In this document: positions 1 to 64,000 of the stretch, in pieces | Numbering within the stretch: position 1 is the first letter of the stretch | Layout of the letters: each line of letters opens with the position of its first letter | Assembly: GCF_007748035.1 (NCBI RefSeq) | Contig: NZ_CP036278.1 | Span: forward strand, 744,001 to 808,000 | DNA from: Aeoliella mucimassa | GTDB lineage: Bacteria; Planctomycetota; Planctomycetia; Pirellulales; Lacipirellulaceae | Direction of reading: 5' to 3' | Length of the DNA stretch: 64,000 bases | Translations under genes and position numbers: made by a program | Notes under the pieces: generated by a model | What the model was told of the DNA's origin: nothing | Database searches by the model: none | The model's input: the letters and a program-made list of their open reading frames with translations, nothing else

Positions 1-128
1 CGATCCTGCAGCTGGCCATCATCGTCCTGCCCACTACCGCCTGGCCCACACTATCGAAGCACGTAGACAAAATTGCAGAGACGATCAATAACTGTCAGTT
101 GGGTAAGGTACTAAGAGTCGAGTTCTAA
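1..128 (+). CDS. 3' end of an unidentified gene, cut by window start
   Basis: An open frame runs from position 3 to a TAA at 126-128 and encodes about 41 residues ending in LGKVLRVEF. The stretch has a hydrophobic start (ILQLAIIVLP) followed by a mixed amphipathic tail. It stops 21 bases before the permease start on the same strand, so the two could be co-transcribed. I do not recognise the family from this fragment. It could also be a chance open frame, because only 41 codons are visible. Confidence 0.4.
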   Translation, partial: ILQLAIIVLPTTAWPTLSKHVDKIAETINNCQLGKVLRVEF

Positions 129-149
129 CAGTCAGAAATCTTCCCCCCC

Positions 150-1364
150 ATGCTTCCATTCTTCCAAGCCGCTTGGCATACGACGCTCGAACTTGCTCCC
201 TGGCTCTTGCTCGGAGCCTTCGTTGCGGGGTTGATGCACGTGTTGTTGCCGCGCGACTTTGTGCGGCGCCAACTTTCGGGGCGGGCCGGGGTGGCCAAGG
301 CGGTAGCGCTCGGGGTGCCTTTGCCGCTTTGTTCGTGCGGTGTGATTCCCGTCGCGGTGAGTCTCCGCGAGCAGCAAGCCAGTCGCGGGGCGACGGTCGG
401 TTTTCTCATTTCCACTCCGCAGACCGGCGTCGACTCGATTCTCGTGAGCGGGGCCATGCTTGGCTGGCCATTTGCCTTGTTCAAAGTCGTGGCCGCGCTC
501 GTTACCGGGCTGATCGGCGGCTGGGTAACCGACGCGGTAGAGCCCAAGTCCAACGAGTTGCCTGTTACCCGTCCTAACTCGGCGGCCGGCGCGAAGCATC
601 GCGGCTGGCGCGACTTGGTCGAGCACGCACTCGAAATACTGCAATCGATCTGGGGGTGGTTAGTCGTTGGCGTACTGCTGTCGGCTGCCATCTCGACGTT
701 GGTCCCCAACTCGGTGCTCACGGGACTGGCAGCGTATGGAGGGCTGGCTGCCATGGCGTTTGCGTTGGTGGTGTCGTTGCCGCTGTACGTCTGTGCGACC
801 GCGTCGGTGCCAATTGCTGCCGCGCTGGTAGCGGGTGGTTTGCCCCCTGGAGCGGCGCTGGTATTCCTCATGGCCGGCCCTGCGACCAACGCGGCGACGA
901 TCGGCGCGGTGAAGCGGACCCTCGGCGGTCGCGGGCTGACCGTCTACTTGTCGACCATTGTCGTCGGTAGCATGGCCGCGGGATTGTTGTTCGATCAGGT
1001 GCTTAGCGCCAGCAGCATGACCGAACACCTGCACGAGCACCCGGCCACCTGGTGGAACGTGACAAGCGCTGTTGTGCTGTTGCTCTTGATCGTCTGGTTT
1101 GCGGTGACCGACCTGAATCGCAAGTTGCTAAGCAGCCGTCCCATCGCTAGCGATATGGATGCAACGACCACCACGGTTCCGCTGGTGGGCCTGTCGTGCC
1201 AGAACTGCGTGAACAAAGTGGAGTCGAGTCTCAATAGAGACCCCGAGGTCCAGCAAGCCCGCGTCACGCTCGAACCGCCACAAGCGGTGGTTGCCGGCGA
1301 GGTGAGTCGCGAGCGGATTCAAGAGATCGTCGAGGCGGCCGGTTTCGGAGTAGGCGAATCGTGA
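150..1364 (+). CDS. SO_0444-type Cu/Zn efflux permease with C-terminal HMA domain
   Basis: This is a 404-residue polytopic membrane protein of the DUF318/ArsP-like permease superfamily. It resembles the SO_0444 group, proposed to export copper or zinc. The signature PLPLCSCGVIP lies at about residues 57-67 and supplies a CxC pair in the membrane core. A second half-repeat carries PLYVCATASVPIAAAL. About eight to nine hydrophobic helices precede a soluble C-terminal domain from about residue 340. That domain contains GLSCQNCVNKVE, a CxxC heavy-metal-associated (HMA) motif like those of CopZ or P-type ATPases. The start lacks a Shine-Dalgarno sequence and follows a C-rich tract. The gene ends upstream of the cobalamin riboswitch and so is not under it. 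The exact metal is inferred. Confidence 0.85.
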   Translation: MLPFFQAAWHTTLELAPWLLLGAFVAGLMHVLLPRDFVRRQLSGRAGVAKAVALGVPLPLCSCGVIPVAVSLREQQASRGATVGFLISTPQTGVDSILVSGAMLGWPFALFKVVAALVTGLIGGWVTDAVEPKSNELPVTRPNSAAGAKHRGWRDLVEHALEILQSIWGWLVVGVLLSAAISTLVPNSVLTGLAAYGGLAAMAFALVVSLPLYVCATASVPIAAALVAGGLPPGAALVFLMAGPATNAATIGAVKRTLGGRGLTVYLSTIVVGSMAAGLLFDQVLSASSMTEHLHEHPATWWNVTSAVVLLLLIVWFAVTDLNRKLLSSRPIASDMDATTTTVPLVGLSCQNCVNKVESSLNRDPEVQQARVTLEPPQAVVAGEVSRERIQEIVEAAGFGVGES

Positions 1365-1477
1365 TTCGTTTCTCACTCCAATCCAAGCGGTAAACCCATT
1401 CTTTGCCAATGATGCGTTGGGCGTCGGGTTTACCCAATTGACGCGATCCAACCACGGGAGTAGACTCGCAGGTGTTG

Positions 1478-1667
1478 CGATGGTGGTCGATCGTGCCGAA
1501 GGCTTGGCCGATCGACGTACAGGGAACTCCGGTGCAATTCCGGGACGGCCCCGCCGCTGTGACCGAGTAACATTTCGCAAGTCGTTTCTTTTTGCCATTG
1601 CCCGAAAATACGCGGGCGAGAAGGCGTGACTTGGAAAGCTCGGGAGTCAGAAGACCTACCACCGCGA
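1478..1667 (+). promoter_or_regulatory. Cobalamin (B12) riboswitch
   Basis: The conserved core reads AGGGAACTCCGGTGCAATTC from 1521, continues through CGGGACGGCCCCGCCGCTGT and ends in GACCG (to 1565). This matches the GGGAA / GGTG-AAtCC / GCCCCGC-CTGT signature of AdoCbl riboswitches. The B12 box appears as GGGAGTCAGAAGACCTACC at 1642-1660. A closing helix can form between GGTGG (1482-1486) and CCACC (1659-1663). Downstream is a small hairpin, CGACTG (1680-1685) with CAGTCG (1693-1698), then about 100 bases of leader to the ATG at 1799. I see no U-run terminator, so control may act on translation. Reading frames through this region are not genes. Confidence 0.93.
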
Positions 1668-1798
1668 AGTATGCAGAACCGACTGCGAGGGACAGTCGCT
1701 GCGTAACAATCGTTAGGAAAGCGCCCGTGGCACGTGCTCTTTGCATCGGACCTTGTTCCGGTGGCAATGCGCGCGGAGCTTACGTTCGCTCAAAGGTC

Positions 1799-2614
1799 AT
1801 GCCTCGGTACGCGGGCTTTACATTGGTTGAATTGCTGGTGGTGATTGCCATCATCGGCGTGCTGATTGCGCTGCTGCTGCCAGCCGTGCAAGCGGCTCGC
1901 GAAGCGTCGAACCGCGCCGCGTGCAAGAACAACCTCCGCCAGCTCGGCATTGCCATGCACGGCTTTCACGACACCAAGGGGCATTTCCCCCGTGGCGGCG
2001 GCAGCCCTAAGAAAGCCCAAGTAAGCTGGACCACCGAGCTGCTGCCATGGCTCGAAGAACAGCCGCTCGCCGACCTGATCGACCACACCGAGCCTTACAC
2101 TTCCGACAGCAATCTGCCGGCCGGCAGCAGGGTGATCGACATGCTGCTCTGCCCGAGCAAGCCGCACGTACGCGAGCTACGGGGCTCGGCCGATCTGTCG
2201 TCGAGTTCGCCAAATCGCTACGGGCCGACCTGCTATGGTGGCATGCAAGGCGAGCGCGGGCTGCGATCGGCTAAGGCAACCAATAATCCAGAACGAGGGA
2301 CGATGATCTTCGAACGCGAAATCTCCATCGTCGAAATCACCGATGGCACCTCGCACACGATGTTGCTCGGCGAAGCCCCCGAGGGGATTCACGGCATCTG
2401 GATCGGCGTCCGCAACCTGTTCGATCAATCGGCCCCCATCAACACCCGTAGTGGTTCGGAGGATGCCGACTTCACCGACTTCGGGCAGGAGCTAAGCAGC
2501 TATCACCCAGGCGGCGCGCAAGTCTTGCTGGCCGACGGGGGGGGGAAGTTCTTCCCCGAAGAGATGGACGACCGATTGCTGGCTGCTTACTGTTCACGAG
2601 CGAGTGAGGACTGA
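1799..2614 (+). CDS. DUF1559 pseudopilin-like protein under B12 riboswitch
   Basis: This 271-residue protein starts with a type IV pilin/pseudopilin N-terminus: [20 protein letters not shown] follows a short basic leader (MPRYA) and a G/F prepilin peptidase site. The remainder fits the planctomycete DUF1559 (SBP_bac_10) family, with the conserved AAREASNRAACKNNLRQLGI and a late ADGGGKF-type H-X9-DG motif. The frame stays open upstream into the riboswitch, but that part is RNA structure, and ATG 1799 begins exactly at the pilin leader. The protein is probably inserted in the inner membrane and assembled or retained by a T2SS/T4P-like machine. It is first in the riboswitch operon, two bases before the DUF4465 gene. 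Its role in B12 handling is inferred from position only. Confidence 0.9.
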   Translation: MPRYAGFTLVELLVVIAIIGVLIALLLPAVQAAREASNRAACKNNLRQLGIAMHGFHDTKGHFPRGGGSPKKAQVSWTTELLPWLEEQPLADLIDHTEPYTSDSNLPAGSRVIDMLLCPSKPHVRELRGSADLSSSSPNRYGPTCYGGMQGERGLRSAKATNNPERGTMIFEREISIVEITDGTSHTMLLGEAPEGIHGIWIGVRNLFDQSAPINTRSGSEDADFTDFGQELSSYHPGGAQVLLADGGGKFFPEEMDDRLLAAYCSRASED

Positions 2615-2616
2615 GC

Positions 2617-3756
2617 ATGCACGCAATATCTTCTATCGCGATTCGCCAAACAACAATACTCACCTGCTGGTGCTGCTGCATCGGCTGGTTGCTCGCGAGT
2701 GCTTCGGCCGAGACCGTAACGGTCGACTTCGCGGGGCTGCTCGACGCGCCCGAGTCACATTGGAACGGACCTGCTGAACAAGGCGAAACCGTCGAAGGAG
2801 AATACGGCCCCGAAGTGGTAGGCACGTTTGCCAGCCATGGATTGCAGTTCACCAATATCTACGAGCAAACCTACGGAAGCTGGCGGGGCTTTTCCTACTC
2901 GAACGAAACGGACACCACCACGGCCGGCTTCACCAACCAATTCAGCGCTTGCGCCGGCAGCGGACATGGCACCACTGACGATACCTACGCGGTCGGTTTT
3001 GGGCATTGGGATCTCGACGAGACGTTCGACTCCGACGAGCCTTTCGATCCGAGCAACCAAGCACACTTGTTCGCGCTTCCGACGCTCGAACTCCCGTACG
3101 GCAGCACGATCGAGAGCACTTGGATCACCAACACCACGTACGCAGCGCTGTCGATGCGCGATGGCGACTCGTTTGCGAAAGCCTTTGGCGGCGAGTTCGG
3201 CACCGACCCCGATTGGCTGCGAATCACGGCCTACGGAACCGATGCTTCCGGCACCCCGCTCGATGGGTCGGTCGACTTCTACTTGGCCGACTTCCGCTCG
3301 ACCGACGCGGGCGAAGACTACATCGTTGCCGACTGGACCGAGTGGGATCTCTCCGCTCTCGAGGGTGCCCGTCGAGTGCACTTTAACCTTGCGTCGTCTG
3401 ACGTAGGGCTGTTCGGCATGAACACGCCCGCCACGTTTGCGTTAGACGATATAACGCTTCGCTTCGATTTGCCGGCCGGCGACTACAACCGCGATGGTCT
3501 GGTGAATCTCGCCGACTACACCCTCTGGCGCGACAGCCTCGGCAGCACCGTCGATTGGGTGGGCTCCGGCGCCGATGGCAATCTCGACGGAGTCGTCGAC
3601 TTCGACGATTACGAACTTTGGAAACTGCAATTCGCGGCTGCTTCGGCAGCGGGCAACATCGCACTTGGCCACGCGGTGCCCGAGCCTTCGGCAGCAGCGG
3701 TTTGTTTTTATTTACTGGGCCTGACGTTTGTGGTTCGGGCTTTATTCACTCACTGA
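2617..3756 (+). CDS. DUF4465 (BtuH-like) cobalamin-binding candidate with dockerin and PEP-CTERM
   Basis: This 379-residue secreted protein has, in order: a signal peptide (residues 1 to about 31, ending SASA), a DUF4465 domain (about 35-275), a dockerin type I-like pair of DxNxDGxVD calcium loops (about 290-340) and a C-terminal VPEPS motif with a hydrophobic helix (PEP-CTERM). DUF4465 hallmarks are visible: WRGFSYSNETDT, ITNTTYAALSMRDGDSFAK, VDFYLADFRS and FGMNTPATFALDDITL. DUF4465 includes Bacteroidetes BtuH, a surface lipoprotein that binds vitamin B12. Here the lipid anchor is replaced by exosortase-type sorting. The gene follows DUF1559 by two bases and lies under a B12 riboswitch, which strongly suggests a cobalamin capture role. 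Binding itself is inferred. Confidence 0.85.
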   Translation: MHAISSIAIRQTTILTCWCCCIGWLLASASAETVTVDFAGLLDAPESHWNGPAEQGETVEGEYGPEVVGTFASHGLQFTNIYEQTYGSWRGFSYSNETDTTTAGFTNQFSACAGSGHGTTDDTYAVGFGHWDLDETFDSDEPFDPSNQAHLFALPTLELPYGSTIESTWITNTTYAALSMRDGDSFAKAFGGEFGTDPDWLRITAYGTDASGTPLDGSVDFYLADFRSTDAGEDYIVADWTEWDLSALEGARRVHFNLASSDVGLFGMNTPATFALDDITLRFDLPAGDYNRDGLVNLADYTLWRDSLGSTVDWVGSGADGNLDGVVDFDDYELWKLQFAAASAAGNIALGHAVPEPSAAAVCFYLLGLTFVVRALFTH

Positions 3757-3769
3757 TGAGGTAGTTCTA

Positions 3770-4615
3770 ATGATGTTTGCAAACCGAGTGATTTCTGGCC
3801 TGGCAGCTAGCTTGCTGCTGGGTGTTACCGCGAGTGCCGTGGTGGCGGGGCCTTACCCGTCGTTCAGCGACACTTCGCATCAAGTGCTTCCCGGACAGAT
3901 TTCCGCCTGGGCGACTTCGGTGGTTGATTACTCCCCCACAGCCGGAGTCGATGCCGCTTACGCCGATGCATCCCATGCCTTGGCTGCCAACGATGGTGGA
4001 ATCGTGTCGCTGGGCGATCTCGATGCCGCTCAGATTGCCGCGGGCGATCTTCCCGGCACCCTGACCGTGAAGTTCGACACGCTGATTTCCGACTTGGCCG
4101 GCCCCGACCTGGCAGTGTTCGAAAACGCGAGCCAGTTTTATACCGATCCAGTGATCTTCGCCGAGTTGGCTTACGTGGAAGTCTCCAGCAACGGCACCGA
4201 CTTCGTGCGGTTCCCTTCGGTCTCGCTCAACACCGAGGACGATCTGGTCGCTAACTTCGGTCGCGCCTACGCGGGAGCCGATACCACGAACATCTACAAC
4301 CTGGCAGGCGTGCATCCCACTGGCATAGGCACTCCCTTCGACTTGGCAGAGCTGAGCGGCATGGCTGAAGTGGTGAGCGGTGCGGTCGATCTGTCGGCGA
4401 TTCAATACGTACGTCTGGTCGATATCCCCGGGAGCGGCGACTTCGTCGACTCGCTTGGCAACCCGATCTTCGACGCCTGGGTGACCACTGGTTCCGGCGG
4501 TTTGGATCTCGACGCGGTAGGTGCCATCAACACCGTGCCAGAACCTTCGACCACGCTGCTAGCACTGCTGGGCATCGCCTTGGTGGCAGGTGGCCGTTTG
4601 GCAAAGCGAGGCTAA
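3770..4615 (+). CDS. PEP-CTERM surface protein of B12-riboswitch operon
   Basis: This 281-residue protein has a signal peptide (cleavage near VVAGP) and a C-terminal VPEPSTTLLALLGIALVAGG PEP-CTERM helix followed by basic residues. The mature region resembles a 'cell surface protein' family I recall beside DUF4465 and B12-receptor genes. Hallmarks are GGIVSLGDLD, PDLAVFENA, FAELAYVEVSSNGTDFVRFP, TTNIYNLAGVHPTGIGTPFD, VRLVDIPGSGDFVDSLGNP and GGLDLDAVGAIN. The start was chosen at ATG 3770 because GAGG at 3758-3761 lies 8 bases upstream; an adjacent ATG at 3773 is possible. It lies 13 bases after the DUF4465 gene, so it is probably a partner surface binder in the same operon. Its biochemical function is not established. 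Confidence 0.75.
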   Translation: MMFANRVISGLAASLLLGVTASAVVAGPYPSFSDTSHQVLPGQISAWATSVVDYSPTAGVDAAYADASHALAANDGGIVSLGDLDAAQIAAGDLPGTLTVKFDTLISDLAGPDLAVFENASQFYTDPVIFAELAYVEVSSNGTDFVRFPSVSLNTEDDLVANFGRAYAGADTTNIYNLAGVHPTGIGTPFDLAELSGMAEVVSGAVDLSAIQYVRLVDIPGSGDFVDSLGNPIFDAWVTTGSGGLDLDAVGAINTVPEPSTTLLALLGIALVAGGRLAKRG

Positions 4616-4618
4616 GTA

Positions 4619-4813
4619 GTGCCAGAGCAACGTACGGAAACGACATCTCGCGACTATACAATCGAGAATGGTCGCTTGGTGTTTACAGCCGAGTACCTTT
4701 TGCGACGGGGCACGTGCTGCGGCAGCGGCTGTCGGCACTGCCCCTATCGCAATCCGAAAACTTCTACGAGCGAACAGGTTGCTTCCGAGAAGACAGCGCT
4801 AAAATGCCAGTGA
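4619..4813 (+). CDS. DUF5522 Cys-rich small protein
   Basis: This 64-residue protein begins with GTG three bases after the preceding stop. The family signature is FTAEYLLRRGTCCGSGCRHC followed by PY. Five cysteines and one histidine in about 20 residues suggest a zinc or iron-sulfur site. DUF5522 proteins are short and uncharacterised, and I know of no proven function. Tight spacing implies co-translation with the PEP-CTERM gene, so the riboswitch probably controls it too. It has no signal peptide and is therefore likely cytoplasmic. Confidence 0.75.
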   Translation: MPEQRTETTSRDYTIENGRLVFTAEYLLRRGTCCGSGCRHCPYRNPKTSTSEQVASEKTALKCQ

Positions 4814-4872
4814 CGTTTTTGTCACGCACACGCTTCGCTTGTCGAAGACCTGAATGCAACGGATAGGTACTC

Positions 4873-5652
4873 GTGGATACATTCGAATCGAAGAACGCCC
4901 GCGCGTGGGACAAGATGGTTCAAGGGCGGGCCCCGCTGGCTCGCCCGGCGACCGATCGCGATTTTGCGAACCCGCTCCGCACGGTCGACCCGCTGGGTTG
5001 GCTGGGCGAATCGATCCAGGGATGGCGGGTGCTTTGTCTGGCCGCAGGAGGTGGCCGGCAGAGCGCCCTTTATGCTGCCGCAGGTGCCGACGTCACGGTG
5101 CTCGACATTAGCCGCGAAATGCTTGCGCAAGATGCCGCAGTCGCCCGCGAGCGTAAGCTCAAGCTACGTATCGTCGAAGGGACGATGACCGACCTGTCGA
5201 TGTTCGCCGCTGGCGATTTCGACTTGGTGCTGCAGCCGGTCAGCAGTTGCTACGTGCCCGACGTGGTGGTCGTCTACCGCCAGGTCGCCCGTTTGCTCCA
5301 AGGGGGCGGGCTGTACGTGAGCCAGCACAAGACACCGGCTAGCCTGCAGGTGGCAGCCAAACCGTCGTCGGCTGGCTACGTGATCGACGAAACCTACTAT
5401 CGCACCGCGCCGCTGCCGCCGGCCACCGAGCCATCGCGGCTCCGCGAAGTCGGCGCTACCGAATACCTGCATCGCTGGGAACAGCTGATCGGCGGGCTCT
5501 GCCGCGCAGGGTTCGTGGTGGAAGATCTCATCGAACCAGCTCACGCCGAGGCCGACGCCGAGCGGGGCACGTTTGCCCACCGCGCGCAGTACATCGCCCC
5601 CTACGTTCGCATCAAAGCCCGCAGGGTCGGAGAACGTGGGCTGATTCGGTAA
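4873..5652 (+). CDS. Class I SAM-dependent methyltransferase
   Basis: This 259-residue cytoplasmic protein has a Rossmann-type SAM-binding core. Motif I is VLCLAAGGGRQSALYAAAGA, with a variant AAGGG instead of the usual GxGxG. It is followed by an acidic strand end (VTVLDISREML), a motif II region (EGTMTDLSMF) and FDLVLQPVS. It starts with GTG at 4873, because no ATG fits the N-terminus. A 59-base gap with a short GTGAC/GTCAC hairpin separates it from the DUF5522 gene, so read-through from the riboswitch operon is possible but not certain. The substrate is unknown. Confidence 0.75.
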   Translation: MDTFESKNARAWDKMVQGRAPLARPATDRDFANPLRTVDPLGWLGESIQGWRVLCLAAGGGRQSALYAAAGADVTVLDISREMLAQDAAVARERKLKLRIVEGTMTDLSMFAAGDFDLVLQPVSSCYVPDVVVVYRQVARLLQGGGLYVSQHKTPASLQVAAKPSSAGYVIDETYYRTAPLPPATEPSRLREVGATEYLHRWEQLIGGLCRAGFVVEDLIEPAHAEADAERGTFAHRAQYIAPYVRIKARRVGERGLIR

Positions 5653-5668
5653 AAGCAAGGCGATTCTA

Positions 5669-6517
5669 TTAGCCGAGATTCTCGTCGCTCAGCACTTCCT
5701 CAGCCGGACCGCCGCGCGGTGCATGTCCGTCCAAGAGCTGGTAACGGTCAAGCCGGGGGATCAGCAGGATGGCTGCAATGGTGCAAGTATTCGCGGTTAA
5801 GAACACGTGCATCTTTTCAGGGAATATAAACCAGTCAAACAGATAGTAAGCCAGGATGGTGAGTGCAGCAAATAGACCGAGTCGCCAAAGCCGTAGCGGA
5901 CTGTTGAGAAGCAAGGTTCCTCCCGCTGCTCCCAGTAGAGCAAGCAAAGAGTAGGCAAGAATCGTTTGCGAGGTGAATAGTTCTTCCAAAAAGTAGTTGC
6001 CTGTAATGCGAAGCAAGCTGGCGAGCACTGCAGTAGCCAACATGGCGATCAACAGGTGAACCATCCGGAATTGGGGGAACCACAGCGGTTGCTCCTTTAT
6101 CTGCCAGCGACGGAGGAGATGGCGGAGCAGGTGCCCCAGTAGCATGAATCCCAGCATCAGGTGGGTATACAGCAAAAGGCGGAGCAGTGTAATGAAGTGC
6201 TCGATCCAAAGTTCTCCATAGTCAATTCTTGAAACAACTGAGCCGATAGCCAACGCAACTACTTCCATTAGCAGCAAGGTGAGCCCCCGGCGGTGATTGC
6301 GGTCAAAGAATACCCAAATCGCAGCCGTCGCCGCTTGTCCGTAGGCGAATCCCAAGACCAGATAGAGCGCAAACCTTCCATCGAGTTCGCCACCGATCAG
6401 AAACAACAAGAGATCAACGATGGCAAGAATGAGCAACATCACCCTTGTCATTGGTCCGATCTGGCCCTTAGTAAGCTTTGCTGACGCATCGGCAGGCTGA
6501 TGAGATGGTTCGTCCAT
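5669..6517 (-). CDS. Multi-pass membrane protein, tandem paralogue 1
   Basis: This 282-residue protein has about seven to eight hydrophobic helices and a soluble C-terminal tail (IPRLDRYQLLDGHAPRGGPA). I do not recognise a named family. The core motif FAYGQAATAAIWVFFDRNHR recurs in the next two genes. I chose MDEPSHQ as the start because the aligned paralogues also begin with MDE. The 12 extra upstream codons remain open only because the duplicated upstream DNA is conserved. It is the last of three same-strand copies and was probably created by a recent tandem duplication, since its N- and C-terminal coding sequence and 5' flank nearly match copy 2. Confidence 0.75.
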   Translation of the reverse strand: MDEPSHQPADASAKLTKGQIGPMTRVMLLILAIVDLLLFLIGGELDGRFALYLVLGFAYGQAATAAIWVFFDRNHRRGLTLLLMEVVALAIGSVVSRIDYGELWIEHFITLLRLLLYTHLMLGFMLLGHLLRHLLRRWQIKEQPLWFPQFRMVHLLIAMLATAVLASLLRITGNYFLEELFTSQTILAYSLLALLGAAGGTLLLNSPLRLWRLGLFAALTILAYYLFDWFIFPEKMHVFLTANTCTIAAILLIPRLDRYQLLDGHAPRGGPAEEVLSDENLG

Positions 6518-6598
6518 ACATGCGAATATGACTCGCGGACAGCAGGCTGGCAACTATCCACTGAACCGTTATTTCATGGAAGCCACCGAGCCCCCTGA

Positions 6599-7417
6599 TT
6601 AAGCCGGACCGCCACGCGGTGGGTGCTCGTTCAAGAACTTGTATCGGTCAAGCCTCGGGATCAGCAATATGGCTGCAATGGTGCACGCATTCGATAATAG
6701 GAACCCATATAGTTCTTCAGCGTCAATCAGCCAGTTGAGAGTCAGCGAAATGAGCAGCATGATGGCGATGAATAATCCGATTCGCCACCGCTGGACCGGA
6801 CTGTTTAGCAGCAGAATGCCTGCTGCAGTCGGCAGTAGAGCAGCCAATGCTTGGGCGATGAGTGTTTTTCCTTTGATCAGGTACTCGAAATAGTCACCTG
6901 GTGTAAAGCGAAGGAGCATAGCGATCGCCGCAGTTGCAAACATTGCCACTAGCAAGTGGAGCATACGGAATCGGAAGAACCAAAGTGGTTGCTCCATGGG
7001 CCGACAACGATCAAGGAGACATCGCAGCACGTGATCCAGTATCATGAATCCAATTGCCAAGTGGGAATACACTAATATTTGCAGTAGCGTGGTGAAGTAC
7101 TCTTCCCAACGGTTGCTACCGTCTATCGTAGAAATCATGGAGCCGTTTACTAGCAGAACGACTTCTGCCAGTACGATGGTGAGTCCTTTGCGGTGGTTCT
7201 GATCGGAAAACACCCAAAGCCCAGCAGCTGCTGATTGTCCGTAGGCGAACCCCATAATCAACAAGTACCGAGAGTCTGCTATCGGGCCATCGTTTGCCAA
7301 GAATATCGCCAGATCAACGATGGCAAGAATGAGCACCATCGCCCTCGTCATTGGGCCGATCTGGCCTTTGGTGAGCTTTGCTGACGCATCGGCAGACTGA
7401 TGAGATGGTTCGTCCAT
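6599..7417 (-). CDS. Multi-pass membrane protein, tandem paralogue 2
   Basis: This 272-residue integral membrane protein is closely similar to the 5669-6517 product. It has the same opening (MDEPSHQSADASAKLTKGQI), the same FAYGQSAAAGLWVFSDQNHR core and the same tail, IPRLDRYKFLNEHPPRGGPA. The middle helices differ more, which suggests divergence or relaxed selection. The gene lies 81 bases upstream of copy 1, and both keep an almost identical 40-base 5' flank, so each may carry its own promoter. No enzymatic motif is visible. Function unknown. Confidence 0.75.
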   Translation of the reverse strand: MDEPSHQSADASAKLTKGQIGPMTRAMVLILAIVDLAIFLANDGPIADSRYLLIMGFAYGQSAAAGLWVFSDQNHRKGLTIVLAEVVLLVNGSMISTIDGSNRWEEYFTTLLQILVYSHLAIGFMILDHVLRCLLDRCRPMEQPLWFFRFRMLHLLVAMFATAAIAMLLRFTPGDYFEYLIKGKTLIAQALAALLPTAAGILLLNSPVQRWRIGLFIAIMLLISLTLNWLIDAEELYGFLLSNACTIAAILLIPRLDRYKFLNEHPPRGGPA

Positions 7418-7520
7418 GCATGCGAATATGACTCGCAGACAGCAGGCTGGCAACTATCCATGCAGCTTCTTGTTTGGGTAACCGCCACGCGTCCGTGTTC
7501 GTCCTCGATCGACTTGCTCG

Positions 7521-8381
7521 TCACTCCTCGGGTGTCTCCCTCGATTCCGCTTGCTCGTCCGGTGGTTCCACCAGAACGTGAATGCGGTAGCGATCAACCC
7601 GCGGGATCAGCAAGGCAACAGCTACGGTGAGCGACTGTGACATGAAAAACAAATGCAAGTCGCTATCGGCCGACAGCCAGCAGGCGACAAAGGAAATAAG
7701 TAGCGTGCTGGTGGCAAACGCCCCGAGTCGCCAGAGTCGCAGCGGATGATTGAGCAGCAGGATACCTCCTGAGGCTGCGGCCAGGGCAAACAACGAGTAG
7801 ATCAGGTAGGTTCGCCAGTCCAGTAGTTCTGACAAGTCATCTTCACTTGCAAAACGGAGCGAGGTAGCGATTGTTGCCGTGGCGACCATCGCGAATAGCA
7901 AATGGATCATGCGGAATTGAGGGAACCAAAGCGGTTGTTGGCTCGGCCACCTTTGCCGCAATAGGTGTCGCACCAGATGTCCCAACAGCATGAATCCCAA
8001 CACCAAGTGGGTGTAGGTCATCACTATCAGTGTCACACCAATCCATTTATCCCAACGATTGATCCCATAGCTCCAGATCGTCAGCCCCGTGCTGATGGCC
8101 AACGAAATCACTTCTGCCAGCAACAGGGTGAGTCCCCGTCGTTGGATGCGATCGGAAAACAGCCAGATCATCGCAGCCGCTGCTTGTCCGTAAGTGAAGC
8201 CTAGGAAGACCAGGAACTCAAGGTCACCGCTGATAGCATCCCCCAGGCTGCAGATGGCCAGATCGACCCCCGCGAAGGCGAGCACCATCAGCCAGGTAAC
8301 GGGGCCCAATCGCCAAGCGGTGGCGGCTGTGGGTGGCGGGGCGGCGGGAGCGGCCATCGGCGGTCGGGGCGATTCGTCCAT
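7521..8381 (-). CDS. Multi-pass membrane protein, tandem paralogue 3
   Basis: This 286-residue protein is the most divergent member of the triplet. It starts MDESPRPPMAAPAAPPPTAA, shares the FTYGQAAAAMIWLFSDRIQR core, and has a longer C-terminal tail rich in Glu and Arg (VEPPDEQAESRETPEE). About eight hydrophobic segments are visible. A longer open frame upstream crosses the intergenic region towards the divergent shikimate-dehydrogenase-like gene, but ATG 8381 matches the paralogue starts. It is first of the three in transcription order and was probably the ancestral copy. Function unknown. Confidence 0.75.
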   Translation of the reverse strand: MDESPRPPMAAPAAPPPTAATAWRLGPVTWLMVLAFAGVDLAICSLGDAISGDLEFLVFLGFTYGQAAAAMIWLFSDRIQRRGLTLLLAEVISLAISTGLTIWSYGINRWDKWIGVTLIVMTYTHLVLGFMLLGHLVRHLLRQRWPSQQPLWFPQFRMIHLLFAMVATATIATSLRFASEDDLSELLDWRTYLIYSLFALAAASGGILLLNHPLRLWRLGAFATSTLLISFVACWLSADSDLHLFFMSQSLTVAVALLIPRVDRYRIHVLVEPPDEQAESRETPEE

Positions 8382-8553
8382 GAATGCGGCTACTACTCGC
8401 GGAATCGATGCTGGCAATTCTCGGCGTTGCAGCCGAGCGGGGAACAAGTCAGAATAGTTTAGGTGATTTTCCCGGCGAGGCGTACCTCGCCCACGCAGAA
8501 GCCTGTTTTGCAGTGTTTCTGGCCTTGGCTCCTCCGACCGCAGACCCTCATCC

Positions 8554-9387
8554 GTGTCCGATACCCTGCTTGAACATTGTGCGTTTCTCGCCGCGAGTGC
8601 TGCCGGCAATCCCACGCATTACATGGTGGAACAGGCGCTCACGCAGGCCGAACTCGAATGGCGGTTCCTGTCGTTCGAAGCCGCCGATACCGAACTCGCC
8701 CGGGCGCTCGATGGCCTCGACGTGCTGGGCTTTCGCGGCGTGCTGCTATCGGCCGAGTACCGTGGCCCGGCAGTCGAGTTACTCGACATGCTGACGCCTC
8801 GCGCGGAGCGGGCGGGCTCGGTCGATTGCCTGGTGCGGAGCGAAGGAAAGTTGCTCGGCGACAATTTGTACGGAGCCGCTTTCGTCGAGTCGCTCGGCGA
8901 TCTTTCGGAGCTGTCGGTGCTGGTGGTCGGCGATGGCCGCGTTGCTCGCACCGTGGCCGCGGCTGCCGGCGATGGCGGAGCGCAGCAAGTCTTCTTGGCC
9001 GGCGACGACATCACCGCTATCGAGTCGATGAAAGAGCTGCTGTCGGTCGACACCAACACGGTTTACGAGATGGTGCCGATGGACGACAACGTCGTGCACG
9101 CCCCGGCGACGGCTAACGTCATGGTGTTCGCTCCCGACAGCGACGAGGTGGTCGACCGCCCGCTGATCGATACGTCGGCCACGAGCGGCACGCTGACCAT
9201 CGTCGACACTCGGCTGCGTGGTTCACCTACGGGACTGCTGAAGTTTGCCACCGAGCAGGGAGCCACCATCATCGACGGGGTCGAACTGTTCGCTCGCGAA
9301 ACCGCCTTAGCGCTCGAGCTATGGACCGGTATGCGGTTCGATCGCGCCCCGCTACAGGAACTCGCCGAAGAGTTTTTGGGGGTGTAG
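8554..9387 (+). CDS. Shikimate-dehydrogenase-like protein lacking catalytic residues
   Basis: This 277-residue protein is co-linear with AroE. It has a substrate-domain-like N-terminus (AGNPTHYMVEQAL, about residues 17-29), then GFRGVLLSAEY where AroE has its GxNVTxPxK loop, then LLGDNLYGAAFVESL where AroE has GxNTDxxGF, and a Rossmann stretch (LSVLVVGDGRVARTVAAAA). The catalytic Lys of the VTxPxK loop and the catalytic Asp of NTD are both absent (Asp replaced by Tyr 106). It is therefore probably not a functional shikimate dehydrogenase. It starts with GTG at 8554. It lies upstream of bioD and is divergent from the membrane triplet. A regulatory or redox-paralogue role is only a guess. Confidence 0.7.
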   Translation: MSDTLLEHCAFLAASAAGNPTHYMVEQALTQAELEWRFLSFEAADTELARALDGLDVLGFRGVLLSAEYRGPAVELLDMLTPRAERAGSVDCLVRSEGKLLGDNLYGAAFVESLGDLSELSVLVVGDGRVARTVAAAAGDGGAQQVFLAGDDITAIESMKELLSVDTNTVYEMVPMDDNVVHAPATANVMVFAPDSDEVVDRPLIDTSATSGTLTIVDTRLRGSPTGLLKFATEQGATIIDGVELFARETALALELWTGMRFDRAPLQELAEEFLGV

Positions 9388-9477
9388 CGAAGGGGGATTA
9401 CAGAAGCGGGCGCGGGAAACTAAGTTGACAGTAGCGACTCGCCTTTCCCTTTCCTCTCTCCAACGTCCCCAGTTGTC

Positions 9478-10179
9478 ATGCGTGGTTTCTTTATCACCGG
9501 TACCGGTACCGAAGTTGGCAAAACGTACGTCGGCGCGTTGATCGCCGGCGAAATGGCTCGTCGTGGCATCCGAATCGGCGTTTACAAGCCGGTGGCCAGC
9601 GATTGCTTGCCGGGCGAGGGAGAGTGGGGGCTTGCTCCCGGCGAACTCGTAGCGACCGACGCCCTCGCGCTCTGGCAGGCGGCCGGCGAACCACTCACGC
9701 TACAGCAGGCCTGCCCGCAAAGGTTCAAGGCAGCCGTGGCTCCGAACATCGCCGCCAGGATGGAAGGGACACAGGTCGACGCGGAGTTGCTGCGTACCGG
9801 AATCGAACCCTGGCTCGACGCTTGCGACATCGTGCTGGTCGAAGGGGCAGGGGGGCTGATGTCTCCCGTTTCCGACGACGACTACAACGCCGACCTGGCA
9901 GCCGACCTGGGCTTGCCGCTGATCGTGGTCGCGGCCAATCGCCTGGGTGTGATAAACGACACGCTACAAACAGTGATCACCGCCAGTGTGTTTGGCGATG
10001 GGCTCGACGTAGCCGGCGTGGTACTGAATCAAGCCGCCGAGGTCGACAACGACGAAAGCCTGAACTCGAACGCGGCCGAACTTCGCGAACACCTTCGCGT
10101 GCCGCTGCTGGGCGAGGTGGGCTTCGGCCATCAAGGTGGAGTCGCCGAGGTGGTCGATCAGTTGATGTCGTCGAAGTAA
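9478..10179 (+). CDS. bioD: Dethiobiotin synthetase
   Basis: BioD carboxylates and closes the ureido ring of 7,8-diaminopelargonic acid, using CO2 and ATP, to give dethiobiotin. It is the penultimate step of biotin synthesis and takes place in the cytoplasm. The 233-residue length is typical. The P-loop is GTGTEVGKT (residues 8-16), followed by the VYKPVASDC segment with its substrate Lys and by the VEGAGGLMSPV loop. No other bio gene is visible here, so it is likely transcribed alone. Its 3' end overlaps the convergent membrane-protein gene by 22 bases. Confidence 0.93.
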   Translation: MRGFFITGTGTEVGKTYVGALIAGEMARRGIRIGVYKPVASDCLPGEGEWGLAPGELVATDALALWQAAGEPLTLQQACPQRFKAAVAPNIAARMEGTQVDAELLRTGIEPWLDACDIVLVEGAGGLMSPVSDDDYNADLAADLGLPLIVVAANRLGVINDTLQTVITASVFGDGLDVAGVVLNQAAEVDNDESLNSNAAELREHLRVPLLGEVGFGHQGGVAEVVDQLMSSK

Positions 10180-10700
10180 GTGTCGTCTGGCTCCGGCATC
10201 GAGCGTCGTACCGGTGGCAACTCGGGTGGCCGACTGCCGCCGAACAGAGCCACCAAAATCAGGATCCACCACAGGGCATTCAGTAGCACACTGCAGGCGC
10301 TCAGTATCATAAAGTAGAAGCTTAACGAACCAGCGCCTTGATTCGAGACGTAGAAGATCATGATCATCTGAGCGAGGTGGACCGCCAGTGCGGTGGCAAT
10401 CAGCCCACCGAAGGCAAGGATCAGCAGTGTTGAACGCTGGCGATCTTCGTGTCGACGACTGATTGCGAGCACCAGCCCGATCGTCCAGACCAGGAGCGCC
10501 GGTATGTAGTACAGGAATTGCCCTATTCCCGAGTCTAAGATATCTCGGGTGCTCATGCCGAACAGTCGCCCCAGGCTGAAGTAGGCGGCCAGCACCAGCG
10601 ATGTGATAGTGAGCAGTAGGAGCAGGCTCAGAGTGGAAAACCGTGGGCCACGAGCCGGCCGGTGCATGACGTTTGGTGGGGGAAGTTCGTATTCGGACAT
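10158..10700 (-). CDS. Hypothetical four-helix membrane protein
   Basis: This 180-residue protein has four predicted transmembrane segments, a Pro-rich cytoplasmic-looking N-terminus (ELPPPNVMHRPARGP) and an acidic C-terminal tail (MPEPDDTYFDDIN). I do not recognise a family. Similar small membrane proteins without annotation are common in planctomycete genomes. The last 22 bases overlap the 3' end of bioD on the opposite strand, so the two messages are convergent. Confidence 0.65.
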   Translation of the reverse strand: MSEYELPPPNVMHRPARGPRFSTLSLLLLLTITSLVLAAYFSLGRLFGMSTRDILDSGIGQFLYYIPALLVWTIGLVLAISRRHEDRQRSTLLILAFGGLIATALAVHLAQMIMIFYVSNQGAGSLSFYFMILSACSVLLNALWWILILVALFGGSRPPELPPVRRSMPEPDDTYFDDIN

Positions 10701-10911
10701 GATGGTCGTGAATGGGTTAGCAAGGTTTACGGCATGGTATTCGTCGCTGCACTTTGAATCTTGCTATTGTTGTCCCGGCCATAGAACATCGCAATCACCA
10801 CCATAGCCCACAGCACCAGGCGGGCGATACGGAAGCACGAGTGCTTGTCCGAGGAGAAACGGTTGGTTCAGGCATGGCACTCGATATTGCCTTCTGAATT
10901 GATTGGCAGAC

Positions 10912-11241
10912 CTAGGGAGGGGTAGCGAGGGCCGAGTCTATTTGACGTGCGTTGTGAATCGCACGAATGACTAGAATGCTTGACTCGTTTACCTGGTAGT
11001 AGAGTGAGTAATTGCTGTAGCGATTCACAAGTACTCGACGAACGTTGTGCAGCTTCGGATGATCGTACTGCTCGCCCAGGTAGGGAGATCTTTCGATTTG
11101 AGAGAGGGTCTCGCCGAGGGCGTTTTGCATGGCTAATGCCGCGGTGAGATTATCCGAGGCAATATGCAGCACAATGTTTGTGATGTCTTCTTGTGCTTGT
11201 CGAGTCTGTTGGAGAGGGAGTCGAGGCACCGGACTACTCAA
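10912..11241 (-). CDS. ParE/RelE-family toxin
   Basis: This 109-residue protein has the RelE/ParE fold pattern: an N-terminal helix pair (TRQAQEDITNIVLHIAS...ALAMQNALGETLSQIE), a short loop (SPYLGEQYDHPKLHNVRRVL), then strands (YSNYSLYYQVNESSILVIRA) ending in IHNARQID. The IHNARQ ending resembles the HGARD/HGRRD end of ParE. ParE-type toxins inhibit gyrase and RelE-type toxins cleave mRNA; the sequence fits ParE better. Its start overlaps the stop of the upstream antitoxin gene by four bases, the usual arrangement in antitoxin-first operons. Confidence 0.8.
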   Translation of the reverse strand: MSSPVPRLPLQQTRQAQEDITNIVLHIASDNLTAALAMQNALGETLSQIERSPYLGEQYDHPKLHNVRRVLVNRYSNYSLYYQVNESSILVIRAIHNARQIDSALATPP

Positions 11242-11498
11242 CGGGTCTTCGCTTCAACTTGCGATCGAAGTCCGTCCATGAAATCTTTCCAGTCGCCATC
11301 GGCCACGCCGCTTGCGATTCCTGCTTCGAGGAGTGCGTCGAGTTCTTCCTTTGAGCGAGGAGAGGGGACACCTGGAGGAGGTGTCTGGCTGGTCGCAATG
11401 ATGTGAGCGATATAAGCAGATACATCCTGCCCATAGCCAAATTGCTCGGCCTGCTGAGCGGCAAGGGCAGCGGTTTGTTCGGAAAGTTGAATCTGCAT
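11238..11498 (-). CDS. ParD-like antitoxin
   Basis: This 86-residue protein begins MQIQLSEQTAALAAQQAEQF and has a ribbon-helix-helix-like N-terminus (YGQDVSAYIAHIIA) and a charged C-terminal tail (DWKDFMDGLRSQVEAKTR) that would wrap the toxin. ATG 11498 is preceded on the minus strand by GGAGAACCTTCG, so the start is well supported, whereas the 11 extra upstream codons lack a ribosome site. The protein should dimerise, bind its own promoter and neutralise the adjacent ParE-like toxin. Confidence 0.75.
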   Translation of the reverse strand: MQIQLSEQTAALAAQQAEQFGYGQDVSAYIAHIIATSQTPPPGVPSPRSKEELDALLEAGIASGVADGDWKDFMDGLRSQVEAKTR

Positions 11499-11552
11499 CG
11501 AAGGTTCTCCTACTCCAATCATAGCCGCCAACGGGAACCAGCGTCAACAATC

Positions 11553-11590
11553 AAAAAAGGGAGCTCCGCGTGTGCGAGGCTCCCTTTTTG
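11553..11590 (-). terminator. Intrinsic terminator of the GH57 gene (potentially bidirectional)
   Basis: GGGAGC (11559-11564) pairs with GCTCCC (11579-11584). The hairpin has six A's on one side (11553-11558) and five T's on the other (11585-11589), so it has a U-run on both strands. On the minus strand it lies 66 bases after the GH57 stop and insulates the toxin-antitoxin operon. Confidence 0.85.
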
Positions 11591-11655
11591 TCTTTATTAC
11601 TGCTTGATCCAACGAGGCGTCGCTCGTCGGCTGCTGTCTTGCTGATCGCTTACAG

Positions 11656-13836
11656 CTACTCCGCAACAGCACACGCGGTTTCGTTCATCCGTGATTCGGC
11701 CAGCGACGTGTCGATCGCCAGGCGGAGCTTCACGCTCCAGCGGCCTTGCTCGTCGGCTTGCACCATCCAGTGCGGCAGCACCATGACCGACTGGTGAACC
11801 AATTCGAAACCCCCTTCGCTCTGGCTGACCGTTGCAATCGGGTGAGTCCAGATCGAGGTCGGGCGGTCGAGGGTCAGGCCGCAATCGATGCCCAGCCAGC
11901 TGTCGGTCAGGTTCAACGATTGCACGTCGATCAGGTCGAGACGCTGGCCGAGGTCGCCCATCGAGTTGCCATCGCCGGTGTGGAAGAACCGATCGTCGGC
12001 ACCGGCCGGCAAGCCAGCGAAGTTCAGCTCGATGCCGAAGTGCAGCGGCTGATCGTTAGGCAATCCTTCGAGCAGGTAGGCGATTTCGAGTTCGCTACCG
12101 CCGGTGGCCAGGGTAATGCCCTTGGTGATGCGAATCGGCGTGCCATCCACATGACCATCGCGGGTGAGCAGCACCTGGTTCTTCTCCGCCGAACGGCGAA
12201 GCTTCGCCTCGTAGGCACCGCCGACGAAATCGCCTTGCTCGCGATACTCGTTGGTGGCTACCGCGTCGAGCGTGACGTCGAGATCGTAGAAGTGATCGAT
12301 CAGGCTCTTGCGAAGGTAGTCGTCGTACACGCTAACTTCTTTGTCGAGTCCTTCTTGCTTGAACACCACGCGATCGTGGATGCTGGCGACTTCGCCACCA
12401 GCGGCCGAGGGACCTGCGAGCACCTTGCGGTGGTAGGCTTCCGGGCGGCGGGCCAGGGTGGCCAGCAGGTTGTGGCAAATGTTGCGAACATCGAGCTCGT
12501 ACAACGACCCACCAGCGGCCGGGGCTGCGTAGGCGATGAGCGAATCGCTCGCCAGGCGAACTTCCTGACGACCGTCGCTGTTGTAGTCGGCCGCGTCGAT
12601 GCTGCCCCACTCCTGGTCGCTGCGCAGGTTGCCTTCGTGGCGATCCAGCAGGTTCTCAGCGGCGATCAGGTGGTTGTACACCGCGTTTCGCAGGTGTGGC
12701 AGGTAGACGCCGCCAAAGGCTCCGTGCCAGTAGCTGCAGTTGCACTGCCCGCGATAGAGTTCGATGCGAGCTTGATCGAGGTCGCTGCCTTGTTGTCCTT
12801 GGCGAATGAGCGACTCGAGCCGATTGCTGATTTCGAGCATTCGGCTGTACATCTCATCGGTTTCGGGATAGCGAGCTTTGAAGTTGCGCCAGAAACCACC
12901 ACGCACGAATGGCTTGATGCCTTCCCATTCGCCAACCTCTTCGAGGTGATGATGGGTGTCTTCGTAGTTGTTCTGCTGCTCGGCCGGCAACGCCCACTCG
13001 GTCATCTCGCGATAACTCGACTCGGGGATGTAGATCTTGCCGAGCGGAGCAACCGAGCTGATCGCTTCGCTCGGAGTGGTCACGTGAATCCAATCTTGGT
13101 TGGCTACCAAGGTGTCGAAGAAGCGACGCAGCCAACCATGCTCGTACACGTGAGCCTTGGTGTCGGGCCAGGTGCCGAACTTCTCGCCGTCGTCGCCGAA
13201 GGTGACGATCGCGTTCGGCTGGATCGAAGCGACATGACGCAGGTAGTCGATCGTTTCCTGAGGCTCCGCGAACGGAAGCGTGTAACGCATCTTCTCGCTA
13301 CCGGGGAACACGCACAGCAGCTGACCGTTGTTTTCGGTCAGATAGTAGCCGTGCAGTTGGTCTTCGGTCCAACCGGCGCACTTGAAATGGAAGTCGTCGA
13401 GTATGGTATAGCGAATGCCAGCGGTCGCAACATCGCTGGTGAGCGACTGCTCCCACACCCGCTCGGGCATCCACATGCCTTGCACGTCGGCACCCAGGCG
13501 GTTGTTGAGCCATTCGGTGTAGCTGGAGATCTGTCCCACGCGGTCGCGGGGGGGAATCATCGTGAGGATCGGCTCGAAGAATGCACCGCCGACGATCTCC
13601 AACCGGTCTGCGGCTACCAAGGCGGCCAGGCGGTCGAGATACTCAGGGTGGGCCTTCTCGAGCCACTCGATCAGCGAGCCACTGGTGTGGATCGCCAGAC
13701 GGAGGGATTCGTACGGCTCGAACACTTCCAGGAACGGCAGATAGCTGTCCTGGTAGGCTTGTTCCATAACCCCATCGAAGTTTCCGATGGGTTGATGATT
13801 GTGCAAAACGAGGACGAGTCGGATGGGAGAACTCAT
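11656..13836 (-). CDS. GH57 alpha-amylase / 4-alpha-glucanotransferase-like enzyme
   Basis: This 726-residue cytoplasmic glycosidase starts MSSPIRLVLVLHNHQPIGNF. GH57 conserved regions are visible: HNHQP (residues 12-16), GGAFFEP (83-89), MWMPERVW (121-128) with Glu125 as the expected nucleophile, and FGDDGEKFG (213-221) carrying the acid/base Asp. The C-terminal half is the beta-sandwich typical of the 4-alpha-glucanotransferase/DUF1925-DUF1926 type. It probably remodels glycogen or maltodextrin. The 33 codons upstream of ATG 13836 are open but do not belong to the family. No other glycogen gene is adjacent. A long open frame on the opposite strand (11746-13977) is a composition artefact. 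Confidence 0.9.
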   Translation of the reverse strand: MSSPIRLVLVLHNHQPIGNFDGVMEQAYQDSYLPFLEVFEPYESLRLAIHTSGSLIEWLEKAHPEYLDRLAALVAADRLEIVGGAFFEPILTMIPPRDRVGQISSYTEWLNNRLGADVQGMWMPERVWEQSLTSDVATAGIRYTILDDFHFKCAGWTEDQLHGYYLTENNGQLLCVFPGSEKMRYTLPFAEPQETIDYLRHVASIQPNAIVTFGDDGEKFGTWPDTKAHVYEHGWLRRFFDTLVANQDWIHVTTPSEAISSVAPLGKIYIPESSYREMTEWALPAEQQNNYEDTHHHLEEVGEWEGIKPFVRGGFWRNFKARYPETDEMYSRMLEISNRLESLIRQGQQGSDLDQARIELYRGQCNCSYWHGAFGGVYLPHLRNAVYNHLIAAENLLDRHEGNLRSDQEWGSIDAADYNSDGRQEVRLASDSLIAYAAPAAGGSLYELDVRNICHNLLATLARRPEAYHRKVLAGPSAAGGEVASIHDRVVFKQEGLDKEVSVYDDYLRKSLIDHFYDLDVTLDAVATNEYREQGDFVGGAYEAKLRRSAEKNQVLLTRDGHVDGTPIRITKGITLATGGSELEIAYLLEGLPNDQPLHFGIELNFAGLPAGADDRFFHTGDGNSMGDLGQRLDLIDVQSLNLTDSWLGIDCGLTLDRPTSIWTHPIATVSQSEGGFELVHQSVMVLPHWMVQADEQGRWSVKLRLAIDTSLAESRMNETACAVAE

Positions 13837-14285
13837 GGCGATTCGGGGCAGATGGTGGATCGTGGCGGAGAAAGGGGGCGTTTCGCGGATGCTCGTCACC
13901 GCCTGGACAACGGTGATACTACCGAATACCGGCAATCAAGGCTACTGATGGTGGTACGATTCGTACAACGTTTGTAACAGCGACTACCCGTGTAACCGGC
14001 AACCCCGCGCATCCCAACGGCGATGCCGATAGATTACGCAATCGGCAAAGTTCCCCTATGTCTTTGGTGCTAAATGCTGGAGGTGGTTTTTGCGGGTCGC
14101 ACCGAAGTGTTTACTCAGGGTTACTCCAGGTAGGTTGCGTGCCGTTTTCGCACACCTACGCGATTTCAAACGTTTTTCTCGTCACTTAGGCATTCCCTGT
14201 CCTATGGTTGCTGCGAGTGCGACGGTTGCAATCTCTTATGCGACGCGCACTGGGGTAGGCACTCTTAACTGAATGGAAGTCCAAT
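13837..14285. other. Divergent intergenic region, no gene seen
   Basis: This 449-base region lies between the GH57 gene (minus) and the chemoreceptor gene (plus) and must hold both promoters. I see no convincing small gene, tRNA or terminator. A GGAAG ribosome-site candidate lies about 7 bases before ATG 14286. Confidence 0.5.
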
Positions 14286-15569
14286 ATGACGGTACTCGAC
14301 ACTCCTCAATTGGCAACCGAACTCAAGAAGATAAAAGCGCAGTATCCGGGCCTGTTGGAAGGCTTCGACGAAGAAGGGCTCCGCAATACGCTGGTTCATG
14401 CGGCCGGCGAAAAGCTCTCGAGCGTTGCCGAATCGTCTGCCAGGACCATTGGGCAGCAAATCGCGACTATTCGCAAGAGCGTTGCAGACTTCGATTCGAT
14501 CATCGAGCGGATGCAGGTGGTCGATCAGAGCGTGAAAGATATCGACAACAGCATCGGTACCGTGGTTCGCGAAGCGAAAGGCAGCTCCGACGAGCTGGAA
14601 CTGGTCAGCGAACGAATGAAGGTGCTGGAAGAGCACTTCCAGGAAATCGACGGTCTTGTGCGGTCGGTGAACGAAATTGCCGATCAAACGCACTTGCTGT
14701 CGCTCAACGCGACCATCGAAGCCGCGCGAGCGGGCGAGGCGGGGCGCGGCTTTGCCGTGGTAGCCAGCGAAGTGAAAGAGCTCGCGAACACCACCAAAGA
14801 AACCAACCAGGAAGTGCAAGAAACCCTCGATCGCATCGCCGAAGCGGTGACCACGCTCTCCGAAAGCGTCGAGCAGTCGGTCAAAAAGATGGAGCACTCC
14901 ATCGCCGCGGTGGAAGTCGCCCGGCAAAGTGCATCGACCATTGGTATCGAAACCTCTCAGTTTGGCCACCGCTTATCGTCTTCGTTGGAGCTGTTCCGCG
15001 AACTCGACTGCACCAGCAGTGTGGTGGAGAACGAAGTCAAAGAAATCGACACCATCGGTCGCACGTTCTTCTACTTGATCGAGTTGATGGACAAGACCGT
15101 GTTCAAGAACCTGGTCAATCCGCTCGAACGCTTGCTGCCGTTGGTAGAGAAGAGCGAATTCCGCGCTCCCGAGCGGTTCTCTCGCGTCGAGCCGGAGTAC
15201 GTGCTCAAGTCGGACGACATCCTGATTTCGGCCACCGACACGAAGGGCCGTATCACGTTTGCGAACAACACGTTCTACGAAGTTGCCGAGTACGAACCCG
15301 GTACCTTGGTCGGCGAGCCTCACAACGTGATCCGCCATCCCGACATGCCGAAGGCCGCGTTTGCCGACCTATGGGCGGTGATCGAAGCGGGTAACCTATG
15401 GCAAGGCTACGTGGCCAACCGCTCGCGACTCGGCCGGCTGTATTGGGTGAAAGCCAACGTGTTCCCCTGCTTCGAAGGCAATAATATCGTCGGCTATATC
15501 TCGATCCGCACCAAGCCCGAGCCCGAGATGATCAAGAAAGCAGTCGAGGCCTACCGTCTGGTGGTGTAG
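14286..15569 (+). CDS. Soluble methyl-accepting chemotaxis protein with C-terminal PAS domain
   Basis: This 427-residue protein has no transmembrane segment. An all-helical MCP signalling domain spans about residues 45-260; its hairpin tip reads [20 protein letters not shown] followed by [24 protein letters not shown] domain follows at about 310-415. It resembles the Aer type ([46 protein letters not shown]) and may bind a redox or small-molecule ligand. The order is the reverse of a classical receptor, in which sensing precedes signalling. The tip should contact CheA/CheW, but no che gene is in the window. It stands alone between divergent and convergent neighbours. Confidence 0.88.
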
Positions 15570-15575
15570 GCTTCC

Positions 15576-16331
15576 TCAAAACTCCTGCACGTCCAAATCT
15601 TCCGCGATCGTGATGCTTGCTAGCTGCTTGCGGAACGCGGTGAGGTCAAAGTCTTCCTCTTTGGTCAGCAGCGGGTCGACGTGGGTGATTACGAGCCGGC
15701 CGACTTCGGCGGCCTGAGCCACTGCGACAACTTTGTCTAGGCAGCTATGCCCGGTGAGTTCGGCCATTTGGTCGTAGCTAGCGGGGAAGTTCGCCTCGTG
15801 TACCAGCAAGTCGGCCCCGCGGATGGTATCGATGTAGTCGGCTTCGTCGCTGGCAGTCGTATCTGTGACGTAGGCTAAAGAGTGCCCTGGCCAGTCGAGC
15901 CGCATACCGGTGGAACCGCCTGGGTGCGTTAGTGGGAACGTGGTGAGCGTGCCGGTTTTACCTTCGTTGTTGGCAGGCAGCACGCAGCTTTTGCCGAGTT
16001 CCGCAAACTGATACCCTGGAGGCACCGGGAAGATGGCCGGTGCAAACAGATGGTTCCGCACCGCGTCGAGTACCTCGCTGCGGGCGTGGATCGTCACCCG
16101 ATCGTGAGCTTCCACGCCGAAAGTCTCCACCAAATAAGTCAGCCCGCTGACATGGTCGAGATGGGCATGGCTCAAAAAAATATCCACTCCGTCGGTCGCC
16201 AGATAGTCGGCCAGGCGGAATAATCCCGTACCAGCGTCGAGCACCACGCCGACTTCAGGAATAACGAACGACGCGGTTTGACGTCGCGCGTTAGGATGAA
16301 AGCCGGTGGTGCCAAGACATACCAATTGCAT
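15576..16331 (-). CDS. MBL-fold metallohydrolase (RNase Z / cyclic phosphodiesterase-like)
   Basis: This 251-residue protein starts MQLVCLGTTGFHP and carries the metallo-beta-lactamase metal motif LSHAHLDH (HxHxDH), a second His in FPLTHPGGS, Asp in AYVTDTTASDEAD, and a late VITHVDPLL. The layout matches RNase Z-like or class II cAMP phosphodiesterase-like hydrolases that bind two zinc ions. The substrate cannot be assigned from sequence. Its ATG is only 15 bases from the divergent ATG of the lipoprotein gene at 16347, so each gene's promoter must lie within or beside the other's coding region. Confidence 0.82.
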   Translation of the reverse strand: MQLVCLGTTGFHPNARRQTASFVIPEVGVVLDAGTGLFRLADYLATDGVDIFLSHAHLDHVSGLTYLVETFGVEAHDRVTIHARSEVLDAVRNHLFAPAIFPVPPGYQFAELGKSCVLPANNEGKTGTLTTFPLTHPGGSTGMRLDWPGHSLAYVTDTTASDEADYIDTIRGADLLVHEANFPASYDQMAELTGHSCLDKVVAVAQAAEVGRLVITHVDPLLTKEEDFDLTAFRKQLASITIAEDLDVQEF

Positions 16332-16346
16332 GCAGGAGAATCTACC

Positions 16347-17411
16347 ATGGCGGTTGCACGATTAGCAAAGGGTGCCAGTTATACGCTACTCGCAGGTGCG
16401 ATGCTCACCGCCGTAGCGGGCTGCTTTAAAAGCGAGCCGGCGCCGGTTGCGGACACCGGCCAGCAGGTGGTGGTCTACACCGCACTCGACGACATTTTCT
16501 CGCACCCGATTCTCGACGAGTACCAGGCCACGACTGGAATCGAGGTGCTTACGAAGACCGATACCGAGTCGACCAAGACCATCGGGCTCACCGAGGCGAT
16601 CATTGCCGAACGCGAGCGGCCCCGTTGCGATTTGTTCTGGAATAACGAAGTCATGCACACCATGCGCCTGGCGAAGCTCGGCATCCTCGAGCCGGTCGAG
16701 GTCGATCAGGCTCAGTTCTATCCCGCGGTCTATCGCAGCAAGCAAGGGTTGTGGGTAGGGTTTGCCGCTCGGGCGCGGGTGCTGATCGTCAACACCAACG
16801 TGCTGGCCGAAGCCCGGTACCCCAAGTCGATTAAGGCCATCATCGATCCGCTCTGGCGCGATCGCTGCGGTATCGCCAAACCATTAGCCGGATCGACGGC
16901 CACGCACGCGGCTTGCCTGTTCGACGCCTGGGGCGACGAAGAAGCCAAGCGGTTCTTCACCCAGGTGAAAGCCAACGCGCAGATCCTCTCGGGCAATCGC
17001 GATGTCGCCCACCGCGTAGCGGCCGGCCAGCTAGCGTTTGGGCTCACCGACACCGACGACGCCATGGTAGAGATCGAAGCCGGGTCGCCGGTCGCCATCG
17101 TGTACCCCGACCAACGCGATGGGGAAGTTGGCACTTTGTTCATTCCTAATACCCTCGCTGTGATTAAAGGTTCGGCTCACCCCGAGCAGGCGACCGAGTT
17201 GATGAATTACCTGTTACAAACCGATGTCGAGGCCAAACTGGTCGAAGGACCCAGTGCCCAGATTCCGCTGCACAGCGGTTCGAAGGCCGAAGCCCGAGTC
17301 GAAACCCCCGCGACCGTTCGAGCGATGGAGGTCGATTTCGAAGCCGCGGCCGACAAATGGGACGAGTCGGCAGCTGCGTTTCTCCGCGATACGTTCATGG
17401 CAGCTCAATGA
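16347..17411 (+). CDS. ABC-type (Fe3+-like) extracellular substrate-binding lipoprotein
   Basis: This 354-residue protein has a lipoprotein signal (LLAGAMLTAVAGC, Cys26). It has the Fe3+/thiamine-type periplasmic-binding fold: VVVYTALDDIFSHPILDEY at the N-terminus, CDLFWNNEVMHTMRLAKLG, ARARVLIVNTN and PLWRDRCGIAKPLAGSTATH. These resemble FutA/FbpA-type iron binders. ATG 16347 has AGGAG 9 bases upstream, and the longer open frame before it has no such signal. No permease or ATPase gene is adjacent, so its transporter would be encoded elsewhere. The iron assignment is inferred from fold similarity, not from visible ligand residues. Confidence 0.8.
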   Translation: MAVARLAKGASYTLLAGAMLTAVAGCFKSEPAPVADTGQQVVVYTALDDIFSHPILDEYQATTGIEVLTKTDTESTKTIGLTEAIIAERERPRCDLFWNNEVMHTMRLAKLGILEPVEVDQAQFYPAVYRSKQGLWVGFAARARVLIVNTNVLAEARYPKSIKAIIDPLWRDRCGIAKPLAGSTATHAACLFDAWGDEEAKRFFTQVKANAQILSGNRDVAHRVAAGQLAFGLTDTDDAMVEIEAGSPVAIVYPDQRDGEVGTLFIPNTLAVIKGSAHPEQATELMNYLLQTDVEAKLVEGPSAQIPLHSGSKAEARVETPATVRAMEVDFEAAADKWDESAAAFLRDTFMAAQ

Positions 17412-17539
17412 GTGCTAGCATCATTTCCTAGTTTGCGACTGAGTGGCGTTGACCCTCCCCGGCGGAACTCCTAATCTTCGCGCCCACGATCAAGTGGGTC
17501 GTAGATTACTTCAACTCTTTCCGCCTTAGGAAGATTCCG

Positions 17540-18766
17540 ATGCCTGCCGCTGCTAGCACGCCCGTCCCCATGTTGGATGTGAACCGTCAGAATGCCCCGC
17601 TGCTGGAGGAGATCGACGCCGCGTTGGCCGAGGTCACTCGCAATGGCACGTTTATTAATGGCCCTGCTTGCCGCGATTTCGAGCAAGCCCTGGCCGAATA
17701 CGTGGGTACCAACCACGCGATTGGCTGTGCTTCGGGCAGCGACGCGTTGTTGCTGCCGCTCATGGCCGAAGGCATCGGCCCTGGCGACGAAGTGCTGCTG
17801 CCGAGCTTTACCTTCTTTGCGACCGCCGGTGCGGTGTCGCGAGTCGGTGCGACTCCAGTGTTTGTCGACATCCTGCCCGACTCGTTCAATATCGATCCCG
17901 AGGACGCCGCCCGGAAGATCACGCCGGCCACCAAGGCGATTATTCCAGTCCACCTGTTTGGCCAGGCTGCCGACATGGCTGCGCTGATGCAGCTTGCCGA
18001 CGACCACAATCTGGTGGTCATAGAAGACGCATGCCAGGCGATCGGCTCGTCGGTCGGCGATACCCAAGTCGGTGCGATTGGTCACTACGGTGCCTTTAGC
18101 TTCTATCCCACCAAGAACCTGGGTGGGTTCGGCGACGGTGGCATCATCACCATCAACGACGACGAAAAAGCCGAGGTGCTTCGCCGGTTGCGGAACCATG
18201 GCCAGCACCCACGCTACTACCACCACCTGATCGGTGCGAACAGCCGGCTCGACGCCATGCAGGCGGCCGTGCTCAACGTGAAGCTTCGCCACCTCGACGA
18301 CTGGTGTGCTGCCCGCCGGGCGCATGCGGAGCGTTACCTGAGCGAGCTGACCGATCGCCACCTGAGCGACTCGCTGCTGCTGCCGACCGTAGCCGAAGGG
18401 GTCGCGACCGTGTGGAACCAGTTCACCGTGCGGGTCACCGGTGGCAAGCGGGACGAACTGCAACAGTCGCTCGCTGCCGACAATGTCGGATCGGCGATCT
18501 ACTACCCGATTCCGCTGCACCTGCAACCGTGCTTCGCCTCGTTGGGCTATACCAACGGCGATCTGCCGCACACCGAGCTGGCCGCTCTGGAAGTGCTGTC
18601 GCTGCCGATGTTCCCCGAAATGACCACCGCCGAGCAGGACCGCGTGGTCGAGTCGATCACGAACTACTGCACCTTGGGTGGTACGCAAAACACGCAGGTT
18701 TCGGTGCCGATGACCGCTCCCAACGCCGGGGCGAATGTCGACCTGCCGAGCTCGAAAGCGGGTTAA
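17540..18766 (+). CDS. DegT/DnrJ/EryC1/StrS sugar aminotransferase
   Basis: This 408-residue PLP enzyme transfers an amino group to a keto-sugar nucleotide for surface polysaccharide or amino-sugar synthesis. The family marks are GCASGSDALLLPL (phosphate-binding region), EDACQAIGS and FSFYPTKNLGGFGDGG, in which Lys192 should form the PLP Schiff base. The region HYHHLIGANSRLDAMQAA-like (about residues 227-245) is also typical. ATG 17540 has AGGA upstream. No other sugar biosynthesis gene is beside it. An intrinsic terminator follows at 18820-18858, so it is probably a single-gene unit. The exact sugar is unknown. Confidence 0.9.
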   Translation: MPAAASTPVPMLDVNRQNAPLLEEIDAALAEVTRNGTFINGPACRDFEQALAEYVGTNHAIGCASGSDALLLPLMAEGIGPGDEVLLPSFTFFATAGAVSRVGATPVFVDILPDSFNIDPEDAARKITPATKAIIPVHLFGQAADMAALMQLADDHNLVVIEDACQAIGSSVGDTQVGAIGHYGAFSFYPTKNLGGFGDGGIITINDDEKAEVLRRLRNHGQHPRYYHHLIGANSRLDAMQAAVLNVKLRHLDDWCAARRAHAERYLSELTDRHLSDSLLLPTVAEGVATVWNQFTVRVTGGKRDELQQSLAADNVGSAIYYPIPLHLQPCFASLGYTNGDLPHTELAALEVLSLPMFPEMTTAEQDRVVESITNYCTLGGTQNTQVSVPMTAPNAGANVDLPSSKAG

Positions 18767-18819
18767 TTCCAGCGGGTTGGCCGAGCGATTGGAATCGGCC
18801 CTCCGGTTAAGTACAATAG

Positions 18820-18858
18820 GGAGCGTGGAACTCACGTCGAGTTTCACGCTCCTTTTTT
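18820..18858 (+). terminator. Intrinsic terminator after the aminotransferase gene
   Basis: A 14-base stem is formed by GGAGCGTGGAACTC (18820-18833) and GAGTTTCACGCTCC (18839-18852), with one G-U pair and a five-base loop. Six T's follow (18853-18858). Confidence 0.9.
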
Positions 18859-18881
18859 CTGTATGACGCGACCTTCCGACC

Positions 18882-19058
18882 ATGCTTAATTCTCTGTTCC
18901 TGGCGACGACCTCCTCGGCCACCTTTGTGTACCCGCTGCTCGCCGATCTCAAGAACAGCCTTGCCTGGGGGCTGGTGATTCTGGCGATTGTGCTAGGCAT
19001 GCTAGTTACCTTGCAACCGGTCAAACGCACCAAGGAATTCAAAGGTCGCCAGGATTAG
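18882..19058 (+). CDS. 58-residue single-helix membrane peptide
   Basis: An ATG at 18882 opens a 58-codon frame ending in TAG (19056-19058). It encodes a polar N-terminus, one hydrophobic helix (LAWGLVILAIVLGMLVTLQP) and a basic tail (VKRTKEFKGRQD). The frame has planctomycete-like codon use, lies between a terminator and the next gene, and ends 18 bases before that gene's ATG, so the two are probably co-transcribed. I do not know its function; single-helix peptides of this type are common in planctomycetes. Confidence 0.65.
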   Translation: MLNSLFLATTSSATFVYPLLADLKNSLAWGLVILAIVLGMLVTLQPVKRTKEFKGRQD

Positions 19059-19076
19059 CGAAACCGATTTGCACCC

Positions 19077-19919
19077 ATGAGTGACTACGCCGATTGGATT
19101 GGCCGTACGCAAACTGTTGAAGACTCCTTGTGTCCGAACGTGGCTCGCGCCGCGTCGGCTACCTTGCTGAACCGCGACCAACCGTTCGCCGCCGGCGACG
19201 CGTTGCCTCGGCTCTGGCATTGGTTCTACTTTCTGGCGACTGCTCCGCAGAACCAGCTTGGCGACGATGGTCATCCGCGCCGCACCGAGGCGAGCTTCAT
19301 GCCGCCGATTCCGCTTCCGAGGCGCATGTTCGCTGGCGCGCGACTCAAGTTCCATCGCCCGCTGTGCGTGGGGCAGCCAGCCGAGCGCGAAACCACCATC
19401 AGCAACATTACCAACAAGTCGGGCAGCAGCGGTCAGCTGGCGTTCATCACCCTCGACCATCGCTTGACCCAAGCCGGCGAGCTGTGCCTCGAAGAACAAC
19501 AAGACATCGTCTATCGCGAGCAGGGGGCTCCGATCTCGCTGCCGGAGCCTGCAGAGTTGCCTCCGCTCGACTCGGCTGCCTGGTCGCAAACCATCGTGCC
19601 CGATACTCGGTTGTTGTTCCGTTACTCGTCGCTGACGTTCAACGCCCATCGCATCCATTACGATCGCAATTACGTGACCAGCGAAGAGGGCTATCCCGCG
19701 CTGGTCGTGCATGGGCAGCTCACCGCAACCATGCTGCTTGAGCTGGTGCTGCAGCACGCCGAGCGACCTGTCACCGCGTTCTCGTTCCGTGGCAAAGCCC
19801 CACTGTTCGACGGAGCCCCCGTGCGACTGGTCGGAACCGTGAACGACAACGAGGTTGAACTAATCGCCCAAGGCCCCGATGGCCGCACTGCGATGCAGGC
19901 GAAAGCCGAGTTGGCGTAG
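19077..19919 (+). CDS. MaoC-like hot-dog hydratase (mesaconyl-C4-CoA hydratase-like)
   Basis: This 280-residue protein is built of two hot-dog halves. The N-terminal FAS1-like dehydratase half includes LPRLWHWFYFLA, PPIPLPRRMFAGARLKFHRP and VGQPAERETTISNITNKSG. The C-terminal half has RYSSLTFNAHRIHYDRNYVT, the region that usually supplies the hydratase dyad, then YPALVVHGQLTATMLLEL. The order matches HTD2/3-methylfumaryl-CoA hydratases, which hydrate or dehydrate short acyl-CoAs. It is preceded by the 58-residue membrane peptide gene. The physiological substrate is not clear. Confidence 0.78.
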   Translation: MSDYADWIGRTQTVEDSLCPNVARAASATLLNRDQPFAAGDALPRLWHWFYFLATAPQNQLGDDGHPRRTEASFMPPIPLPRRMFAGARLKFHRPLCVGQPAERETTISNITNKSGSSGQLAFITLDHRLTQAGELCLEEQQDIVYREQGAPISLPEPAELPPLDSAAWSQTIVPDTRLLFRYSSLTFNAHRIHYDRNYVTSEEGYPALVVHGQLTATMLLELVLQHAERPVTAFSFRGKAPLFDGAPVRLVGTVNDNEVELIAQGPDGRTAMQAKAELA

Positions 19920-19950
19920 TCGCGCTCGCGCAGCTGCATCTATGCGAGGG

Positions 19951-20976
19951 CTAACTTCGTTCGATCTTTCGCGGGCTGATGGTTGGCGAAACCTCCTTCG
20001 TCAGATCAAGGTCGTTCTGTTCCTTTAAACCCATCTCGTTCGGCGACTTGCCGACCCATTCGCTCTTGCTGCCTTCGAGCGTGATCGTCAGGCTCTCGGG
20101 ATCGATCACCAGTGTGCTAAAGAGCGCCTCGCGGTAAGGGCAGGTGTACTCGATGTACGGGTGCGACTCGTGCACCTCGGCCGGGTAGCTGGTGTGCTTG
20201 TAGTCGCCCCCCATCCAGTAGTACGAAGCCGAGTTCACGTGCAGGTAGCGAACATGCTCGACTTCGCGAATCGCGTCGATGTGCGTGTGCCCGTTGATCG
20301 CCAGCAGTACCTTATCGGCCGCTTTGCTCAGCAGTTGCTGCACCTGCTCGGCGTTGTCCACTGCGGCTGGTCCCGCGAGCGGTTGGTGCGATACCACCAC
20401 GATTGGCCCCGCGAGTTCCTCCAGCTGTTTTTCGAGCCAGGCGAGTTGCTCCTCGCCGATGTACGAGGGGTATCCTCCTTTGTAAGTCGGCGAGCCGGAG
20501 TCGTTACCGTCGAGCACGATCAGCTGCACGCCGGCCACGTCGGTCGTGTAGTACCGCGATGGCATGCCCCACACTTCCAGGCACTCCGCTTTGGTATGGC
20601 CCGAGTCGGTGTCGTGGTTGCCAATCACATGCAGCGGCTTCTTGTGCGAGCCGTTAAACCGGTCGATCACCTCGCGGTTCTTCTCGGCCGGGTAGGCGAA
20701 GTCGCCGAGTTGCAGCACCGCGTCGAGCGTTTGCTTTTGCATCGCATTGGCGAACGCGCTGATCCGCTGCACTCCGTCGTGCATGACGTCTTGATGCAGG
20801 TCGGCAATCATGCCGATGCGCACCGGGCGGTCGAGCTTCTGCAGGGCTGCGTGCGATCGGGCAGCCAAGGCCAGTGCCAGCAGCGGAACGCTTGCCGTCC
20901 CCAGCTTTAACGCTTCTCGACGGGTGAGTGATTCTGGTTTCGCTGCCGAAGTGATCGCCTGGTCGGTAGGGAGCAT
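19951..20976 (-). CDS. Tat-exported metallophosphoesterase
   Basis: This 341-residue calcineurin-like phosphoesterase has metal-binding motifs in order: MIADLHQD (DxH), LQLGDFAYP (GD), VIGNHDTDSGH (GNHD), VVSHQPLAG (H) and LLAINGHTHID (GHxH). The N-terminus contains a twin-arginine signal, SLTRREALKLGTASVPLLAL, followed by ARSHAAL, so the protein is exported folded. ATG 20976 has AGGAG 8 bases upstream on the minus strand; the frame extends 19 codons further but without a signal. Likely substrates are phosphodiesters or nucleotides, and the specificity is unknown. Confidence 0.87.
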   Translation of the reverse strand: MLPTDQAITSAAKPESLTRREALKLGTASVPLLALALAARSHAALQKLDRPVRIGMIADLHQDVMHDGVQRISAFANAMQKQTLDAVLQLGDFAYPAEKNREVIDRFNGSHKKPLHVIGNHDTDSGHTKAECLEVWGMPSRYYTTDVAGVQLIVLDGNDSGSPTYKGGYPSYIGEEQLAWLEKQLEELAGPIVVVSHQPLAGPAAVDNAEQVQQLLSKAADKVLLAINGHTHIDAIREVEHVRYLHVNSASYYWMGGDYKHTSYPAEVHESHPYIEYTCPYREALFSTLVIDPESLTITLEGSKSEWVGKSPNEMGLKEQNDLDLTKEVSPTISPRKIERS

Positions 20977-21197
20977 CGCTTTTCTCCTAAGTAGATTGGT
21001 GCCCGATGTCTGCTGTTCTAACACGAGCTGCAATGGGGTGCTACTTTCTTAACCGGAACTTGATTTATGAAGGTTTTGTGAGTCATCGTACGTCCCCGCT
21101 TCGCAGCCGGCCCTGCCCGCACACCAGGCGAACCGGCTACAATAGTGGACCTATCGAGTAGCCGATTGCCCCCCATACCTGCTGTAGGAGTTCGACG

Positions 21198-21941
21198 ATG
21201 CCATTCGCTGTTAAAGACAAAGTTGCTCTGGTCACTGGTGCCAATCGTGGTATCGGCCGCACGATTGTCGACACGCTGATTGCTGCTGGTGTGAAAAAAG
21301 TGTACGCGGCAGTTCGCAAGCCCGACGCGGCCGATCCGCTGGTCGACGCTTATGGTCGCAAGATCGCCCCATTGCGAATCGATCTCGACGATCCCGCGAC
21401 CATCGTCAGCGCGGCCGAAACTGCTAGCGATGTCGAGCTGGTGATCAACAACGCTGGCGTTTTGCGACAGGCGTCCGCCCTGGCCGACGATGCGGTCGAG
21501 CAACTGCAATACGAAATGAACGTGAATGTCTATGGTCTGATGCGCATGGCCCATGCGTTTGCTCCGGTGCTCAAAGCCAATGGCGGCGGTGCCTTGGTGC
21601 AGGTGAACTCGGTCGCGTCGCTGCGGTCGTTCCCTCCGTTCGCCACCTACTGTGCGTCGAAGGCCGCGTCGTACTCCATCACCCAGGCGCTGCAGGTGCA
21701 ACTGGCCGAGCAGGGGACCCAGGTGCTGAGCGTGCACCCTGGCCCGATCGCGACCGACATGGCCGACGATGCCGGGCTGCAGGACATGGCCGAACCCCCC
21801 ACGTTGGTGTCCGAGGGAATCGTCGCCGCCCTGGCAGCTGGCGACTACCACTTGTTCCCCGACACGATGGCCAAGCAGCTGTGGAGCGAGTACGAGAGCT
21901 TCGCCAAAAACGTGGTCGAAGCCCGCGGCAGCGAAGGCTAA
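21198..21941 (+). CDS. Short-chain dehydrogenase/reductase
   Basis: This 247-residue classical SDR oxidoreductase is NAD(P)-dependent. The cofactor motif is [10 protein letters not shown] (residues 13-22), followed by NNAG, a catalytic Ser in VNSVASL and the Tyr-Lys pair of [10 protein letters not shown]. The substrate region after [14 protein letters not shown] is short. ATG 21198 has AGGAG 8 bases upstream. It is transcribed alone, divergent from the phosphoesterase gene. The substrate is unknown. Confidence 0.88.
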
Positions 21942-22013
21942 AGCCATCCGCCGGAACGATCGCGCGGTCGCCGCCCGAATCGCCGGGAAACCATAGTTTC
22001 CCACTGCTGTGCA

Positions 22014-22051
22014 AATAGATTCCCAATTTACCCACCGATGGGAAAATTGAA
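22014..22051. repeat. Palindromic element, copy 1 (degenerate)
   Basis: AATAGATTCCCA at 22014-22025 is the left arm shared by all copies. The right arm is degenerate (TGGGAAAATTGAATC from 22039). Confidence 0.6.
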
Positions 22052-22090
22052 TCTGCACGCACTCTACAAAACCAGTGGTTTTCGCACTGG

Positions 22091-22133
22091 AATAGATTCC
22101 CATTCCCAATAACGCATCGAGTGGGAATCTATT
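22091..22133. repeat. Palindromic element, copy 2
   Basis: AATAGATTCCCA (22091-22102) and TGGGAATCTATT (22122-22133) form a perfect 12-base inverted repeat around a 19-base centre (TTCCCAATAACGCATCGAG). Confidence 0.8.
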
Positions 22134-22202
22134 TTCCCGCTGCGCACTTATCGCAAGTCGTTGATAGGTAACAAGTTGCATCAACACCTCCGCGGAAAGT
22201 GC

Positions 22203-22240
22203 CCAAGAATAGATTCCCATGGGTGGGAAACTATTCTTGG
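22203..22240. repeat. Palindromic element, copy 3
   Basis: The arms CCAAGAATAGATTCCCA (22203-22219) and TGGGAAACTATTCTTGG (22224-22240) pair over 17 bases with one mismatch around a four-base loop. It shares the AATAGATTCCCA core with the other copies. Confidence 0.8.
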
Positions 22241-22384
22241 TTGGGAGTTGGATGTTGGGAGTTGGATGGAGAAATGTCATCTTGAAGGAGCTTCGAGCGA
22301 CTGAAAGATCTAGCCTATCGCTTACAGCCTAAAGCCTACAGCTTTGACAACCGCGCAGCAGCGAACACCCACACAAGCGGCATC

Positions 22385-22407
22385 GCGGTCAGAGACCGCT
22401 CCTACAG
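22385..22407. repeat. Small REP-like hairpin
   Basis: GCGGTC-AGA-GACCGC is followed by TCCTACAG. The GAGACCGCTCCTACAG string resembles dispersed REP-type sequences seen in many bacterial genomes. Only one copy is visible in this window. Confidence 0.4.
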
Positions 22408-22820
22408 CGCGCTTGCCTGGTGAATGGCCTTACTGGTTTTCATGTTCACTCGGTTACATCTTTCCATCCTCCAACAACGGACCACAGACGACAAACAACG
22501 GACAACACTTCACCTATCCATTAGAACACCTAAGGTGGCCAATTCCTAGCGAAAACTGCCGTATCCGAAAGAAATCGTTTAGCCCTCGAATTTACCCTTG
22601 TATCTTCCCTCAGAGGTTACTGTAGTCGAAAATAGGATTTAAGCTGCTTCACTGAGTGAGCGTAGCGAACGAAGAGGAGCACCCAGCGGGATCACGAGGG
22701 AGTCATTCATGGGGGAGGCTGGATAGCCGGGCGTGTATGGCGTTGAAAGCAGAGGAGTTCGAAGACGAATCCGGAAGTGGTTGGGAGTTACTCGATTGGG
22801 TCGTCTCCGCTCTGAATTAC

Positions 22821-23807
22821 CTACGGTTCGCAAGTCGGATCAAGCTGTCGAGGGTGGGAGCTTGGCGTGCCGTTGGTGAAACGCTCGTCGTCACGGGGAA
22901 GCATGGGTTGGAAGTTGTGATACCAGCCGCCTTCAGACAGCCCGTCCGGGAATTCGTGTACCAGCATGCCGGGTTTATTCTGTTCAAGCTGACCCGTAAT
23001 CGTGGAATCGGGGCGGGCAACGAAGCTCGCCCAATGGGAGTACGGCGCCGAGGAGTTATTGGCAACCGCCCACATGCGATAGTCTGAGCATCGCGTCGGA
23101 ACCTGGCGAATTACCAGGTCGTCGAGGCAATTCGGCCCGCCGCTGCGTGCATTATGGAACGAGTGCAGCATTACGGTTACGCCTTGTTGGTGGTAGGCGG
23201 CGTAGATCTGCGGCCAGCAGCCGTCGTAGCAAATGGCCAGTCCGACCTTTACGCCGTTGATTGTTCGCGTGACCAGACGATTGCCGGCAGTATAAGAGTC
23301 CTGATCGCGACCGGTGCACATTGACTTGTCGTAGCGATCAACAATCTCGCCTTGGGGATTGATCAGGTACAGACAATTCGTGGGCTTGGTCTCCGCATCG
23401 AGGTAGTGTGCCGAACCGAGAACTATCCAGAGACCGAGTTCCTTGGACAGATTGCGAATCTTCCGAGTCTCTTCACGAAGCGTTGTCCAATCGAAGTCTT
23501 GAAAATCGCGAAAATCGACACCCGCGTAGCCGGACAACGAAGCCTCGGACGTGTGCAACAGGTGGGCGTCGGCCTCTTTGGCTTGCCGCATATACCTACG
23601 GATCCACTCTCCATTGCTGGCAATGTCGGAACCAACGGGAAACTGGCAACTTGCCACTCGCAGTGTTTCGATCGGCGAAGCTGCTCGTTCGGCGTCGGAG
23701 GCATCGCTAGACGGCTCTGCTGCCAACACTGGGGACGCCAATGCAATCACGAGTACGATGGACAACGACGCAGAAACTTGACTGAGAAAGACTCGCACAT
23801 TCTTCAT
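22821..23807 (-). CDS. Secreted carbon-nitrogen hydrolase (nitrilase superfamily)
   Basis: This 328-residue protein has a signal peptide (residues 1 to about 30, ending VLAAEP) and a nitrilase-fold catalytic domain. The Glu-Lys-Cys triad is visible: Glu88 in HTSEASLSGY, Lys161 in YDKSMCTG and Cys193 in AICYDGCWPQ. The family cleaves non-peptide C-N bonds in amides or nitriles. A signal peptide on a nitrilase is unusual, since most family members are cytoplasmic, and suggests action in the periplasm or paryphoplasm. ATG 23807 was chosen at the signal-peptide start. The gene is flanked on both sides by related palindromic elements. Confidence 0.85.
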   Translation of the reverse strand: MKNVRVFLSQVSASLSIVLVIALASPVLAAEPSSDASDAERAASPIETLRVASCQFPVGSDIASNGEWIRRYMRQAKEADAHLLHTSEASLSGYAGVDFRDFQDFDWTTLREETRKIRNLSKELGLWIVLGSAHYLDAETKPTNCLYLINPQGEIVDRYDKSMCTGRDQDSYTAGNRLVTRTINGVKVGLAICYDGCWPQIYAAYHQQGVTVMLHSFHNARSGGPNCLDDLVIRQVPTRCSDYRMWAVANNSSAPYSHWASFVARPDSTITGQLEQNKPGMLVHEFPDGLSEGGWYHNFQPMLPRDDERFTNGTPSSHPRQLDPTCEP

Positions 23808-23934
23808 GAAGTTGCCTTGAAGTTGCAGTTGACCAGAGAGCGGATGAGAGCTGCTCCCCACTATGGTTTAGGACGCCAAGTGAATCAACTATGCGAATTT
23901 GCGCAAACTCCATGACAACGGGGGATTCGCACCT

Positions 23935-23976
23935 AATAGATTCCCATTTTTCAATAACACATCGAGTGGAAAACTA
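23935..23976. repeat. Palindromic element, copy 4 (homologous to copy 2)
   Basis: AATAGATTCCCA (23935-23946) is followed by a centre that nearly matches copy 2 (TCAATAACACATCGAG against CCAATAACGCATCGAG) and a decayed right arm (TGGAAAACTACT). The right end overlaps the stop codon of the kinase gene. Confidence 0.75.
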
Positions 23977-26900
23977 CTCCTTCCACTCCACCGCCGGCCA
24001 TAGGATGGCGGTGCCGTCGCGGCTGGCGGTCAGGGCGGTTTGGCCGTCGGTGGAGAAATCGACCGACGTGATGTCTTGCGTGTGCCCGGTGAGGGTGAGG
24101 ATCTCGTTGCCGTTGGATGCGTCCCACAGTTTGGCCGTGGTGTCTTGGCTGCCGGTCAGGACGCGCGCGGCGTCGGGCGTGAAGGCGACGCTGGTCACGG
24201 CCGAGGTGTGGCCCGATATCGTGGCCAGCAGCTCGCCGGTCGCGGTGTTCCAGACCTTGGCGGTGTTGTCCTGGCTGCCGGTGACTACCTGTGAGCCATC
24301 GCGCGAGAACTCCCCGCACAGCACGCCCCACGCATGGCCTTCGAGCGTGCGAATCACCTGGGCGGTTTTCACGTCCCACAGCTTCGCCGTGTGGTCGCTG
24401 CTGGTGGTGAGCAGGTGAGTGCCGTCGGACGAGAATCGCACCGAGTGCACGCTGACGGTGTGCGCGGCGAGCGGTTCGCCGACCGTTTGGCAAGTCTTTA
24501 CCTCCCACAGTCGCACGGTGCCATCGTCGCTGGCCGTGGCGATTAGCTCGCCATTCGGCGAGAAGTCGAGGCTGTTGATGTAGCCTTGGTGACCACCGAC
24601 GAGTTGGCCGATCATCTGTTGCGATTCGCTATCCCACAGCTTGGCGGTGCCATCCCAGCTGCCAGTGGCGACGATCTTGCCATTGGGCGACATGCCAACC
24701 GCGGCGACCGCGCCGTGAGGGCTGAATCGCACGCCCCAGGTGCCGGTCGCGAGATCCATTAGCCGGGCGTCGTTGCCACCGATGGTGAGCACGCGTTGGC
24801 CGTCGGGCGTGTAGATGGCGGTCCACAGGGTGCCTGCGGTTTGATTGGTCACGAGCGGCGGTAGTTGGTCGAGGTCGACCTGGGGAGCATCGGCAGGTTG
24901 CCATCGCCAGACCTTGCTATTGCCAGCCGAGGTAACCAGCACCGCGGAGCCATCGGGAGCAAAGTCGACTCCGGTCGCCTTGCCGGCGCCGAGCGTCGCT
25001 TGGGCGACAACTTGGTGCGACACCAGATCCCATAAACGGACGATGCCATCTTCGCAGGCGGTTACCAGCTGGGTGCCGTCGTCCGACAGGTCCATCGCGG
25101 CGACCCAGTTGGGGTGCTTGAGTAGCGACTCGGTGGCCTCGCTGGCGGTGGAAACTTGCCAGCGGGTGCAGGTGTTGTCGCCGCTGGCGGAGTAGAGCGA
25201 GTTGGCATCGGCCGGAGCGAACGCGAGCGCGGTAATCGTGCGGCTATGCCCGGTGAGTTCGGCTAGCGTGTCGGCCCCTGTGTCGGTGGTTTGCCATACG
25301 AGGATGGTGCCGCGGTCGTCGCCGGTGGCAAACGTGGTGCCATCGTCGGCAAAGGCAGCCGAAGTGACTTCCGACGCGTGCCCGGTAAGTTCGGCCAGTA
25401 GCTGGCCGGTCGCGAGATCCCAGAGTCGAGCGGTAGTGCCGGTGCCGCCGGTTACCAGGTAGCGGCCTTCAGTGTCGGCAGCGATCACCCCCACGCGCCC
25501 GGTGCCGCGCATCACCTGTAGTTCGGCCCCGGTGCCGACATTCCACACGCGAGCGGTGTTGTCGCCGGCGCCGGTGATGAGTTGCTGCCCCGCGTCGATG
25601 AACACCGCGCTAGTGGCGAGGAACTCGTGCCCTTGGGCGAAGCGAGCGACTGGCGAGCCGTTCGGGCTCCACACTTTTGCAGTACGATCGCGGCTAGCGG
25701 TGAGCACCTGGTCGTCGCTCGTAAAGCGGGCTGCCAGCACTGCATCGGCATGACCGGCCAGGGTGCGACTGCCGAGCACATGCGACTCGGCGTAGCCGGC
25801 GACGTTCCACACGCGGATCGTCGAGTCCTGACTGGCTGACGCTGCGTGGCTGCCATCGGGGGCCATGGCGACCGACTCCACTCGGCTACCATGTCCGCGC
25901 AAGGTTTTGATTTCGCTCGCGGTCGCCAGGCTCCAAAGTCGCAGCGTGTTGTCGTGCCCGCCCGAGAGTACGACCGACGGATCGGCCGGATCGAACACCA
26001 CGCTGCGGACCGCGCCGGTATGGCCTTCGAGTACGATGGCCGGCGAGGCTACTTGGCGACCGTCGGATAGTCGCGTGGCCAACTCGAGCCCGCCAACCTG
26101 GTCGGGGCTCCAGACTCGCACGCGTTTGTCGTAGCCACCGGTCGCGATGCGATCGCCAGTTGGCGAGAACGCGGCCGCGTACACAGGGCCTTCGTGATCG
26201 GTAAAGTAGGCGGCCGGCGAGTAGCTGCCGTCGCTCTGCCGTTGCCAGACGATCACGTTGCTATCCTGACTGGCGGTGACAATCTGCTGACCATTGGGCG
26301 AGAACTGCGCGGCCCACACCCACCAGTTGTGCCCTACGAGCGTCGCGGTCGACTCGCCGGTCGCAAGGTCCCACACGCGGGCGGTGTTGTCGTACGACGC
26401 ACTCACCAGTTGCTTGCCATCGGTCGAGAACGCGACGTCGAGCACTCCATCGGCGTGGCCAGTGAGCGTGGCTTGCTCGCTGCCGTCGCTGGCGTTCAGC
26501 CGATGAATGATGCCATCGCTGGTACCGGCGGCCAGGGTCTCGCCATCGGGCGAGAAGGCCACGCTGTAGACGTACTGACCAAGCGGCGCGGTGAACAACA
26601 CCTCGCCGGAGTCGGCGTGACGCACGGTAAGGTTGCCGCTGCGGTCGCCGCTGGCGATCCACTTGCCATCCGGTGAGTAGGCCACTGCGTCGACTTGTGC
26701 AGGACTCGAGTAGACCGCTTCGCTGAGTTCGCACAGGTAACGCAGGCGTCCCCATTCCCAGTGCCGACGCGCCGGCGGGGTGGCGGTAAGTAGCTCGAGG
26801 GCAAAGTCGTAGGCGTTTTCGTCGATCTTCGCCGCTGCCAGGCCGATGCTGGCGATGTAGGCTTCGTATTCCTCGCTGTCGCGGGCTTCCACGGCTTCGA

Positions 26901-29247
26901 TCTTAGCGGCCACCGCAGCGCGTTCGTTGTCCTCGGCTTTCATGCGATTCTTCTCGGCGATGTCTCGCAGGCGATCGGCCTCTTTTTGCAGGCGTTCGGC
27001 TTCGTCGCGTTCGGACTCGGCAATGTCTTTCTGTCGCTTCGCTTCCTTGGCGTTCTTGATAGCGGTCGCTTCGTTCTTGGCCGCCAACTCGGCGTTGGCC
27101 ACCGCAATGCCTTCCTGCTCCTTGGCCTTGTCGCGTTGGTTGCTGATCTCCACGTTCGAGGCGGCGATCTTGATGTACGAGTAGGTGCCGAGGGCGACGA
27201 TTGCTACCACCAGGGCCGCTACCGCTCGCTTGGTCCAGGCGAACATCGCTTGACGGGCGGTGCGGTCGCGCTGGGCCTGACGAATCTGGGCCAGCAGTTC
27301 GGTGTGAGCTGGCTCGCTTTCATTGAGTAGCGACTCGGCGAGGTCGAGGTCGCCCCCTTCGAGCGCCTGAGTAGCGTAGGCCAGTTCGGTTTCGGTGAGC
27401 AGTTGCCGCGCCTTGGCATTCTCTTGCCAGAGGGCCAGCGACTCCTGAAAGCCATACATCGCGCGGGCGAACAACTGGTAGTCGTGCTTTTCGCGGGCTT
27501 CGCTGAGATGACGCTCGGCATTGGCGGCCAGCACCAGACTCTCGGAGTGTGACAAGTACAGCCGCACCGCAGTCTGGAAGTCTTTGACCGACTGGTATCG
27601 CTCCGCTTGCTTGGTCTTCATCGAGCGAAGTGCGACGTCGAGCAATTCGCCTTGGTAGTGGATCGGATCGATCACGTTTTCGGCCGCGGCCATCAGGCAC
27701 TGCATGACGTCGCGCCCGGAGTGGGGAGGGCGGTCGCCGATGAGTTCGTAGAGCATCGCGCCGAGCAGGTAGATGTCGCTCGTGTGGTCGACTTCCTCGA
27801 TCGGCCCGCGAGCCATTTCCGGGGCCATGTAAGCGGGGGTGCCGCCGAGCGATTCGGATTGATGGATCGAACTGGCGTTGGGGAACTGCTGGGTCACTCG
27901 GGCGAGGCCCCAGTCCATCACCAGCACTTCGCCGAATTCGCCGAGCATCACGTTTTCGGGCTTCAGGTCGCGGTGCACCACTCCGCGGGCGTGGGCAAAC
28001 GCCACCGCGTCGGCCACGCGGAGCAGGATGTTCAGATTCTCGTCGAGCGTCTTCTTGGCGAGCACGTCCTCCCACGGCGTGCCCTGCACGTGCTTCATCG
28101 AGTAGAACAGCGCCCCGTCGTCGTTCGAGCCGAGATCGTAAATCGGCACGATGTTCGGGTGGTCGAGTTCGCCGGTTACCACCGCTTCGCTAATGAACTT
28201 GTCGCGCTGCTCCGCGCCCGACTTCGCGCCTGGCTTGAGCATCTTGACCGCTACTTTGCGAGCGATCGACGATTGCCGCGCCGCGTAGACGACGCCCATA
28301 CCGCCTTCGCCGATTTGCTTGAGCAATTCGTAGTCGGGCGCGTCGCTGGGGCTGATATAAGTAACGGTCCCTTTGTTCGCTGGCGTGCCAAACCGACGCG
28401 GCTTCACCGGCAGTGTCGACTTCTGTTTGGCAATGGTCGCGGTGCCACCCTCCTGGCGGATGGTCTGGCCAGCCGAGGCGTTGAGGTTGAGCGTGCCCAT
28501 CCACTGGCTGCTCATTTTCGCGGCCAGCTCCGGATCGCTACTCGACAGATCGATGGTCTTGTCGGAGTCGAAATCGACGGTGCCGCGATCTTCGCGAACG
28601 GGCTTGGGGGGGACCACGGTGGAATTGCCAACGCCGCTCGAGGGTAGCTCGATGGTGGAGTCGGCGTCGAAGTCGACTGTTCCATGATCGTCGGAGGTTG
28701 CTCGATTGCCCGCGGGGGCGTGATCGGCAACGGTCCCGCGGTCGTCCTTCTTTGGTGGCTCCGGCGCGTCGTGCGGCTCGTCTTCGAGTACGTCGAACTC
28801 GTCGGTATCCTCGTCCGAGTCCTCCGAGTCGTCACCGCCAGCGATGGTCAGCTCGACCTCTTCGGAGTCGTCGATCACGATCTCGTCGATGGTTTGATCG
28901 CCTGCGTAGGTGCGTTGCGAGGCCGAGAACTCGAGGGTGCTGGAGTTCTCGTCTTCCGGTGGTTTCGTATCGGGGTGAGTCGACTTGGGATCGATCTCCA
29001 CGGTCTGATCGAATGGCAGCGTCGCATCGTCGTCGTCCGACAAATCGAGGTCGTCGAGCACGTGCCCGCCGGAGTCGCTGTGGTCCTTATCGTCTGCCGG
29101 AAGGGGGCGATTAGGGATCAGCTCGTACGTCTGGCGACCGGCCAGCCCTTCGTCCATTGTCGAAAACGGCGCACCGCAATGGGGGCACTTGTCGCCCGGC
29201 ATCGGGGCGTTGGCAAGCGTCGCGCGGCAATGAGGACAGATGGGCAT
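23974..29247 (-). CDS. Ser/Thr protein kinase with zinc ribbon, transmembrane helix and ~21 WD40 repeats
   Basis: This giant protein has 1757 residues. In order they are: a zinc ribbon (CPHC...CPHC, 4-24); an acidic Thr-rich linker with repeated GTVDFDxDxTIxL motifs (about 30-290); a Hanks-type kinase (about 300-570; IGEGGMGVVYA, VAVKMLK, HRDLKPENVML, MDWGLA); a helix and coiled coil with one transmembrane segment (about 670-690); then about 21 WD40 repeats (about 835-1757), enough for three seven-bladed propellers. The propellers should lie on the far side of the membrane from the kinase. I start at ATG 29247, at the zinc ribbon; a TTG 60 bases upstream is less likely. It follows the PKD gene by 26 bases, so the two may be co-transcribed. 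Confidence 0.9.
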   Translation of the reverse strand: MPICPHCRATLANAPMPGDKCPHCGAPFSTMDEGLAGRQTYELIPNRPLPADDKDHSDSGGHVLDDLDLSDDDDATLPFDQTVEIDPKSTHPDTKPPEDENSSTLEFSASQRTYAGDQTIDEIVIDDSEEVELTIAGGDDSEDSDEDTDEFDVLEDEPHDAPEPPKKDDRGTVADHAPAGNRATSDDHGTVDFDADSTIELPSSGVGNSTVVPPKPVREDRGTVDFDSDKTIDLSSSDPELAAKMSSQWMGTLNLNASAGQTIRQEGGTATIAKQKSTLPVKPRRFGTPANKGTVTYISPSDAPDYELLKQIGEGGMGVVYAARQSSIARKVAVKMLKPGAKSGAEQRDKFISEAVVTGELDHPNIVPIYDLGSNDDGALFYSMKHVQGTPWEDVLAKKTLDENLNILLRVADAVAFAHARGVVHRDLKPENVMLGEFGEVLVMDWGLARVTQQFPNASSIHQSESLGGTPAYMAPEMARGPIEEVDHTSDIYLLGAMLYELIGDRPPHSGRDVMQCLMAAAENVIDPIHYQGELLDVALRSMKTKQAERYQSVKDFQTAVRLYLSHSESLVLAANAERHLSEAREKHDYQLFARAMYGFQESLALWQENAKARQLLTETELAYATQALEGGDLDLAESLLNESEPAHTELLAQIRQAQRDRTARQAMFAWTKRAVAALVVAIVALGTYSYIKIAASNVEISNQRDKAKEQEGIAVANAELAAKNEATAIKNAKEAKRQKDIAESERDEAERLQKEADRLRDIAEKNRMKAEDNERAAVAAKIEAVEARDSEEYEAYIASIGLAAAKIDENAYDFALELLTATPPARRHWEWGRLRYLCELSEAVYSSPAQVDAVAYSPDGKWIASGDRSGNLTVRHADSGEVLFTAPLGQYVYSVAFSPDGETLAAGTSDGIIHRLNASDGSEQATLTGHADGVLDVAFSTDGKQLVSASYDNTARVWDLATGESTATLVGHNWWVWAAQFSPNGQQIVTASQDSNVIVWQRQSDGSYSPAAYFTDHEGPVYAAAFSPTGDRIATGGYDKRVRVWSPDQVGGLELATRLSDGRQVASPAIVLEGHTGAVRSVVFDPADPSVVLSGGHDNTLRLWSLATASEIKTLRGHGSRVESVAMAPDGSHAASASQDSTIRVWNVAGYAESHVLGSRTLAGHADAVLAARFTSDDQVLTASRDRTAKVWSPNGSPVARFAQGHEFLATSAVFIDAGQQLITGAGDNTARVWNVGTGAELQVMRGTGRVGVIAADTEGRYLVTGGTGTTARLWDLATGQLLAELTGHASEVTSAAFADDGTTFATGDDRGTILVWQTTDTGADTLAELTGHSRTITALAFAPADANSLYSASGDNTCTRWQVSTASEATESLLKHPNWVAAMDLSDDGTQLVTACEDGIVRLWDLVSHQVVAQATLGAGKATGVDFAPDGSAVLVTSAGNSKVWRWQPADAPQVDLDQLPPLVTNQTAGTLWTAIYTPDGQRVLTIGGNDARLMDLATGTWGVRFSPHGAVAAVGMSPNGKIVATGSWDGTAKLWDSESQQMIGQLVGGHQGYINSLDFSPNGELIATASDDGTVRLWEVKTCQTVGEPLAAHTVSVHSVRFSSDGTHLLTTSSDHTAKLWDVKTAQVIRTLEGHAWGVLCGEFSRDGSQVVTGSQDNTAKVWNTATGELLATISGHTSAVTSVAFTPDAARVLTGSQDTTAKLWDASNGNEILTLTGHTQDITSVDFSTDGQTALTASRDGTAILWPAVEWKE

Positions 29248-29273
29248 AGGAGGAGTAGGGGACGAGTAGGAAA

Positions 29274-32200
29274 CTAACGTGGACGCCGGCGGCGCAGGTT
29301 CTGCCAACGACGTTTGTCGGCTTTTGCGAACGCCTGGTCAAGTCGTACCGCCCAGTCGGTTTTCGGATCGAGCACTGCTGCAGCGGCCGCTACCGCGGTA
29401 ACCGCAGCTGCTCGGCGGCCGAGGTGGTTGCTCGTGGGAATCGCGCTCGAGTCGTCGATGCCCGGAGTCGGCAGCGTTTCTTCCCCCGCTGGCACCACAG
29501 CAGGTGCGTCTGCCGGCGCGGCTTGTTTGTCCGCGGGGGCTGCCTGGTCGATCGGCACCGCTGGCGATTGTTCCGCGGGTTGCTCGATGGGGGGACGGTC
29601 GCGAGTTCCGTCCGACGCGTCGTCGGGATCGATCGGATGATGATCGCGAACCACCACGTCGAGCACCAGTCGCGGCGTTTGATTCTCGCTGCGAACCAGA
29701 TAAATGCGATAGTGATTGTCGGGCAACTTGGCAAACAGCGCGGGCAGGTCGTCCATCGCCCCGTCCGGCAGGCGGATGCCTTCGAGCATCGCGCCGTCGG
29801 GCAGCACCACATGCAAGCGGAAGTACCGCTCGCTGGTGGCCGACACGTCGCCGCCTCGCGAGCCAACGTCGCGGGTTTCGGACTGTTGCACGTAGTTCGA
29901 AGTGGTTTGCGGAGGAATCACCACTTCGTTCGTGCGGGCGAACTCCACCACCGGGAAATCGGGCGACAGGTCGATGGCGAACTTCGCATCGTCGGTGCCG
30001 GGCTGGCCGATCAGCACGGTCTCGATATTGCTCTGCCCCACGTTCACGGTAATCGCGCTGGTCGCGTAGTCGTCGTCGCGAATCACCACGTTGATCGGCA
30101 CGTCGGCCGAAATGTTCGCCGGGTTCGGAGGCCCCGTGTAGTGGTACCAGATGACGAACGTCCCGGGCGTCGGCCCAGCGTACACTGCTTCGACCACCCA
30201 GCGATCCGAGAGCGGCAAGTCTTGGTTTTCGCCCCAGGCGACGAGCACTTCGAACTCGTCGGCACCTGGGTCGGTGAACGACAGGGTGAGCTGAGTGTTG
30301 CCGCCGCTGTCGATGTCGGTTGCAAAAATCGGGTTGAGCGTAGGAGCGACGTTCATCACCGTGATGTCGAACGACTGGGTGTGGCTGCCGCCATCGTCGT
30401 CGCTGAGCGTCACCGTGATGGTATAGGTGTTGTCGACGTCGTTGTCGGCATACAGATGGCTACCGGTTAGGGTGCCGGAGGTCGGCGTGCCTTGCGAGCC
30501 ATCGACCACGGTCGCGGGTAGCTGCCCGGTTTCGACCACAGTGCCGTCGCCCCAATCGATGGTGTAGCTGAACGACTCGCTGGTCGGACCATTGGGGTTC
30601 AGCAGATTGCTGTAACCAGGGTCGGTGAACGAGCCGAGCATCGGAAGGTTGAGCGTGTCCCCTTCGTTGATGGTGAACGACTCGTCGGTCAACGTGAGGG
30701 TTGGCGCGACGTTGTTGACTTCGATCGTAAACGACTGGCTGGTGGTGCCGCCGTCGTCGTCGGCGAACTCGACCGTGACCGTGTAGGTGCCATTGTCGGC
30801 ATACGCATGCGCGGCATGGGCGAAGCTGGCGGTGGTTGCTACTCCTGGCGATCCACTCACGCGATCGATGATGTCGACCACCGAGGTCACGGTTCCATCG
30901 CCCCAGTCGATTTGCGACGCGGTGAACGTCTCCTCGGAGAACGGGAAGAAGGGATCCTCGCCGGTGCTGCCGATCGTGGTGTACTGGTGATCGAAGCCAG
31001 GATCGGTAATGCCGATGCCGAGGTCGTCGAGCGTGAATGCCTGCCCTTCGTCGACTACCAAGGTACTGTCGGCCCCGGTGAGCTGCGGGGCGACGTTGTT
31101 CACGGTGACCGTGAAGCTGGCGGTCGCAAAGCCGAGGTTGTCGTCGGCCACCACTACGGTGACTGTGTACACCCCGTTGTCAGCATACGTGTGCGAGCCA
31201 TCAAACGACGCCTGCGTGGCGACGCCGGGGCTGCCGACCTGGTCGATCGTGGCCGTGGGGCCGAACTCCAGGTTCGGAGTATCGCCCCACGAGATGAAGT
31301 AGGTGAACGTTTCCTGAGTGCCGAGCGCGGTGTTGTCGAAACCGGGGTCGGTGATGATGCCGAGGTTGGTGAGCGACAGCAGCGAGCCTTCGTCGATCAC
31401 CTGGTCGTCGACTACGCTCAGCGTGGGAGCGACGTTTGCGACCGCAACTTTGAAGTGACCCGTGTCGCTGCGGCCATCGCCATCGCTCACGGTTACCGTG
31501 ACCGTGTAGTTTCCATTGTCGGCGTAGGTGTGTGTGCCATCGAGCGAAGCGAGCGTCGGGGTGCCGAGGGGGCCGAGCTGATCGATGGTCGCGATGCCGG
31601 AGTCGATCGAGGTGCCATCGCCCCAGTCGATAGTGTAGGTGAGCTGATCACCGCGGTCTGGCAAGTAAACCAGGTCGCTTACTTCGCCGAGGTTGGTGAT
31701 GGTAAACGTTTGCCCTTCGTCGACCGATTGATTGCCGACGACCGTGAGCACCGGGTCGGCGTCGATCACTTGCACGTCGAACGTGCCTTGAGCGGTGCCG
31801 CCGTCGTCGTCGGTAACGGTCAGCGTGACTGTGTAGGTGCCATCGACCTCGTAGGTGTGCGTGCCATCGAGCGAAGCGAGCGTCAGGGTGCCGGGCGAGC
31901 CGATTTGGTCGATGGTTGCAGTGCCGATGTCGGCCGCAGTGCCATCGCCCCAGTCGATGCTGTAGCTAAAGGTCTCGTCGGTTCCGTTGGCCAGGTTCTG
32001 GAAGCCTTGGTCGACGATCGAACCAAGGTTGTCGATCGAAAGCTCTACGCCTTCATACGCGGTTTGATCGCCGACGACGCCGAGCGTTGGCTTCACGTTG
32101 TTCACGGTGACTTCGAGCGTAGCGACGCCGCTGACGCCGCCATCGTCGTCGGTCACGGTGAGTGAAACCGTGTAGGTGCCGTTGTCGGCATAGATGTGCA

Positions 32201-32804
32201 CCCCGCTAAACGAGGCTTCCGTCACGTGACCAGGCGAGCCGATTTGATCGAGCGTTGCATGGCCGGTGTTGGGGGTGGTTGAGTCGCCCCAATCGATGCT
32301 GTAGGTGAATGTTTCGTTGGTGCCAGTCGCAACGCTGCGGAAACCGGGATCGATGATCGAACCAATGTCGCCAAATACCAGCAGGCCACCTTCGTCGACC
32401 GTGACGTTGCCCGCAGGCGTCACCGTGGGGGCGATGTTGACCACGCTCAGGTTCGTCGCGCTGCTGAAGTGCTCGCCGTAGCTGTCGGTGATCTGCAGAG
32501 AGATGCTGTAGTCGCCATTGTCGGCCGGGGTGAACTCGAACAGGCTGCTGTTACTGGTTTCGATCACTACCGCGTCGACGGTCACGGTCCAGTCGAACTG
32601 CGGATTGGCGATCTCGCCGGCGTCGACCGATACGGTGACCGTGTCCCCTTCGGCCGTGGGGGTGGGGGTAACCAGAATCGCGGGTCCGCTCGCGTCGAGC
32701 ACCCGACGTTGTTCGAGCGCCCGTACTTCCAGGTCAGCAGACTCTCGGCGCACACCCTCGCGCGACGTAGCACTCCGTCGATCAAACCAAGGGCGGCGTC
32801 TCAT
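29274..32804 (-). CDS. PKD-repeat surface protein
   Basis: This protein has about 1176 residues. Its basic N-terminus ends in EVRALEQRRVLDAS, the LEPR-like tag found at the start of many planctomycete exoproteins. About eight PKD-type beta-sandwich repeats follow, each with phrases such as YADNGTYTVTVTV, DDDGG and NVAPTL. A region rich in Pro, Ala and Gln comes next, then a hydrophobic Ala segment near the end (AAAVTAVAAAAAVL) and a very basic tail. PKD domains mediate protein or polysaccharide contacts at the surface. GTG 32807 directly precedes ATG 32804, and I prefer the ATG. It lies just upstream of the WD40 kinase gene. The repeats keep codon periodicity, so this is coding and not a DNA repeat. 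Confidence 0.85.
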   Translation of the reverse strand: MRRRPWFDRRSATSREGVRRESADLEVRALEQRRVLDASGPAILVTPTPTAEGDTVTVSVDAGEIANPQFDWTVTVDAVVIETSNSSLFEFTPADNGDYSISLQITDSYGEHFSSATNLSVVNIAPTVTPAGNVTVDEGGLLVFGDIGSIIDPGFRSVATGTNETFTYSIDWGDSTTPNTGHATLDQIGSPGHVTEASFSGVHIYADNGTYTVSLTVTDDDGGVSGVATLEVTVNNVKPTLGVVGDQTAYEGVELSIDNLGSIVDQGFQNLANGTDETFSYSIDWGDGTAADIGTATIDQIGSPGTLTLASLDGTHTYEVDGTYTVTLTVTDDDGGTAQGTFDVQVIDADPVLTVVGNQSVDEGQTFTITNLGEVSDLVYLPDRGDQLTYTIDWGDGTSIDSGIATIDQLGPLGTPTLASLDGTHTYADNGNYTVTVTVSDGDGRSDTGHFKVAVANVAPTLSVVDDQVIDEGSLLSLTNLGIITDPGFDNTALGTQETFTYFISWGDTPNLEFGPTATIDQVGSPGVATQASFDGSHTYADNGVYTVTVVVADDNLGFATASFTVTVNNVAPQLTGADSTLVVDEGQAFTLDDLGIGITDPGFDHQYTTIGSTGEDPFFPFSEETFTASQIDWGDGTVTSVVDIIDRVSGSPGVATTASFAHAAHAYADNGTYTVTVEFADDDGGTTSQSFTIEVNNVAPTLTLTDESFTINEGDTLNLPMLGSFTDPGYSNLLNPNGPTSESFSYTIDWGDGTVVETGQLPATVVDGSQGTPTSGTLTGSHLYADNDVDNTYTITVTLSDDDGGSHTQSFDITVMNVAPTLNPIFATDIDSGGNTQLTLSFTDPGADEFEVLVAWGENQDLPLSDRWVVEAVYAGPTPGTFVIWYHYTGPPNPANISADVPINVVIRDDDYATSAITVNVGQSNIETVLIGQPGTDDAKFAIDLSPDFPVVEFARTNEVVIPPQTTSNYVQQSETRDVGSRGGDVSATSERYFRLHVVLPDGAMLEGIRLPDGAMDDLPALFAKLPDNHYRIYLVRSENQTPRLVLDVVVRDHHPIDPDDASDGTRDRPPIEQPAEQSPAVPIDQAAPADKQAAPADAPAVVPAGEETLPTPGIDDSSAIPTSNHLGRRAAAVTAVAAAAAVLDPKTDWAVRLDQAFAKADKRRWQNLRRRRPR

Positions 32805-33170
32805 CACAGCGATTGCTTTCTCAAAGAACGAACAGTCTCAGACAACTTGCTAGCATTCGTAACTGCAAGCCCAGGCATGCATCGGGGGTGGGCTCCGCCG
32901 GGTGGGCGGTTAAATTGGGCAGGCAGCGACAAGGTGGGTAGGTAGGTACCGACCTCCATTATCACGAGCGATGGCTTCGACTGCAAACTTTTGGTGCCCG
33001 AGTTTCTCGTAAAAAATCGACCGAAAAAATGCTTGACGTAGCCGCTCGGGCTATTCCACGCCTCGCGAACCACGCTCGGCTAGCTAAAGTTCGCCAGCCC
33101 GCTCGGTCGATGCTGACAACACCGGTGCATCCGTACCGGGCGGTTCGTCGCGCGCTTGGGGGGAAGAGCG
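32805..33170. other. Divergent intergenic region, no gene seen
   Basis: These 366 bases separate the PKD gene (minus) from a secreted-protein gene (plus). G-rich runs (GGGGGTGGGCT, GTGGGTAGGTAGGTA) lie near 32885-32950, and a TTGACG hexamer near 33033 could be a -35 element. Nothing else is recognisable. Confidence 0.45.
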
Positions 33171-33758
33171 ATGCAAGCTCAAAGGCTGTGGTTCGTTGCA
33201 ATCTTGGTATGCCTGGCAGCGGTCGCCGATGCGCAGTCGCTGGAGATGCTCCAGTCCGAGGTGGTTTCGCCGATGGCGGCCGAGGCGGTGGAAAAGCCAG
33301 CAGCGAGCCGGGCAATTTATGGCAAGCCGATCGGCACGCTCGGCATCGATATCTCGTTGCCTGACGGAGAATTGCCACCCGACGAAGCTGCTGCCTTAGA
33401 AAACAATCTTGTGCTGGTCGGCAACGTTCCGCGGCCCTGGCCGACCCAGGTTTACCGCTGGCAGGCCGCGGCGACGCGTCATAATCCGCTGTATTTCGAG
33501 GAAATCAACGCCGAGCGGTACGGCTACGGTTGCCATTGGACCTTGCAGCCAGCGGTGTCGACCGCCCACTTCTTTGGCACGCTTCCCGCGTTGCCCTATT
33601 TAATGGCAGCTAACTGTCCAGGCGAGTGCCAGTACACGCTCGGGCACTATCGCCCTGGTAGCTGTGCCCCCCGCCGGCGGCACTGGTGGCCGTGCGATCC
33701 CTGGGGAGCCGCCAGCGAGGCCGGCAACCTGGCTTGGATGATCCTTGTGCTTCCCTAG
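33171..33758 (+). CDS. Secreted planctomycete hypothetical protein
   Basis: This 195-residue protein has a signal peptide (MQAQRLWFVAILVCLAAVAD, cleavage after AQS or DAQ). The mature part carries YGKPIGTLGIDISLPDGELP, NPLYFEEINAERYGYGC, STAHFFGTLPALPYLMAANC, ECQYTLGHYRPG and a final WWPCDPWGAASEAGNLAW. I recall this layout from unannotated planctomycete proteins. Conserved Cys residues in the second half suggest disulfides in an exported domain. GGGGGGAAG upstream supports ATG 33171 over the ATG 15 bases earlier. No function can be given. Confidence 0.7.
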   Translation: MQAQRLWFVAILVCLAAVADAQSLEMLQSEVVSPMAAEAVEKPAASRAIYGKPIGTLGIDISLPDGELPPDEAAALENNLVLVGNVPRPWPTQVYRWQAAATRHNPLYFEEINAERYGYGCHWTLQPAVSTAHFFGTLPALPYLMAANCPGECQYTLGHYRPGSCAPRRRHWWPCDPWGAASEAGNLAWMILVLP

Positions 33759-33974
33759 TGAATTCGGGGAGCGTTGGTGTTACACTCCGGAGCTTGCTGA
33801 CATCCGACAGCAGGTCTAGAGCCCCGTAGACGTGCGGCAAACACTTGGGTATTTAAATAATTAGCCTGCGAAATACATTACCTGAATAGTGACTTTCCCC
33901 AGTCAGCTGGTTACAATACATCCTTCGAGAGAGAGTGGACCTCCAGGCGGTCGCCTCTATTTTGCGACCTGGTT

Positions 33975-36900
33975 ATGAAGATCGAATTGCTCCGGCAATA
34001 CCTGGACGAGCCCACGATGGCCAAGCCGTGGCTCGACGAGGCTTTGCGGCTACGCCAAACAAACACCGGCCACGGCAATTTGCGCCGCATGGCCGAGTCT
34101 GGCGTTACGCTCGATCTGCTTGCTGACCTCTGCCAGCAATTTTCCGACGTGGCTCCCAATCTGGCCGACGCCGACATGGCGTGGAACAACCTCGAGCGGT
34201 TCATCGTCGCTTCCCGCAATCCGATGGCCACCTGTGCGTTGTTCGAACGCGACCGCGAGGCGTTGCCGCGATTGCTTACGATGTTCAGCACCAGCCAGTA
34301 CTTGAGCGATTTGCTGATCGTCGATAGCGGTGCGTACGACCTGCTACGCATGACCGAGGGACAGCCGGTCGCCCGCGAGGTGCTGGTCGAAGAGCTGGTC
34401 GGCGAGATCCTCTCCGTCGAGCAACCCACGGAAGCCATGCGTATTCTGCGGACGTTCAAACGCCGCGAGACACTTCGAATCGCCTATGGCGACATTGTTC
34501 GCGAACAACCGATTCCGACCATCGCCCGCCAGATTTCGTTCGTGGCCGACGCCGCGGTGGAAGCCGCCCAGCGATTCGCCCGCCGGGCGCTTGAGGAGCG
34601 GATGGGGGTGCCGATGTTCCAAGGCCGCCCGGCCGGGTTCGTGGTGCTCGCCCTCGGCAAGCTTGGCGGCCTTGAGCTGAATTACTCGAGCGACATCGAC
34701 CTGATCCTTATTAGCGAAGGGGATGGCAACACCGACGGGCGTCGCCAAGTGACCAACCAGGAGTTCTTCGAACGCCTGACCCGCGACATGGTGAAACTGC
34801 TCACCGAACCAACCGACCTCGGCACCACCTATCGTGTCGACCTGCGGCTGCGGCCCGAAGGCTCGCGCGGCACCGCCTGCATCACGTACGATCGCGCCCG
34901 GGCGTACTACGATATTAAAGGACGCACCTGGGAACGGCAGGCCATGATCAAGGCCCGCCCGATCGCTGGCGACATCGAGCTCGGCAAGCGTTTGCTTTCG
35001 GAACTCGAGCCCTGGATCTACCATCGCTACCTGAGTTTGGCCGACATCACTGGCATCAAAACCCTGAAGCGGCAGATCGAAACTCGTACGCGTCAGCATG
35101 GCACGCACGAAATTGATGTTAAAACCGGCGTCGGCGGTATCCGCGACATCGAGTTTGCCATTCAGTTCCTGCAAATGCTCAACGGCGGCACCTTGCCCGA
35201 AGTCCGCACCGGCAACACCCTCGAAGGCATTGCCAATCTCGAGGAAGCGAAGTGCCTGCGAATTCAGGAACGCACGCTGCTCGAAGAGAACTACTGCTTG
35301 CTGCGAAAGCTCGAACACCGCCTGCAGATTCTTTACGATCTGCAAACGCACACGCTGCCGGAGAATCCCGACGAACTACGGAAGCTGGCCATTCGCATGG
35401 GCTATCGCCCGTCGCTCGAGCGGTCGGCCTTGGCCGCGTTCGAGGAGGACTTCCGCGAGCGCAAAGAGATCAACCGTAAGATCCTGAACCATTTGCTGCA
35501 CGACGCCTTTGGCGAAGATGCTCATCTGGAGCCTGAGATCGACCTGGTGAATAATCCGGCCCCGCTGCCGGAGGAGATCGACGCGGTGCTCGGCAAGTAC
35601 AAGTTCCAGGATACGCAGGGGGCTTATCGCAACCTGATGGCCCTGGCGACCGAGAAGATTCGCTTCCTGTCGACACGTCGGTGCCGGCACTTCCTGGCGT
35701 CGATCGCCCCGAAGTTGCTGCAAGCGATTGCCGCCACGCCCGATCCCGACGCAACACTCGTGAACCTTAGCCAGGTAAGCGACTCGCTCGGCGGTAAAGC
35801 GGCCCTGTGGGAGCTGTTTCGCTCGAACCGACCGTCGCTCGACCTGTACGTGAAACTCTGTGCGGCCTGCCCGTACCTGTCGAGTATCCTCACGTCGAAT
35901 CCTGGTATGATCGACGAGCTGATGGATAGCTTGCTGGTCGATAGTTTGCCCACGCCCGAGATGCTGGAAGCCACGCTGGCCGAGCTGACTCGCGGGGCGG
36001 AAGACGTCGACCCGATCCTGCACAGCTTCAAGCACGCTCAGCATTTGCGAGTCGGTGTTCGCGACATCTTGAACAAAGATCACGTCGAGAACACCCAAGC
36101 CGCTTTGTCCGATGTCGCGGAAGTCTGCCTGCGTAACATTGCCGACCGCGAAGCCGAAAAGCTTTGTAGCAAGTTCGGCACCCCGACCATTCCGTCGTTT
36201 GCCAACGACACCGAGGTATCCGACGAACTTCGCGAGCGGTTTGCCAATCGCGAAGGCGAAGAGTGCGGGCTGGTGATCCTGGCCCTCGGCAAACTCGGCG
36301 GCCACGAGCCGAACTACCATAGCGACCTTGACGTGGTCTTTCTGTACGAAGCCGAAGGGCGGACTTTCCACACGGCCCGCTCTGGCGAGAAGATCAGCAG
36401 TTCGGCCACCACATCAAACAATCATTACTTCAGCGATCTAGGGCAGCGAATCATCACGCATGCCAGCCGCATCGGACCGTTTGGTCGGCTGTACGAGGTC
36501 GACGCCCGGCTGCGACCTACCGGCAAGAGTGGTTCGCTGGCGGTGCCGATCGATGGATTCCTGAAGTACTTCGAGTCGGGTTCGGCCGATCTGTGGGAAC
36601 GCCAGGCGCTCTGCAAGGCACGCGTCATCTATGGCACGCCGGTCGCTTCGGCCTACGCCATGCGGGCGGTGCATCAGGCTGCTTTTGGCAAGCCATGGAC
36701 CGCAGAGAATACCGACAAGATTCGCGAGATGCGAAGTCGCATGGAAGAAACCGCGACTCCGCGGAACCTGAAACGGGGCCGCGGCGGTACGGTCGATACC
36801 GAGTTCCTCGTGCAGATGCTGCAACTCAAGCACGGCGGCGACGATGCGAGCATTCGCGTGCCTGGCACCTTGCAGGCGTTGACCGCGCTGGAGCAGCAGG

Positions 36901-37148
36901 GGTACCTGGCAGCCGACGACGCCGAGTTCTTCCGCGAGAGCTATCGCTTCCAGCGAAGCGTCGAAGCCCGGATTCGGTTGATGAACTCCACTGGTCGGCA
37001 TGAGATCCCGAGCGACGAGCACGACCTGGCCAAGCTGGCTTACCTGCTCGACTACGCGGATTTGAATGCGTTGCAGCAACGTGTTGCGGAGATGTTCGAC
37101 GCAACTCGCGAGCGATTCGAAAAACTGTTTGCCGCTGAGCGTGGTTAA
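33975..37148 (+). CDS. glnE: Glutamine synthetase adenylyltransferase/adenylyl-removing enzyme
   Basis: GlnE adds AMP to, and phosphorolytically removes it from, a tyrosine of glutamine synthetase in response to nitrogen status. At 1057 residues it is slightly longer than the E. coli enzyme. Two nucleotidyltransferase domains are visible: ALGKLGGLELNYSSDIDLI (about 225-243) and ALGKLGGHEPNYHSDLDVVF (about 770-789), each with the paired Asp metal ligands. DLRLRPEGSRG and DARLRPTGKSG follow in the respective halves. The first domain should be adenylyl-removing and the second adenylylating. No glnA, glnB or glnD gene is in the window. An intrinsic terminator follows. Confidence 0.93.
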   Translation: MKIELLRQYLDEPTMAKPWLDEALRLRQTNTGHGNLRRMAESGVTLDLLADLCQQFSDVAPNLADADMAWNNLERFIVASRNPMATCALFERDREALPRLLTMFSTSQYLSDLLIVDSGAYDLLRMTEGQPVAREVLVEELVGEILSVEQPTEAMRILRTFKRRETLRIAYGDIVREQPIPTIARQISFVADAAVEAAQRFARRALEERMGVPMFQGRPAGFVVLALGKLGGLELNYSSDIDLILISEGDGNTDGRRQVTNQEFFERLTRDMVKLLTEPTDLGTTYRVDLRLRPEGSRGTACITYDRARAYYDIKGRTWERQAMIKARPIAGDIELGKRLLSELEPWIYHRYLSLADITGIKTLKRQIETRTRQHGTHEIDVKTGVGGIRDIEFAIQFLQMLNGGTLPEVRTGNTLEGIANLEEAKCLRIQERTLLEENYCLLRKLEHRLQILYDLQTHTLPENPDELRKLAIRMGYRPSLERSALAAFEEDFRERKEINRKILNHLLHDAFGEDAHLEPEIDLVNNPAPLPEEIDAVLGKYKFQDTQGAYRNLMALATEKIRFLSTRRCRHFLASIAPKLLQAIAATPDPDATLVNLSQVSDSLGGKAALWELFRSNRPSLDLYVKLCAACPYLSSILTSNPGMIDELMDSLLVDSLPTPEMLEATLAELTRGAEDVDPILHSFKHAQHLRVGVRDILNKDHVENTQAALSDVAEVCLRNIADREAEKLCSKFGTPTIPSFANDTEVSDELRERFANREGEECGLVILALGKLGGHEPNYHSDLDVVFLYEAEGRTFHTARSGEKISSSATTSNNHYFSDLGQRIITHASRIGPFGRLYEVDARLRPTGKSGSLAVPIDGFLKYFESGSADLWERQALCKARVIYGTPVASAYAMRAVHQAAFGKPWTAENTDKIREMRSRMEETATPRNLKRGRGGTVDTEFLVQMLQLKHGGDDASIRVPGTLQALTALEQQGYLAADDAEFFRESYRFQRSVEARIRLMNSTGRHEIPSDEHDLAKLAYLLDYADLNALQQRVAEMFDATRERFEKLFAAERG

Positions 37149-37190
37149 ACTCGCTGACGACCCCATGGGGGGCACCAAACGAAACAAGAA

Positions 37191-37227
37191 AAGCCGACGC
37201 GAGCCCCATGGCCGCGTCGGCTTTTTT
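37191..37227. terminator. Bidirectional intrinsic terminator between glnE and 37318 gene
   Basis: AAGCCGACGCG (37191-37201) pairs with CGCGTCGGCTT (37213-37223). A T-run follows on the plus strand (37222-37227) and an A-rich tract precedes the stem, so it can stop transcription from both convergent genes. Confidence 0.88.
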
Positions 37228-37317
37228 GTTGATTACGTTTCGAGCAATTCGGGTGCGAGCCAGGGCAGGGGACGCACGCTACGACGAGCGGGCGACCTGC
37301 ACGAAGCTCTTGACCGA

Positions 37318-38016
37318 TTACTCACCATCCATGCCGAGTCGCATCTTGAGTTCTTCGAACTCACGCACGTAGCTTTCGTTGCTCGAGTGCACGTGCTCCG
37401 CTTCGGTAATGAAGCGAATCTCTTCCCGGCAAGGGAGTTGGTGCTCGTCGAGAATCTCTTCGTACGACGACAGGTTCGCTCCGTAGGCGATTAGCAGTTT
37501 GTGCTCGTCGAGTTGGATTTCCTGCGGCACTTTCGGATTCAGCACCGCAATGCCGGTGCAGCCGTCGTTGAGCAGCAGGTCTTCGAAATCCCAGAGCGTA
37601 CTCTGCAGGATCGGCATGTCGATATGTTCGCGATACAAATCGGTGTGATGCCCCGCGCGATGGCCATGGCTGGTCTCGAGCACCACATCGACCGTGGGGC
37701 CGAGTTGCTCGATGAGTTCCATGAAAATATCCATCAGGTACTCACGCGACGCTGCCGCCATGAGTACTGGTACATCGGTACGATTTTCTTCGTCCCGATA
37801 CACATCGTGCCGATACCCAGCGGTCGGAACCACTTCCAGATTAAAGGAAGGGCGCACAGCACCGGTAAGCAGGAAGTCGCCGTAGCGATCGACTTGCAGG
37901 TGGGCTTCCAGATCTCTCTCGCTGATCTGCTCGAAGCTACTGGTTGGCGGCACCGAAACGGCAGCCGGACGTTCGTCGGCGAAAACGTCGTCGAAAAAAC
38001 TCTTTAAAAAACCCAT
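37318..38016 (-). CDS. Planctomycete conserved hypothetical protein
   Basis: This 232-residue cytoplasmic protein starts MGFLKSFFDDVFADERPAAV. It contains a stretch on viral-like 'DLVLETSHGH' lines (VDVVLETSHGHRAGHHTDLY) with several His and Asp residues, then WDFEDLLLNDGCTGIAVLNP and LLIAYGANLSSYEEIL. The second half is acidic. I do not recognise a domain. The His-rich loop could bind a metal, but there is no known motif. The upstream open frame to 38154 is not supported by a ribosome site. Confidence 0.6.
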   Translation of the reverse strand: MGFLKSFFDDVFADERPAAVSVPPTSSFEQISERDLEAHLQVDRYGDFLLTGAVRPSFNLEVVPTAGYRHDVYRDEENRTDVPVLMAAASREYLMDIFMELIEQLGPTVDVVLETSHGHRAGHHTDLYREHIDMPILQSTLWDFEDLLLNDGCTGIAVLNPKVPQEIQLDEHKLLIAYGANLSSYEEILDEHQLPCREEIRFITEAEHVHSSNESYVREFEELKMRLGMDGE

Positions 38017-38482
38017 CGCATTTCTCGCAAACGAACGGTGTTGGCTTGAAATAAAAACGTGTGTACCGAGACCTTTGTCCCGGCGACCTAAAGGGAGGAA
38101 TGGGACGGTTGTACGGATTTTGGCAGTCGCTAAGCGATTGCCGACATACAGCATCTTCTTCTCTGTCGATAAACCCTAGTTCACCCGCACGGTTGATGCA
38201 GCGACGAACGCCTGTTGGCCCTCTATTCCTGAGATCCTCGAGTGGCAAATTCAGTACGATCCGACCTTCGATTCGAAAGCACGGTTTTTGTTGCACTGGC
38301 ACTGCTATCAATTGTGGGGAACCGATGCCAGGCAGCATGCAATTCGGGACATCAGAAAATAAGCACTTTCGAAAACAGCACTTACTAGCAGGCAATTCAA
38401 CCGGCTGGGCGATCGGCTACTTGGCCGGTAAAATCGGACGACTGTGACCTGATTATTTTGTTCAGCAAGGAACTCTCCGGCG
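38017..38482. other. Divergent intergenic region, no gene seen
   Basis: These 466 bases lie between the minus-strand hypothetical gene and the small plus-strand gene at 38483. A 128-codon open frame at 38061 has atypical composition and no ribosome site, and I do not count it as a gene. AAGGA near 38467 may serve the downstream start. Confidence 0.5.
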
Positions 38483-38746
38483 ATGGCCAAAGAATATTCG
38501 AAATACCAACAGAACATCATCAAGCGGTACTACGACAATCGCGATGCGGTTTCGCTGCAGCGGTTAAGCGAGCTGGTGACCGAACTCTATCTGGCCGAAG
38601 GCAAAGCCCGCGAACGGCAATGGAAGTACATTGTTGCCGCGTTGGAGAAGCTCGAAATCAAGCCCGACCGTATCGCGCACCTCCGCGAGCAGGACGATCC
38701 GCAGCTTCTCGCGAAGCTGGTAGAAGAGTTGATGGCCCAGAAGTAG
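38483..38746 (+). CDS. Small conserved hypothetical protein
   Basis: This 87-residue, highly charged, all-helical protein (YYDNRDAVSLQRLSELVTEL, KARERQWKYIVAALEKL) lacks a signal peptide. I recall similar short proteins in planctomycetes but no function. It lies 84 bases upstream of thyA on the same strand and may be co-transcribed with thyA-folA. The codon pattern supports a real gene. Confidence 0.68.
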   Translation: MAKEYSKYQQNIIKRYYDNRDAVSLQRLSELVTELYLAEGKARERQWKYIVAALEKLEIKPDRIAHLREQDDPQLLAKLVEELMAQK

Positions 38747-38830
38747 GCCAGCTCGCGGTACGGATTGCAGCTGTGTTATGCTGTTTGTTTCTTGCTCCTT
38801 TTGTGCTCCCTTTGCTACGCGTCGCCTGTC

Positions 38831-39625
38831 ATGCAACAGTATCTCGATCTGCTCCACCGCGTTTTGGAAACCGGCACCGCGAAGAGCGACCGCACCGGCA
38901 CTGGCACTCGCAGCGTGTTTGGGCATCAGATGCGGTTCGACCTGGCGGAAGGTTTTCCCTTGGTCACCACCAAGAAGCTGCACACTCGGTCGATCATTCA
39001 TGAGCTGCTGTGGTTCATCGCTGGCGATACCAACGTGCAGTACCTGCGGGATAACAAGGTGACCATCTGGGACGAGTGGGCCGACGACCAGGGCAACTTG
39101 GGACCGGTCTACGGCAAGCAATGGCGGAGCTGGCAATGTTGCGACGGGCGGGTGATCGACCAGCTGACCGACGTCGTGGAGCAAATTCGCACGAATCCCG
39201 ATTCCCGGCGGTTGATCGTCACCGCCTGGAACCCCGGCGAGCTGGAACACATGGCGCTACCACCTTGCCATCTGTTGTTTCAGTTCTACGTGGCCGACAA
39301 CCGCTTGTCGTGTCAGCTTTACCAGCGGAGTGCCGACGTGTTTCTCGGCGTGCCGTTCAACATTGCGTCGTACGCGCTGCTGTTGTTGATGGTGGCTCAA
39401 GTCACCGGGCTCGAAGCGGGTGAGTTCGTGCACGCGCTCGGCGACGCCCACTTGTACGATAACCACTTGGAGCAAGCCCAAAAGCAACTGTCGCGGGAGC
39501 CGCGCGAGTTGCCGACCATGGAGCTCGAACCGAGTGTCAATTCATTGTTCGACTTTAAGTACGAGCACTTCCAACTCACGGGCTACGACCCGCATCCTCA
39601 CATTGCTGCCCCCGTGGCGGTTTGA
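38831..39625 (+). CDS. thyA: Thymidylate synthase
   Basis: ThyA methylates dUMP to dTMP using methylene-tetrahydrofolate. The 264-residue protein from ATG 38831 has exactly the E. coli length and numbering. The catalytic Cys146 lies in [11 protein letters not shown], with [12 protein letters not shown] near the N-terminus and [15 protein letters not shown] later. The frame is open upstream and would add a false hydrophobic leader, but the family start is MQQYLDLL. folA follows immediately, so dTMP production and dihydrofolate recycling are coupled in one operon. Confidence 0.96.
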
Positions 39626-39630
39626 TTCAG

Positions 39631-40182
39631 ATGGGCGATTCCGATTCCACCCACTCCGAGACTCAGCTCTCAATCGTGGTTGCGGTGGCCGAAAACGGAG
39701 TAATTGGCAACCAGGGCGAGCTGCCTTGGCGGCTTTCAGGCGATTTGCAGCGGTTCAAAAAGCTGACCATGGGGCACGCGCTCATCATGGGGCGTAAGAC
39801 CTACGAGTCGATTGGCCGCCCGCTGCCTGGCCGAGTGACGATTGTGCTGACTCGGCAAAAGGAGTACAAGTCGCCGCACCCACAAGTGCTGGTCGCCCGC
39901 ACGCTCGACGAAGCCCGCGGGTTGGTCGCCACGACCGAAATGGACCACCACGAAGCGTTCGTCGTCGGCGGGGCGGAGATCTACCGCCTGGCTTTGCCGC
40001 ACGCCTGGCGGTTGTACTACACCATCGTGCAAGCCAGCCCAACCGGCGATACGCACTTTCCGATGATCGACTTTCGCGCGTGGCAAAAGCTCGAATCGAC
40101 CAGCTACCCGCGCGACGAAAAGAACGAGCACGCAGTCACCTGGCAAGTATGGCAGCGACTTCCGTATATGACCGCACGCTAG
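39631..40182 (+). CDS. folA: Dihydrofolate reductase
   Basis: DHFR reduces dihydrofolate to tetrahydrofolate with NADPH. This 183-residue protein has the motifs SIVVAVAENGVIGNQGELPW, RFKKLTMGHALIMGRKTYES, IGRPLPGR, VVGGAEIYRLA and a late THFPMID. A polar 10-residue N-terminal extension precedes the usual start. A TTG overlapping the thyA stop could also start it, but ATG 39631 is the conservative choice. Its stop overlaps the convergent TPR gene by four bases. Confidence 0.94.
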   Translation: MGDSDSTHSETQLSIVVAVAENGVIGNQGELPWRLSGDLQRFKKLTMGHALIMGRKTYESIGRPLPGRVTIVLTRQKEYKSPHPQVLVARTLDEARGLVATTEMDHHEAFVVGGAEIYRLALPHAWRLYYTIVQASPTGDTHFPMIDFRAWQKLESTSYPRDEKNEHAVTWQVWQRLPYMTAR

Positions 40183-42065
40183 AAGTCGATCGAGCGGCGT
40201 GGAGCAGGGGTGCTGCCCGATGGCTTTTCGAGCTCGGTGCGGCGCTCTTCGGCGACGCTCGGCTTCTCGGCTCCTTCGCGCTCGCCGGCGTCTTCTTCCT
40301 TGTCCTCACGCCAGGGCTCGCCGCGTTTGTAGCTTTCGAGTTCCTCGGCCAGTTGGGCGTCGTCGTCGGGGTCGCCGATGTTCACGGCCTTTTGCGACCA
40401 TTCCTTGGCCGCCTCGAAGTCGCCGGTCTCGGCGTAAGCCGCCGCCAGCGTGCTCAGGATGTGCGGCAGCTGGTAGTTGGTCAGCTCGCACGCCTTGGTG
40501 GCCAGCTCAATCGCTCGCTTGCCATCGCGTACCGAATCGTTGGGGCTCGTGGCCAAGGTCCAGGCCAGGTTGTTCATGATGCCCGAGTCTTCCGGCTCCA
40601 GCTCCAAGGCCTTGTTGTAGTCTTTCACCGCTTCGACATGTTCGCCGATGTTCAGTCGCGAGTCACCTCGGTAGCGGTAGAGCAGCGCTTCTTCCGGGTT
40701 GATGACGATCGCCCGGTCGAGGGCCTCGATGGCCTTGCGGGGCATTTCGAGCTTCAGCGCGTACACGGCGATTTGCAGATTCACTTCCATCGAGTCGGGC
40801 ATGAGCTGCGAGAGGGTCTCGAGTTGCTCCAGCGCCTTGGGGGTGTTGCCCATCTCGTCGTAGATGCGCGCCTTGAGGAAGATCGCAGGAGCGAACGTCG
40901 GGCGCAGTTTCACCACGCGCTGGGCGTCGCCGAGGGCTTCCTCGAACTGGCCATTCCGCAAGTAAAGGTCCGCCCGCAACAAGTAGCCCAGCAGATTGTC
41001 TTCGTTGCGATCGATCGCCTTGGTCGCTTCGGCAATGCCTTGCTCGGGATTGCCGAGCTTGCCATACAGCTCGCTGCGTTGCAGGTAAGGCATGATGTTC
41101 TCGGCGTCGAGTTCCGTCGCGCGATCGAAGCTCTGCAGGGCCTCTTCGCTCTTGCCTTGCTCGGTGAGCACCATGCCGCGGAGCTCGTGGGCTTCGTAGT
41201 TGTCGGGGGTCACGTCGATCACTGCGTCGATGTCGGCCAGCGCTTTGTCGAGTTCGTCACCAACCATCAACTGCCTGGCGCGCATCAAGCGGTACTTGCC
41301 TTCGGCGGCGTCCATCTCGATGGCCTTGGTCAGATCGGCCAGCTTGTCCTCGTCCTTCTCTTGCGACACCGCCCGATAGGCGTACGCTTCGGCCTTGAGT
41401 GTTACCGCGATGTCTTCGGCTTCGATCACTTTGTTGAACGCCGTGGTGGCCGACTGCTGATCGCCGCCCGGCAGCAGGTGCAGCCGCCCGATCAGGATCC
41501 ACCCTTCGAACTCCGTGGGGTCGAGCTTCACCGCGTTGGCGAGATCCGACAAGGCGATGAATCGCAGTTGCACCCAGCGGGGGTCCTGAGCGGCGTTGGC
41601 TACGGGTTGGTCGAGCAGCACGGTCGCCAGACCTTTGCCGCGCTCCATGAGGGTCGAGGCCAGCATCTGTTGGGCGAACTTGGTGCTCTCGTCGTCGAGG
41701 CCCTTCTTCAGAGCCGAAGCGAGCAGTTGAATCACTTCGCTAATCTGGCGGCCATCGCCACCGTTGTTCATGGTGAGCTTCAGCTCGGTGGCCTTATCCA
41801 GGTCTTCCTGACCTGGCATCGGCTTGGCCTCTTCCGCCGGTGTGGCGTCTTCCTCGGGCGAGGCCTCGTTGTCGGCAGCGTCATCGTTACTAGGGGCTGT
41901 TTCCGAATTATTCTCGGGACTTGTTGATTCCGCGGCCGGTGGTTCGACTTGCTGCTCGTCGACTGGTACCGGAGTTTCTGTGGGATCCGCCATCGAGGGG
42001 ACCGCGCTCAGCAGCCAGGCACTGAGGATGAGAAACGACCAAAACAGGGGGCGGGCAGCAGACAT
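40179..42065 (-). CDS. Secreted TPR-repeat protein
   Basis: This 628-residue protein has a signal peptide (residues 1 to about 26, ending SMADP). A low-complexity acidic Pro/Glu/Ala region follows (about 27-85), then about ten tetratricopeptide repeats with the usual A-x3-Y/A-P spacing (for example GEHVEAVKDYNKALELEPED). A charged C-terminal tail ends the protein. TPRs form a superhelical scaffold for protein partners, probably in the periplasm. It has no catalytic signature. Minus-strand GAAGGA 9 bases before ATG 42065 supports the start. The 615-codon open frame on the plus strand here is an artefact. Confidence 0.85.
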   Translation of the reverse strand: MSAARPLFWSFLILSAWLLSAVPSMADPTETPVPVDEQQVEPPAAESTSPENNSETAPSNDDAADNEASPEEDATPAEEAKPMPGQEDLDKATELKLTMNNGGDGRQISEVIQLLASALKKGLDDESTKFAQQMLASTLMERGKGLATVLLDQPVANAAQDPRWVQLRFIALSDLANAVKLDPTEFEGWILIGRLHLLPGGDQQSATTAFNKVIEAEDIAVTLKAEAYAYRAVSQEKDEDKLADLTKAIEMDAAEGKYRLMRARQLMVGDELDKALADIDAVIDVTPDNYEAHELRGMVLTEQGKSEEALQSFDRATELDAENIMPYLQRSELYGKLGNPEQGIAEATKAIDRNEDNLLGYLLRADLYLRNGQFEEALGDAQRVVKLRPTFAPAIFLKARIYDEMGNTPKALEQLETLSQLMPDSMEVNLQIAVYALKLEMPRKAIEALDRAIVINPEEALLYRYRGDSRLNIGEHVEAVKDYNKALELEPEDSGIMNNLAWTLATSPNDSVRDGKRAIELATKACELTNYQLPHILSTLAAAYAETGDFEAAKEWSQKAVNIGDPDDDAQLAEELESYKRGEPWREDKEEDAGEREGAEKPSVAEERRTELEKPSGSTPAPRRSIDF

Positions 42066-42316
42066 AAGTATCCATTCCTTCTCGGGTTAAGCGATCGAGG
42101 GACGCTAGTTCCCATTATTGCCACCGGGCGCGGCGGTGGCTATCCGTGTCGCTGGGGGAAAGTCGAAACGACTGCCCGTTTCCCACGCTCCCGCAGGCCA
42201 AATTTCAGGCCAAAACGCAGCCGCTGGCCGGTTTTCCTCCACTGCCGCGTGAGGGCCGGGTTCGATATACTTGAGCGTTTGCTTTCCCGCCCCCCAGTAT
42301 TGTAGGAACCCCCACT

Positions 42317-43408
42317 ATGGAGGCAGGCATCGTAGGCCTACCGAACGTCGGCAAGAGCACCTTGTTCAACGCGCTGACGTCTGCTGGCATTGCCAGCGAA
42401 AACTACCCGTTCTGCACCATCGAGCCGAATGTCGGCGCGGTGCCGGTGCCCGACGGGCGGCTCGACACCATTCAGAAGTATATTAAAACGCAAAAAGTGG
42501 TGCCTGCCATCCTCCAACTGGTCGACATCGCCGGCATCGTCCGCGGTGCCAGCGAGGGCGAAGGCCTCGGCAATAAATTCCTGTCGCACATCCGCAATGT
42601 CGACGCCATTTTGCACGTGGTTCGCTGCTTCGAAGACGAAGACATCACCCACGTCGATGGCAAGGTCGATCCGATTCGCGACATCGAAACCATCGATACC
42701 GAGCTGATGCTGGCCGATCTCGAATCGGTGAACACGCAGATCGAAAAGGCTCGCCGCACCGCCCGTAGCGGCGACAAAGGCGCGAAGCGCCGCGTCGAGT
42801 TGCTCGAAATGTGCAAGGCCGTGCTCGACGAAGGCAAGCCGGTGCGGACGATCAAGTGCGACGACCCCAATCAGAAAAAAGAAATCGATGGCTTGCAGCT
42901 ATTAACGAGCAAGCGGGTGTTGTATGTCGCCAACATCGAAGAGGACGACCTCGAAGGCACCGGCCCCCATGTGCAGCGAGTCCGCGAGCGGGCGCTCGAA
43001 GAGGGGGGCGAAGTGGTGCCGGTTTGTGCGCGGCTCGAAGCCGAACTGGCCGAACTCGACGAAGCCGATCGACAGGAAATGCTCGAAAGCGTCGGACTCA
43101 CCGAACCAGCGCTCGCCGTACTGGCCCGGGCGGCCTACAACCTGTTAGGGCTGCAAAGCTACTTTACCGCAGGCGAAAAGGAAGTTCGCGCGTGGACCAT
43201 TCCCATCGGTGCCACGGGTCCCCAAGCAGCCGGCGTAATCCACACCGACTTCGAACGGGGGTTCATTCGCGTCGAAGTCTACTCGGTCGACGACCTTGTG
43301 CAGTACCAAAGCGAGAAAGCCATTCGCGAGGCTGGCAAGCTTCGCGTCGAAGGCAAAGAATACACCATGCAAGACGGTGACGTCTGCCATTTCCTCTTTA
43401 ACGTTTAA
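42317..43408 (+). CDS. ychF: Obg-family translation-associated ATPase YchF
   Basis: This 363-residue protein has the standard YchF length. It binds the ribosome and hydrolyses ATP rather than GTP. The G1 motif is GLPNVGKST (residues 7-15), G3 is [12 protein letters not shown], and the family TGS end includes [37 protein letters not shown] and the final [15 protein letters not shown]. The usual NKxD is a variant ([12 protein letters not shown]), as in the YchF subgroup. It lies upstream of the adenosyltransferase gene on the same strand. Confidence 0.95.
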
Positions 43409-43501
43409 GAGATTAGCGGCTCTCGGCGACCCTTCGCGGACCACCACCAGCGGGGTCGCCGAAACCTCGAAATGCTGACGGCCGGCAGCCGAAAGCCCCT
43501 C

Positions 43502-44062
43502 ATGAAAATCTACACCAAGACCGGCGACACCGGCCAAACCTCGTTGTTTGGCGGCCAGCGCGTGGAGAAGGATCATCCACGCCTGGCCACCTATGGTACG
43601 GTCGACGAACTCAACGCCCACCTCGGCCTCGCCCGTGCGGCCCTGGCAACCAACCCGGCCAGTTTTTCGGCCATCGACAACTCCGTCGCCCGGGTGCAGA
43701 ACGAGCTGTTCGACCTGGGAGCCGAACTGGCCACCCCGACGTCGAATCCGCGGACCATGCTCATCCAGGCGGCCACGATCACCGCGCTCGAAGACGACAT
43801 CGACCACTTCGAGCAAGCGTTGCCCCCGCTCAAGGCGTTCATCCTGCCGGCCGGCACCGAAGCCTCGTGCCGCCTGCACATTGCGCGGTGTGTCTGCCGC
43901 CGAGCCGAACGCGAACTCGCCCAACTCATGCGCGACGAATCGATCCGCGGCGAACTGATTGCCTACCTCAACCGCCTTAGCGATCTGCTGTTCGTCCTCG
44001 CCCGCGCGGCCAATCACCAAGCCGGCGTCGGCGACGTGGAGTGGCAGAAATCACCAGGGTAG
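43502..44062 (+). CDS. Cob(I)yrinic acid a,c-diamide adenosyltransferase (PduO type)
   Basis: This 186-residue protein adenosylates cob(I)alamin with ATP to give coenzyme B12. The family marks are KIYTKTGDTGQTSLFGGQRV at the N-terminus, TYGTVDELNAHLGLARA, FILPAGTEASCRLHIARCVC RRAERE (the helix with the R-x2-C-R pattern) and LNRLSDLLFVLARAAN. ATG 43502 fits the family; an ATG 30 bases upstream adds nothing conserved. It shows that this organism handles cobalamin, which fits the riboswitch locus at 1478-4813. PduO-type enzymes also load methylmalonyl-CoA mutase. Confidence 0.93.
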   Translation: MKIYTKTGDTGQTSLFGGQRVEKDHPRLATYGTVDELNAHLGLARAALATNPASFSAIDNSVARVQNELFDLGAELATPTSNPRTMLIQAATITALEDDIDHFEQALPPLKAFILPAGTEASCRLHIARCVCRRAERELAQLMRDESIRGELIAYLNRLSDLLFVLARAANHQAGVGDVEWQKSPG

Positions 44063-44094
44063 GGCACTCCCAGGGTACTCCGACCGCTCGCGAC

Positions 44095-44865
44095 TCAGTC
44101 TCCGCGGGACGAAGACACTGCCCTGCGCGATAAAACTCTACGGCGAGCGATCCAGAACACGAGCACCAGCGCGGGGAGCCAGGCCAGCACGAAGAGGGTG
44201 CTGCGGATGGGATCGCGATACTGTTTTACTTGCCCTGTCGCTGCATCGAACGTGATCGTCTCGCCGACGTTCGTGCGAATCGAAAACTCCTGGTATTGGT
44301 AGTCGTACTCGGTACTTGTCACTCGAATCGTATGGTCTTCGGCGAGCACCTGCTTCAACCAAAGATGTGGGGCAATGTCGTCGTAGTAGACCGTGTGGTA
44401 CTCGCCCGACGACGACAAGAACGTGGCAATCTCGCGGTAACACCCCGGCCACTCGAGTTTGGTGAAGTCCCCCGGCAAGACTACCGACGCCCGATCGTCG
44501 GCGACATACGCCGGGTGATCCAACCAGAGCGCGGGAAACGCCCACAGTAAGGTGGGGGAGTCGCCGCTGGTGTAGAGTCCACTCTGCGGGTACTTCTCGC
44601 GGATTGCCCGACACAAAGTCGGCTCGACGTTGATGGAGTCCTGGTCCCGCAGTTCCTCCTCTAGCGAAACGGGAGGAATATGAACCACCACGCAATCCAC
44701 ATTCTCCGCTTGCTCGATCCACGTGCCAGGGGCTATCAAGATTCCCGCCAGAGAGACGGGTGGAGTTGCCAATAGGATTGGCAAGATAGCAAGCAGACGT
44801 AGGCGAATTGCGATAAGCATTGGGGCTGCAAAGCAGTTAACTAGGAAAAAACGTCGCCATGACAA
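44095..44865 (-). CDS. Hypothetical secreted/membrane protein
   Basis: This protein of up to 256 residues has an N-terminal hydrophobic segment (LRLLAILPILLATPPVSLAG), an exported middle domain (about 60-200) and a C-terminal transmembrane helix (LFVLAWLPALVLVFWIA) followed by basic residues. I see no known motif. An internal Met at residue 16 (44820) would give a more typical signal peptide; neither start has a ribosome site. The gene is convergent with the adenosyltransferase gene. Confidence 0.6.
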   Translation of the reverse strand: MSWRRFFLVNCFAAPMLIAIRLRLLAILPILLATPPVSLAGILIAPGTWIEQAENVDCVVVHIPPVSLEEELRDQDSINVEPTLCRAIREKYPQSGLYTSGDSPTLLWAFPALWLDHPAYVADDRASVVLPGDFTKLEWPGCYREIATFLSSSGEYHTVYYDDIAPHLWLKQVLAEDHTIRVTSTEYDYQYQEFSIRTNVGETITFDAATGQVKQYRDPIRSTLFVLAWLPALVLVFWIARRRVLSRRAVSSSRGD

Positions 44866-44935
44866 ATTGATTCCGATGCAAACAAGATTCGTCTCGGCGC
44901 TGCTATTTCATTCCGCCGAATAGCTGTGGTGATTG

Positions 44936-45418
44936 TCAGAGCCACCAATTGAGAGGCGTTGTGCCATCGCTGAGTTCATAAACATTGCCATACATCCACT
45001 GGGAGTCCGGGAAGTGCGCGGATAATCTGGCCATGGCTTGTTCGATGGATTCAAAACCTACCAAAACAGGAAACGTGAGTATCAATAGGTGGCCATTGGA
45101 ATGATCCAAGCCTCCATCCACCCATCCTCCAATCGATTTTACCACCGACGCAATGTGGTTGCGGTCACGAGTCGAACATTGCAGCAAGAACATTTGAACG
45201 CATACGTTGCCGGCTCGCTTGATTAGGCGATAACCCAGGGGCTCCGAGTCGACAAAGGCAATTTCGTCGCCGCTCGCCACGCCCGGCGCAAAACCGGGAG
45301 AAGCCAGCAGGCGGTAATGGTTGTTGTCAACCTTCGCTGCAGGCACTTCCTCATGCACTGGTTTGCCATCTTTAAAGCTGGCGATGATCTTGATCGGAGT
45401 GTTTTCTTCTGGTTTCAT
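44936..45418 (-). CDS. DUF4265-like protein
   Basis: This 160-residue soluble protein resembles DUF4265: HEEVPAAKVDNNHYRLLASP, APGVASGDEIAFVDSEPLGY, then a ferredoxin-like second half (SIEQAMARLSAHFPDSQWMY). The function of DUF4265 is unknown; members often sit in immunity-protein-like contexts, and I cannot confirm that here. No toxin or effector is adjacent. It has no signal peptide. Confidence 0.6.
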   Translation of the reverse strand: MKPEENTPIKIIASFKDGKPVHEEVPAAKVDNNHYRLLASPGFAPGVASGDEIAFVDSEPLGYRLIKRAGNVCVQMFLLQCSTRDRNHIASVVKSIGGWVDGGLDHSNGHLLILTFPVLVGFESIEQAMARLSAHFPDSQWMYGNVYELSDGTTPLNWWL

Positions 45419-45505
45419 CGCTACTATTCAGGCCAACCGGATTGGCAATGGGGGGAGGTTCCTGTGGTCACAGCTTACCCGATATTCCAACGTATCGCTC
45501 GTGTG

Positions 45506-45531
45506 CCACGGCTGGCTTGTCCAGCAGTGCT
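45506..45531. repeat. REP-like hairpin
   Basis: CCACGGCTGG-CTTGT-CCAGCAGTG forms a near-perfect hairpin. The string CACTGCTGGACAAGCCAGC on the minus strand resembles dispersed sequences I recall from planctomycete genomes. Only one copy is visible here. Confidence 0.4.
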
Positions 45532-45933
45532 TGGGCTCAATCCACCGTAGCGATTAGCCTCGCGAAACTCGCCGGAGCCCAACCCTTCGCTGGGCGACGA
45601 TTCCTTTTCAGCGCATGCTTGAGCTGTGGACCGGCCGGATGATTCTTGCCGCTCGGCGGTTTCTCCCGCCGCTTGCTTCTCCGCGGCTCTCCAACTCTGC
45701 AGCTCCATGACCACGGCCGGTCGGCCAGTCAGGGGGTGCCAGCCAGAGCAGCAGCCAGCCAAATGGCCAAATATTTTGCTTGATTTGCGGGCGGGATTTG
45801 TTCTAATGGTGGATACAAATGTATAGGTTTTTGTCCGTCCCGTTACCTCCTCTTACCAAATCTGCCCAATTCGTTGGCTTCGGTTTCTGCTCGCACTTCG
45901 CGGGTGGAACTATTTGCCCCCAACTCAGTTAGT

Positions 45934-45959
45934 GCCCCAACCCTGGGGGCTTTATTTTT
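45934..45959 (+). terminator. Terminator-like hairpin
   Basis: GCCCC (45934-45938) pairs with GGGGC (45946-45950), followed by TTTATTTTT. The stem is short, and no plus-strand gene lies directly upstream, so it might end a non-coding RNA or be fortuitous. Confidence 0.4.
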
Positions 45960-46349
45960 GACTTACGACACATGGCAACGACGCAACTATCGAATACCGA
46001 ACGAGTTAGACCGATCGCGATCGACGTAAGAATTGCCCCCACGATCGCGTTTTCCGCTTTTGGGGGCAAAACGGTCGGGTACCAAGATCGGGTAACCGAA
46101 TCGCACTCCGTCAGCCAGCGTGCGATCCGGCTCGGCGGCTGTGGGGGCCGATGCCCGACCGGTCGTAGCGATTGTGCCAGCCAGGGGGCGGTAACTGGTT
46201 CGCCAGAGCCAGCTTACGGCAATTTGTGCCCCCACAGTTTGGTTGACCGACAACGGGTGCCCATTTATCATCGAAGGAGGTAGTTTGCCCATTTTTACAC
46301 GCCGCTCGGTTCGCGGCACCGCTCCACGTCCAGCAAGGTTTTCCCCTCG

Positions 46350-47558
46350 ATGGCTATCGTCTTTCAACTCACGTTGGCACTGTTGCTGCTGGGCTCGTTT
46401 GTTGCCTGTTACTTTTGCTCGAAGGTCTGGCACTGGTCGCAAGTGCTGCTGGCCGAAACCGTGTTTCTGCTGGGCCTGGCCTTTCTGATCCTCGCTGGCG
46501 AAGTGTTTCGTATCCAGCAGGTCTACGGCAAAGACAACAAGCAGAACCTCGCCCGCATCGAACAGCTCGAACCGGTGGTCGACGGACTGCAGTTTGGTAC
46601 CAACAATCTTCGCGTGATCAACAGCCTGGAAGCCGACGAAGTGCCGGTGCGAATGATGGAAGGCTCGAGCGAAGACGAACCTGGTCGCATGCTCAGCGTG
46701 CGGGATCTCGATCACGAACTGGGTATGGTCACCCGGGCGCGGGGACGTATGTGGCGTGATGCCAGCATTGCCGGTATCAACAACGGTACCATCGCGCTCA
46801 CGGTGCCGGCTCCTGATCCTCACGGCATCAAAGCGGGTGCGATTTTATACGTGTTCGAACAAGGCCAGCCCGCTCCGCTCAATCAGCGTGGCCCGAGCTA
46901 CATCGGCGAGTTCCGCGTTTCCGACGTCGCGGGTCAGCAGGTGCAGTTGCAACCCGCTGGCGAGTTCGACGAACGTTCGGTGCAACGCCTGAGCACGACG
47001 CAGTCGCCTTGGATTTTGTACGAGAATATGCCGCTCGATCAGTACCCGGACGGCCAGATGGAGATCCTGACCGACGTATCGGCCGAGCAGCTCAAGCAGT
47101 TGATTCCGCCGCAATCGGTGGAAGAGTACCTTCGCCAGGGTGGCCCCACCCAGCCGGGCGACGACGACTGGAACAAGGTGGGCTACGACCAGGAAGGCAA
47201 CTACGTGCCGCGCGACGCTTGGAACGGTTCCACGCAGTTCAAGTATCGCCGGTCGCTGCGTGACTACAACCTGCTGTTCCAGGAAGCTTCGAAGCGGTAC
47301 ACCCAGATGGAAGCCGACTTCAACGCGTTGACCGCGGACAACAAAAAGCTGGAAACCGCGTTGGCCAGCGCCAAGAAGGTGCAAGCGGCTCACGAAGCCG
47401 AGCAGCAGAAGCTGCGGACCGATCTGGCCGGCGTAACCCGCGATCGCGAGGCGATCGAAGCCCACCGCTCGCAGGTGGAAACCCAGCTATCGAACGCTCA
47501 AGGCCTACTGGAGGAGGCCATTCAGCAAAATACCGAACTCGCCAAATCGATGAACTAG
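46350..47558 (+). CDS. Planctomycete hypothetical membrane protein with coiled coil
   Basis: This 402-residue protein has two N-terminal transmembrane segments (about residues 3-20 and 32-50). A mixed domain follows (about 60-290, with DPHGIKAGAILYVFEQG and YIGEFRVSDV), and a long coiled coil runs from about residue 315 to the end (ALTADNKKLETALASAKKVQ). I know similar proteins only as conserved hypotheticals in planctomycetes. The coiled coil suggests a structural or complex-forming role at the membrane. The start has only a weak AAGG upstream; a strong AAGGAGG lies further away in another frame. Confidence 0.7.
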   Translation: MAIVFQLTLALLLLGSFVACYFCSKVWHWSQVLLAETVFLLGLAFLILAGEVFRIQQVYGKDNKQNLARIEQLEPVVDGLQFGTNNLRVINSLEADEVPVRMMEGSSEDEPGRMLSVRDLDHELGMVTRARGRMWRDASIAGINNGTIALTVPAPDPHGIKAGAILYVFEQGQPAPLNQRGPSYIGEFRVSDVAGQQVQLQPAGEFDERSVQRLSTTQSPWILYENMPLDQYPDGQMEILTDVSAEQLKQLIPPQSVEEYLRQGGPTQPGDDDWNKVGYDQEGNYVPRDAWNGSTQFKYRRSLRDYNLLFQEASKRYTQMEADFNALTADNKKLETALASAKKVQAAHEAEQQKLRTDLAGVTRDREAIEAHRSQVETQLSNAQGLLEEAIQQNTELAKSMN

Positions 47559-47707
47559 AGTTAAAGGGTAAGGTAGCGGCTACACGTCAGCCAACGCCCC
47601 CGCTCGGTGAACGCTCTTTGTCGTTTGATCGCGTTACGATATGGTACCCTGCGGGCGCGGTAGGCGACCGCTGTCTGTGCTAGCATCACTGGAGGATTAC
47701 GCTCGCC

Positions 47708-48625
47708 ATGGGCCTGAACGAACGCGATTACGGACGCGCCAGCTACGAAGGTAGCTACGGCTACGGGCAGTCCGGCTACACCCTGGGCTCGCCGCAGTCG
47801 GTGGTGGTCAAGCTGATCATCATCAATGCGATCGTGTTCGTATTGCAGTTGATTTTCCGCAGCAACGATCCGCGGATTCCGTCGAACTTCGACTCGCTAT
47901 TCAGTCTGCACGAGCATTGGTATTACGAACCATGGCGGTTCTTTGAATTACTGAGCTACGGATTCCTGCACAGTCCTTGGGACTACTGGCACATTTTCGG
48001 CAACATGTTCATGCTCTGGTTCGCAGGTCGAGCCGTGGAGCAAAAAATCGGTGGCCGTGAGTTCCTGGTGTTCTACCTGCTCGGCATCGTGATTGCCGGT
48101 ACTGCGTGGTGTTTAATTGAGTCGATGGTGCCCGATGGTGGCAATCAGCGGTTTGGGCCGTTAGGGGTGCCGATGCTCGGTGCGTCGGGCGGCGTGACCG
48201 CGGTTCTGATGCTGTTTATCTTTTATTACCCGCGGGTGACCATCCTGTTCATGTTCGTGATTCCCATGCCCGCTTGGGTGTTGGGAGTGCTGGTGGTCGG
48301 CGGCGACATGTGGGGGGCGATGAGTCGCTCAGGCCACGTGGCTTTTACCGCCCACCTTGGCGGCGCCTTGTTCGCCTACCTGTATTACAACTCGCGGATA
48401 CGATTGACCGATTACGTGCCGACCAGTTTCAAGATGCCGAGTTTCAAGCGGAAGCCACCGTTGCGGGTGCATCGCCCCGACGACGAGCCGCGAGAAGACG
48501 CCCAGGAACGTCGGCTGAACGAGCTGCTCGATAAGGTATCGAAGCACGGGCAGGATAGCCTGAGCAAGCGTGAGTTCAGCGAACTTCAGAAACTGAGCAA
48601 GCACTACCAGCAGAAACGGAAGTAA
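47708..48625 (+). CDS. Rhomboid-family intramembrane serine protease
   Basis: This 305-residue protease has six hydrophobic segments and the rhomboid catalytic dyad: Ser160 in GASGGVTAV and His216 in TAHLGGALF. The WDYWHIFGNMFMLWFAGRAV segment is the conserved HxxxN region. The N-terminal 30 residues are Tyr/Gly-rich, and the C-terminal 75 are soluble and charged with a helical EFSELQKLSKHYQQ tail. Rhomboids cleave transmembrane substrates within the membrane. GGAGG about 13 bases upstream supports ATG 47708. The FGE-like gene follows 41 bases later on the same strand. Confidence 0.92.
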   Translation: MGLNERDYGRASYEGSYGYGQSGYTLGSPQSVVVKLIIINAIVFVLQLIFRSNDPRIPSNFDSLFSLHEHWYYEPWRFFELLSYGFLHSPWDYWHIFGNMFMLWFAGRAVEQKIGGREFLVFYLLGIVIAGTAWCLIESMVPDGGNQRFGPLGVPMLGASGGVTAVLMLFIFYYPRVTILFMFVIPMPAWVLGVLVVGGDMWGAMSRSGHVAFTAHLGGALFAYLYYNSRIRLTDYVPTSFKMPSFKRKPPLRVHRPDDEPREDAQERRLNELLDKVSKHGQDSLSKREFSELQKLSKHYQQKRK

Positions 48626-48666
48626 GCGTTCACGAGGAGTCGCGCAGCAAGTAAACGGAGGTGCCT

Positions 48667-49665
48667 GTGCAGTCGCGAGTGTGGTTGCTGATTTTGATCA
48701 TCCTGCTGGCTCCGCTGCCATATGGGGCGTGGGTCGGCGTGCGAAGTGCCTATCGCTGGTGGGTGCCGGAGTCGGAGATCAAGACCGAGTGGCAACAAGT
48801 CGACGCCGGCCCGCCTCGCGTGCGGGAGCAATCCGGCATGGTCCGCATCGCCGCGGGTCGGACGATCCTCGGTAGTTCGTCGACTGGCAACGTCGACCGC
48901 CAGCCCGCCCACGAGGTGTGGCTCGATCCATTCTGGATCGACGCGAAGCTGGTGACGAACGATCAGTTTGCCGAGTTTGTGAAAGCTACCGACTTTAGCA
49001 CGACTGCCGAGCGGCGCGGCTCGTCGCTGGTGTTCGACTACGACCGCCGAGAGTGGCTCGAAGTGGAAATGGCGTGTTGGAAGTCGCCCGAAGGGCCGCT
49101 GAGCACGCTGGCCGACCGGGGCAATTTGCCGGTGGTGCACGTCAGCTGGCACGATGCACTGGCCTACGCCGAGTGGGCGAACAAGCGACTGGTGACCGAA
49201 GCCGAGTACGAGCTGGCCGCTCGCGGCGGGTTGATCGACAACCAGTATGCGTGGGGCAACGAGCTATCGAGCGACCAGCCGGAAGCGAATTACTGGCAAG
49301 GACGTTTTCCGCATCGCGATTTGGGGCTCGATGGATTCCGCGGCCCTTCGCCGGTGGGGAGCTTTCCGCCGAACCGGTTCGGACTGTACGACATGACCGG
49401 CAACGTCTGGTGCTGGTGCGCCGACTGGTACGCGGCCGACTACTATTATTCGAGCCCGCTACACAATCCGCCCGGCCCACCAACCGGCCAGGCCCGCACG
49501 CTGCGCGGTGGCTCATGGCTCAGCACCGGCGGAGCAGGGAGCGAACTGGCGGTAACCGCCCGCGGGCACGCCCCCCCGCACCACACCGCCAGCAATGTGG
49601 GGTTCCGCTGTGCCGGGGGACCTCCGGCGACAGAAATAGCTGCCAAATCGAAACGGAGACGCTAA
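48667..49665 (+). CDS. FGE-sulfatase-domain (SUMF1-like) protein lacking the catalytic cysteines
   Basis: This 332-residue protein has an N-terminal transmembrane or signal segment (VWLLILIILLAPLPYGAWVG) and a formylglycine-generating-enzyme-type domain. Family marks are PFWIDAKLVTNDQFAEFV, HVSWHDALAYAEWANKRLVT EAEYE, DMTGNVWCWCADWYA, LRGGSW and NVGFRCA. The segment that carries the two catalytic cysteines in true FGE (SYxCH...YC after RGGS) reads LSTGGAGSEL here, without Cys. It is therefore probably a ligand-binding or C-type-lectin-like member, not a sulfatase activator. CGGAGG just upstream fits GTG 48667 better than GTG 48661. Confidence 0.82.
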   Translation: MQSRVWLLILIILLAPLPYGAWVGVRSAYRWWVPESEIKTEWQQVDAGPPRVREQSGMVRIAAGRTILGSSSTGNVDRQPAHEVWLDPFWIDAKLVTNDQFAEFVKATDFSTTAERRGSSLVFDYDRREWLEVEMACWKSPEGPLSTLADRGNLPVVHVSWHDALAYAEWANKRLVTEAEYELAARGGLIDNQYAWGNELSSDQPEANYWQGRFPHRDLGLDGFRGPSPVGSFPPNRFGLYDMTGNVWCWCADWYAADYYYSSPLHNPPGPPTGQARTLRGGSWLSTGGAGSELAVTARGHAPPHHTASNVGFRCAGGPPATEIAAKSKRRR

Positions 49666-49745
49666 ACTACCTTCGCCCCGCTAACGCGGGGTAGCGTACC
49701 GCAAAGCCCGCCGCGCTCCCCCCCTCGCATCCTCCCGGCTGTTCT

Positions 49746-50669
49746 ATGATCAACTACCCCTCCCAAATCGTAGCGGTTGCCGGTTCCTCTGGTCTGGTTG
49801 GTTCAGCACTAACCGCCGCGCTGGAAAAAGATGGGCACACAGTCCGCCGCCTCGTTCGCCGACCGGTGAAGGATCCGAATACAGAGATCTACTGGAAGCC
49901 CTCCGCAGGCGAGATCGACGCGGAGAAGCTGAGCGAAGTCGACGCGGTGGTGCACCTCGGTGGGGCAGGGCTGACCGACTCGTGGTGGACCGAAGAGTAC
50001 AAGCAGAAGATTCGCGACAGTCGAGTGAACAGCACGCGGTTGTTGAGTGAGACCCTCGCAGGGCTAAGTAAAAAACCGCGGGTGCATGTGAATGCTTCGG
50101 CCATCGGCTACTACGGTGTGCGAGGCGACGAAGTAATCGACGAGACCTCGCCCGGCGGCAGCGGCTTTCTAGCCGATACCTGCCGCGAGTGGGAAGCAGC
50201 GACGCAACCGTCGTGGGAGTCGGGCATTCGCGTTTGCCAGATGCGAATCGGCGTGGTCTTGAGCGCCGACGGAGGAGCCTTGGCGAAGATGCTCACACCC
50301 TTCCGCATGGGCGTCGGCGGAGTGCTCGGCAGCGGCAAGCAATACATGAGCTGGGTCGCTCTGCCCGACCTGATCGCGGCCATTCAGTTCGCCTTGGATC
50401 ACGATCCGCTGCACGGGGCAGTGAACACTACGGCTCCGAATCCGGTGACGAATCGCGAGTTCACCAAGATGCTCGGCACGGTGCTCAACCGCCCCACGGT
50501 GGTCCACACCCCCGCGTTCGCGGTGCGACTGATGGCCGGCCGCGAGATGGCCGACGAGATACTACTCGGGGGCGCAAAAATATACCCCCGCCGTTTACAG
50601 GCCGAAGGATTTGAGTTCACTTGTGCGAACATCCAAACGGCGCTGGAAACTGTGCTGGGGGTAAATTAG
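49746..50669 (+). CDS. TIGR01777-family NAD-dependent epimerase/oxidoreductase
   Basis: This 307-residue SDR-extended protein has a Rossmann motif (IVAVAGSSGLVGSAL), WWTEEYKQKIRDSRVNSTRL, ASAIGYYGVRGDEVIDE, MRIGVVLSADGGALAKM and VVHTPAFAVRLMAGREMADE. It resembles the YfcH/SDR39U1 group, whose substrate is unknown. It is followed 52 bases later by the IS630 element. Confidence 0.88.
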   Translation: MINYPSQIVAVAGSSGLVGSALTAALEKDGHTVRRLVRRPVKDPNTEIYWKPSAGEIDAEKLSEVDAVVHLGGAGLTDSWWTEEYKQKIRDSRVNSTRLLSETLAGLSKKPRVHVNASAIGYYGVRGDEVIDETSPGGSGFLADTCREWEAATQPSWESGIRVCQMRIGVVLSADGGALAKMLTPFRMGVGGVLGSGKQYMSWVALPDLIAAIQFALDHDPLHGAVNTTAPNPVTNREFTKMLGTVLNRPTVVHTPAFAVRLMAGREMADEILLGGAKIYPRRLQAEGFEFTCANIQTALETVLGVN

Positions 50670-50738
50670 GACCTGCTACAAAAGCGTGGAGCAGGCATGG
50701 CGAGCAATGGCAGCCAGCCTAGTACGTCGTCCCGGAAG

Positions 50739-51403
50739 TCATTTCCTATAGAGTTCAGGGAAGACGCGTTTGGCGTCTTTTCGATGGAAGGTCCAATTGA
50801 TTTTGATTTTCTTCCGATTGCGGTCGCGTGAACAGTGGGAGAGTTCGCTTTGAACCTTGTCGAGCGAAGCCAACCGACGTCCCAGGCATTGTCGCTGTAT
50901 GGCCGAGATTTCGATCTCGGCCATGTTGAGCCAACTGGCATGCTTGGGGGTAAAATGCCACACAATCCGCTCCAGCATTGGCCGAGCCGCCTCCTCGCCA
51001 AAGGTTTCGATCAACGACTTCTCGTTGTGCGTGTTGAGGTTGTCCATCACCAGATGAACCCGCTCTGCGTCGGGATAGCGCTTCAAGAGGTCGCGGACGA
51101 ACCGGGCGAAGTCGGCTCGCTTGCGGTGACGCTTGGCCTGAACGAATCGCTTGCCCGCCTTCGGCTCGACCGCCACGAACACGCTGCAGGTTCCGCAGCG
51201 GCGGTACTCGTAGTCCTGCTTCGCGATCTTGCCGGGTGCCGCGGGCTCGGGCGGCCGCGCGTCGTCGACCCTCTGATAGGGCTGCTCGTCGAGGCAGACG
51301 ACCGGCTCGTTCGGGTCGAGCGGCTTCTCGTACTGCTCGAGGACGTCCTCCATCCGCTCACAGAACTCGTCGTTCAGCTTGGGCACGCACCAAGTTTTTT
51401 TCG
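50739..51403 (-). CDS. IS630 transposase ORFB (DDE catalytic part, reached by -1 frameshift)
   Basis: The -1 frame continues from the slippery site as AVAKKTWCVPKLNDEFCERM and carries the DDE catalytic core: Asp in VVCLDEQPYQR, Asp in HLVMDNLNTHN and Glu in WLNMAEIEI. The last residues run to the stop at 50739, 17 bases from the IS end. The open frame extends further upstream in this frame but without transposase sequence, so I count only the part after the shift. Confidence 0.85.
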
Positions 51404-51838
51404 CCACGGCTTCAGGTCGTGTTCCTTGAGCCACAGCGAGACCTCCGTCACGCTGAGCGAATCGACGAAGCCTTCCTTCACCGCGTGCTCGCACAACAAT
51501 TCCAGCGTCCAGCGAGCCCGTCCCTCGGGCGGCTCGCTGCACGCCAGGGCGATTACCTGTTGCTGCTGCCGCTTGGTGAACTCTGGGGGGCGGCCCGAGC
51601 GAGGCGCATCGTACACCGCCCGCTGGACGCCCTCTTCGCAGAACCGCTTTCGGACGGCTCGGACGTTGCGCGTCGTGCAGCCCACATGCTCGGCGATCTC
51701 TTCGTCGGTGCATCCCGAGTCCGATTTCAATAATATCTGGCAGCGACGCACCACTTGCGCCGCGCGGGCGCCTGAGCGTGCTAGCTGCTCCAAACCTCCA
51801 CGGGCCTGGTGGTCCAGGCAAACAATGTGCTTTTTCAT
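51374..51838 (-). CDS. IS630 transposase ORFA (DNA-binding part)
   Basis: These 154 residues hold two helix-turn-helix units: a first at DEEIAEHVGCTTRNVRAVRK and a winged part at TLELLCEHAVKEGFVDSLSV. Without a frameshift translation ends just after KPWRKKLGACPS. With a -1 slip at the A7 heptamer the full transposase is made. Confidence 0.85.
   Translation of the reverse strand: MKKHIVCLDHQARGGLEQLARSGARAAQVVRRCQILLKSDSGCTDEEIAEHVGCTTRNVRAVRKRFCEEGVQRAVYDAPRSGRPPEFTKRQQQQVIALACSEPPEGRARWTLELLCEHAVKEGFVDSLSVTEVSLWLKEHDLKPWRKKLGACPS
51395..51401 (-). other. Programmed -1 frameshift heptamer
   Basis: On the minus strand AAAAAAA lies in the frame CGA AAA AAA CTT. Slipping back one base gives the ORFB frame (AAA AAA ACT TGG). 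Such A7 sites are common in IS630 elements. Confidence 0.8.
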
Positions 51839-51880
51839 TCCGCAGCATATAGCAGCGGAATGGATTTCAGGAAAGACGTA

Positions 51881-52327
51881 CTAGTTCTCCAGGTGAATCG
51901 TCTCGAGCTCACCGCCCCCCTTGGGGACGGTAATCGTCAACGGTGTGGTTTCGGACGAAACGTATTTCTCTTGGAGCTTGTCTTCCGGTTGGTACATTTC
52001 TTCGTCTTCCCCTTCGGGAATCGGAGCCGGCCAGATGGCAGTCACCTTGAACTCACCAGCGGGGGAACCATCCTCGTACTCATACGAAGTCAGAACGAAC
52101 TCGCCTTGGGGGTTGGTCACCCCATAAGGAGCCGGCGTGCCGGTGCCTTGGAGGTCGGCCGAGTTGCCGTACAGCACGATCTTCACCCCTTCGGCAGGCT
52201 GGTCGTTGACCAACACTTTGCCGGAGGTGGGATAGACCTTTAACTGACCGTCCGGCGTGGAGTCGCAACCGACCGCCAGTACCAAAAATGCGAAAGGAAG
52301 CAAGCAACGAAACTTAGACGAAACCAT
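51881..52327 (-). CDS. Lipoprotein with carboxypeptidase-regulatory-like domain
   Basis: This 148-residue protein has a lipobox (FAFLVLAVGC, Cys21) and a beta-sandwich domain of the transthyretin/carboxypeptidase-regulatory kind (SGKVLVNDQPAEGVKIVLYG, GEFVLTSYEYEDGSPAGEFK). Such lipoproteins often accompany DUF1559 genes in planctomycetes, as here, with the DUF1559 gene 46 bases upstream. The stop codon TAG uses the TA target-site copy plus the first G of the IS element. The original site would also have read TAG, so the protein is intact. Confidence 0.8.
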   Translation of the reverse strand: MVSSKFRCLLPFAFLVLAVGCDSTPDGQLKVYPTSGKVLVNDQPAEGVKIVLYGNSADLQGTGTPAPYGVTNPQGEFVLTSYEYEDGSPAGEFKVTAIWPAPIPEGEDEEMYQPEDKLQEKYVSSETTPLTITVPKGGGELETIHLEN

Positions 52328-52373
52328 AGCGATACTCTATTTCCAGTCAACGGTAGTTCTTAGGTTTAACAAC

Positions 52374-53360
52374 CTACTCAGCGATGATGTCACCGCAGTC
52401 GCGGGTAAAGAGCGACACGAAGACGTCGGGGTCCATCGATTCTTCGTGGAAGTGAACTGAACCATCTCCGTAACCGAAGAAGCAGCCACTAACGTGGAAG
52501 CTGTAGATTTCTTCGTTGTTGTTGCAGTTCATCAGGCTGTTACCACAACGGTTGTGAACATCGTGCCAATTGTCGTACTTAGCCCAGCTGTGGCCACCTT
52601 GTGTTTCGTCGTGGCCAGTGCCATCCATGCGAGGATTGCCATTCACGTAGTAGATGGGACGACCGCCAGTTTCAAAGAACATGAACGTGTTCGACAGACC
52701 GTCGGTGGTGTCTTTCATCTTAGGCCGACGGATACCGCTCTTGCTGCGAACCGAGAGAACGCTCTGCCAGTTGCCGATTGCATTGGAACGGCTCTTGATC
52801 AAACGTTGCTGCACCAGTTCGTAAGCACCTGTGCCAGAGGCCAGGGCAATCTGTTCGCAAACGGTATAGTCAGTCGCACCAGTAGTCGGCTCGAATGTCG
52901 ACTCGCCTTCTTGCGATTCATCACGAGTGGTGTGAGGAACCGTGGGGCAGCGGAAGGTTGGAATCAGTGTTTGGCTGAGCTGAAAGTTCTTGCTGTTGTT
53001 TTGGTCTTCCCAGTCCCAGGTAAAATCCCATTCATCAGCGATGGCACCTTGTTCGACCTCGGCCAGAATGTACGACAGCACACTGTGTTGAGCGGTACGG
53101 GTTTGGCCACCATTGGTATAGGCCTGCGACCAGTGGGGAGGGGGGAGTTCTCGGCGGGAGTTCTCGTAGTTGAGAATGCCAAGACAGATCTGCTTCATGT
53201 TGCTCTGGCACGAAGTTCGACGGGCGGCTTCGCGGGCCGACTGAACTGCCGGGAGCAAAAGAGCGACCAAGATGCCAATGATGGCAATAACGACTAGCAG
53301 TTCCACCAAGGTGAAACCGCGGAAGGTTCGACGATTGCTGCTGTAAGCGGGCAACTGCAC
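52374..53360 (-). CDS. DUF1559 pseudopilin-like protein
   Basis: This 328-residue protein begins with a pilin-like leader and helix ([20 protein letters not shown] after RRTFR). The planctomycete DUF1559 body follows, with [20 protein letters not shown] and a C-terminal [16 protein letters not shown] (H-X8-GDGS). It starts with GTG 53360, and minus-strand AAGGA lies 8 bases upstream. It is second in the run PEP-CTERM (53488) - DUF1559 - lipoprotein (51881). A CCGGGG/CCCCGG hairpin at 53411-53438 lies before it and might attenuate read-through. Confidence 0.92.
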
Positions 53361-53487
53361 TAGATTGTTCCTTTACGCGGGCAGTAGTAGGAAGGGTGAG
53401 AAGAATGTGACCGGGGCGCTGCTGCCACTGCACCCCGGCCTCATTACTTCTCGATGTCTCTAGATGGTTCTAAAGACGTGTTGATAA

Positions 53488-55200
53488 CTAGCGGACGCGA
53501 CGGAAAGCCACCGCACCCAAAGCCAAGGCAACCAAAGCCAAGGCACTGGGTTCTGGAACTGATGCCAGAGCAGGGCTCACACCCGAGGTGTTGCCGAAGT
53601 TGGTTTTCCAGAGATCGTAGTCGGCCATGTCGACAATACCGGCGCTGGCACCATTCTCGTTGCCATTGCCATTCAGGCTATTGCTGCTACCGAGATTGTC
53701 ACGCCAGAGCGTGTAGTCCCCGAGATCGACGATACCATCGTCGTTGAAGTCGCCAGACAAACCAGGTTCGATGATGCTCGAAGGAGCCGAGACTACGACC
53801 AAGCGAGGACGAATGGTCAGGTCAGTGTCGCCATTGAAAGCAATCTGCCAGCCATCGGTAGTATTGGAAGTCACTGCGAGACCGTAGTCAGCACCACCCA
53901 GTGGGTTGCCGGCACGAGCCGCTTCAAGGTAGCTGGTCACGTCGAACCAAACTTCCGTGCCGGTGACTACACCGACCATGCTGTCGAGTACTTCACCAAC
54001 GTCGCCGTCGGATTGTTGCAGGCCAGCGATGTCGCCAAATTCGGAGTGCAGCGGCAGGTCGGTGGTGTTCCAGTCGCGGTAAAGAGGTTGAATCTTGTAC
54101 GAATCAGTCGCAGGGCTGTCGGTGCTCGAAGTGTGAGTGGTTAGCACTACGTAAGCCTTACCAACTGGCACGTCAGCGGGAGCTTGGCCAGCACCGTTGC
54201 CGAACACGTTATCAAACTTGATCAAACCAAATACGTCGCGCGAGCCAACGGTTCCGATTGGATTCAGATTGCCATTCGAGTCATAAGGCGAGAGAGCAGG
54301 GCCATCAAGGAATCCACCAGCGGTAATGGTAGAACCATCGTACGAAACGTCGTCGGGTTGATCACCGTTGATGGGGTCGATGATCACGGGATTCGCATCG
54401 ATGCTTGGCGATGGAGCAGCAATTGATCCGCTGTCCACGAGTACCATGCTGTTGCCAGTGTAACCATTGACGCCTTCCTGGAAGACGTTTACTTCCGCTT
54501 CGGCGGCAGTCGTATAAGTGATTTCGAGCTTCGGACGGCGAGTCGAGTCGCTAAAGCTGGTGCTGTTAACGCTCCAACCGTCAGTCGTGTGACCACCATG
54601 GCCAGCTTGGATGACCAGACCGTTGTTGGCCAGGTTTCCGCTCGACCAGTCTTGAACCAGCGAGGTCACGTCGAACGACGAAACATTACCCGAACGAGTG
54701 GGGCCAACGCCATCGACGGGGCGAGTCGAGGTTCCCGATTCCCACCAAGCACCAAGGCCACCAGCGTAGTCGTTGTAAGTCGTGGTAGTGGTGAAGGGGC
54801 TCGTCAAACCGGCAACGAAGAAGTTGCCACCGGTGCGGGCGTTGCCTTCGCCCGAGGTCACGACACTGAACTTGGCGTCGAGAATGGTTGCTCCCATGGG
54901 GATTTGATTGGCGCCGTTGCCGAAAATGCTGTTGAACTGATAAAGCGCGTTGCGGTCGGGCGAACCACCATCGAGGAAGTAGTTCTGTACTTCCGAACCG
55001 ACTCGTTCAATATTGGGATTGGGCAGTCCGGTGCCAGCATCGATACCATCCGAGGCGATCACTTTGTCGATCGAGCCGGTGTAGCCATTGATGCCGTTTT
55101 GGAAACTTACCGTTGTCTGGGCAGTGGCCACGCTCGCCATCAGGCAAGCCGACGCTGCGAGCAGCGTGCGAGTGGCTCGAATTCGGAACAGCTTCGCCAT
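53488..55200 (-). CDS. DNRLRE-type surface protein with dockerin and PEP-CTERM
   Basis: This 570-residue exported protein has a signal peptide (residues 1 to about 27, ending ASVATAQ). Two related beta-sandwich modules of the DNRLRE kind follow (repeated VSFQNGINGYTGS and VFQEGVNGYTGN, each with YQFNSIFGNGANQIP- or IKFDNVFGNGAGQAP-type centres). A dockerin-like pair of Ca loops (DFNDDGIVDLGDYTLW and AGIVDMADYDLW) comes next, and the end is VPEPSALALVALALGAVAFR. AAGGAG upstream supports ATG 55200. It is likely sorted to the cell surface by an exosortase encoded elsewhere. Confidence 0.87.
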   Translation of the reverse strand: MAKLFRIRATRTLLAASACLMASVATAQTTVSFQNGINGYTGSIDKVIASDGIDAGTGLPNPNIERVGSEVQNYFLDGGSPDRNALYQFNSIFGNGANQIPMGATILDAKFSVVTSGEGNARTGGNFFVAGLTSPFTTTTTYNDYAGGLGAWWESGTSTRPVDGVGPTRSGNVSSFDVTSLVQDWSSGNLANNGLVIQAGHGGHTTDGWSVNSTSFSDSTRRPKLEITYTTAAEAEVNVFQEGVNGYTGNSMVLVDSGSIAAPSPSIDANPVIIDPINGDQPDDVSYDGSTITAGGFLDGPALSPYDSNGNLNPIGTVGSRDVFGLIKFDNVFGNGAGQAPADVPVGKAYVVLTTHTSSTDSPATDSYKIQPLYRDWNTTDLPLHSEFGDIAGLQQSDGDVGEVLDSMVGVVTGTEVWFDVTSYLEAARAGNPLGGADYGLAVTSNTTDGWQIAFNGDTDLTIRPRLVVVSAPSSIIEPGLSGDFNDDGIVDLGDYTLWRDNLGSSNSLNGNGNENGASAGIVDMADYDLWKTNFGNTSGVSPALASVPEPSALALVALALGAVAFRRVR

Positions 55201-55474
55201 CGTGTTCTCCTTGCTAGGTGTCTCAGAGTCTGCCGTACCATGTTGCAATTTCTAGGGCGGTACGAAGCGGGCATTAAACTGCTCGTATGTGAAGAAACGG
55301 CGAAGGTAGCTCGTAGGTTTCAGTTATGGTTCTGTTAACAATCTGTGAAGTAGTGGTGTCCGCAAGTGGAAAGCGAACTGCGTGTTGCGCAGCACAAACT
55401 TGTGCTTGCGCACCGACATGCATAAACGTCGGGCAATAGTGAATGGCTACAACTAGACAGCGATGTCGCGAATG

Positions 55475-56713
55475 CTATGCGTTACGCTTACGTAAGAGCA
55501 TGCCAAGAGCGAGGACCACCAAGAAAAGTGAGGATGGTTCGGGAACCATCAACGCATGATGCGTGAGTGTGACTTGGTAAAGCTGCGGGGATTGGCGTGT
55601 TCCGCGAACTTCGATGTAGTAGTCTGCTGATTCCGATACGGCGTAGTCGTTGAGTTGCTCGGGCGAGCCGTGTAGAAACTCATCGATGGTTAGCAAGCGA
55701 GTCCCCTGACCGTCGTACAGCGAGAACGACAGATTCGAAGCCGCGATGGGGAACGTTTCGGCTTGCGAGTTGCTTTCGGTGCCTTGGAAGTAAGACTCGC
55801 CGAGGGGGGTAAGCAGCAGATCGAAGGTGCCTGGCTGCTCGACGCTGAAGTGGTAGAAATCGCGGTCGCTACTATTCGAGATGCTCACAAAGTCGGTCTC
55901 GTCGATCTCAATCGACAAGCCAGTCGTCGCATGGTCGCCAATCGAAATGCGGGTACCCGACGCGAGGGTGCCGAGCGACGTAGCGGCTGAAAGCGTGTCG
56001 TTGCCGAGCCCATTGTTCGTCCGCTCATTGTGATCGCCATAGTAATAGTGCAGCGCGCGAATGTCGTCGAACTGAGGGCCATCGATCGTCAGGTCGAGTT
56101 CCGACTCCATTAAGAAGTGGGCATCGCTTGAGTAGACGTGCCCAAAACCGAGAGCGTGGCCGATTTCGTGGGTCAGCACGTTGCGGAATCGTAAGTAGTT
56201 ATCCGCTGGATCGAGCAAGTAGCCACCGCCGAGCGTGTCGATCAGGATATCGCCCCCTTGGGGATACTGGCTGGTGCCAAGGGTGCCGCGAGGGCCATCC
56301 ATATCGACTCCTCCCAGGCGGATGTCGCCGCGCTGGCCAAGTTGGCCTCTGAGTGAGCCAAAGGTCGTACCATCGTCGACAGATTCGTAGACCAGGTTGG
56401 CTCCACCGAGTTCGGCCCAGCGGTCGAAGGTAGAAGATACTAGCGGAAACCACGCCCGCTGTTCGTAGTCGGTGTCGCTGGTGGTAATGCCGAACAGAGT
56501 GTCGAACATGCCGACCAGCTCGCTGGTTTGGCCGTCGCCCAGAGGAGTGCCGTCAGGCAGCAGGCTCCAGGTGATGGTTGCGGGTTTTCCCAGTGGAGTC
56601 TCCGCGTGCGAAGCGGTCTCGCCCCAGCGACTCACTGGCACAAAGCCCCACGCCGGCGGCGCAAGCAAGGCATAGCAGATCGCGATGCCAAGGGTGCGGG
56701 CGAGGGGATGCAT
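55475..56713 (-). CDS. Matrixin-type zinc metalloprotease with PEP-CTERM
   Basis: This 412-residue secreted protease has a signal peptide (residues 1 to about 24), then an M10A catalytic domain with the zinc motif HEIGHALGFGH (182-192) and Met-turn Met202 in FLMES. A beta-rich C-terminal domain follows (about 225-385), and the end is VPEPSSLFLVVLALGMLLRK. No obvious Cys-switch prodomain is present, so activation may differ from animal MMPs. ATG 56713 is at the signal-peptide start; the earlier open frame lacks one. It probably degrades or remodels surface proteins. Confidence 0.88.
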   Translation of the reverse strand: MHPLARTLGIAICYALLAPPAWGFVPVSRWGETASHAETPLGKPATITWSLLPDGTPLGDGQTSELVGMFDTLFGITTSDTDYEQRAWFPLVSSTFDRWAELGGANLVYESVDDGTTFGSLRGQLGQRGDIRLGGVDMDGPRGTLGTSQYPQGGDILIDTLGGGYLLDPADNYLRFRNVLTHEIGHALGFGHVYSSDAHFLMESELDLTIDGPQFDDIRALHYYYGDHNERTNNGLGNDTLSAATSLGTLASGTRISIGDHATTGLSIEIDETDFVSISNSSDRDFYHFSVEQPGTFDLLLTPLGESYFQGTESNSQAETFPIAASNLSFSLYDGQGTRLLTIDEFLHGSPEQLNDYAVSESADYYIEVRGTRQSPQLYQVTLTHHALMVPEPSSLFLVVLALGMLLRKRNA

Positions 56714-56949
56714 GATGGGTGGTGGGACGATCAAAGGGGCAAGCAAGGTCGCAGCCGGTCTGGCGACCGATTGTTCCAATCAGAATGGTCACTGCGATTG
56801 TTTCGGTCAAGCGATTGCTCGGGATTGGTCGGCGGGAGCAGGCAGGCCGAGAACGATCTCACCTTACTAATGCCGGTATTCCGTAATGTGTGCTACACTT
56901 GCGACTCAAGGATGAGCTGGACCGTCGGTTCCTTTAGGTGTGAATACTC

Positions 56950-58281
56950 ATGCGACGTACTACAAAATCCACTTTTCTCCTCTCCATGGTTCTCGCCTTG
57001 TTGGTGTCCCCATTAAGCGGGTGCCGCAAGAATAAGTACATCGCACCCCCTCCGCCGGAGGTCGACGTCGCTACTCCGGTAGTGCAGGAAATCCGTCGCG
57101 AGCTGGAATTCACCGGTTCGACCACTTCGTTTAAGACGGTCAAGATCGAAGCCCGTGTGAAGGGATTCCTGGAGGAGATCCGGTTCCAGGAGGGATCGAA
57201 TCAGATCAAAAAAGACGATGTGCTGTACATCATCGATCAGGAACCGTTCAAGGTAAAAGTGCAGCAGGCGCAAGCGGCGCTCAAGGTGGCCGAGGCCATG
57301 CAGAGCGATGCCGATGCCCAGATGGCCAGCGCTAAGGCCGAGCAGAAGAACGCCCAAACGCAACTCGCCCGCAGCCGCGCTGCTGGCGGTGCGGTGACGG
57401 AAGCCGAAATCGACGAGCAGGTTGCCGCGGTCGGCATTGCCGACGCCAAGATCAGTGCGGCCGAGGCCGCCCGCGCGTCGGCCGACTCGCAGCATACCGC
57501 TGCCGAAGCCGCGCTGGCCGAGGCCGAGCTCGATCTCGAGTACACCACCGTGCGTTCGCCGATCGATGGTAGGATCACCGAAACGCTGGTCGATGTCGGC
57601 AATCTGGTGGGAGCCAACGAAGCCACGCACCTGGCGACCATTGTGCAGAACAATCCGTTGTACGTTTACTTTAATATTAGCGAGTCCGACATCCTGCAAT
57701 GGCTCGAATGGCAACGACAGGGACTCGTAGCCCATCGACCCGAAGAGATGGACGAGCGGAAAACACCAATCAAATTGGCCTTGGCCGACGAAGACGATTT
57801 TCCCCACGAGGGATACGTCGACTACGCCGATCCGGTGATTGATCAAAGTAGTGGAACCTTGCGCGTGAGGGCGGTGTTCAAGAACGACGACAACGCGATT
57901 CCCGCGGGCGCGTTCGTACGGATTCGAGTGCCGCTGTTCCCCGAACAGGCGATGTTGGTCGACGACCCCGCGGTGGCCCGCGATCAAGCAGGGCCTTATG
58001 TGCTGGTGGTCGGCGAAGACAACAAGGTGGAGCGGCGTAGCGTGAAAGTCGGCGATCGCTACCAAGGCATGCGAGTCATCTACGATGGACTGTCGACCGA
58101 CGATCGCATCGTGGTGAACGGATTGCAGTACGCACGCCCAGGGCGCGAAGTGGCTCCGCAACTCACCGAGATGCAGCAGCCCAAGCCAGCAGCGGCGGCC
58201 GCAGCCACGGCAGACGACTCCTCTACTACCGAGGAGCAAACGCCGGAGTCTACTGAGTCCTCTTCCTCCGACAACGAGTAG
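56950..58281 (+). CDS. RND efflux periplasmic adaptor
   Basis: This 443-residue membrane-fusion lipoprotein has a lipobox near LVSPLSGC. A lipoyl-like half follows (VEFTGSTTSFKTVKIEARV-type region), then a long alpha-hairpin rich in Ala and Glu (about 100-195), the second lipoyl half (LEYTTVRSPIDGRITETLVD), a beta-barrel and an acidic, Ser/Thr-rich tail (about 405-443) that is unusual for the family. It joins the RND pump to an outer-membrane channel. The pump gene follows 12 bases later, so the two form an operon. Confidence 0.93.
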   Translation: MRRTTKSTFLLSMVLALLVSPLSGCRKNKYIAPPPPEVDVATPVVQEIRRELEFTGSTTSFKTVKIEARVKGFLEEIRFQEGSNQIKKDDVLYIIDQEPFKVKVQQAQAALKVAEAMQSDADAQMASAKAEQKNAQTQLARSRAAGGAVTEAEIDEQVAAVGIADAKISAAEAARASADSQHTAAEAALAEAELDLEYTTVRSPIDGRITETLVDVGNLVGANEATHLATIVQNNPLYVYFNISESDILQWLEWQRQGLVAHRPEEMDERKTPIKLALADEDDFPHEGYVDYADPVIDQSSGTLRVRAVFKNDDNAIPAGAFVRIRVPLFPEQAMLVDDPAVARDQAGPYVLVVGEDNKVERRSVKVGDRYQGMRVIYDGLSTDDRIVVNGLQYARPGREVAPQLTEMQQPKPAAAAAATADDSSTTEEQTPESTESSSSDNE

Positions 58282-58293
58282 GCGCTACGCATC

Positions 58294-61200
58294 ATGTTTT
58301 CACGCTTCTTTATCGATCGACCGATTTTCGCTACCGTGCTGGCGATCATCATCGTGCTCGTCGGGGCCGTGATGGTGTGGAGCCTGCCGGTGGCGCGGTA
58401 CCCGCAGATTTCGCCGCCGACCATTTCGGTATCGGCGGTCTATCCCGGGGCGAACTCCAAGGTGGTTGCCGAGACCGTCGGCACGCCGATTGAGCAAGAG
58501 GTCAATGGCGTCGAAGGCATGCTCTACATGCAGTCGACCTCGGCCAGCGATGGTTCCTACAACCTGACCGTGACCTTCGACATTGGCACCGATCTCGATA
58601 TCGCCTCGGTGATGGTGCAAAACCGAGTCGCGATTGCCGAGCCACGGTTGCCGACCGAAGTGACCCAGCAGGGTATTACGACCAAGAAAAAGTCGACGAG
58701 CATCACTATGGTGCTCACGATCACCAGCGATGTTGAGGAGTACGATACCCTGTTCATGGGTAACTACGCCTTGCGGAATGTCAAAGACGAACTCGCCCGC
58801 TTGCCTGGGGTGGGCGAAGTGGTGGTGTTCGGTGGTGCCGACTACAGCATGCGTGTGTGGCTCGACCCGGCGAAACTCAAGGCCCGTAACCTGACCACGA
58901 ACGACGTGGTCGCGGCCATTCGCGAACAAAACGTGCAGGTCGCCGCGGGGCAGATTGGCCAACCACCGGTGCCAGACGGGCAGACGTATCAGCTCAATAT
59001 CAACACGCTGGGACGGTTGAGCGATGTGGTGCAGTTTGAAGACTTGATTGTCAAAGCCGACGACAAGGGAGGCTTCACCCGCGTGAAGGATGTCGCCCGC
59101 GTTGAGCTTGGCGGCAAAGACTACAATCTGGCTTCGAGCGACTCGGGCAAGCCTGCAGTCGCCATCCTGGTGTATCAGTTGCCTGGAGCGAACGCCCTGG
59201 ACGTTGCCAGCAGCGTGAAAGCCAAGATAAAGGAACTCGAGCAGCAGTTCCCACAGGGGATGAAGACCAATGTGTCGCTCGATACCACCGAGTTCGTCAA
59301 CGCGGCCATCAAGGAAGTGGAAGTTACCCTGTACCAGGCGGTGCTGCTAGTGGTGCTGGTAATCTTTGTGTTCCTGCAAGACTGGCGGGCGACGCTCGTC
59401 CCCGCGGTGACCATTCCCGTGTCGCTGGTGGGTACGTTTGCGGTGATGGCCGCTTGTGGCTATTCGATCAACCTGATCACTTTGTTCGGGTTGGTGCTGG
59501 CCATCGGCATCGTAGTAGACGACGCAATCGTGGTGGTCGAAAACACGATGCGACACATTTCGGCAGGGCAGTCGAGCCGCGATGCGGCCGTGCTGGCCAT
59601 GCAAGAGGTCTCGGGCCCGGTGGTCGCAACCACGCTGGTGCTGCTGGCGGTGTTCATTCCCACTGCTTTCCTCGGCGGGATTACCGGCCAGCTCTATAGG
59701 CAGTTTGCGATTACCATTTCGGCGGCCACGGTGCTGAGTTCGATCAACGCACTCACCTTGAGCCCAGCGGTCTGTGCGCTGATCTTGCGACCTGAAACCG
59801 AGGTGCGTAAAGGCCTCGTCTATCGCACTTTGCGACCTTTGTTTGCTGGCTTCGACTTTGGCTACAACAAGACCGAGAAGGTCTACACCGGAGTGGTGTC
59901 GGCCATGACTCGTCGCGTGCTGATTGGTCTACTGTTGTTCGTTGGGCTGGGAGTGGTGACCGGTTGGTCGTACTTGCAGCTCCCTTCGGGTTTCCTGCCG
60001 GTTGAGGATCAAGGTTACTTGATGTGTAACGTGCAGCTGCCCGATGGTGCATCGCTGCAGCGTACCGAAGCCGTGGTGCATGAGATCGACGAGGTCATGG
60101 AAGGGATGCGCGACGAGTACGGCATCCGCAGTTGGACTGGCATCGCCGGCTACTCGCTGATCGATGGCACCAACACCTCGAACGGGGCGGCCGTGTTTAT
60201 CTCGCTGAAACCGTGGGACGAACGCACGACGCGTAGTTCGAGCATGCCTGGCATCATTGCGACGCTGCGGAAACGACTGAACGCCATCAAGGAGGCACGC
60301 TCCGTGGCGTTCCCACCGCCGGCGATCGAGGGGCTCGGCGTCTCGGCGGGCTTCGAGATGCGCTTGCAGGGCAAAGGGGACATGAGCCTCCAAAACCTCG
60401 GCAAGATCGCCGAGGAGGTCGTGAGCGACGCCAACTCGCAAGCGATCGTGCAAAACGCGAATACTACTTTCCGAGCAGACGTGATGCAGCTGTTTGCCGA
60501 CATCGATCGCGACAAGGTAAAGCGGCTGAGCATTCTGCTCGACGATGTGTTCGCCACGTTGCAGGCGTACCTGGGTTCGGCCTACGTGAACGACTTCAAC
60601 AAGTTTGGCCGCACGTATCAGGTGAAGGTGCAGGCCGATTCGAAGTTCCGTACCAAGCCCGAAGATATCAAGCAACTCGACGTGCGGAACTTGAAGGGCG
60701 AGATGGTGCCGGTGAGCACGTTCGTAAAAGTCGAAGAGATCACCGGCCCGCAAACCATCATGCGTTACAACATGTTCCCGGCCGCAGCCATCTCGGGCGA
60801 GGCGGCCGACGGATTCAGTTCGGGCCAGGCGCTCGATCTGATGGAGCAGTTGGTGACCGACAAATCGCAAGGCGACCTGGGGTACGAGTGGACTGGCATG
60901 TCGTACCAGGAGAAGCAGGTCGGCTCCGAGGCGGTGTTCATCTTCTTATTTGCCATTCTGTGCGTGTTCCTGGTGCTCTCGGCCCAGTACGAAAGCTGGG
61001 CCAATCCTTTCGCGGTGGTGGCCGTGGTGCCGTTGGCCGTGCTGGGTGCGGTGGCCGCCGTGGCGATTCGCCAGATGGATAACAATGTCTACACGCAGAT
61101 CGGCCTAGTGCTGCTCGTCGCGATGGCCAGTAAGAACGCCATTCTGATCGTCGAGTTCGCCAGCCAGTTGCATCAAGAAGGTCGCGACAAGGTCGCAGCC

Positions 61201-61437
61201 GCCATCGAAGCGGCTCGGCTTCGCTTCCGCGCGATTTTGATGACCTCGTTCTCGTTCCTGTTGGGAGTCATCCCGCTGCTGATCGCCAGCGGTGCGGGGG
61301 CTGCCAGTCGGCAAGCAGTCGGCACCACCGTGTTCGGCGGCATGATCGCTGCCACGTTGTTCTCGGTGGTGTTCGTCCCATTGTTCTTCGTGGTCGTCAC
61401 TCGGCGGCGAAAACTATCCCATGACTCCGACCGCTAG
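58294..61437 (+). CDS. RND multidrug efflux pump (HAE1, AcrB/MexB type)
   Basis: This 1047-residue pump has the AcrB layout of two repeats with 12 transmembrane helices and two large periplasmic loops. It starts MFSRFFIDRPIFATVLAIII. Proton-relay acidic residues appear in GIVVDDAIVVVENTMR, and the second half has the matching ASKNAILIVEFASQL. It uses proton motive force to export drugs or other compounds. No TolC-like channel gene follows, so the third component must be encoded elsewhere. It is co-transcribed with the adaptor. Confidence 0.95.
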   Translation: MFSRFFIDRPIFATVLAIIIVLVGAVMVWSLPVARYPQISPPTISVSAVYPGANSKVVAETVGTPIEQEVNGVEGMLYMQSTSASDGSYNLTVTFDIGTDLDIASVMVQNRVAIAEPRLPTEVTQQGITTKKKSTSITMVLTITSDVEEYDTLFMGNYALRNVKDELARLPGVGEVVVFGGADYSMRVWLDPAKLKARNLTTNDVVAAIREQNVQVAAGQIGQPPVPDGQTYQLNINTLGRLSDVVQFEDLIVKADDKGGFTRVKDVARVELGGKDYNLASSDSGKPAVAILVYQLPGANALDVASSVKAKIKELEQQFPQGMKTNVSLDTTEFVNAAIKEVEVTLYQAVLLVVLVIFVFLQDWRATLVPAVTIPVSLVGTFAVMAACGYSINLITLFGLVLAIGIVVDDAIVVVENTMRHISAGQSSRDAAVLAMQEVSGPVVATTLVLLAVFIPTAFLGGITGQLYRQFAITISAATVLSSINALTLSPAVCALILRPETEVRKGLVYRTLRPLFAGFDFGYNKTEKVYTGVVSAMTRRVLIGLLLFVGLGVVTGWSYLQLPSGFLPVEDQGYLMCNVQLPDGASLQRTEAVVHEIDEVMEGMRDEYGIRSWTGIAGYSLIDGTNTSNGAAVFISLKPWDERTTRSSSMPGIIATLRKRLNAIKEARSVAFPPPAIEGLGVSAGFEMRLQGKGDMSLQNLGKIAEEVVSDANSQAIVQNANTTFRADVMQLFADIDRDKVKRLSILLDDVFATLQAYLGSAYVNDFNKFGRTYQVKVQADSKFRTKPEDIKQLDVRNLKGEMVPVSTFVKVEEITGPQTIMRYNMFPAAAISGEAADGFSSGQALDLMEQLVTDKSQGDLGYEWTGMSYQEKQVGSEAVFIFLFAILCVFLVLSAQYESWANPFAVVAVVPLAVLGAVAAVAIRQMDNNVYTQIGLVLLVAMASKNAILIVEFASQLHQEGRDKVAAAIEAARLRFRAILMTSFSFLLGVIPLLIASGAGAASRQAVGTTVFGGMIAATLFSVVFVPLFFVVVTRRRKLSHDSDR

Positions 61438-61886
61438 CATCGCGCCCTGATTGCGAGTCCCTGGGCGTGGGTGGCGAGTCGCCGAAACCAGCAGGCGAGC
61501 ATACAGTAGCCGAGTGATTCGGTTTTCAGCAGCAAGGGACTCGTGAAACTCGTGGAAGCGGCCGAGTGTGGCCAAGGCAGCCGGCAAGGTCGGCCGAGGT
61601 GGTCGATCCCCGATTTTCGGCAGGCTCGGCTGTCAAATCGCTCGGTAACCCCGTTTCAGCCTCCCGTTGGCAGCATGATTATTGCTCCTAACCTGTTCTG
61701 TGCGAACATGTTAAGTAGCAGCATGGCAATTGCTTCGGGGGCGACCTTTGTCGCCGGCCTATTGCGGGTTAAACTTTACTACTTGCGCGACTTAACCTGT
61801 TGCCGCCCAATAGTTTTCCGTCTGTCGCACCGCGGGTGCCGACAAGAGGACTTTCTACCCATACTAGCTTTCGATTCGTTTAACTC
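61438..61886. other. Intergenic region upstream of lpdA, no gene seen
   Basis: These 449 bases separate the RND pump and lpdA. A small inverted repeat lies at 61689-61713 (listed separately). I see no other gene-like or RNA-like signal. Confidence 0.5.
61689..61713. promoter_or_regulatory. Inverted repeat, possible operator upstream of lpdA
   Basis: TAACCTGTTC (61689-61698) and GAACATGTTA (61704-61713) form a 10-base inverted repeat with one mismatch and a five-base centre. It lies about 175 bases before the lpdA start. A regulator cannot be named from sequence. Confidence 0.35.
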
Positions 61887-63305
61887 ATGCATTCACAAGT
61901 TGTTGTTCTAGGTGGTGGCCCCGGTGGATATGCGGCGGCGTTCATGGCTGCCGACTTAGGAATGGAGGTCGCCATTGTCGAGGCTGATCCTCGTCTCGGT
62001 GGTACCTGCCTGCTGCGTGGGTGTATTCCCTCGAAAGCCCTGTTGCACGTGGCCAAAGTAATTTCCGAAGCCGGCGACATGGCCGACTGGGGAATCGAGT
62101 TCGATAAGCCAAAGATTGATGTCGACAAAGTTCGGGCGCGGAAAGAAAAGATCATCGAGACCCTTTCCGACGGTCTCGCAAGCCTGGCGGTACGACGCAA
62201 TGTCAAACGCATTCACGCACGCGGCGTGTTCGTTGACTCTAATACCCTAGAACTCGAAGGGGGCAACCCCGAGACCTACGAGAGCAAGCGTTTGACGTTT
62301 GATCACTGCATTCTGGCGACCGGTTCGGTGCCCGCGATGCCCAAGGCGTTCGATATTGGCTCGCCGCGGGTGTTCGACTCGACCGGCGCTCTGGCGCTGG
62401 CCGACATCCCTGGCTCGCTGTTGGTCGTGGGTGGTGGATACATCGGACTCGAGATGGGCACGTTCTACGCCGAACTCGGTGCGAACGTTTCGGTGGTCGA
62501 GTTGACCGATGGATTGCTGCCGGGCGCGGATCGCGATCTGGTGAAGCCGCTTATTAAACGCGTACACGAACGCTTCCTAGGCATCCACACCGGCACGAAG
62601 GTGGTTGGTCTGAAAGATGTCGGCGAGTGCGTGGAAGTCGAGTTTGAAGGCCCCGAACACAACGGCGTGCACAAGTACGACCGCGTGCTGATTTCGATTG
62701 GCCGCCGACCGGTATCCGGCGGTTTTGGCCTGGAGAACACCAAGGTCACCGTGAACGAACGTGGGTTCGTAGAGACCGACGATCAACAACGCACAAGCGA
62801 CCCTTCGATTCTCGCCATCGGCGACGTGGCCGGCGAGCCGATGCTCGCTCACAAGGCTGCCGTGGAAGGCAAAGTGGCTGCCGAAGTGCTGGCCGGCGAA
62901 CCTGCCGCGTTCGACGTGCAAGCGATGCCGGCCGTGGTGTTCACCGATCCCGAGATTGCTTGGGCCGGACTCACTGCCGAGGAAGCCAAGCAGCAAGGTC
63001 GCGCGGTGAATATCGCCCAGTACCCATGGCAGGCCAGCGGTCGCGCCATGGCCAACGGCCGCACGGATGGACTGACGAAATGGATTATCGAGCCCGAAAC
63101 CGAGCGTGTGCTTGGTTGCGGTATTGTCGGCAACGGGGCCGGCGAGCTTATTAGCGAAGCGGTGCTGGCCATCGAAATGGGTTGCCACATTCGCGACATC
63201 GCCGAGAGCATCCACCCGCACCCGACACTCAGCGAAACTATTGCCTTTGCTGGCGAAGTGCATTTGGGCACCGCCACCGAAGTGTATCGACCCAAACGTA
63301 AGTAA
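61887..63305 (+). CDS. lpdA: Dihydrolipoyl dehydrogenase (E3)
   Basis: E3 reoxidises dihydrolipoamide in the pyruvate and 2-oxoglutarate dehydrogenase complexes, using FAD and NAD+. The 472-residue protein has an FAD motif (VVLGGGPGGYAAA), redox Cys41 and Cys46 in GGTCLLRGCIPSKAL, an NAD motif (LLVVGGGYIGLEMG), AIGDVAGEPMLAHKA, and the C-terminal His-Glu pair in IHPHPTLSE. It lies 90 bases before aceE on the same strand. Confidence 0.96.
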   Translation: MHSQVVVLGGGPGGYAAAFMAADLGMEVAIVEADPRLGGTCLLRGCIPSKALLHVAKVISEAGDMADWGIEFDKPKIDVDKVRARKEKIIETLSDGLASLAVRRNVKRIHARGVFVDSNTLELEGGNPETYESKRLTFDHCILATGSVPAMPKAFDIGSPRVFDSTGALALADIPGSLLVVGGGYIGLEMGTFYAELGANVSVVELTDGLLPGADRDLVKPLIKRVHERFLGIHTGTKVVGLKDVGECVEVEFEGPEHNGVHKYDRVLISIGRRPVSGGFGLENTKVTVNERGFVETDDQQRTSDPSILAIGDVAGEPMLAHKAAVEGKVAAEVLAGEPAAFDVQAMPAVVFTDPEIAWAGLTAEEAKQQGRAVNIAQYPWQASGRAMANGRTDGLTKWIIEPETERVLGCGIVGNGAGELISEAVLAIEMGCHIRDIAESIHPHPTLSETIAFAGEVHLGTATEVYRPKRK

Positions 63306-63395
63306 GGTGTTCGGCATTGGCCGCTCGGAACGCCAGACGCAAGTTCCCGAGCCCCGGTTCTCCCACCTGCAGTCCTTAGCCCCTACAAGCAACCT

Positions 63396-64000
63396 ATGTC
63401 TTCAATCGACGTCAATCAACACCACTCGCCGATTCCCGACGATAGCGACCCGACGGAAACCGCCGAATGGCTCGAATCGCTCGACTACGTTCTCGAGCAC
63501 AAGGGCCCCGAGCGAGTCAAGCAATTGCTAGGTGCGCTCGAAGAAGCCGCCCACCGCAACGACGTTGAGCTGCCGTTCACGGCAACTACGCCTTACTTGA
63601 ATACGATTCCCCGCAACGAGCAGCCGGCCTATCCCGGCGATCGTGAGCTGGAACGTCGTATCAAGAGCTATGTCCGTTGGAACGCGATGGCCATGGTCAC
63701 CCGGGCCAACCGTCATCCTGCGTCTCCTGGTGGACACATCTCGACCTTTGCGTCGAGTGCAACGCTGTACGAAGTCGCCCAGAACCACTTCTTCCGTGGC
63801 CGCGGCGAAGATGGCTTCAGCGGCGACCAAATCTACTTCCAAGGCCACGCCGCACCCGGCATGTACGCCCGCGCGTTCCTGGAAGGTCGACTGACCGAAC
63901 AGAACCTGGTGAACTTCCGCCGAGAGCTCTCGGAAGGGGGCGGCCTGAGCTCGTATCCCCATCCATGGCTGATGCCCGACTTCTGGGAATTCCCCACCGT
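63396..64000 (+). CDS. aceE: Pyruvate dehydrogenase E1 (homodimeric), cut by window end
   Basis: The first 201 residues of a homodimeric AceE-type E1 are visible. E1 decarboxylates pyruvate with thiamine diphosphate and acetylates the E2 lipoyl group. Family marks are WLESLDYVLEHKGPERVKQL, TPYLNTIPRNEQPAYPGD, RYIKSYVRWNAMAM-like (RIKSYVRWNAMAMVTRAN), GGHISTFASSATLYEVAQNH, FFRGRG, GDQIYFQGHAAPGMYARAFL and GGLSSYPHPWLMPDFWEFPT. The frame continues past 64000, where E2 would probably follow. Confidence 0.93.
   Translation, partial: MSSIDVNQHHSPIPDDSDPTETAEWLESLDYVLEHKGPERVKQLLGALEEAAHRNDVELPFTATTPYLNTIPRNEQPAYPGDRELERRIKSYVRWNAMAMVTRANRHPASPGGHISTFASSATLYEVAQNHFFRGRGEDGFSGDQIYFQGHAAPGMYARAFLEGRLTEQNLVNFRRELSEGGGLSSYPHPWLMPDFWEFPT

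Follow-up and report, generated by a model that had tools for sequence, protein, structure and literature searches.

Proteins of the DUF4465 family (IPR027828), to which BtuJ1 and BtuJ2 belong (PMC13398666; PMC12751083), were reported in 2026 to bind vitamin B12 in eight tested members, including one from the planctomycete Mucisphaera calidilacus, and BtuJ genes are described as sitting in B12-riboswitch loci (PMC13398666). The same report names a tyrosine of the HI loop as B12-binding and gives its presence as 97% of DUF4465 homologues. The BtuH domain, found in Bacteroides in BtuH2 and BtuG1, is described as being without known structural homologues (PMC8941943). The BtuB-BtuG complex takes up B12 in a TonB-dependent manner, and among planctomycetes the DUF1559 pilin-like proteins form a very large family, with 68 paralogues in Planctopirus limnophila (PMC10632474).

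Here we analysed a window of 64,000 nucleotides from the planctomycete Aeoliella mucimassa (NZ_CP036278.1, positions 744,001 to 808,000). It holds an operon with the same regulatory RNA and the same kind of accessory binders as the BtuB-BtuG complex, whereas the receptor is lacking and a pilin-like gene is present instead. B12 binding by DUF4465 is already published; the unexpected operon member is the pilin, a conserved and puzzling part which an earlier note on this DNA had passed over.

A cobalamin riboswitch heads genes for a pilin-like and two surface-type proteins

A cobalamin riboswitch aptamer (RF00174) was found at 1464-1677 on the forward strand, matching the model at full length with 94.5 bits against a gathering score of 31.5 (E 3e-22), and it was the sole RF00174 match in the whole 6.6 Mb genome. 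The earlier note had placed such a riboswitch at the head of the locus and proposed a run of the Rfam model on the upstream region, which bore it out. The gene order it gave also agreed with the Pfam matches: the DUF1559 pilin-like gene comes first downstream of the riboswitch (1799-2614, +; PF07596, 157 bits), followed by the DUF4465 gene (2617-3756, +) and the gene of a second PEP-CTERM protein, here called P4 (3770-4615, +). As the note had further stated, no BtuB, BtuF, BtuC or BtuD was found among the operon proteins by Pfam search. These results support a riboswitch-headed operon encoding two surface-type proteins, both of which have relatives that bind B12.

The DUF4465 protein belongs to the BtuJ family

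The DUF4465 protein matched PF14717 with 180 bits (cut-off 25), and its fold model (pLDDT 93.4) showed the augmented jelly-roll of BtuJ1 and D5EK51. The closest structures were the B12-bound 9hmu (E 3e-19, TM 0.75/0.84) and BtuJ1 (9fct, E 6e-19). The earlier note had taken DUF4465 to contain BtuH and suggested comparing a predicted structure of this product with BtuH; since DUF4465 is the BtuJ1/BtuJ2 family and BtuH has another domain, this assignment was rejected, and in this operon it is P4 that best, if distantly, matches the BtuH-type domain. Compared with BtuJ1/BtuJ2 and D5EK51, the window protein has no lipid anchor, a PEP-CTERM-like tail and a dockerin-like calcium module, and its operon is without BtuB. 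An N-terminal signal was seen by eye. The module, already pointed out in the note, lies at residues 287-334 (3475-3618, +) and is weak: its PF00404 score of 16.9 bits falls below the cut-off of 22.9.

The window protein also differs from these relatives in the HI loop, where residue 273 is Thr, while Tyr stands in 51 of the 55 other alignment rows. Such a change might mean that the window DUF4465 protein has lost B12 binding and that the BtuH-like protein alone binds B12. We regard this as unlikely: the rest of the HI-loop motif (NTPA.F) is retained together with Tyr175 of the DE helix, by the alignment the presumed equivalent of BtuJ1 Tyr146, the riboswitch and operon are intact, and other riboswitch-linked homologues do without the Tyr as well (L054 has Thr, L073 Gly and L048 Phe). 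The HI-loop Tyr is common, not universal, and was therefore not treated as defining for the family. Judging from their relatives, both the window DUF4465 protein and the BtuH-like protein are predicted to bind B12.

P4 is a putative distant relative of BtuH

P4 has 281 amino acids, and its C-terminal PEP-CTERM signal (PF07589, 23.7 bits, cut-off 20.7) was the sole Pfam match at E<=1. A fold search of the PDB returned a single match with E<=0.001, namely 8blw_B, which is BtuG1 with its BtuH domain (E 1e-5); the likeness is distant, with TM 0.50 and rmsd 8.8. When a 63-row P4 profile was run against 177,635 PDB sequences, 8blw_B was again the top match (E 0.0045, residues 391-482), and BtuH2 itself (7BIZ) was absent among the P4 matches listed. 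These fold and profile matches suggest that P4 is a BtuH-like protein, distantly. As with BtuH in B. thetaiotaomicron, its gene stands together with a DUF4465 gene in one riboswitch operon. Unlike BtuH2 and BtuG1, it is very distant in sequence, its PEP-CTERM tail replaces the lipid anchor, and a lipoprotein with an Ig/PKD or propeller N-terminus was not seen by Pfam or, for the lipid signal, by eye.

Many fold neighbours of P4 below 8blw_B were discoidin/CBM32-like domains. These, and the joining of a pilin-like protein with PEP-CTERM and dockerin-like modules, would fit a B12-starvation adhesion programme, in which the pilin and the PEP-CTERM proteins would hold cells to neighbours or matrix that release B12 and would not import it. 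We consider this improbable, as DUF4465 proteins bind B12 in the eight tested members, related operons carry TonB receptors, and CobT, BtuR or BtuF-like genes lie close by in single loci.

The note had assigned PEP-CTERM signals to both surface proteins. This held for P4 by PF07589; on the DUF4465 protein the tail (VPEPSA followed by a hydrophobic stretch) was seen by eye only, PF07589 not being listed at E<=1. Exosortase (PF09721) gave four matches at three places in the genome, the best with 196.7 and 187.2 bits. Among the DUF4465 proteins of the loci sampled, a strict pattern found PEP-CTERM-like tails on 9/23 from planctomycetes, 4/7 from the verrucomicrobial group and 6/6 from proteobacteria; such tails recur in both surface-protein families across several phyla. 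The idea that this anchoring is peculiar to the window locus was thus rejected.

The operon pilin resembles pilins of other riboswitch loci

The operon pilin shares with type IV pilins and pseudopilins the prepilin methylation motif (PF07963, 33.8 bits, cut-off 21.2), and with DUF1559 proteins their domain and the H-X9-DG motif. DUF1559 gave 95 matches in the genome, a count which includes the operon pilin and split matches, and prepilin-peptidase families matched above cut-off at two places. Compared with other DUF1559 proteins, the operon pilin stands under a B12 riboswitch and is shorter, with 266 residues counted from the GF motif against 277-391 in the 29 own-genome paralogues examined. 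In the tree it joined riboswitch-locus pilins of other species and not most of these 29 paralogues. The operon pilins do not form a single clade: there were four changes on the tree, with three paralogues nested inside and L031 outside.

Pilins and TonB receptors in the loci of P4 relatives

We examined the loci of P4 relatives, taking the best 80 of at least 545 confirmed matches; their phylum labels come from sequence-record names and may include mis-binned MAGs. A pilin adjoined the P4 relative in 44 of the 55 loci of Planctomycetota (28/34), the Verrucomicrobiota group (13/18) and other allied phyla (3/3), and in 0/25 loci of the remaining phyla. Across 636 kb of P4-locus flanks there were three prepilin ORFs. 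The N-terminal pattern used to recognise prepilins, the same for loci and flanks, had been widened once an initial count overlooked visible cases. A TonB receptor was present in 21 of these best 80 loci, one of which also had a pilin. Most proteobacterial and desulfobacterial loci carried the receptor, as BtuB-BtuG loci do, and it was found in 0/34 of the planctomycete P4 loci examined and not in the window operon.

A cobalamin riboswitch lay within 5 kb upstream in 57 of the best 80 loci. The screen relied on an nhmmer profile built from the core of the riboswitch; cmscan agreed with it in 12/12 positive P4 loci checked, and the profile missed all six betaproteobacterial riboswitches that cmscan found, so that its misses are no evidence of absence. 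By cmscan, 17 P4 loci were without a riboswitch, seven of them verrucomicrobial-group loci with at least 4.9 kb upstream. In the same best 80 loci DUF4465 was fused to the P4 relative in 12, lay within 300 bases in 28 and farther away in 5, and was not found in 35. Six proteins beside P4 copies lacking an adjacent DUF4465 gave no BtuG-type Pfam match at E<=0.1.

Pilins recur downstream of other planctomycete cobalamin riboswitches

Downstream of 55 other planctomycete cobalamin riboswitches we found a pilin in 15 cases and a TonB receptor in 13; the two never occurred together, and 27 cases had neither. The 55 regions were picked by strand and contig room from about 150 best-scoring places, omitting places already in the set and some near-duplicates on one contig, and several share a genome or genus. 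Fisher's test for pilin against TonB receptor gave p = 0.012 in this sample; 13 of the 15 pilin regions came from one family and the 13 TonB regions from five other families, and the split tracks kinship to a large part. A BtuF motif was present in 6/15 pilin regions and 0/40 others (Pfam was run on two), and a DUF71 motif lay downstream in 5/15 pilin regions. Some pilin regions thus share DUF71 or BtuF-type motifs with the described DUF71-B12/BtuF salvage operons, the main text on which (PMC3541065) has no mention of "pilin" or "planctomy". By title, no literature linked a pilin, an exosortase or PEP-CTERM to cobalamin riboswitches, in a search with subscription papers and preprints mostly outside it.

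The riboswitch-linked pilins fall in two families, A, which includes the operon pilin, and B. For family B, 12 of 48 strong places were without a riboswitch, where at least 17 of the 48 had also given rows to the profile and up to seven candidates per genome were scored; of the weak places 16/34 were sampled, all from the better-scoring part.

These counts bear on a reading in which the surface proteins catch B12, the outer membrane is crossed through a TonB receptor encoded elsewhere with the sole FecBCD-type ABC importer behind it, and the pilin, a generic planctomycete DUF1559 protein, does not contribute to transport. Three PF00593 TonB receptors elsewhere in the genome could carry B12, there is one Peripla_BP_2/FecCD/ATPase cluster, and the sheer size of the DUF1559 family fits a generic pilin. 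However, none of the three receptors has a cobalamin riboswitch by the RF00174 search of the genome, and pilins after cobalamin riboswitches are far above background, at 15/55 against 0 prepilins in the rest of the riboswitch regions, which span 408 kb, and in two families. The three receptors also score only 93-109 on a curated B12-receptor model, but the L093 receptor, itself linked to a riboswitch, reaches no more than 179 of the required 600, so their own miss says little; the model scores assigned neither these receptors nor the ABC cluster to B12 or to iron. We hold this reading to be a real possibility, short of probable.

A possible pilin-based route for B12

The reading we prefer, and think likely, is a B12-repressed capture operon with a functional pilin; repression, surface display and the role of the pilin are predictions. 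At low B12 the riboswitch would permit expression of the operon, and B12 would repress it. The BtuJ-type and BtuH-like proteins would be exported, held at the surface by PEP-CTERM tails in place of lipid anchors, and would bind extracellular cobamide. The first gene, with its pilin-like product, would supply a dedicated part of the system, in the slot of the proteobacterial and desulfobacterial TonB-dependent receptor. It would most likely act between surface and periplasm, either as a pseudopilus presenting or drawing in the loaded binder or in the form of a receiving domain held in the membrane.

The repeated presence of a pilin in the slot of an outer-membrane receptor hints at an undescribed way of B12 uptake. 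That the pilin actually replaces BtuB is possible, though less likely than not. Equally tentative is the wider proposal that in Planctomycetes, Verrucomicrobia and allied phyla pseudopilins made under B12 limitation take the place of BtuB and move cobamide from BtuJ and BtuH-like binders to the periplasm. A riboswitch-controlled pilin in the receptor slot gives a short list of candidate genes for the crossing of the planctomycete outer membrane by B12. If the proposal is true, DUF1559-type pilins, with dozens of copies in the genome, gain their first candidate ligand, and part of this huge family could be ligand-specific uptake devices. BtuJ and putative BtuH-like proteins would extend beyond the Bacteroidetes of the gut to free-living phyla in which the anchor differs.

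Downstream genes

A small DUF5522 protein (4619-4813, +; 60.7 bits) starts three bases past the P4 stop and is followed by a class I methyltransferase (4873-5652, +). Both were rejected as core members, few loci retaining either: among 91 loci from other genomes the DUF5522 gene was kept in one (L080) and the methyltransferase in three (L037, L080 and L102), and their membership of the system is doubtful. The methyltransferase scored 35.7 on a corrinoid-protein-associated model, far below the cut-off of 180. A B12-dependent methionine synthase is encoded in the genome.

Riboswitch and operon layout

The cobalamin riboswitch claimed at the operon head was confirmed by the RF00174 model, which matched at 1464-1677 on the plus strand with 94.5 bits, where the gathering score is 31.5, and covered all 189 positions. 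This is the sole RF00174 match of the single-contig 6.6 Mb A. mucimassa genome, which also codes for a B12-dependent methionine synthase (PF02965, 432.7 bits). The riboswitch is followed, in the same orientation, by genes for a DUF1559 pilin-like protein (1799-2614), a DUF4465 protein (2617-3756) and P4, the second PEP-CTERM protein (3770-4615); beyond P4 come a small DUF5522 gene (4619-4813) and a methyltransferase gene (4873-5652).

Immediately 5' of the riboswitch, an SO_0444-type Cu/Zn efflux permease with a fused HMA domain is encoded at 150-1364 (plus strand), and a related permease also lies upstream in the stretches L080 and L039. Three tandem membrane-type proteins (294, 284 and 364 aa; 5669-8615, minus strand) are similar by eye, and none has a Pfam family over its cut-off.

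Putative binding proteins and their anchors

According to the excerpted text of a 2026 paper (PMC13398666), DUF4465 is defined as a B12-binding jelly-roll family, with binding reported for eight members (BtuJ1, BtuJ2 and six others), one of them, 'Pan', from the planctomycete Mucisphaera calidilacus. The AlphaFold model of the window's DUF4465 domain (56-row alignment, pLDDT 93.4) matched D5EK51-B12 (9hmu, E 3e-19) and BtuJ1 (9fct, E 6e-19), and BtuH is described as a domain distinct from DUF4465 (PMC8941943, in excerpt). The window's protein is thus of the BtuJ family, and the earlier note's statement that DUF4465 contains BtuH is wrong. One point for caution is that a threonine stands at the position of the HI-loop tyrosine, which is reported in 97% of DUF4465 homologues (PMC13398666, same excerpt) and occurs in 51 of the 55 other alignment rows; the DE-helix tyrosine is retained.

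P4 has no Pfam match besides PEP-CTERM. Its structure model (63-row alignment, pLDDT 95.3) gave one PDB fold match at E<=0.001, 8blw_B (E 1e-5; TM 0.50 by query length, rmsd 8.8), which is BtuG1, a protein whose C-terminus carries a BtuH domain some 250 residues long (PMC10404256, in excerpt). When the 63-row profile was run against 177,635 PDB sequences, 8blw_B again ranked first, over residues 391-482 of 663 (E 0.0045), mostly within the BtuH extension going by that paper's description (PMC10404256). The two methods agree, yet the predicted relation is distant, so P4 is termed BtuH-like and not a proven BtuH member. The B12-binding families are known or distantly known.

As for the anchors, P4 passes the PEP-CTERM model (23.7 bits), while for the DUF4465 protein, to which such a tail had also been assigned, the model is not listed among its matches and the VPEPSA tail is recognised by eye. 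The dockerin-like module proposed in the same protein does give a match, scoring under the Pfam cut-off. Exosortase genes are found elsewhere in the genome. By a strict pattern in sampled loci, PEP-CTERM-like tails occur on 12/35 planctomycete, 6/21 verrucomicrobial-group and 5/7 proteobacterial P4 proteins, and on 9/23, 4/7 and 6/6 DUF4465 proteins, respectively, indicating that the anchor stressed in the earlier note recurs in the family.

Pilin genes and TonB receptors in P4 loci

Contigs were scanned with a 7-row P4 alignment, and the best 80 of 545 confirmed loci were retained. Of these best 80, 12 have DUF4465 fused to P4, 28 have it no more than 300 bases away and 5 have it at a greater distance, and in the other 35 it was not found; a cobalamin riboswitch lay within 5 kb upstream on the same strand in 57 (23 by cmscan, 34 by nhmmer alone). 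Eleven of the 23 others have less than 1.7 kb of contig upstream; in 17 of the 23, seven of them well-covered verrucomicrobial-group loci, cmscan showed no riboswitch over its cut-off. Opposite-strand nhmmer hits numbered two, both in one locus (L110), and in another (L038) a hit lies downstream of P4, immediately 5' of its pilin.

In the same 80 loci, a same-strand prepilin-type gene adjoins P4 in 28/34 Planctomycetota, 13/18 Verrucomicrobiota/Lentisphaerae/Kiritimatiellae and 3/3 Sumerlaeota/Armatimonadota/'Actinomycetes' MAG loci, and in none of the 7 proteobacterial, 12 desulfobacterial/deltaproteobacterial/myxobacterial, 4 cyanobacterial and 2 other loci; the background was 3 prepilins in 636 kb of flanks more than 3 kb away. 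TonB receptors were present in 21/80, comprising 7/7 proteobacterial, 11/12 desulfobacterial/deltaproteobacterial/myxobacterial and three verrucomicrobial-group loci (L059 and L099, which lack a pilin, and L047, which has one), and in 0/34 planctomycete loci. Overall, 43 loci had a pilin only, 20 a TonB receptor only, one both and 16 neither (Fisher p 3e-8, uncorrected for kinship).

A survey of 392 planctomycete genomes found DUF4465 in 11, at 12 loci, with P4 adjacent or fused in 7 and a prepilin-type gene adjacent in 8, the window's own counted. Three of the four loci lacking an adjacent same-strand pilin have a divergent pilin next door, and that of L023 has its own reverse-strand cobalamin riboswitch (L005 647-772, 68.9 bits).

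Very large P4 fusions with one or several DUF4465 domains were seen at L089 7824-13592, L110 7860-13712 and L047 5003-8218, and in Methanosarcina spelaei (L050) a P4-like domain sits within a long protein that continues past the start and the end of a 3.5-kb archaeal contig. In Botrimarina hoheduenensis (L080), a syntenic locus (permease, riboswitch, DUF1559, P4, DUF5522, methyltransferase), a 291-aa protein at 7120-7995 occupies the place of DUF4465; it has dockerin-like and PEP-CTERM-like parts and a VWGFRWNG motif, has no Pfam family over its cut-off, and is possibly a further B12-binding family. Proteins beside P4 copies not adjoining DUF4465 (L060 5950-7800, L104 6717-7688, L084 8798-9820, L040 3435-4523, L108 6343-7482) carry a PEP-CTERM hit in four of five cases (one under cut-off) and a weak beta-propeller hit in two, and are perhaps BtuG analogues.

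Riboswitch-first sample

Independently of P4, 55 planctomycete riboswitch places with downstream room were chosen by strand and contig position among those listed, omitting places already sampled and some near-duplicates. Within 3 kb downstream, a pilin was present in 15, a TonB receptor in 13, both in none and neither in 27 (Fisher p 0.012, a value in which kinship matters), and the same 408 kb held no other prepilins. A single family (f5, 10 genera) contributes 13 of the 15 regions with a pilin, and the 13 TonB regions are spread over five other families. A BtuF-type motif was present in 6/15 pilin regions versus 0/40 others, and a DUF71-type motif in 5/15 versus 1/40; Pfam confirmed Peripla_BP_2 in two regions (L157 and L168) and PF01902 (DUF71) in L157. 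DUF71 was previously tied to B12 salvage (PMC3541065, in excerpt).

Two pilin families

Compared with their N-termini removed, most operon pilins fell into family A (DUF1559 type, including the window's) and family B (mostly Phycisphaerae and Verrucomicrobiota), with which the 15 riboswitch-first pilins group. Family B had no match at E<=1e-3 to DUF1559 paralogues of the own genome. When 17 family A pilins from such loci, three of them divergent neighbours, were placed on a tree with 29 paralogues of the own genome, the operon label required 4 changes versus 13.9 in shuffles, and the window's pilin clustered with pilins from three further species (99/97); as exceptions, three paralogues were nested among operon rows and one locus (L031) fell outside.

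Searched back over 392 planctomycete genomes, the 43-row family B profile reached 73 of them at E<=1e-10. Of the places with at least 100 bits, 36/48 had a same-strand cobalamin riboswitch within 3.5 kb upstream (25 already known, 11 newly found, that of L227 by nhmmer only), or 19/31 when the 17 that supplied profile rows were removed. The 12 misses were nine genomes of one planctomycete genus (L207-L215), in which the roughly 3 kb upstream of the pilin gave no RF00174 match, two places clipped by contig edges, and L219. Sixteen of 34 weaker places were fetched, and 13 had a riboswitch hit by nhmmer alone (E<0.01). For scale, the window's operon pilin finds 95 matches in its own genome (self and split matches counted), versus one riboswitch.

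Proposed mechanism and a possible conventional route

We propose that at low B12 the riboswitch would open, that the two putative PEP-CTERM binders (DUF4465 and P4) would capture cobamide outside the cell, and that the pilin, whose place in the operon is taken by TonB receptors in other phyla, would serve transfer to the periplasm. Actual replacement of BtuB by the pilin is possible, though we lean against it. The genome retains three TonB receptors and one FecBCD-type importer, so B12 may enter by a conventional route through such a receptor and importer elsewhere in the genome. Searches of an open-access literature collection, judged by title, turned up nothing connecting PEP-CTERM, exosortase or pilins with cobalamin riboswitches, most subscription papers being outside that collection.

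The sole Peripla_BP_2/FecCD/ATPase importer cluster of the genome (L035 5837-11993, about 6,343,836-6,349,992) has a DUF1559 pilin gene as its first member and a small lipoprotein-like gene next, and no cobalamin riboswitch was found in it. Its pilin (L144) falls within the tree branch holding most riboswitch-operon pilins. One of the three TonB receptors is flanked by two ORFs (L034 8024-9004 and 15045-16025) of equal length with identical first 60 residues, transposase-like by eye.
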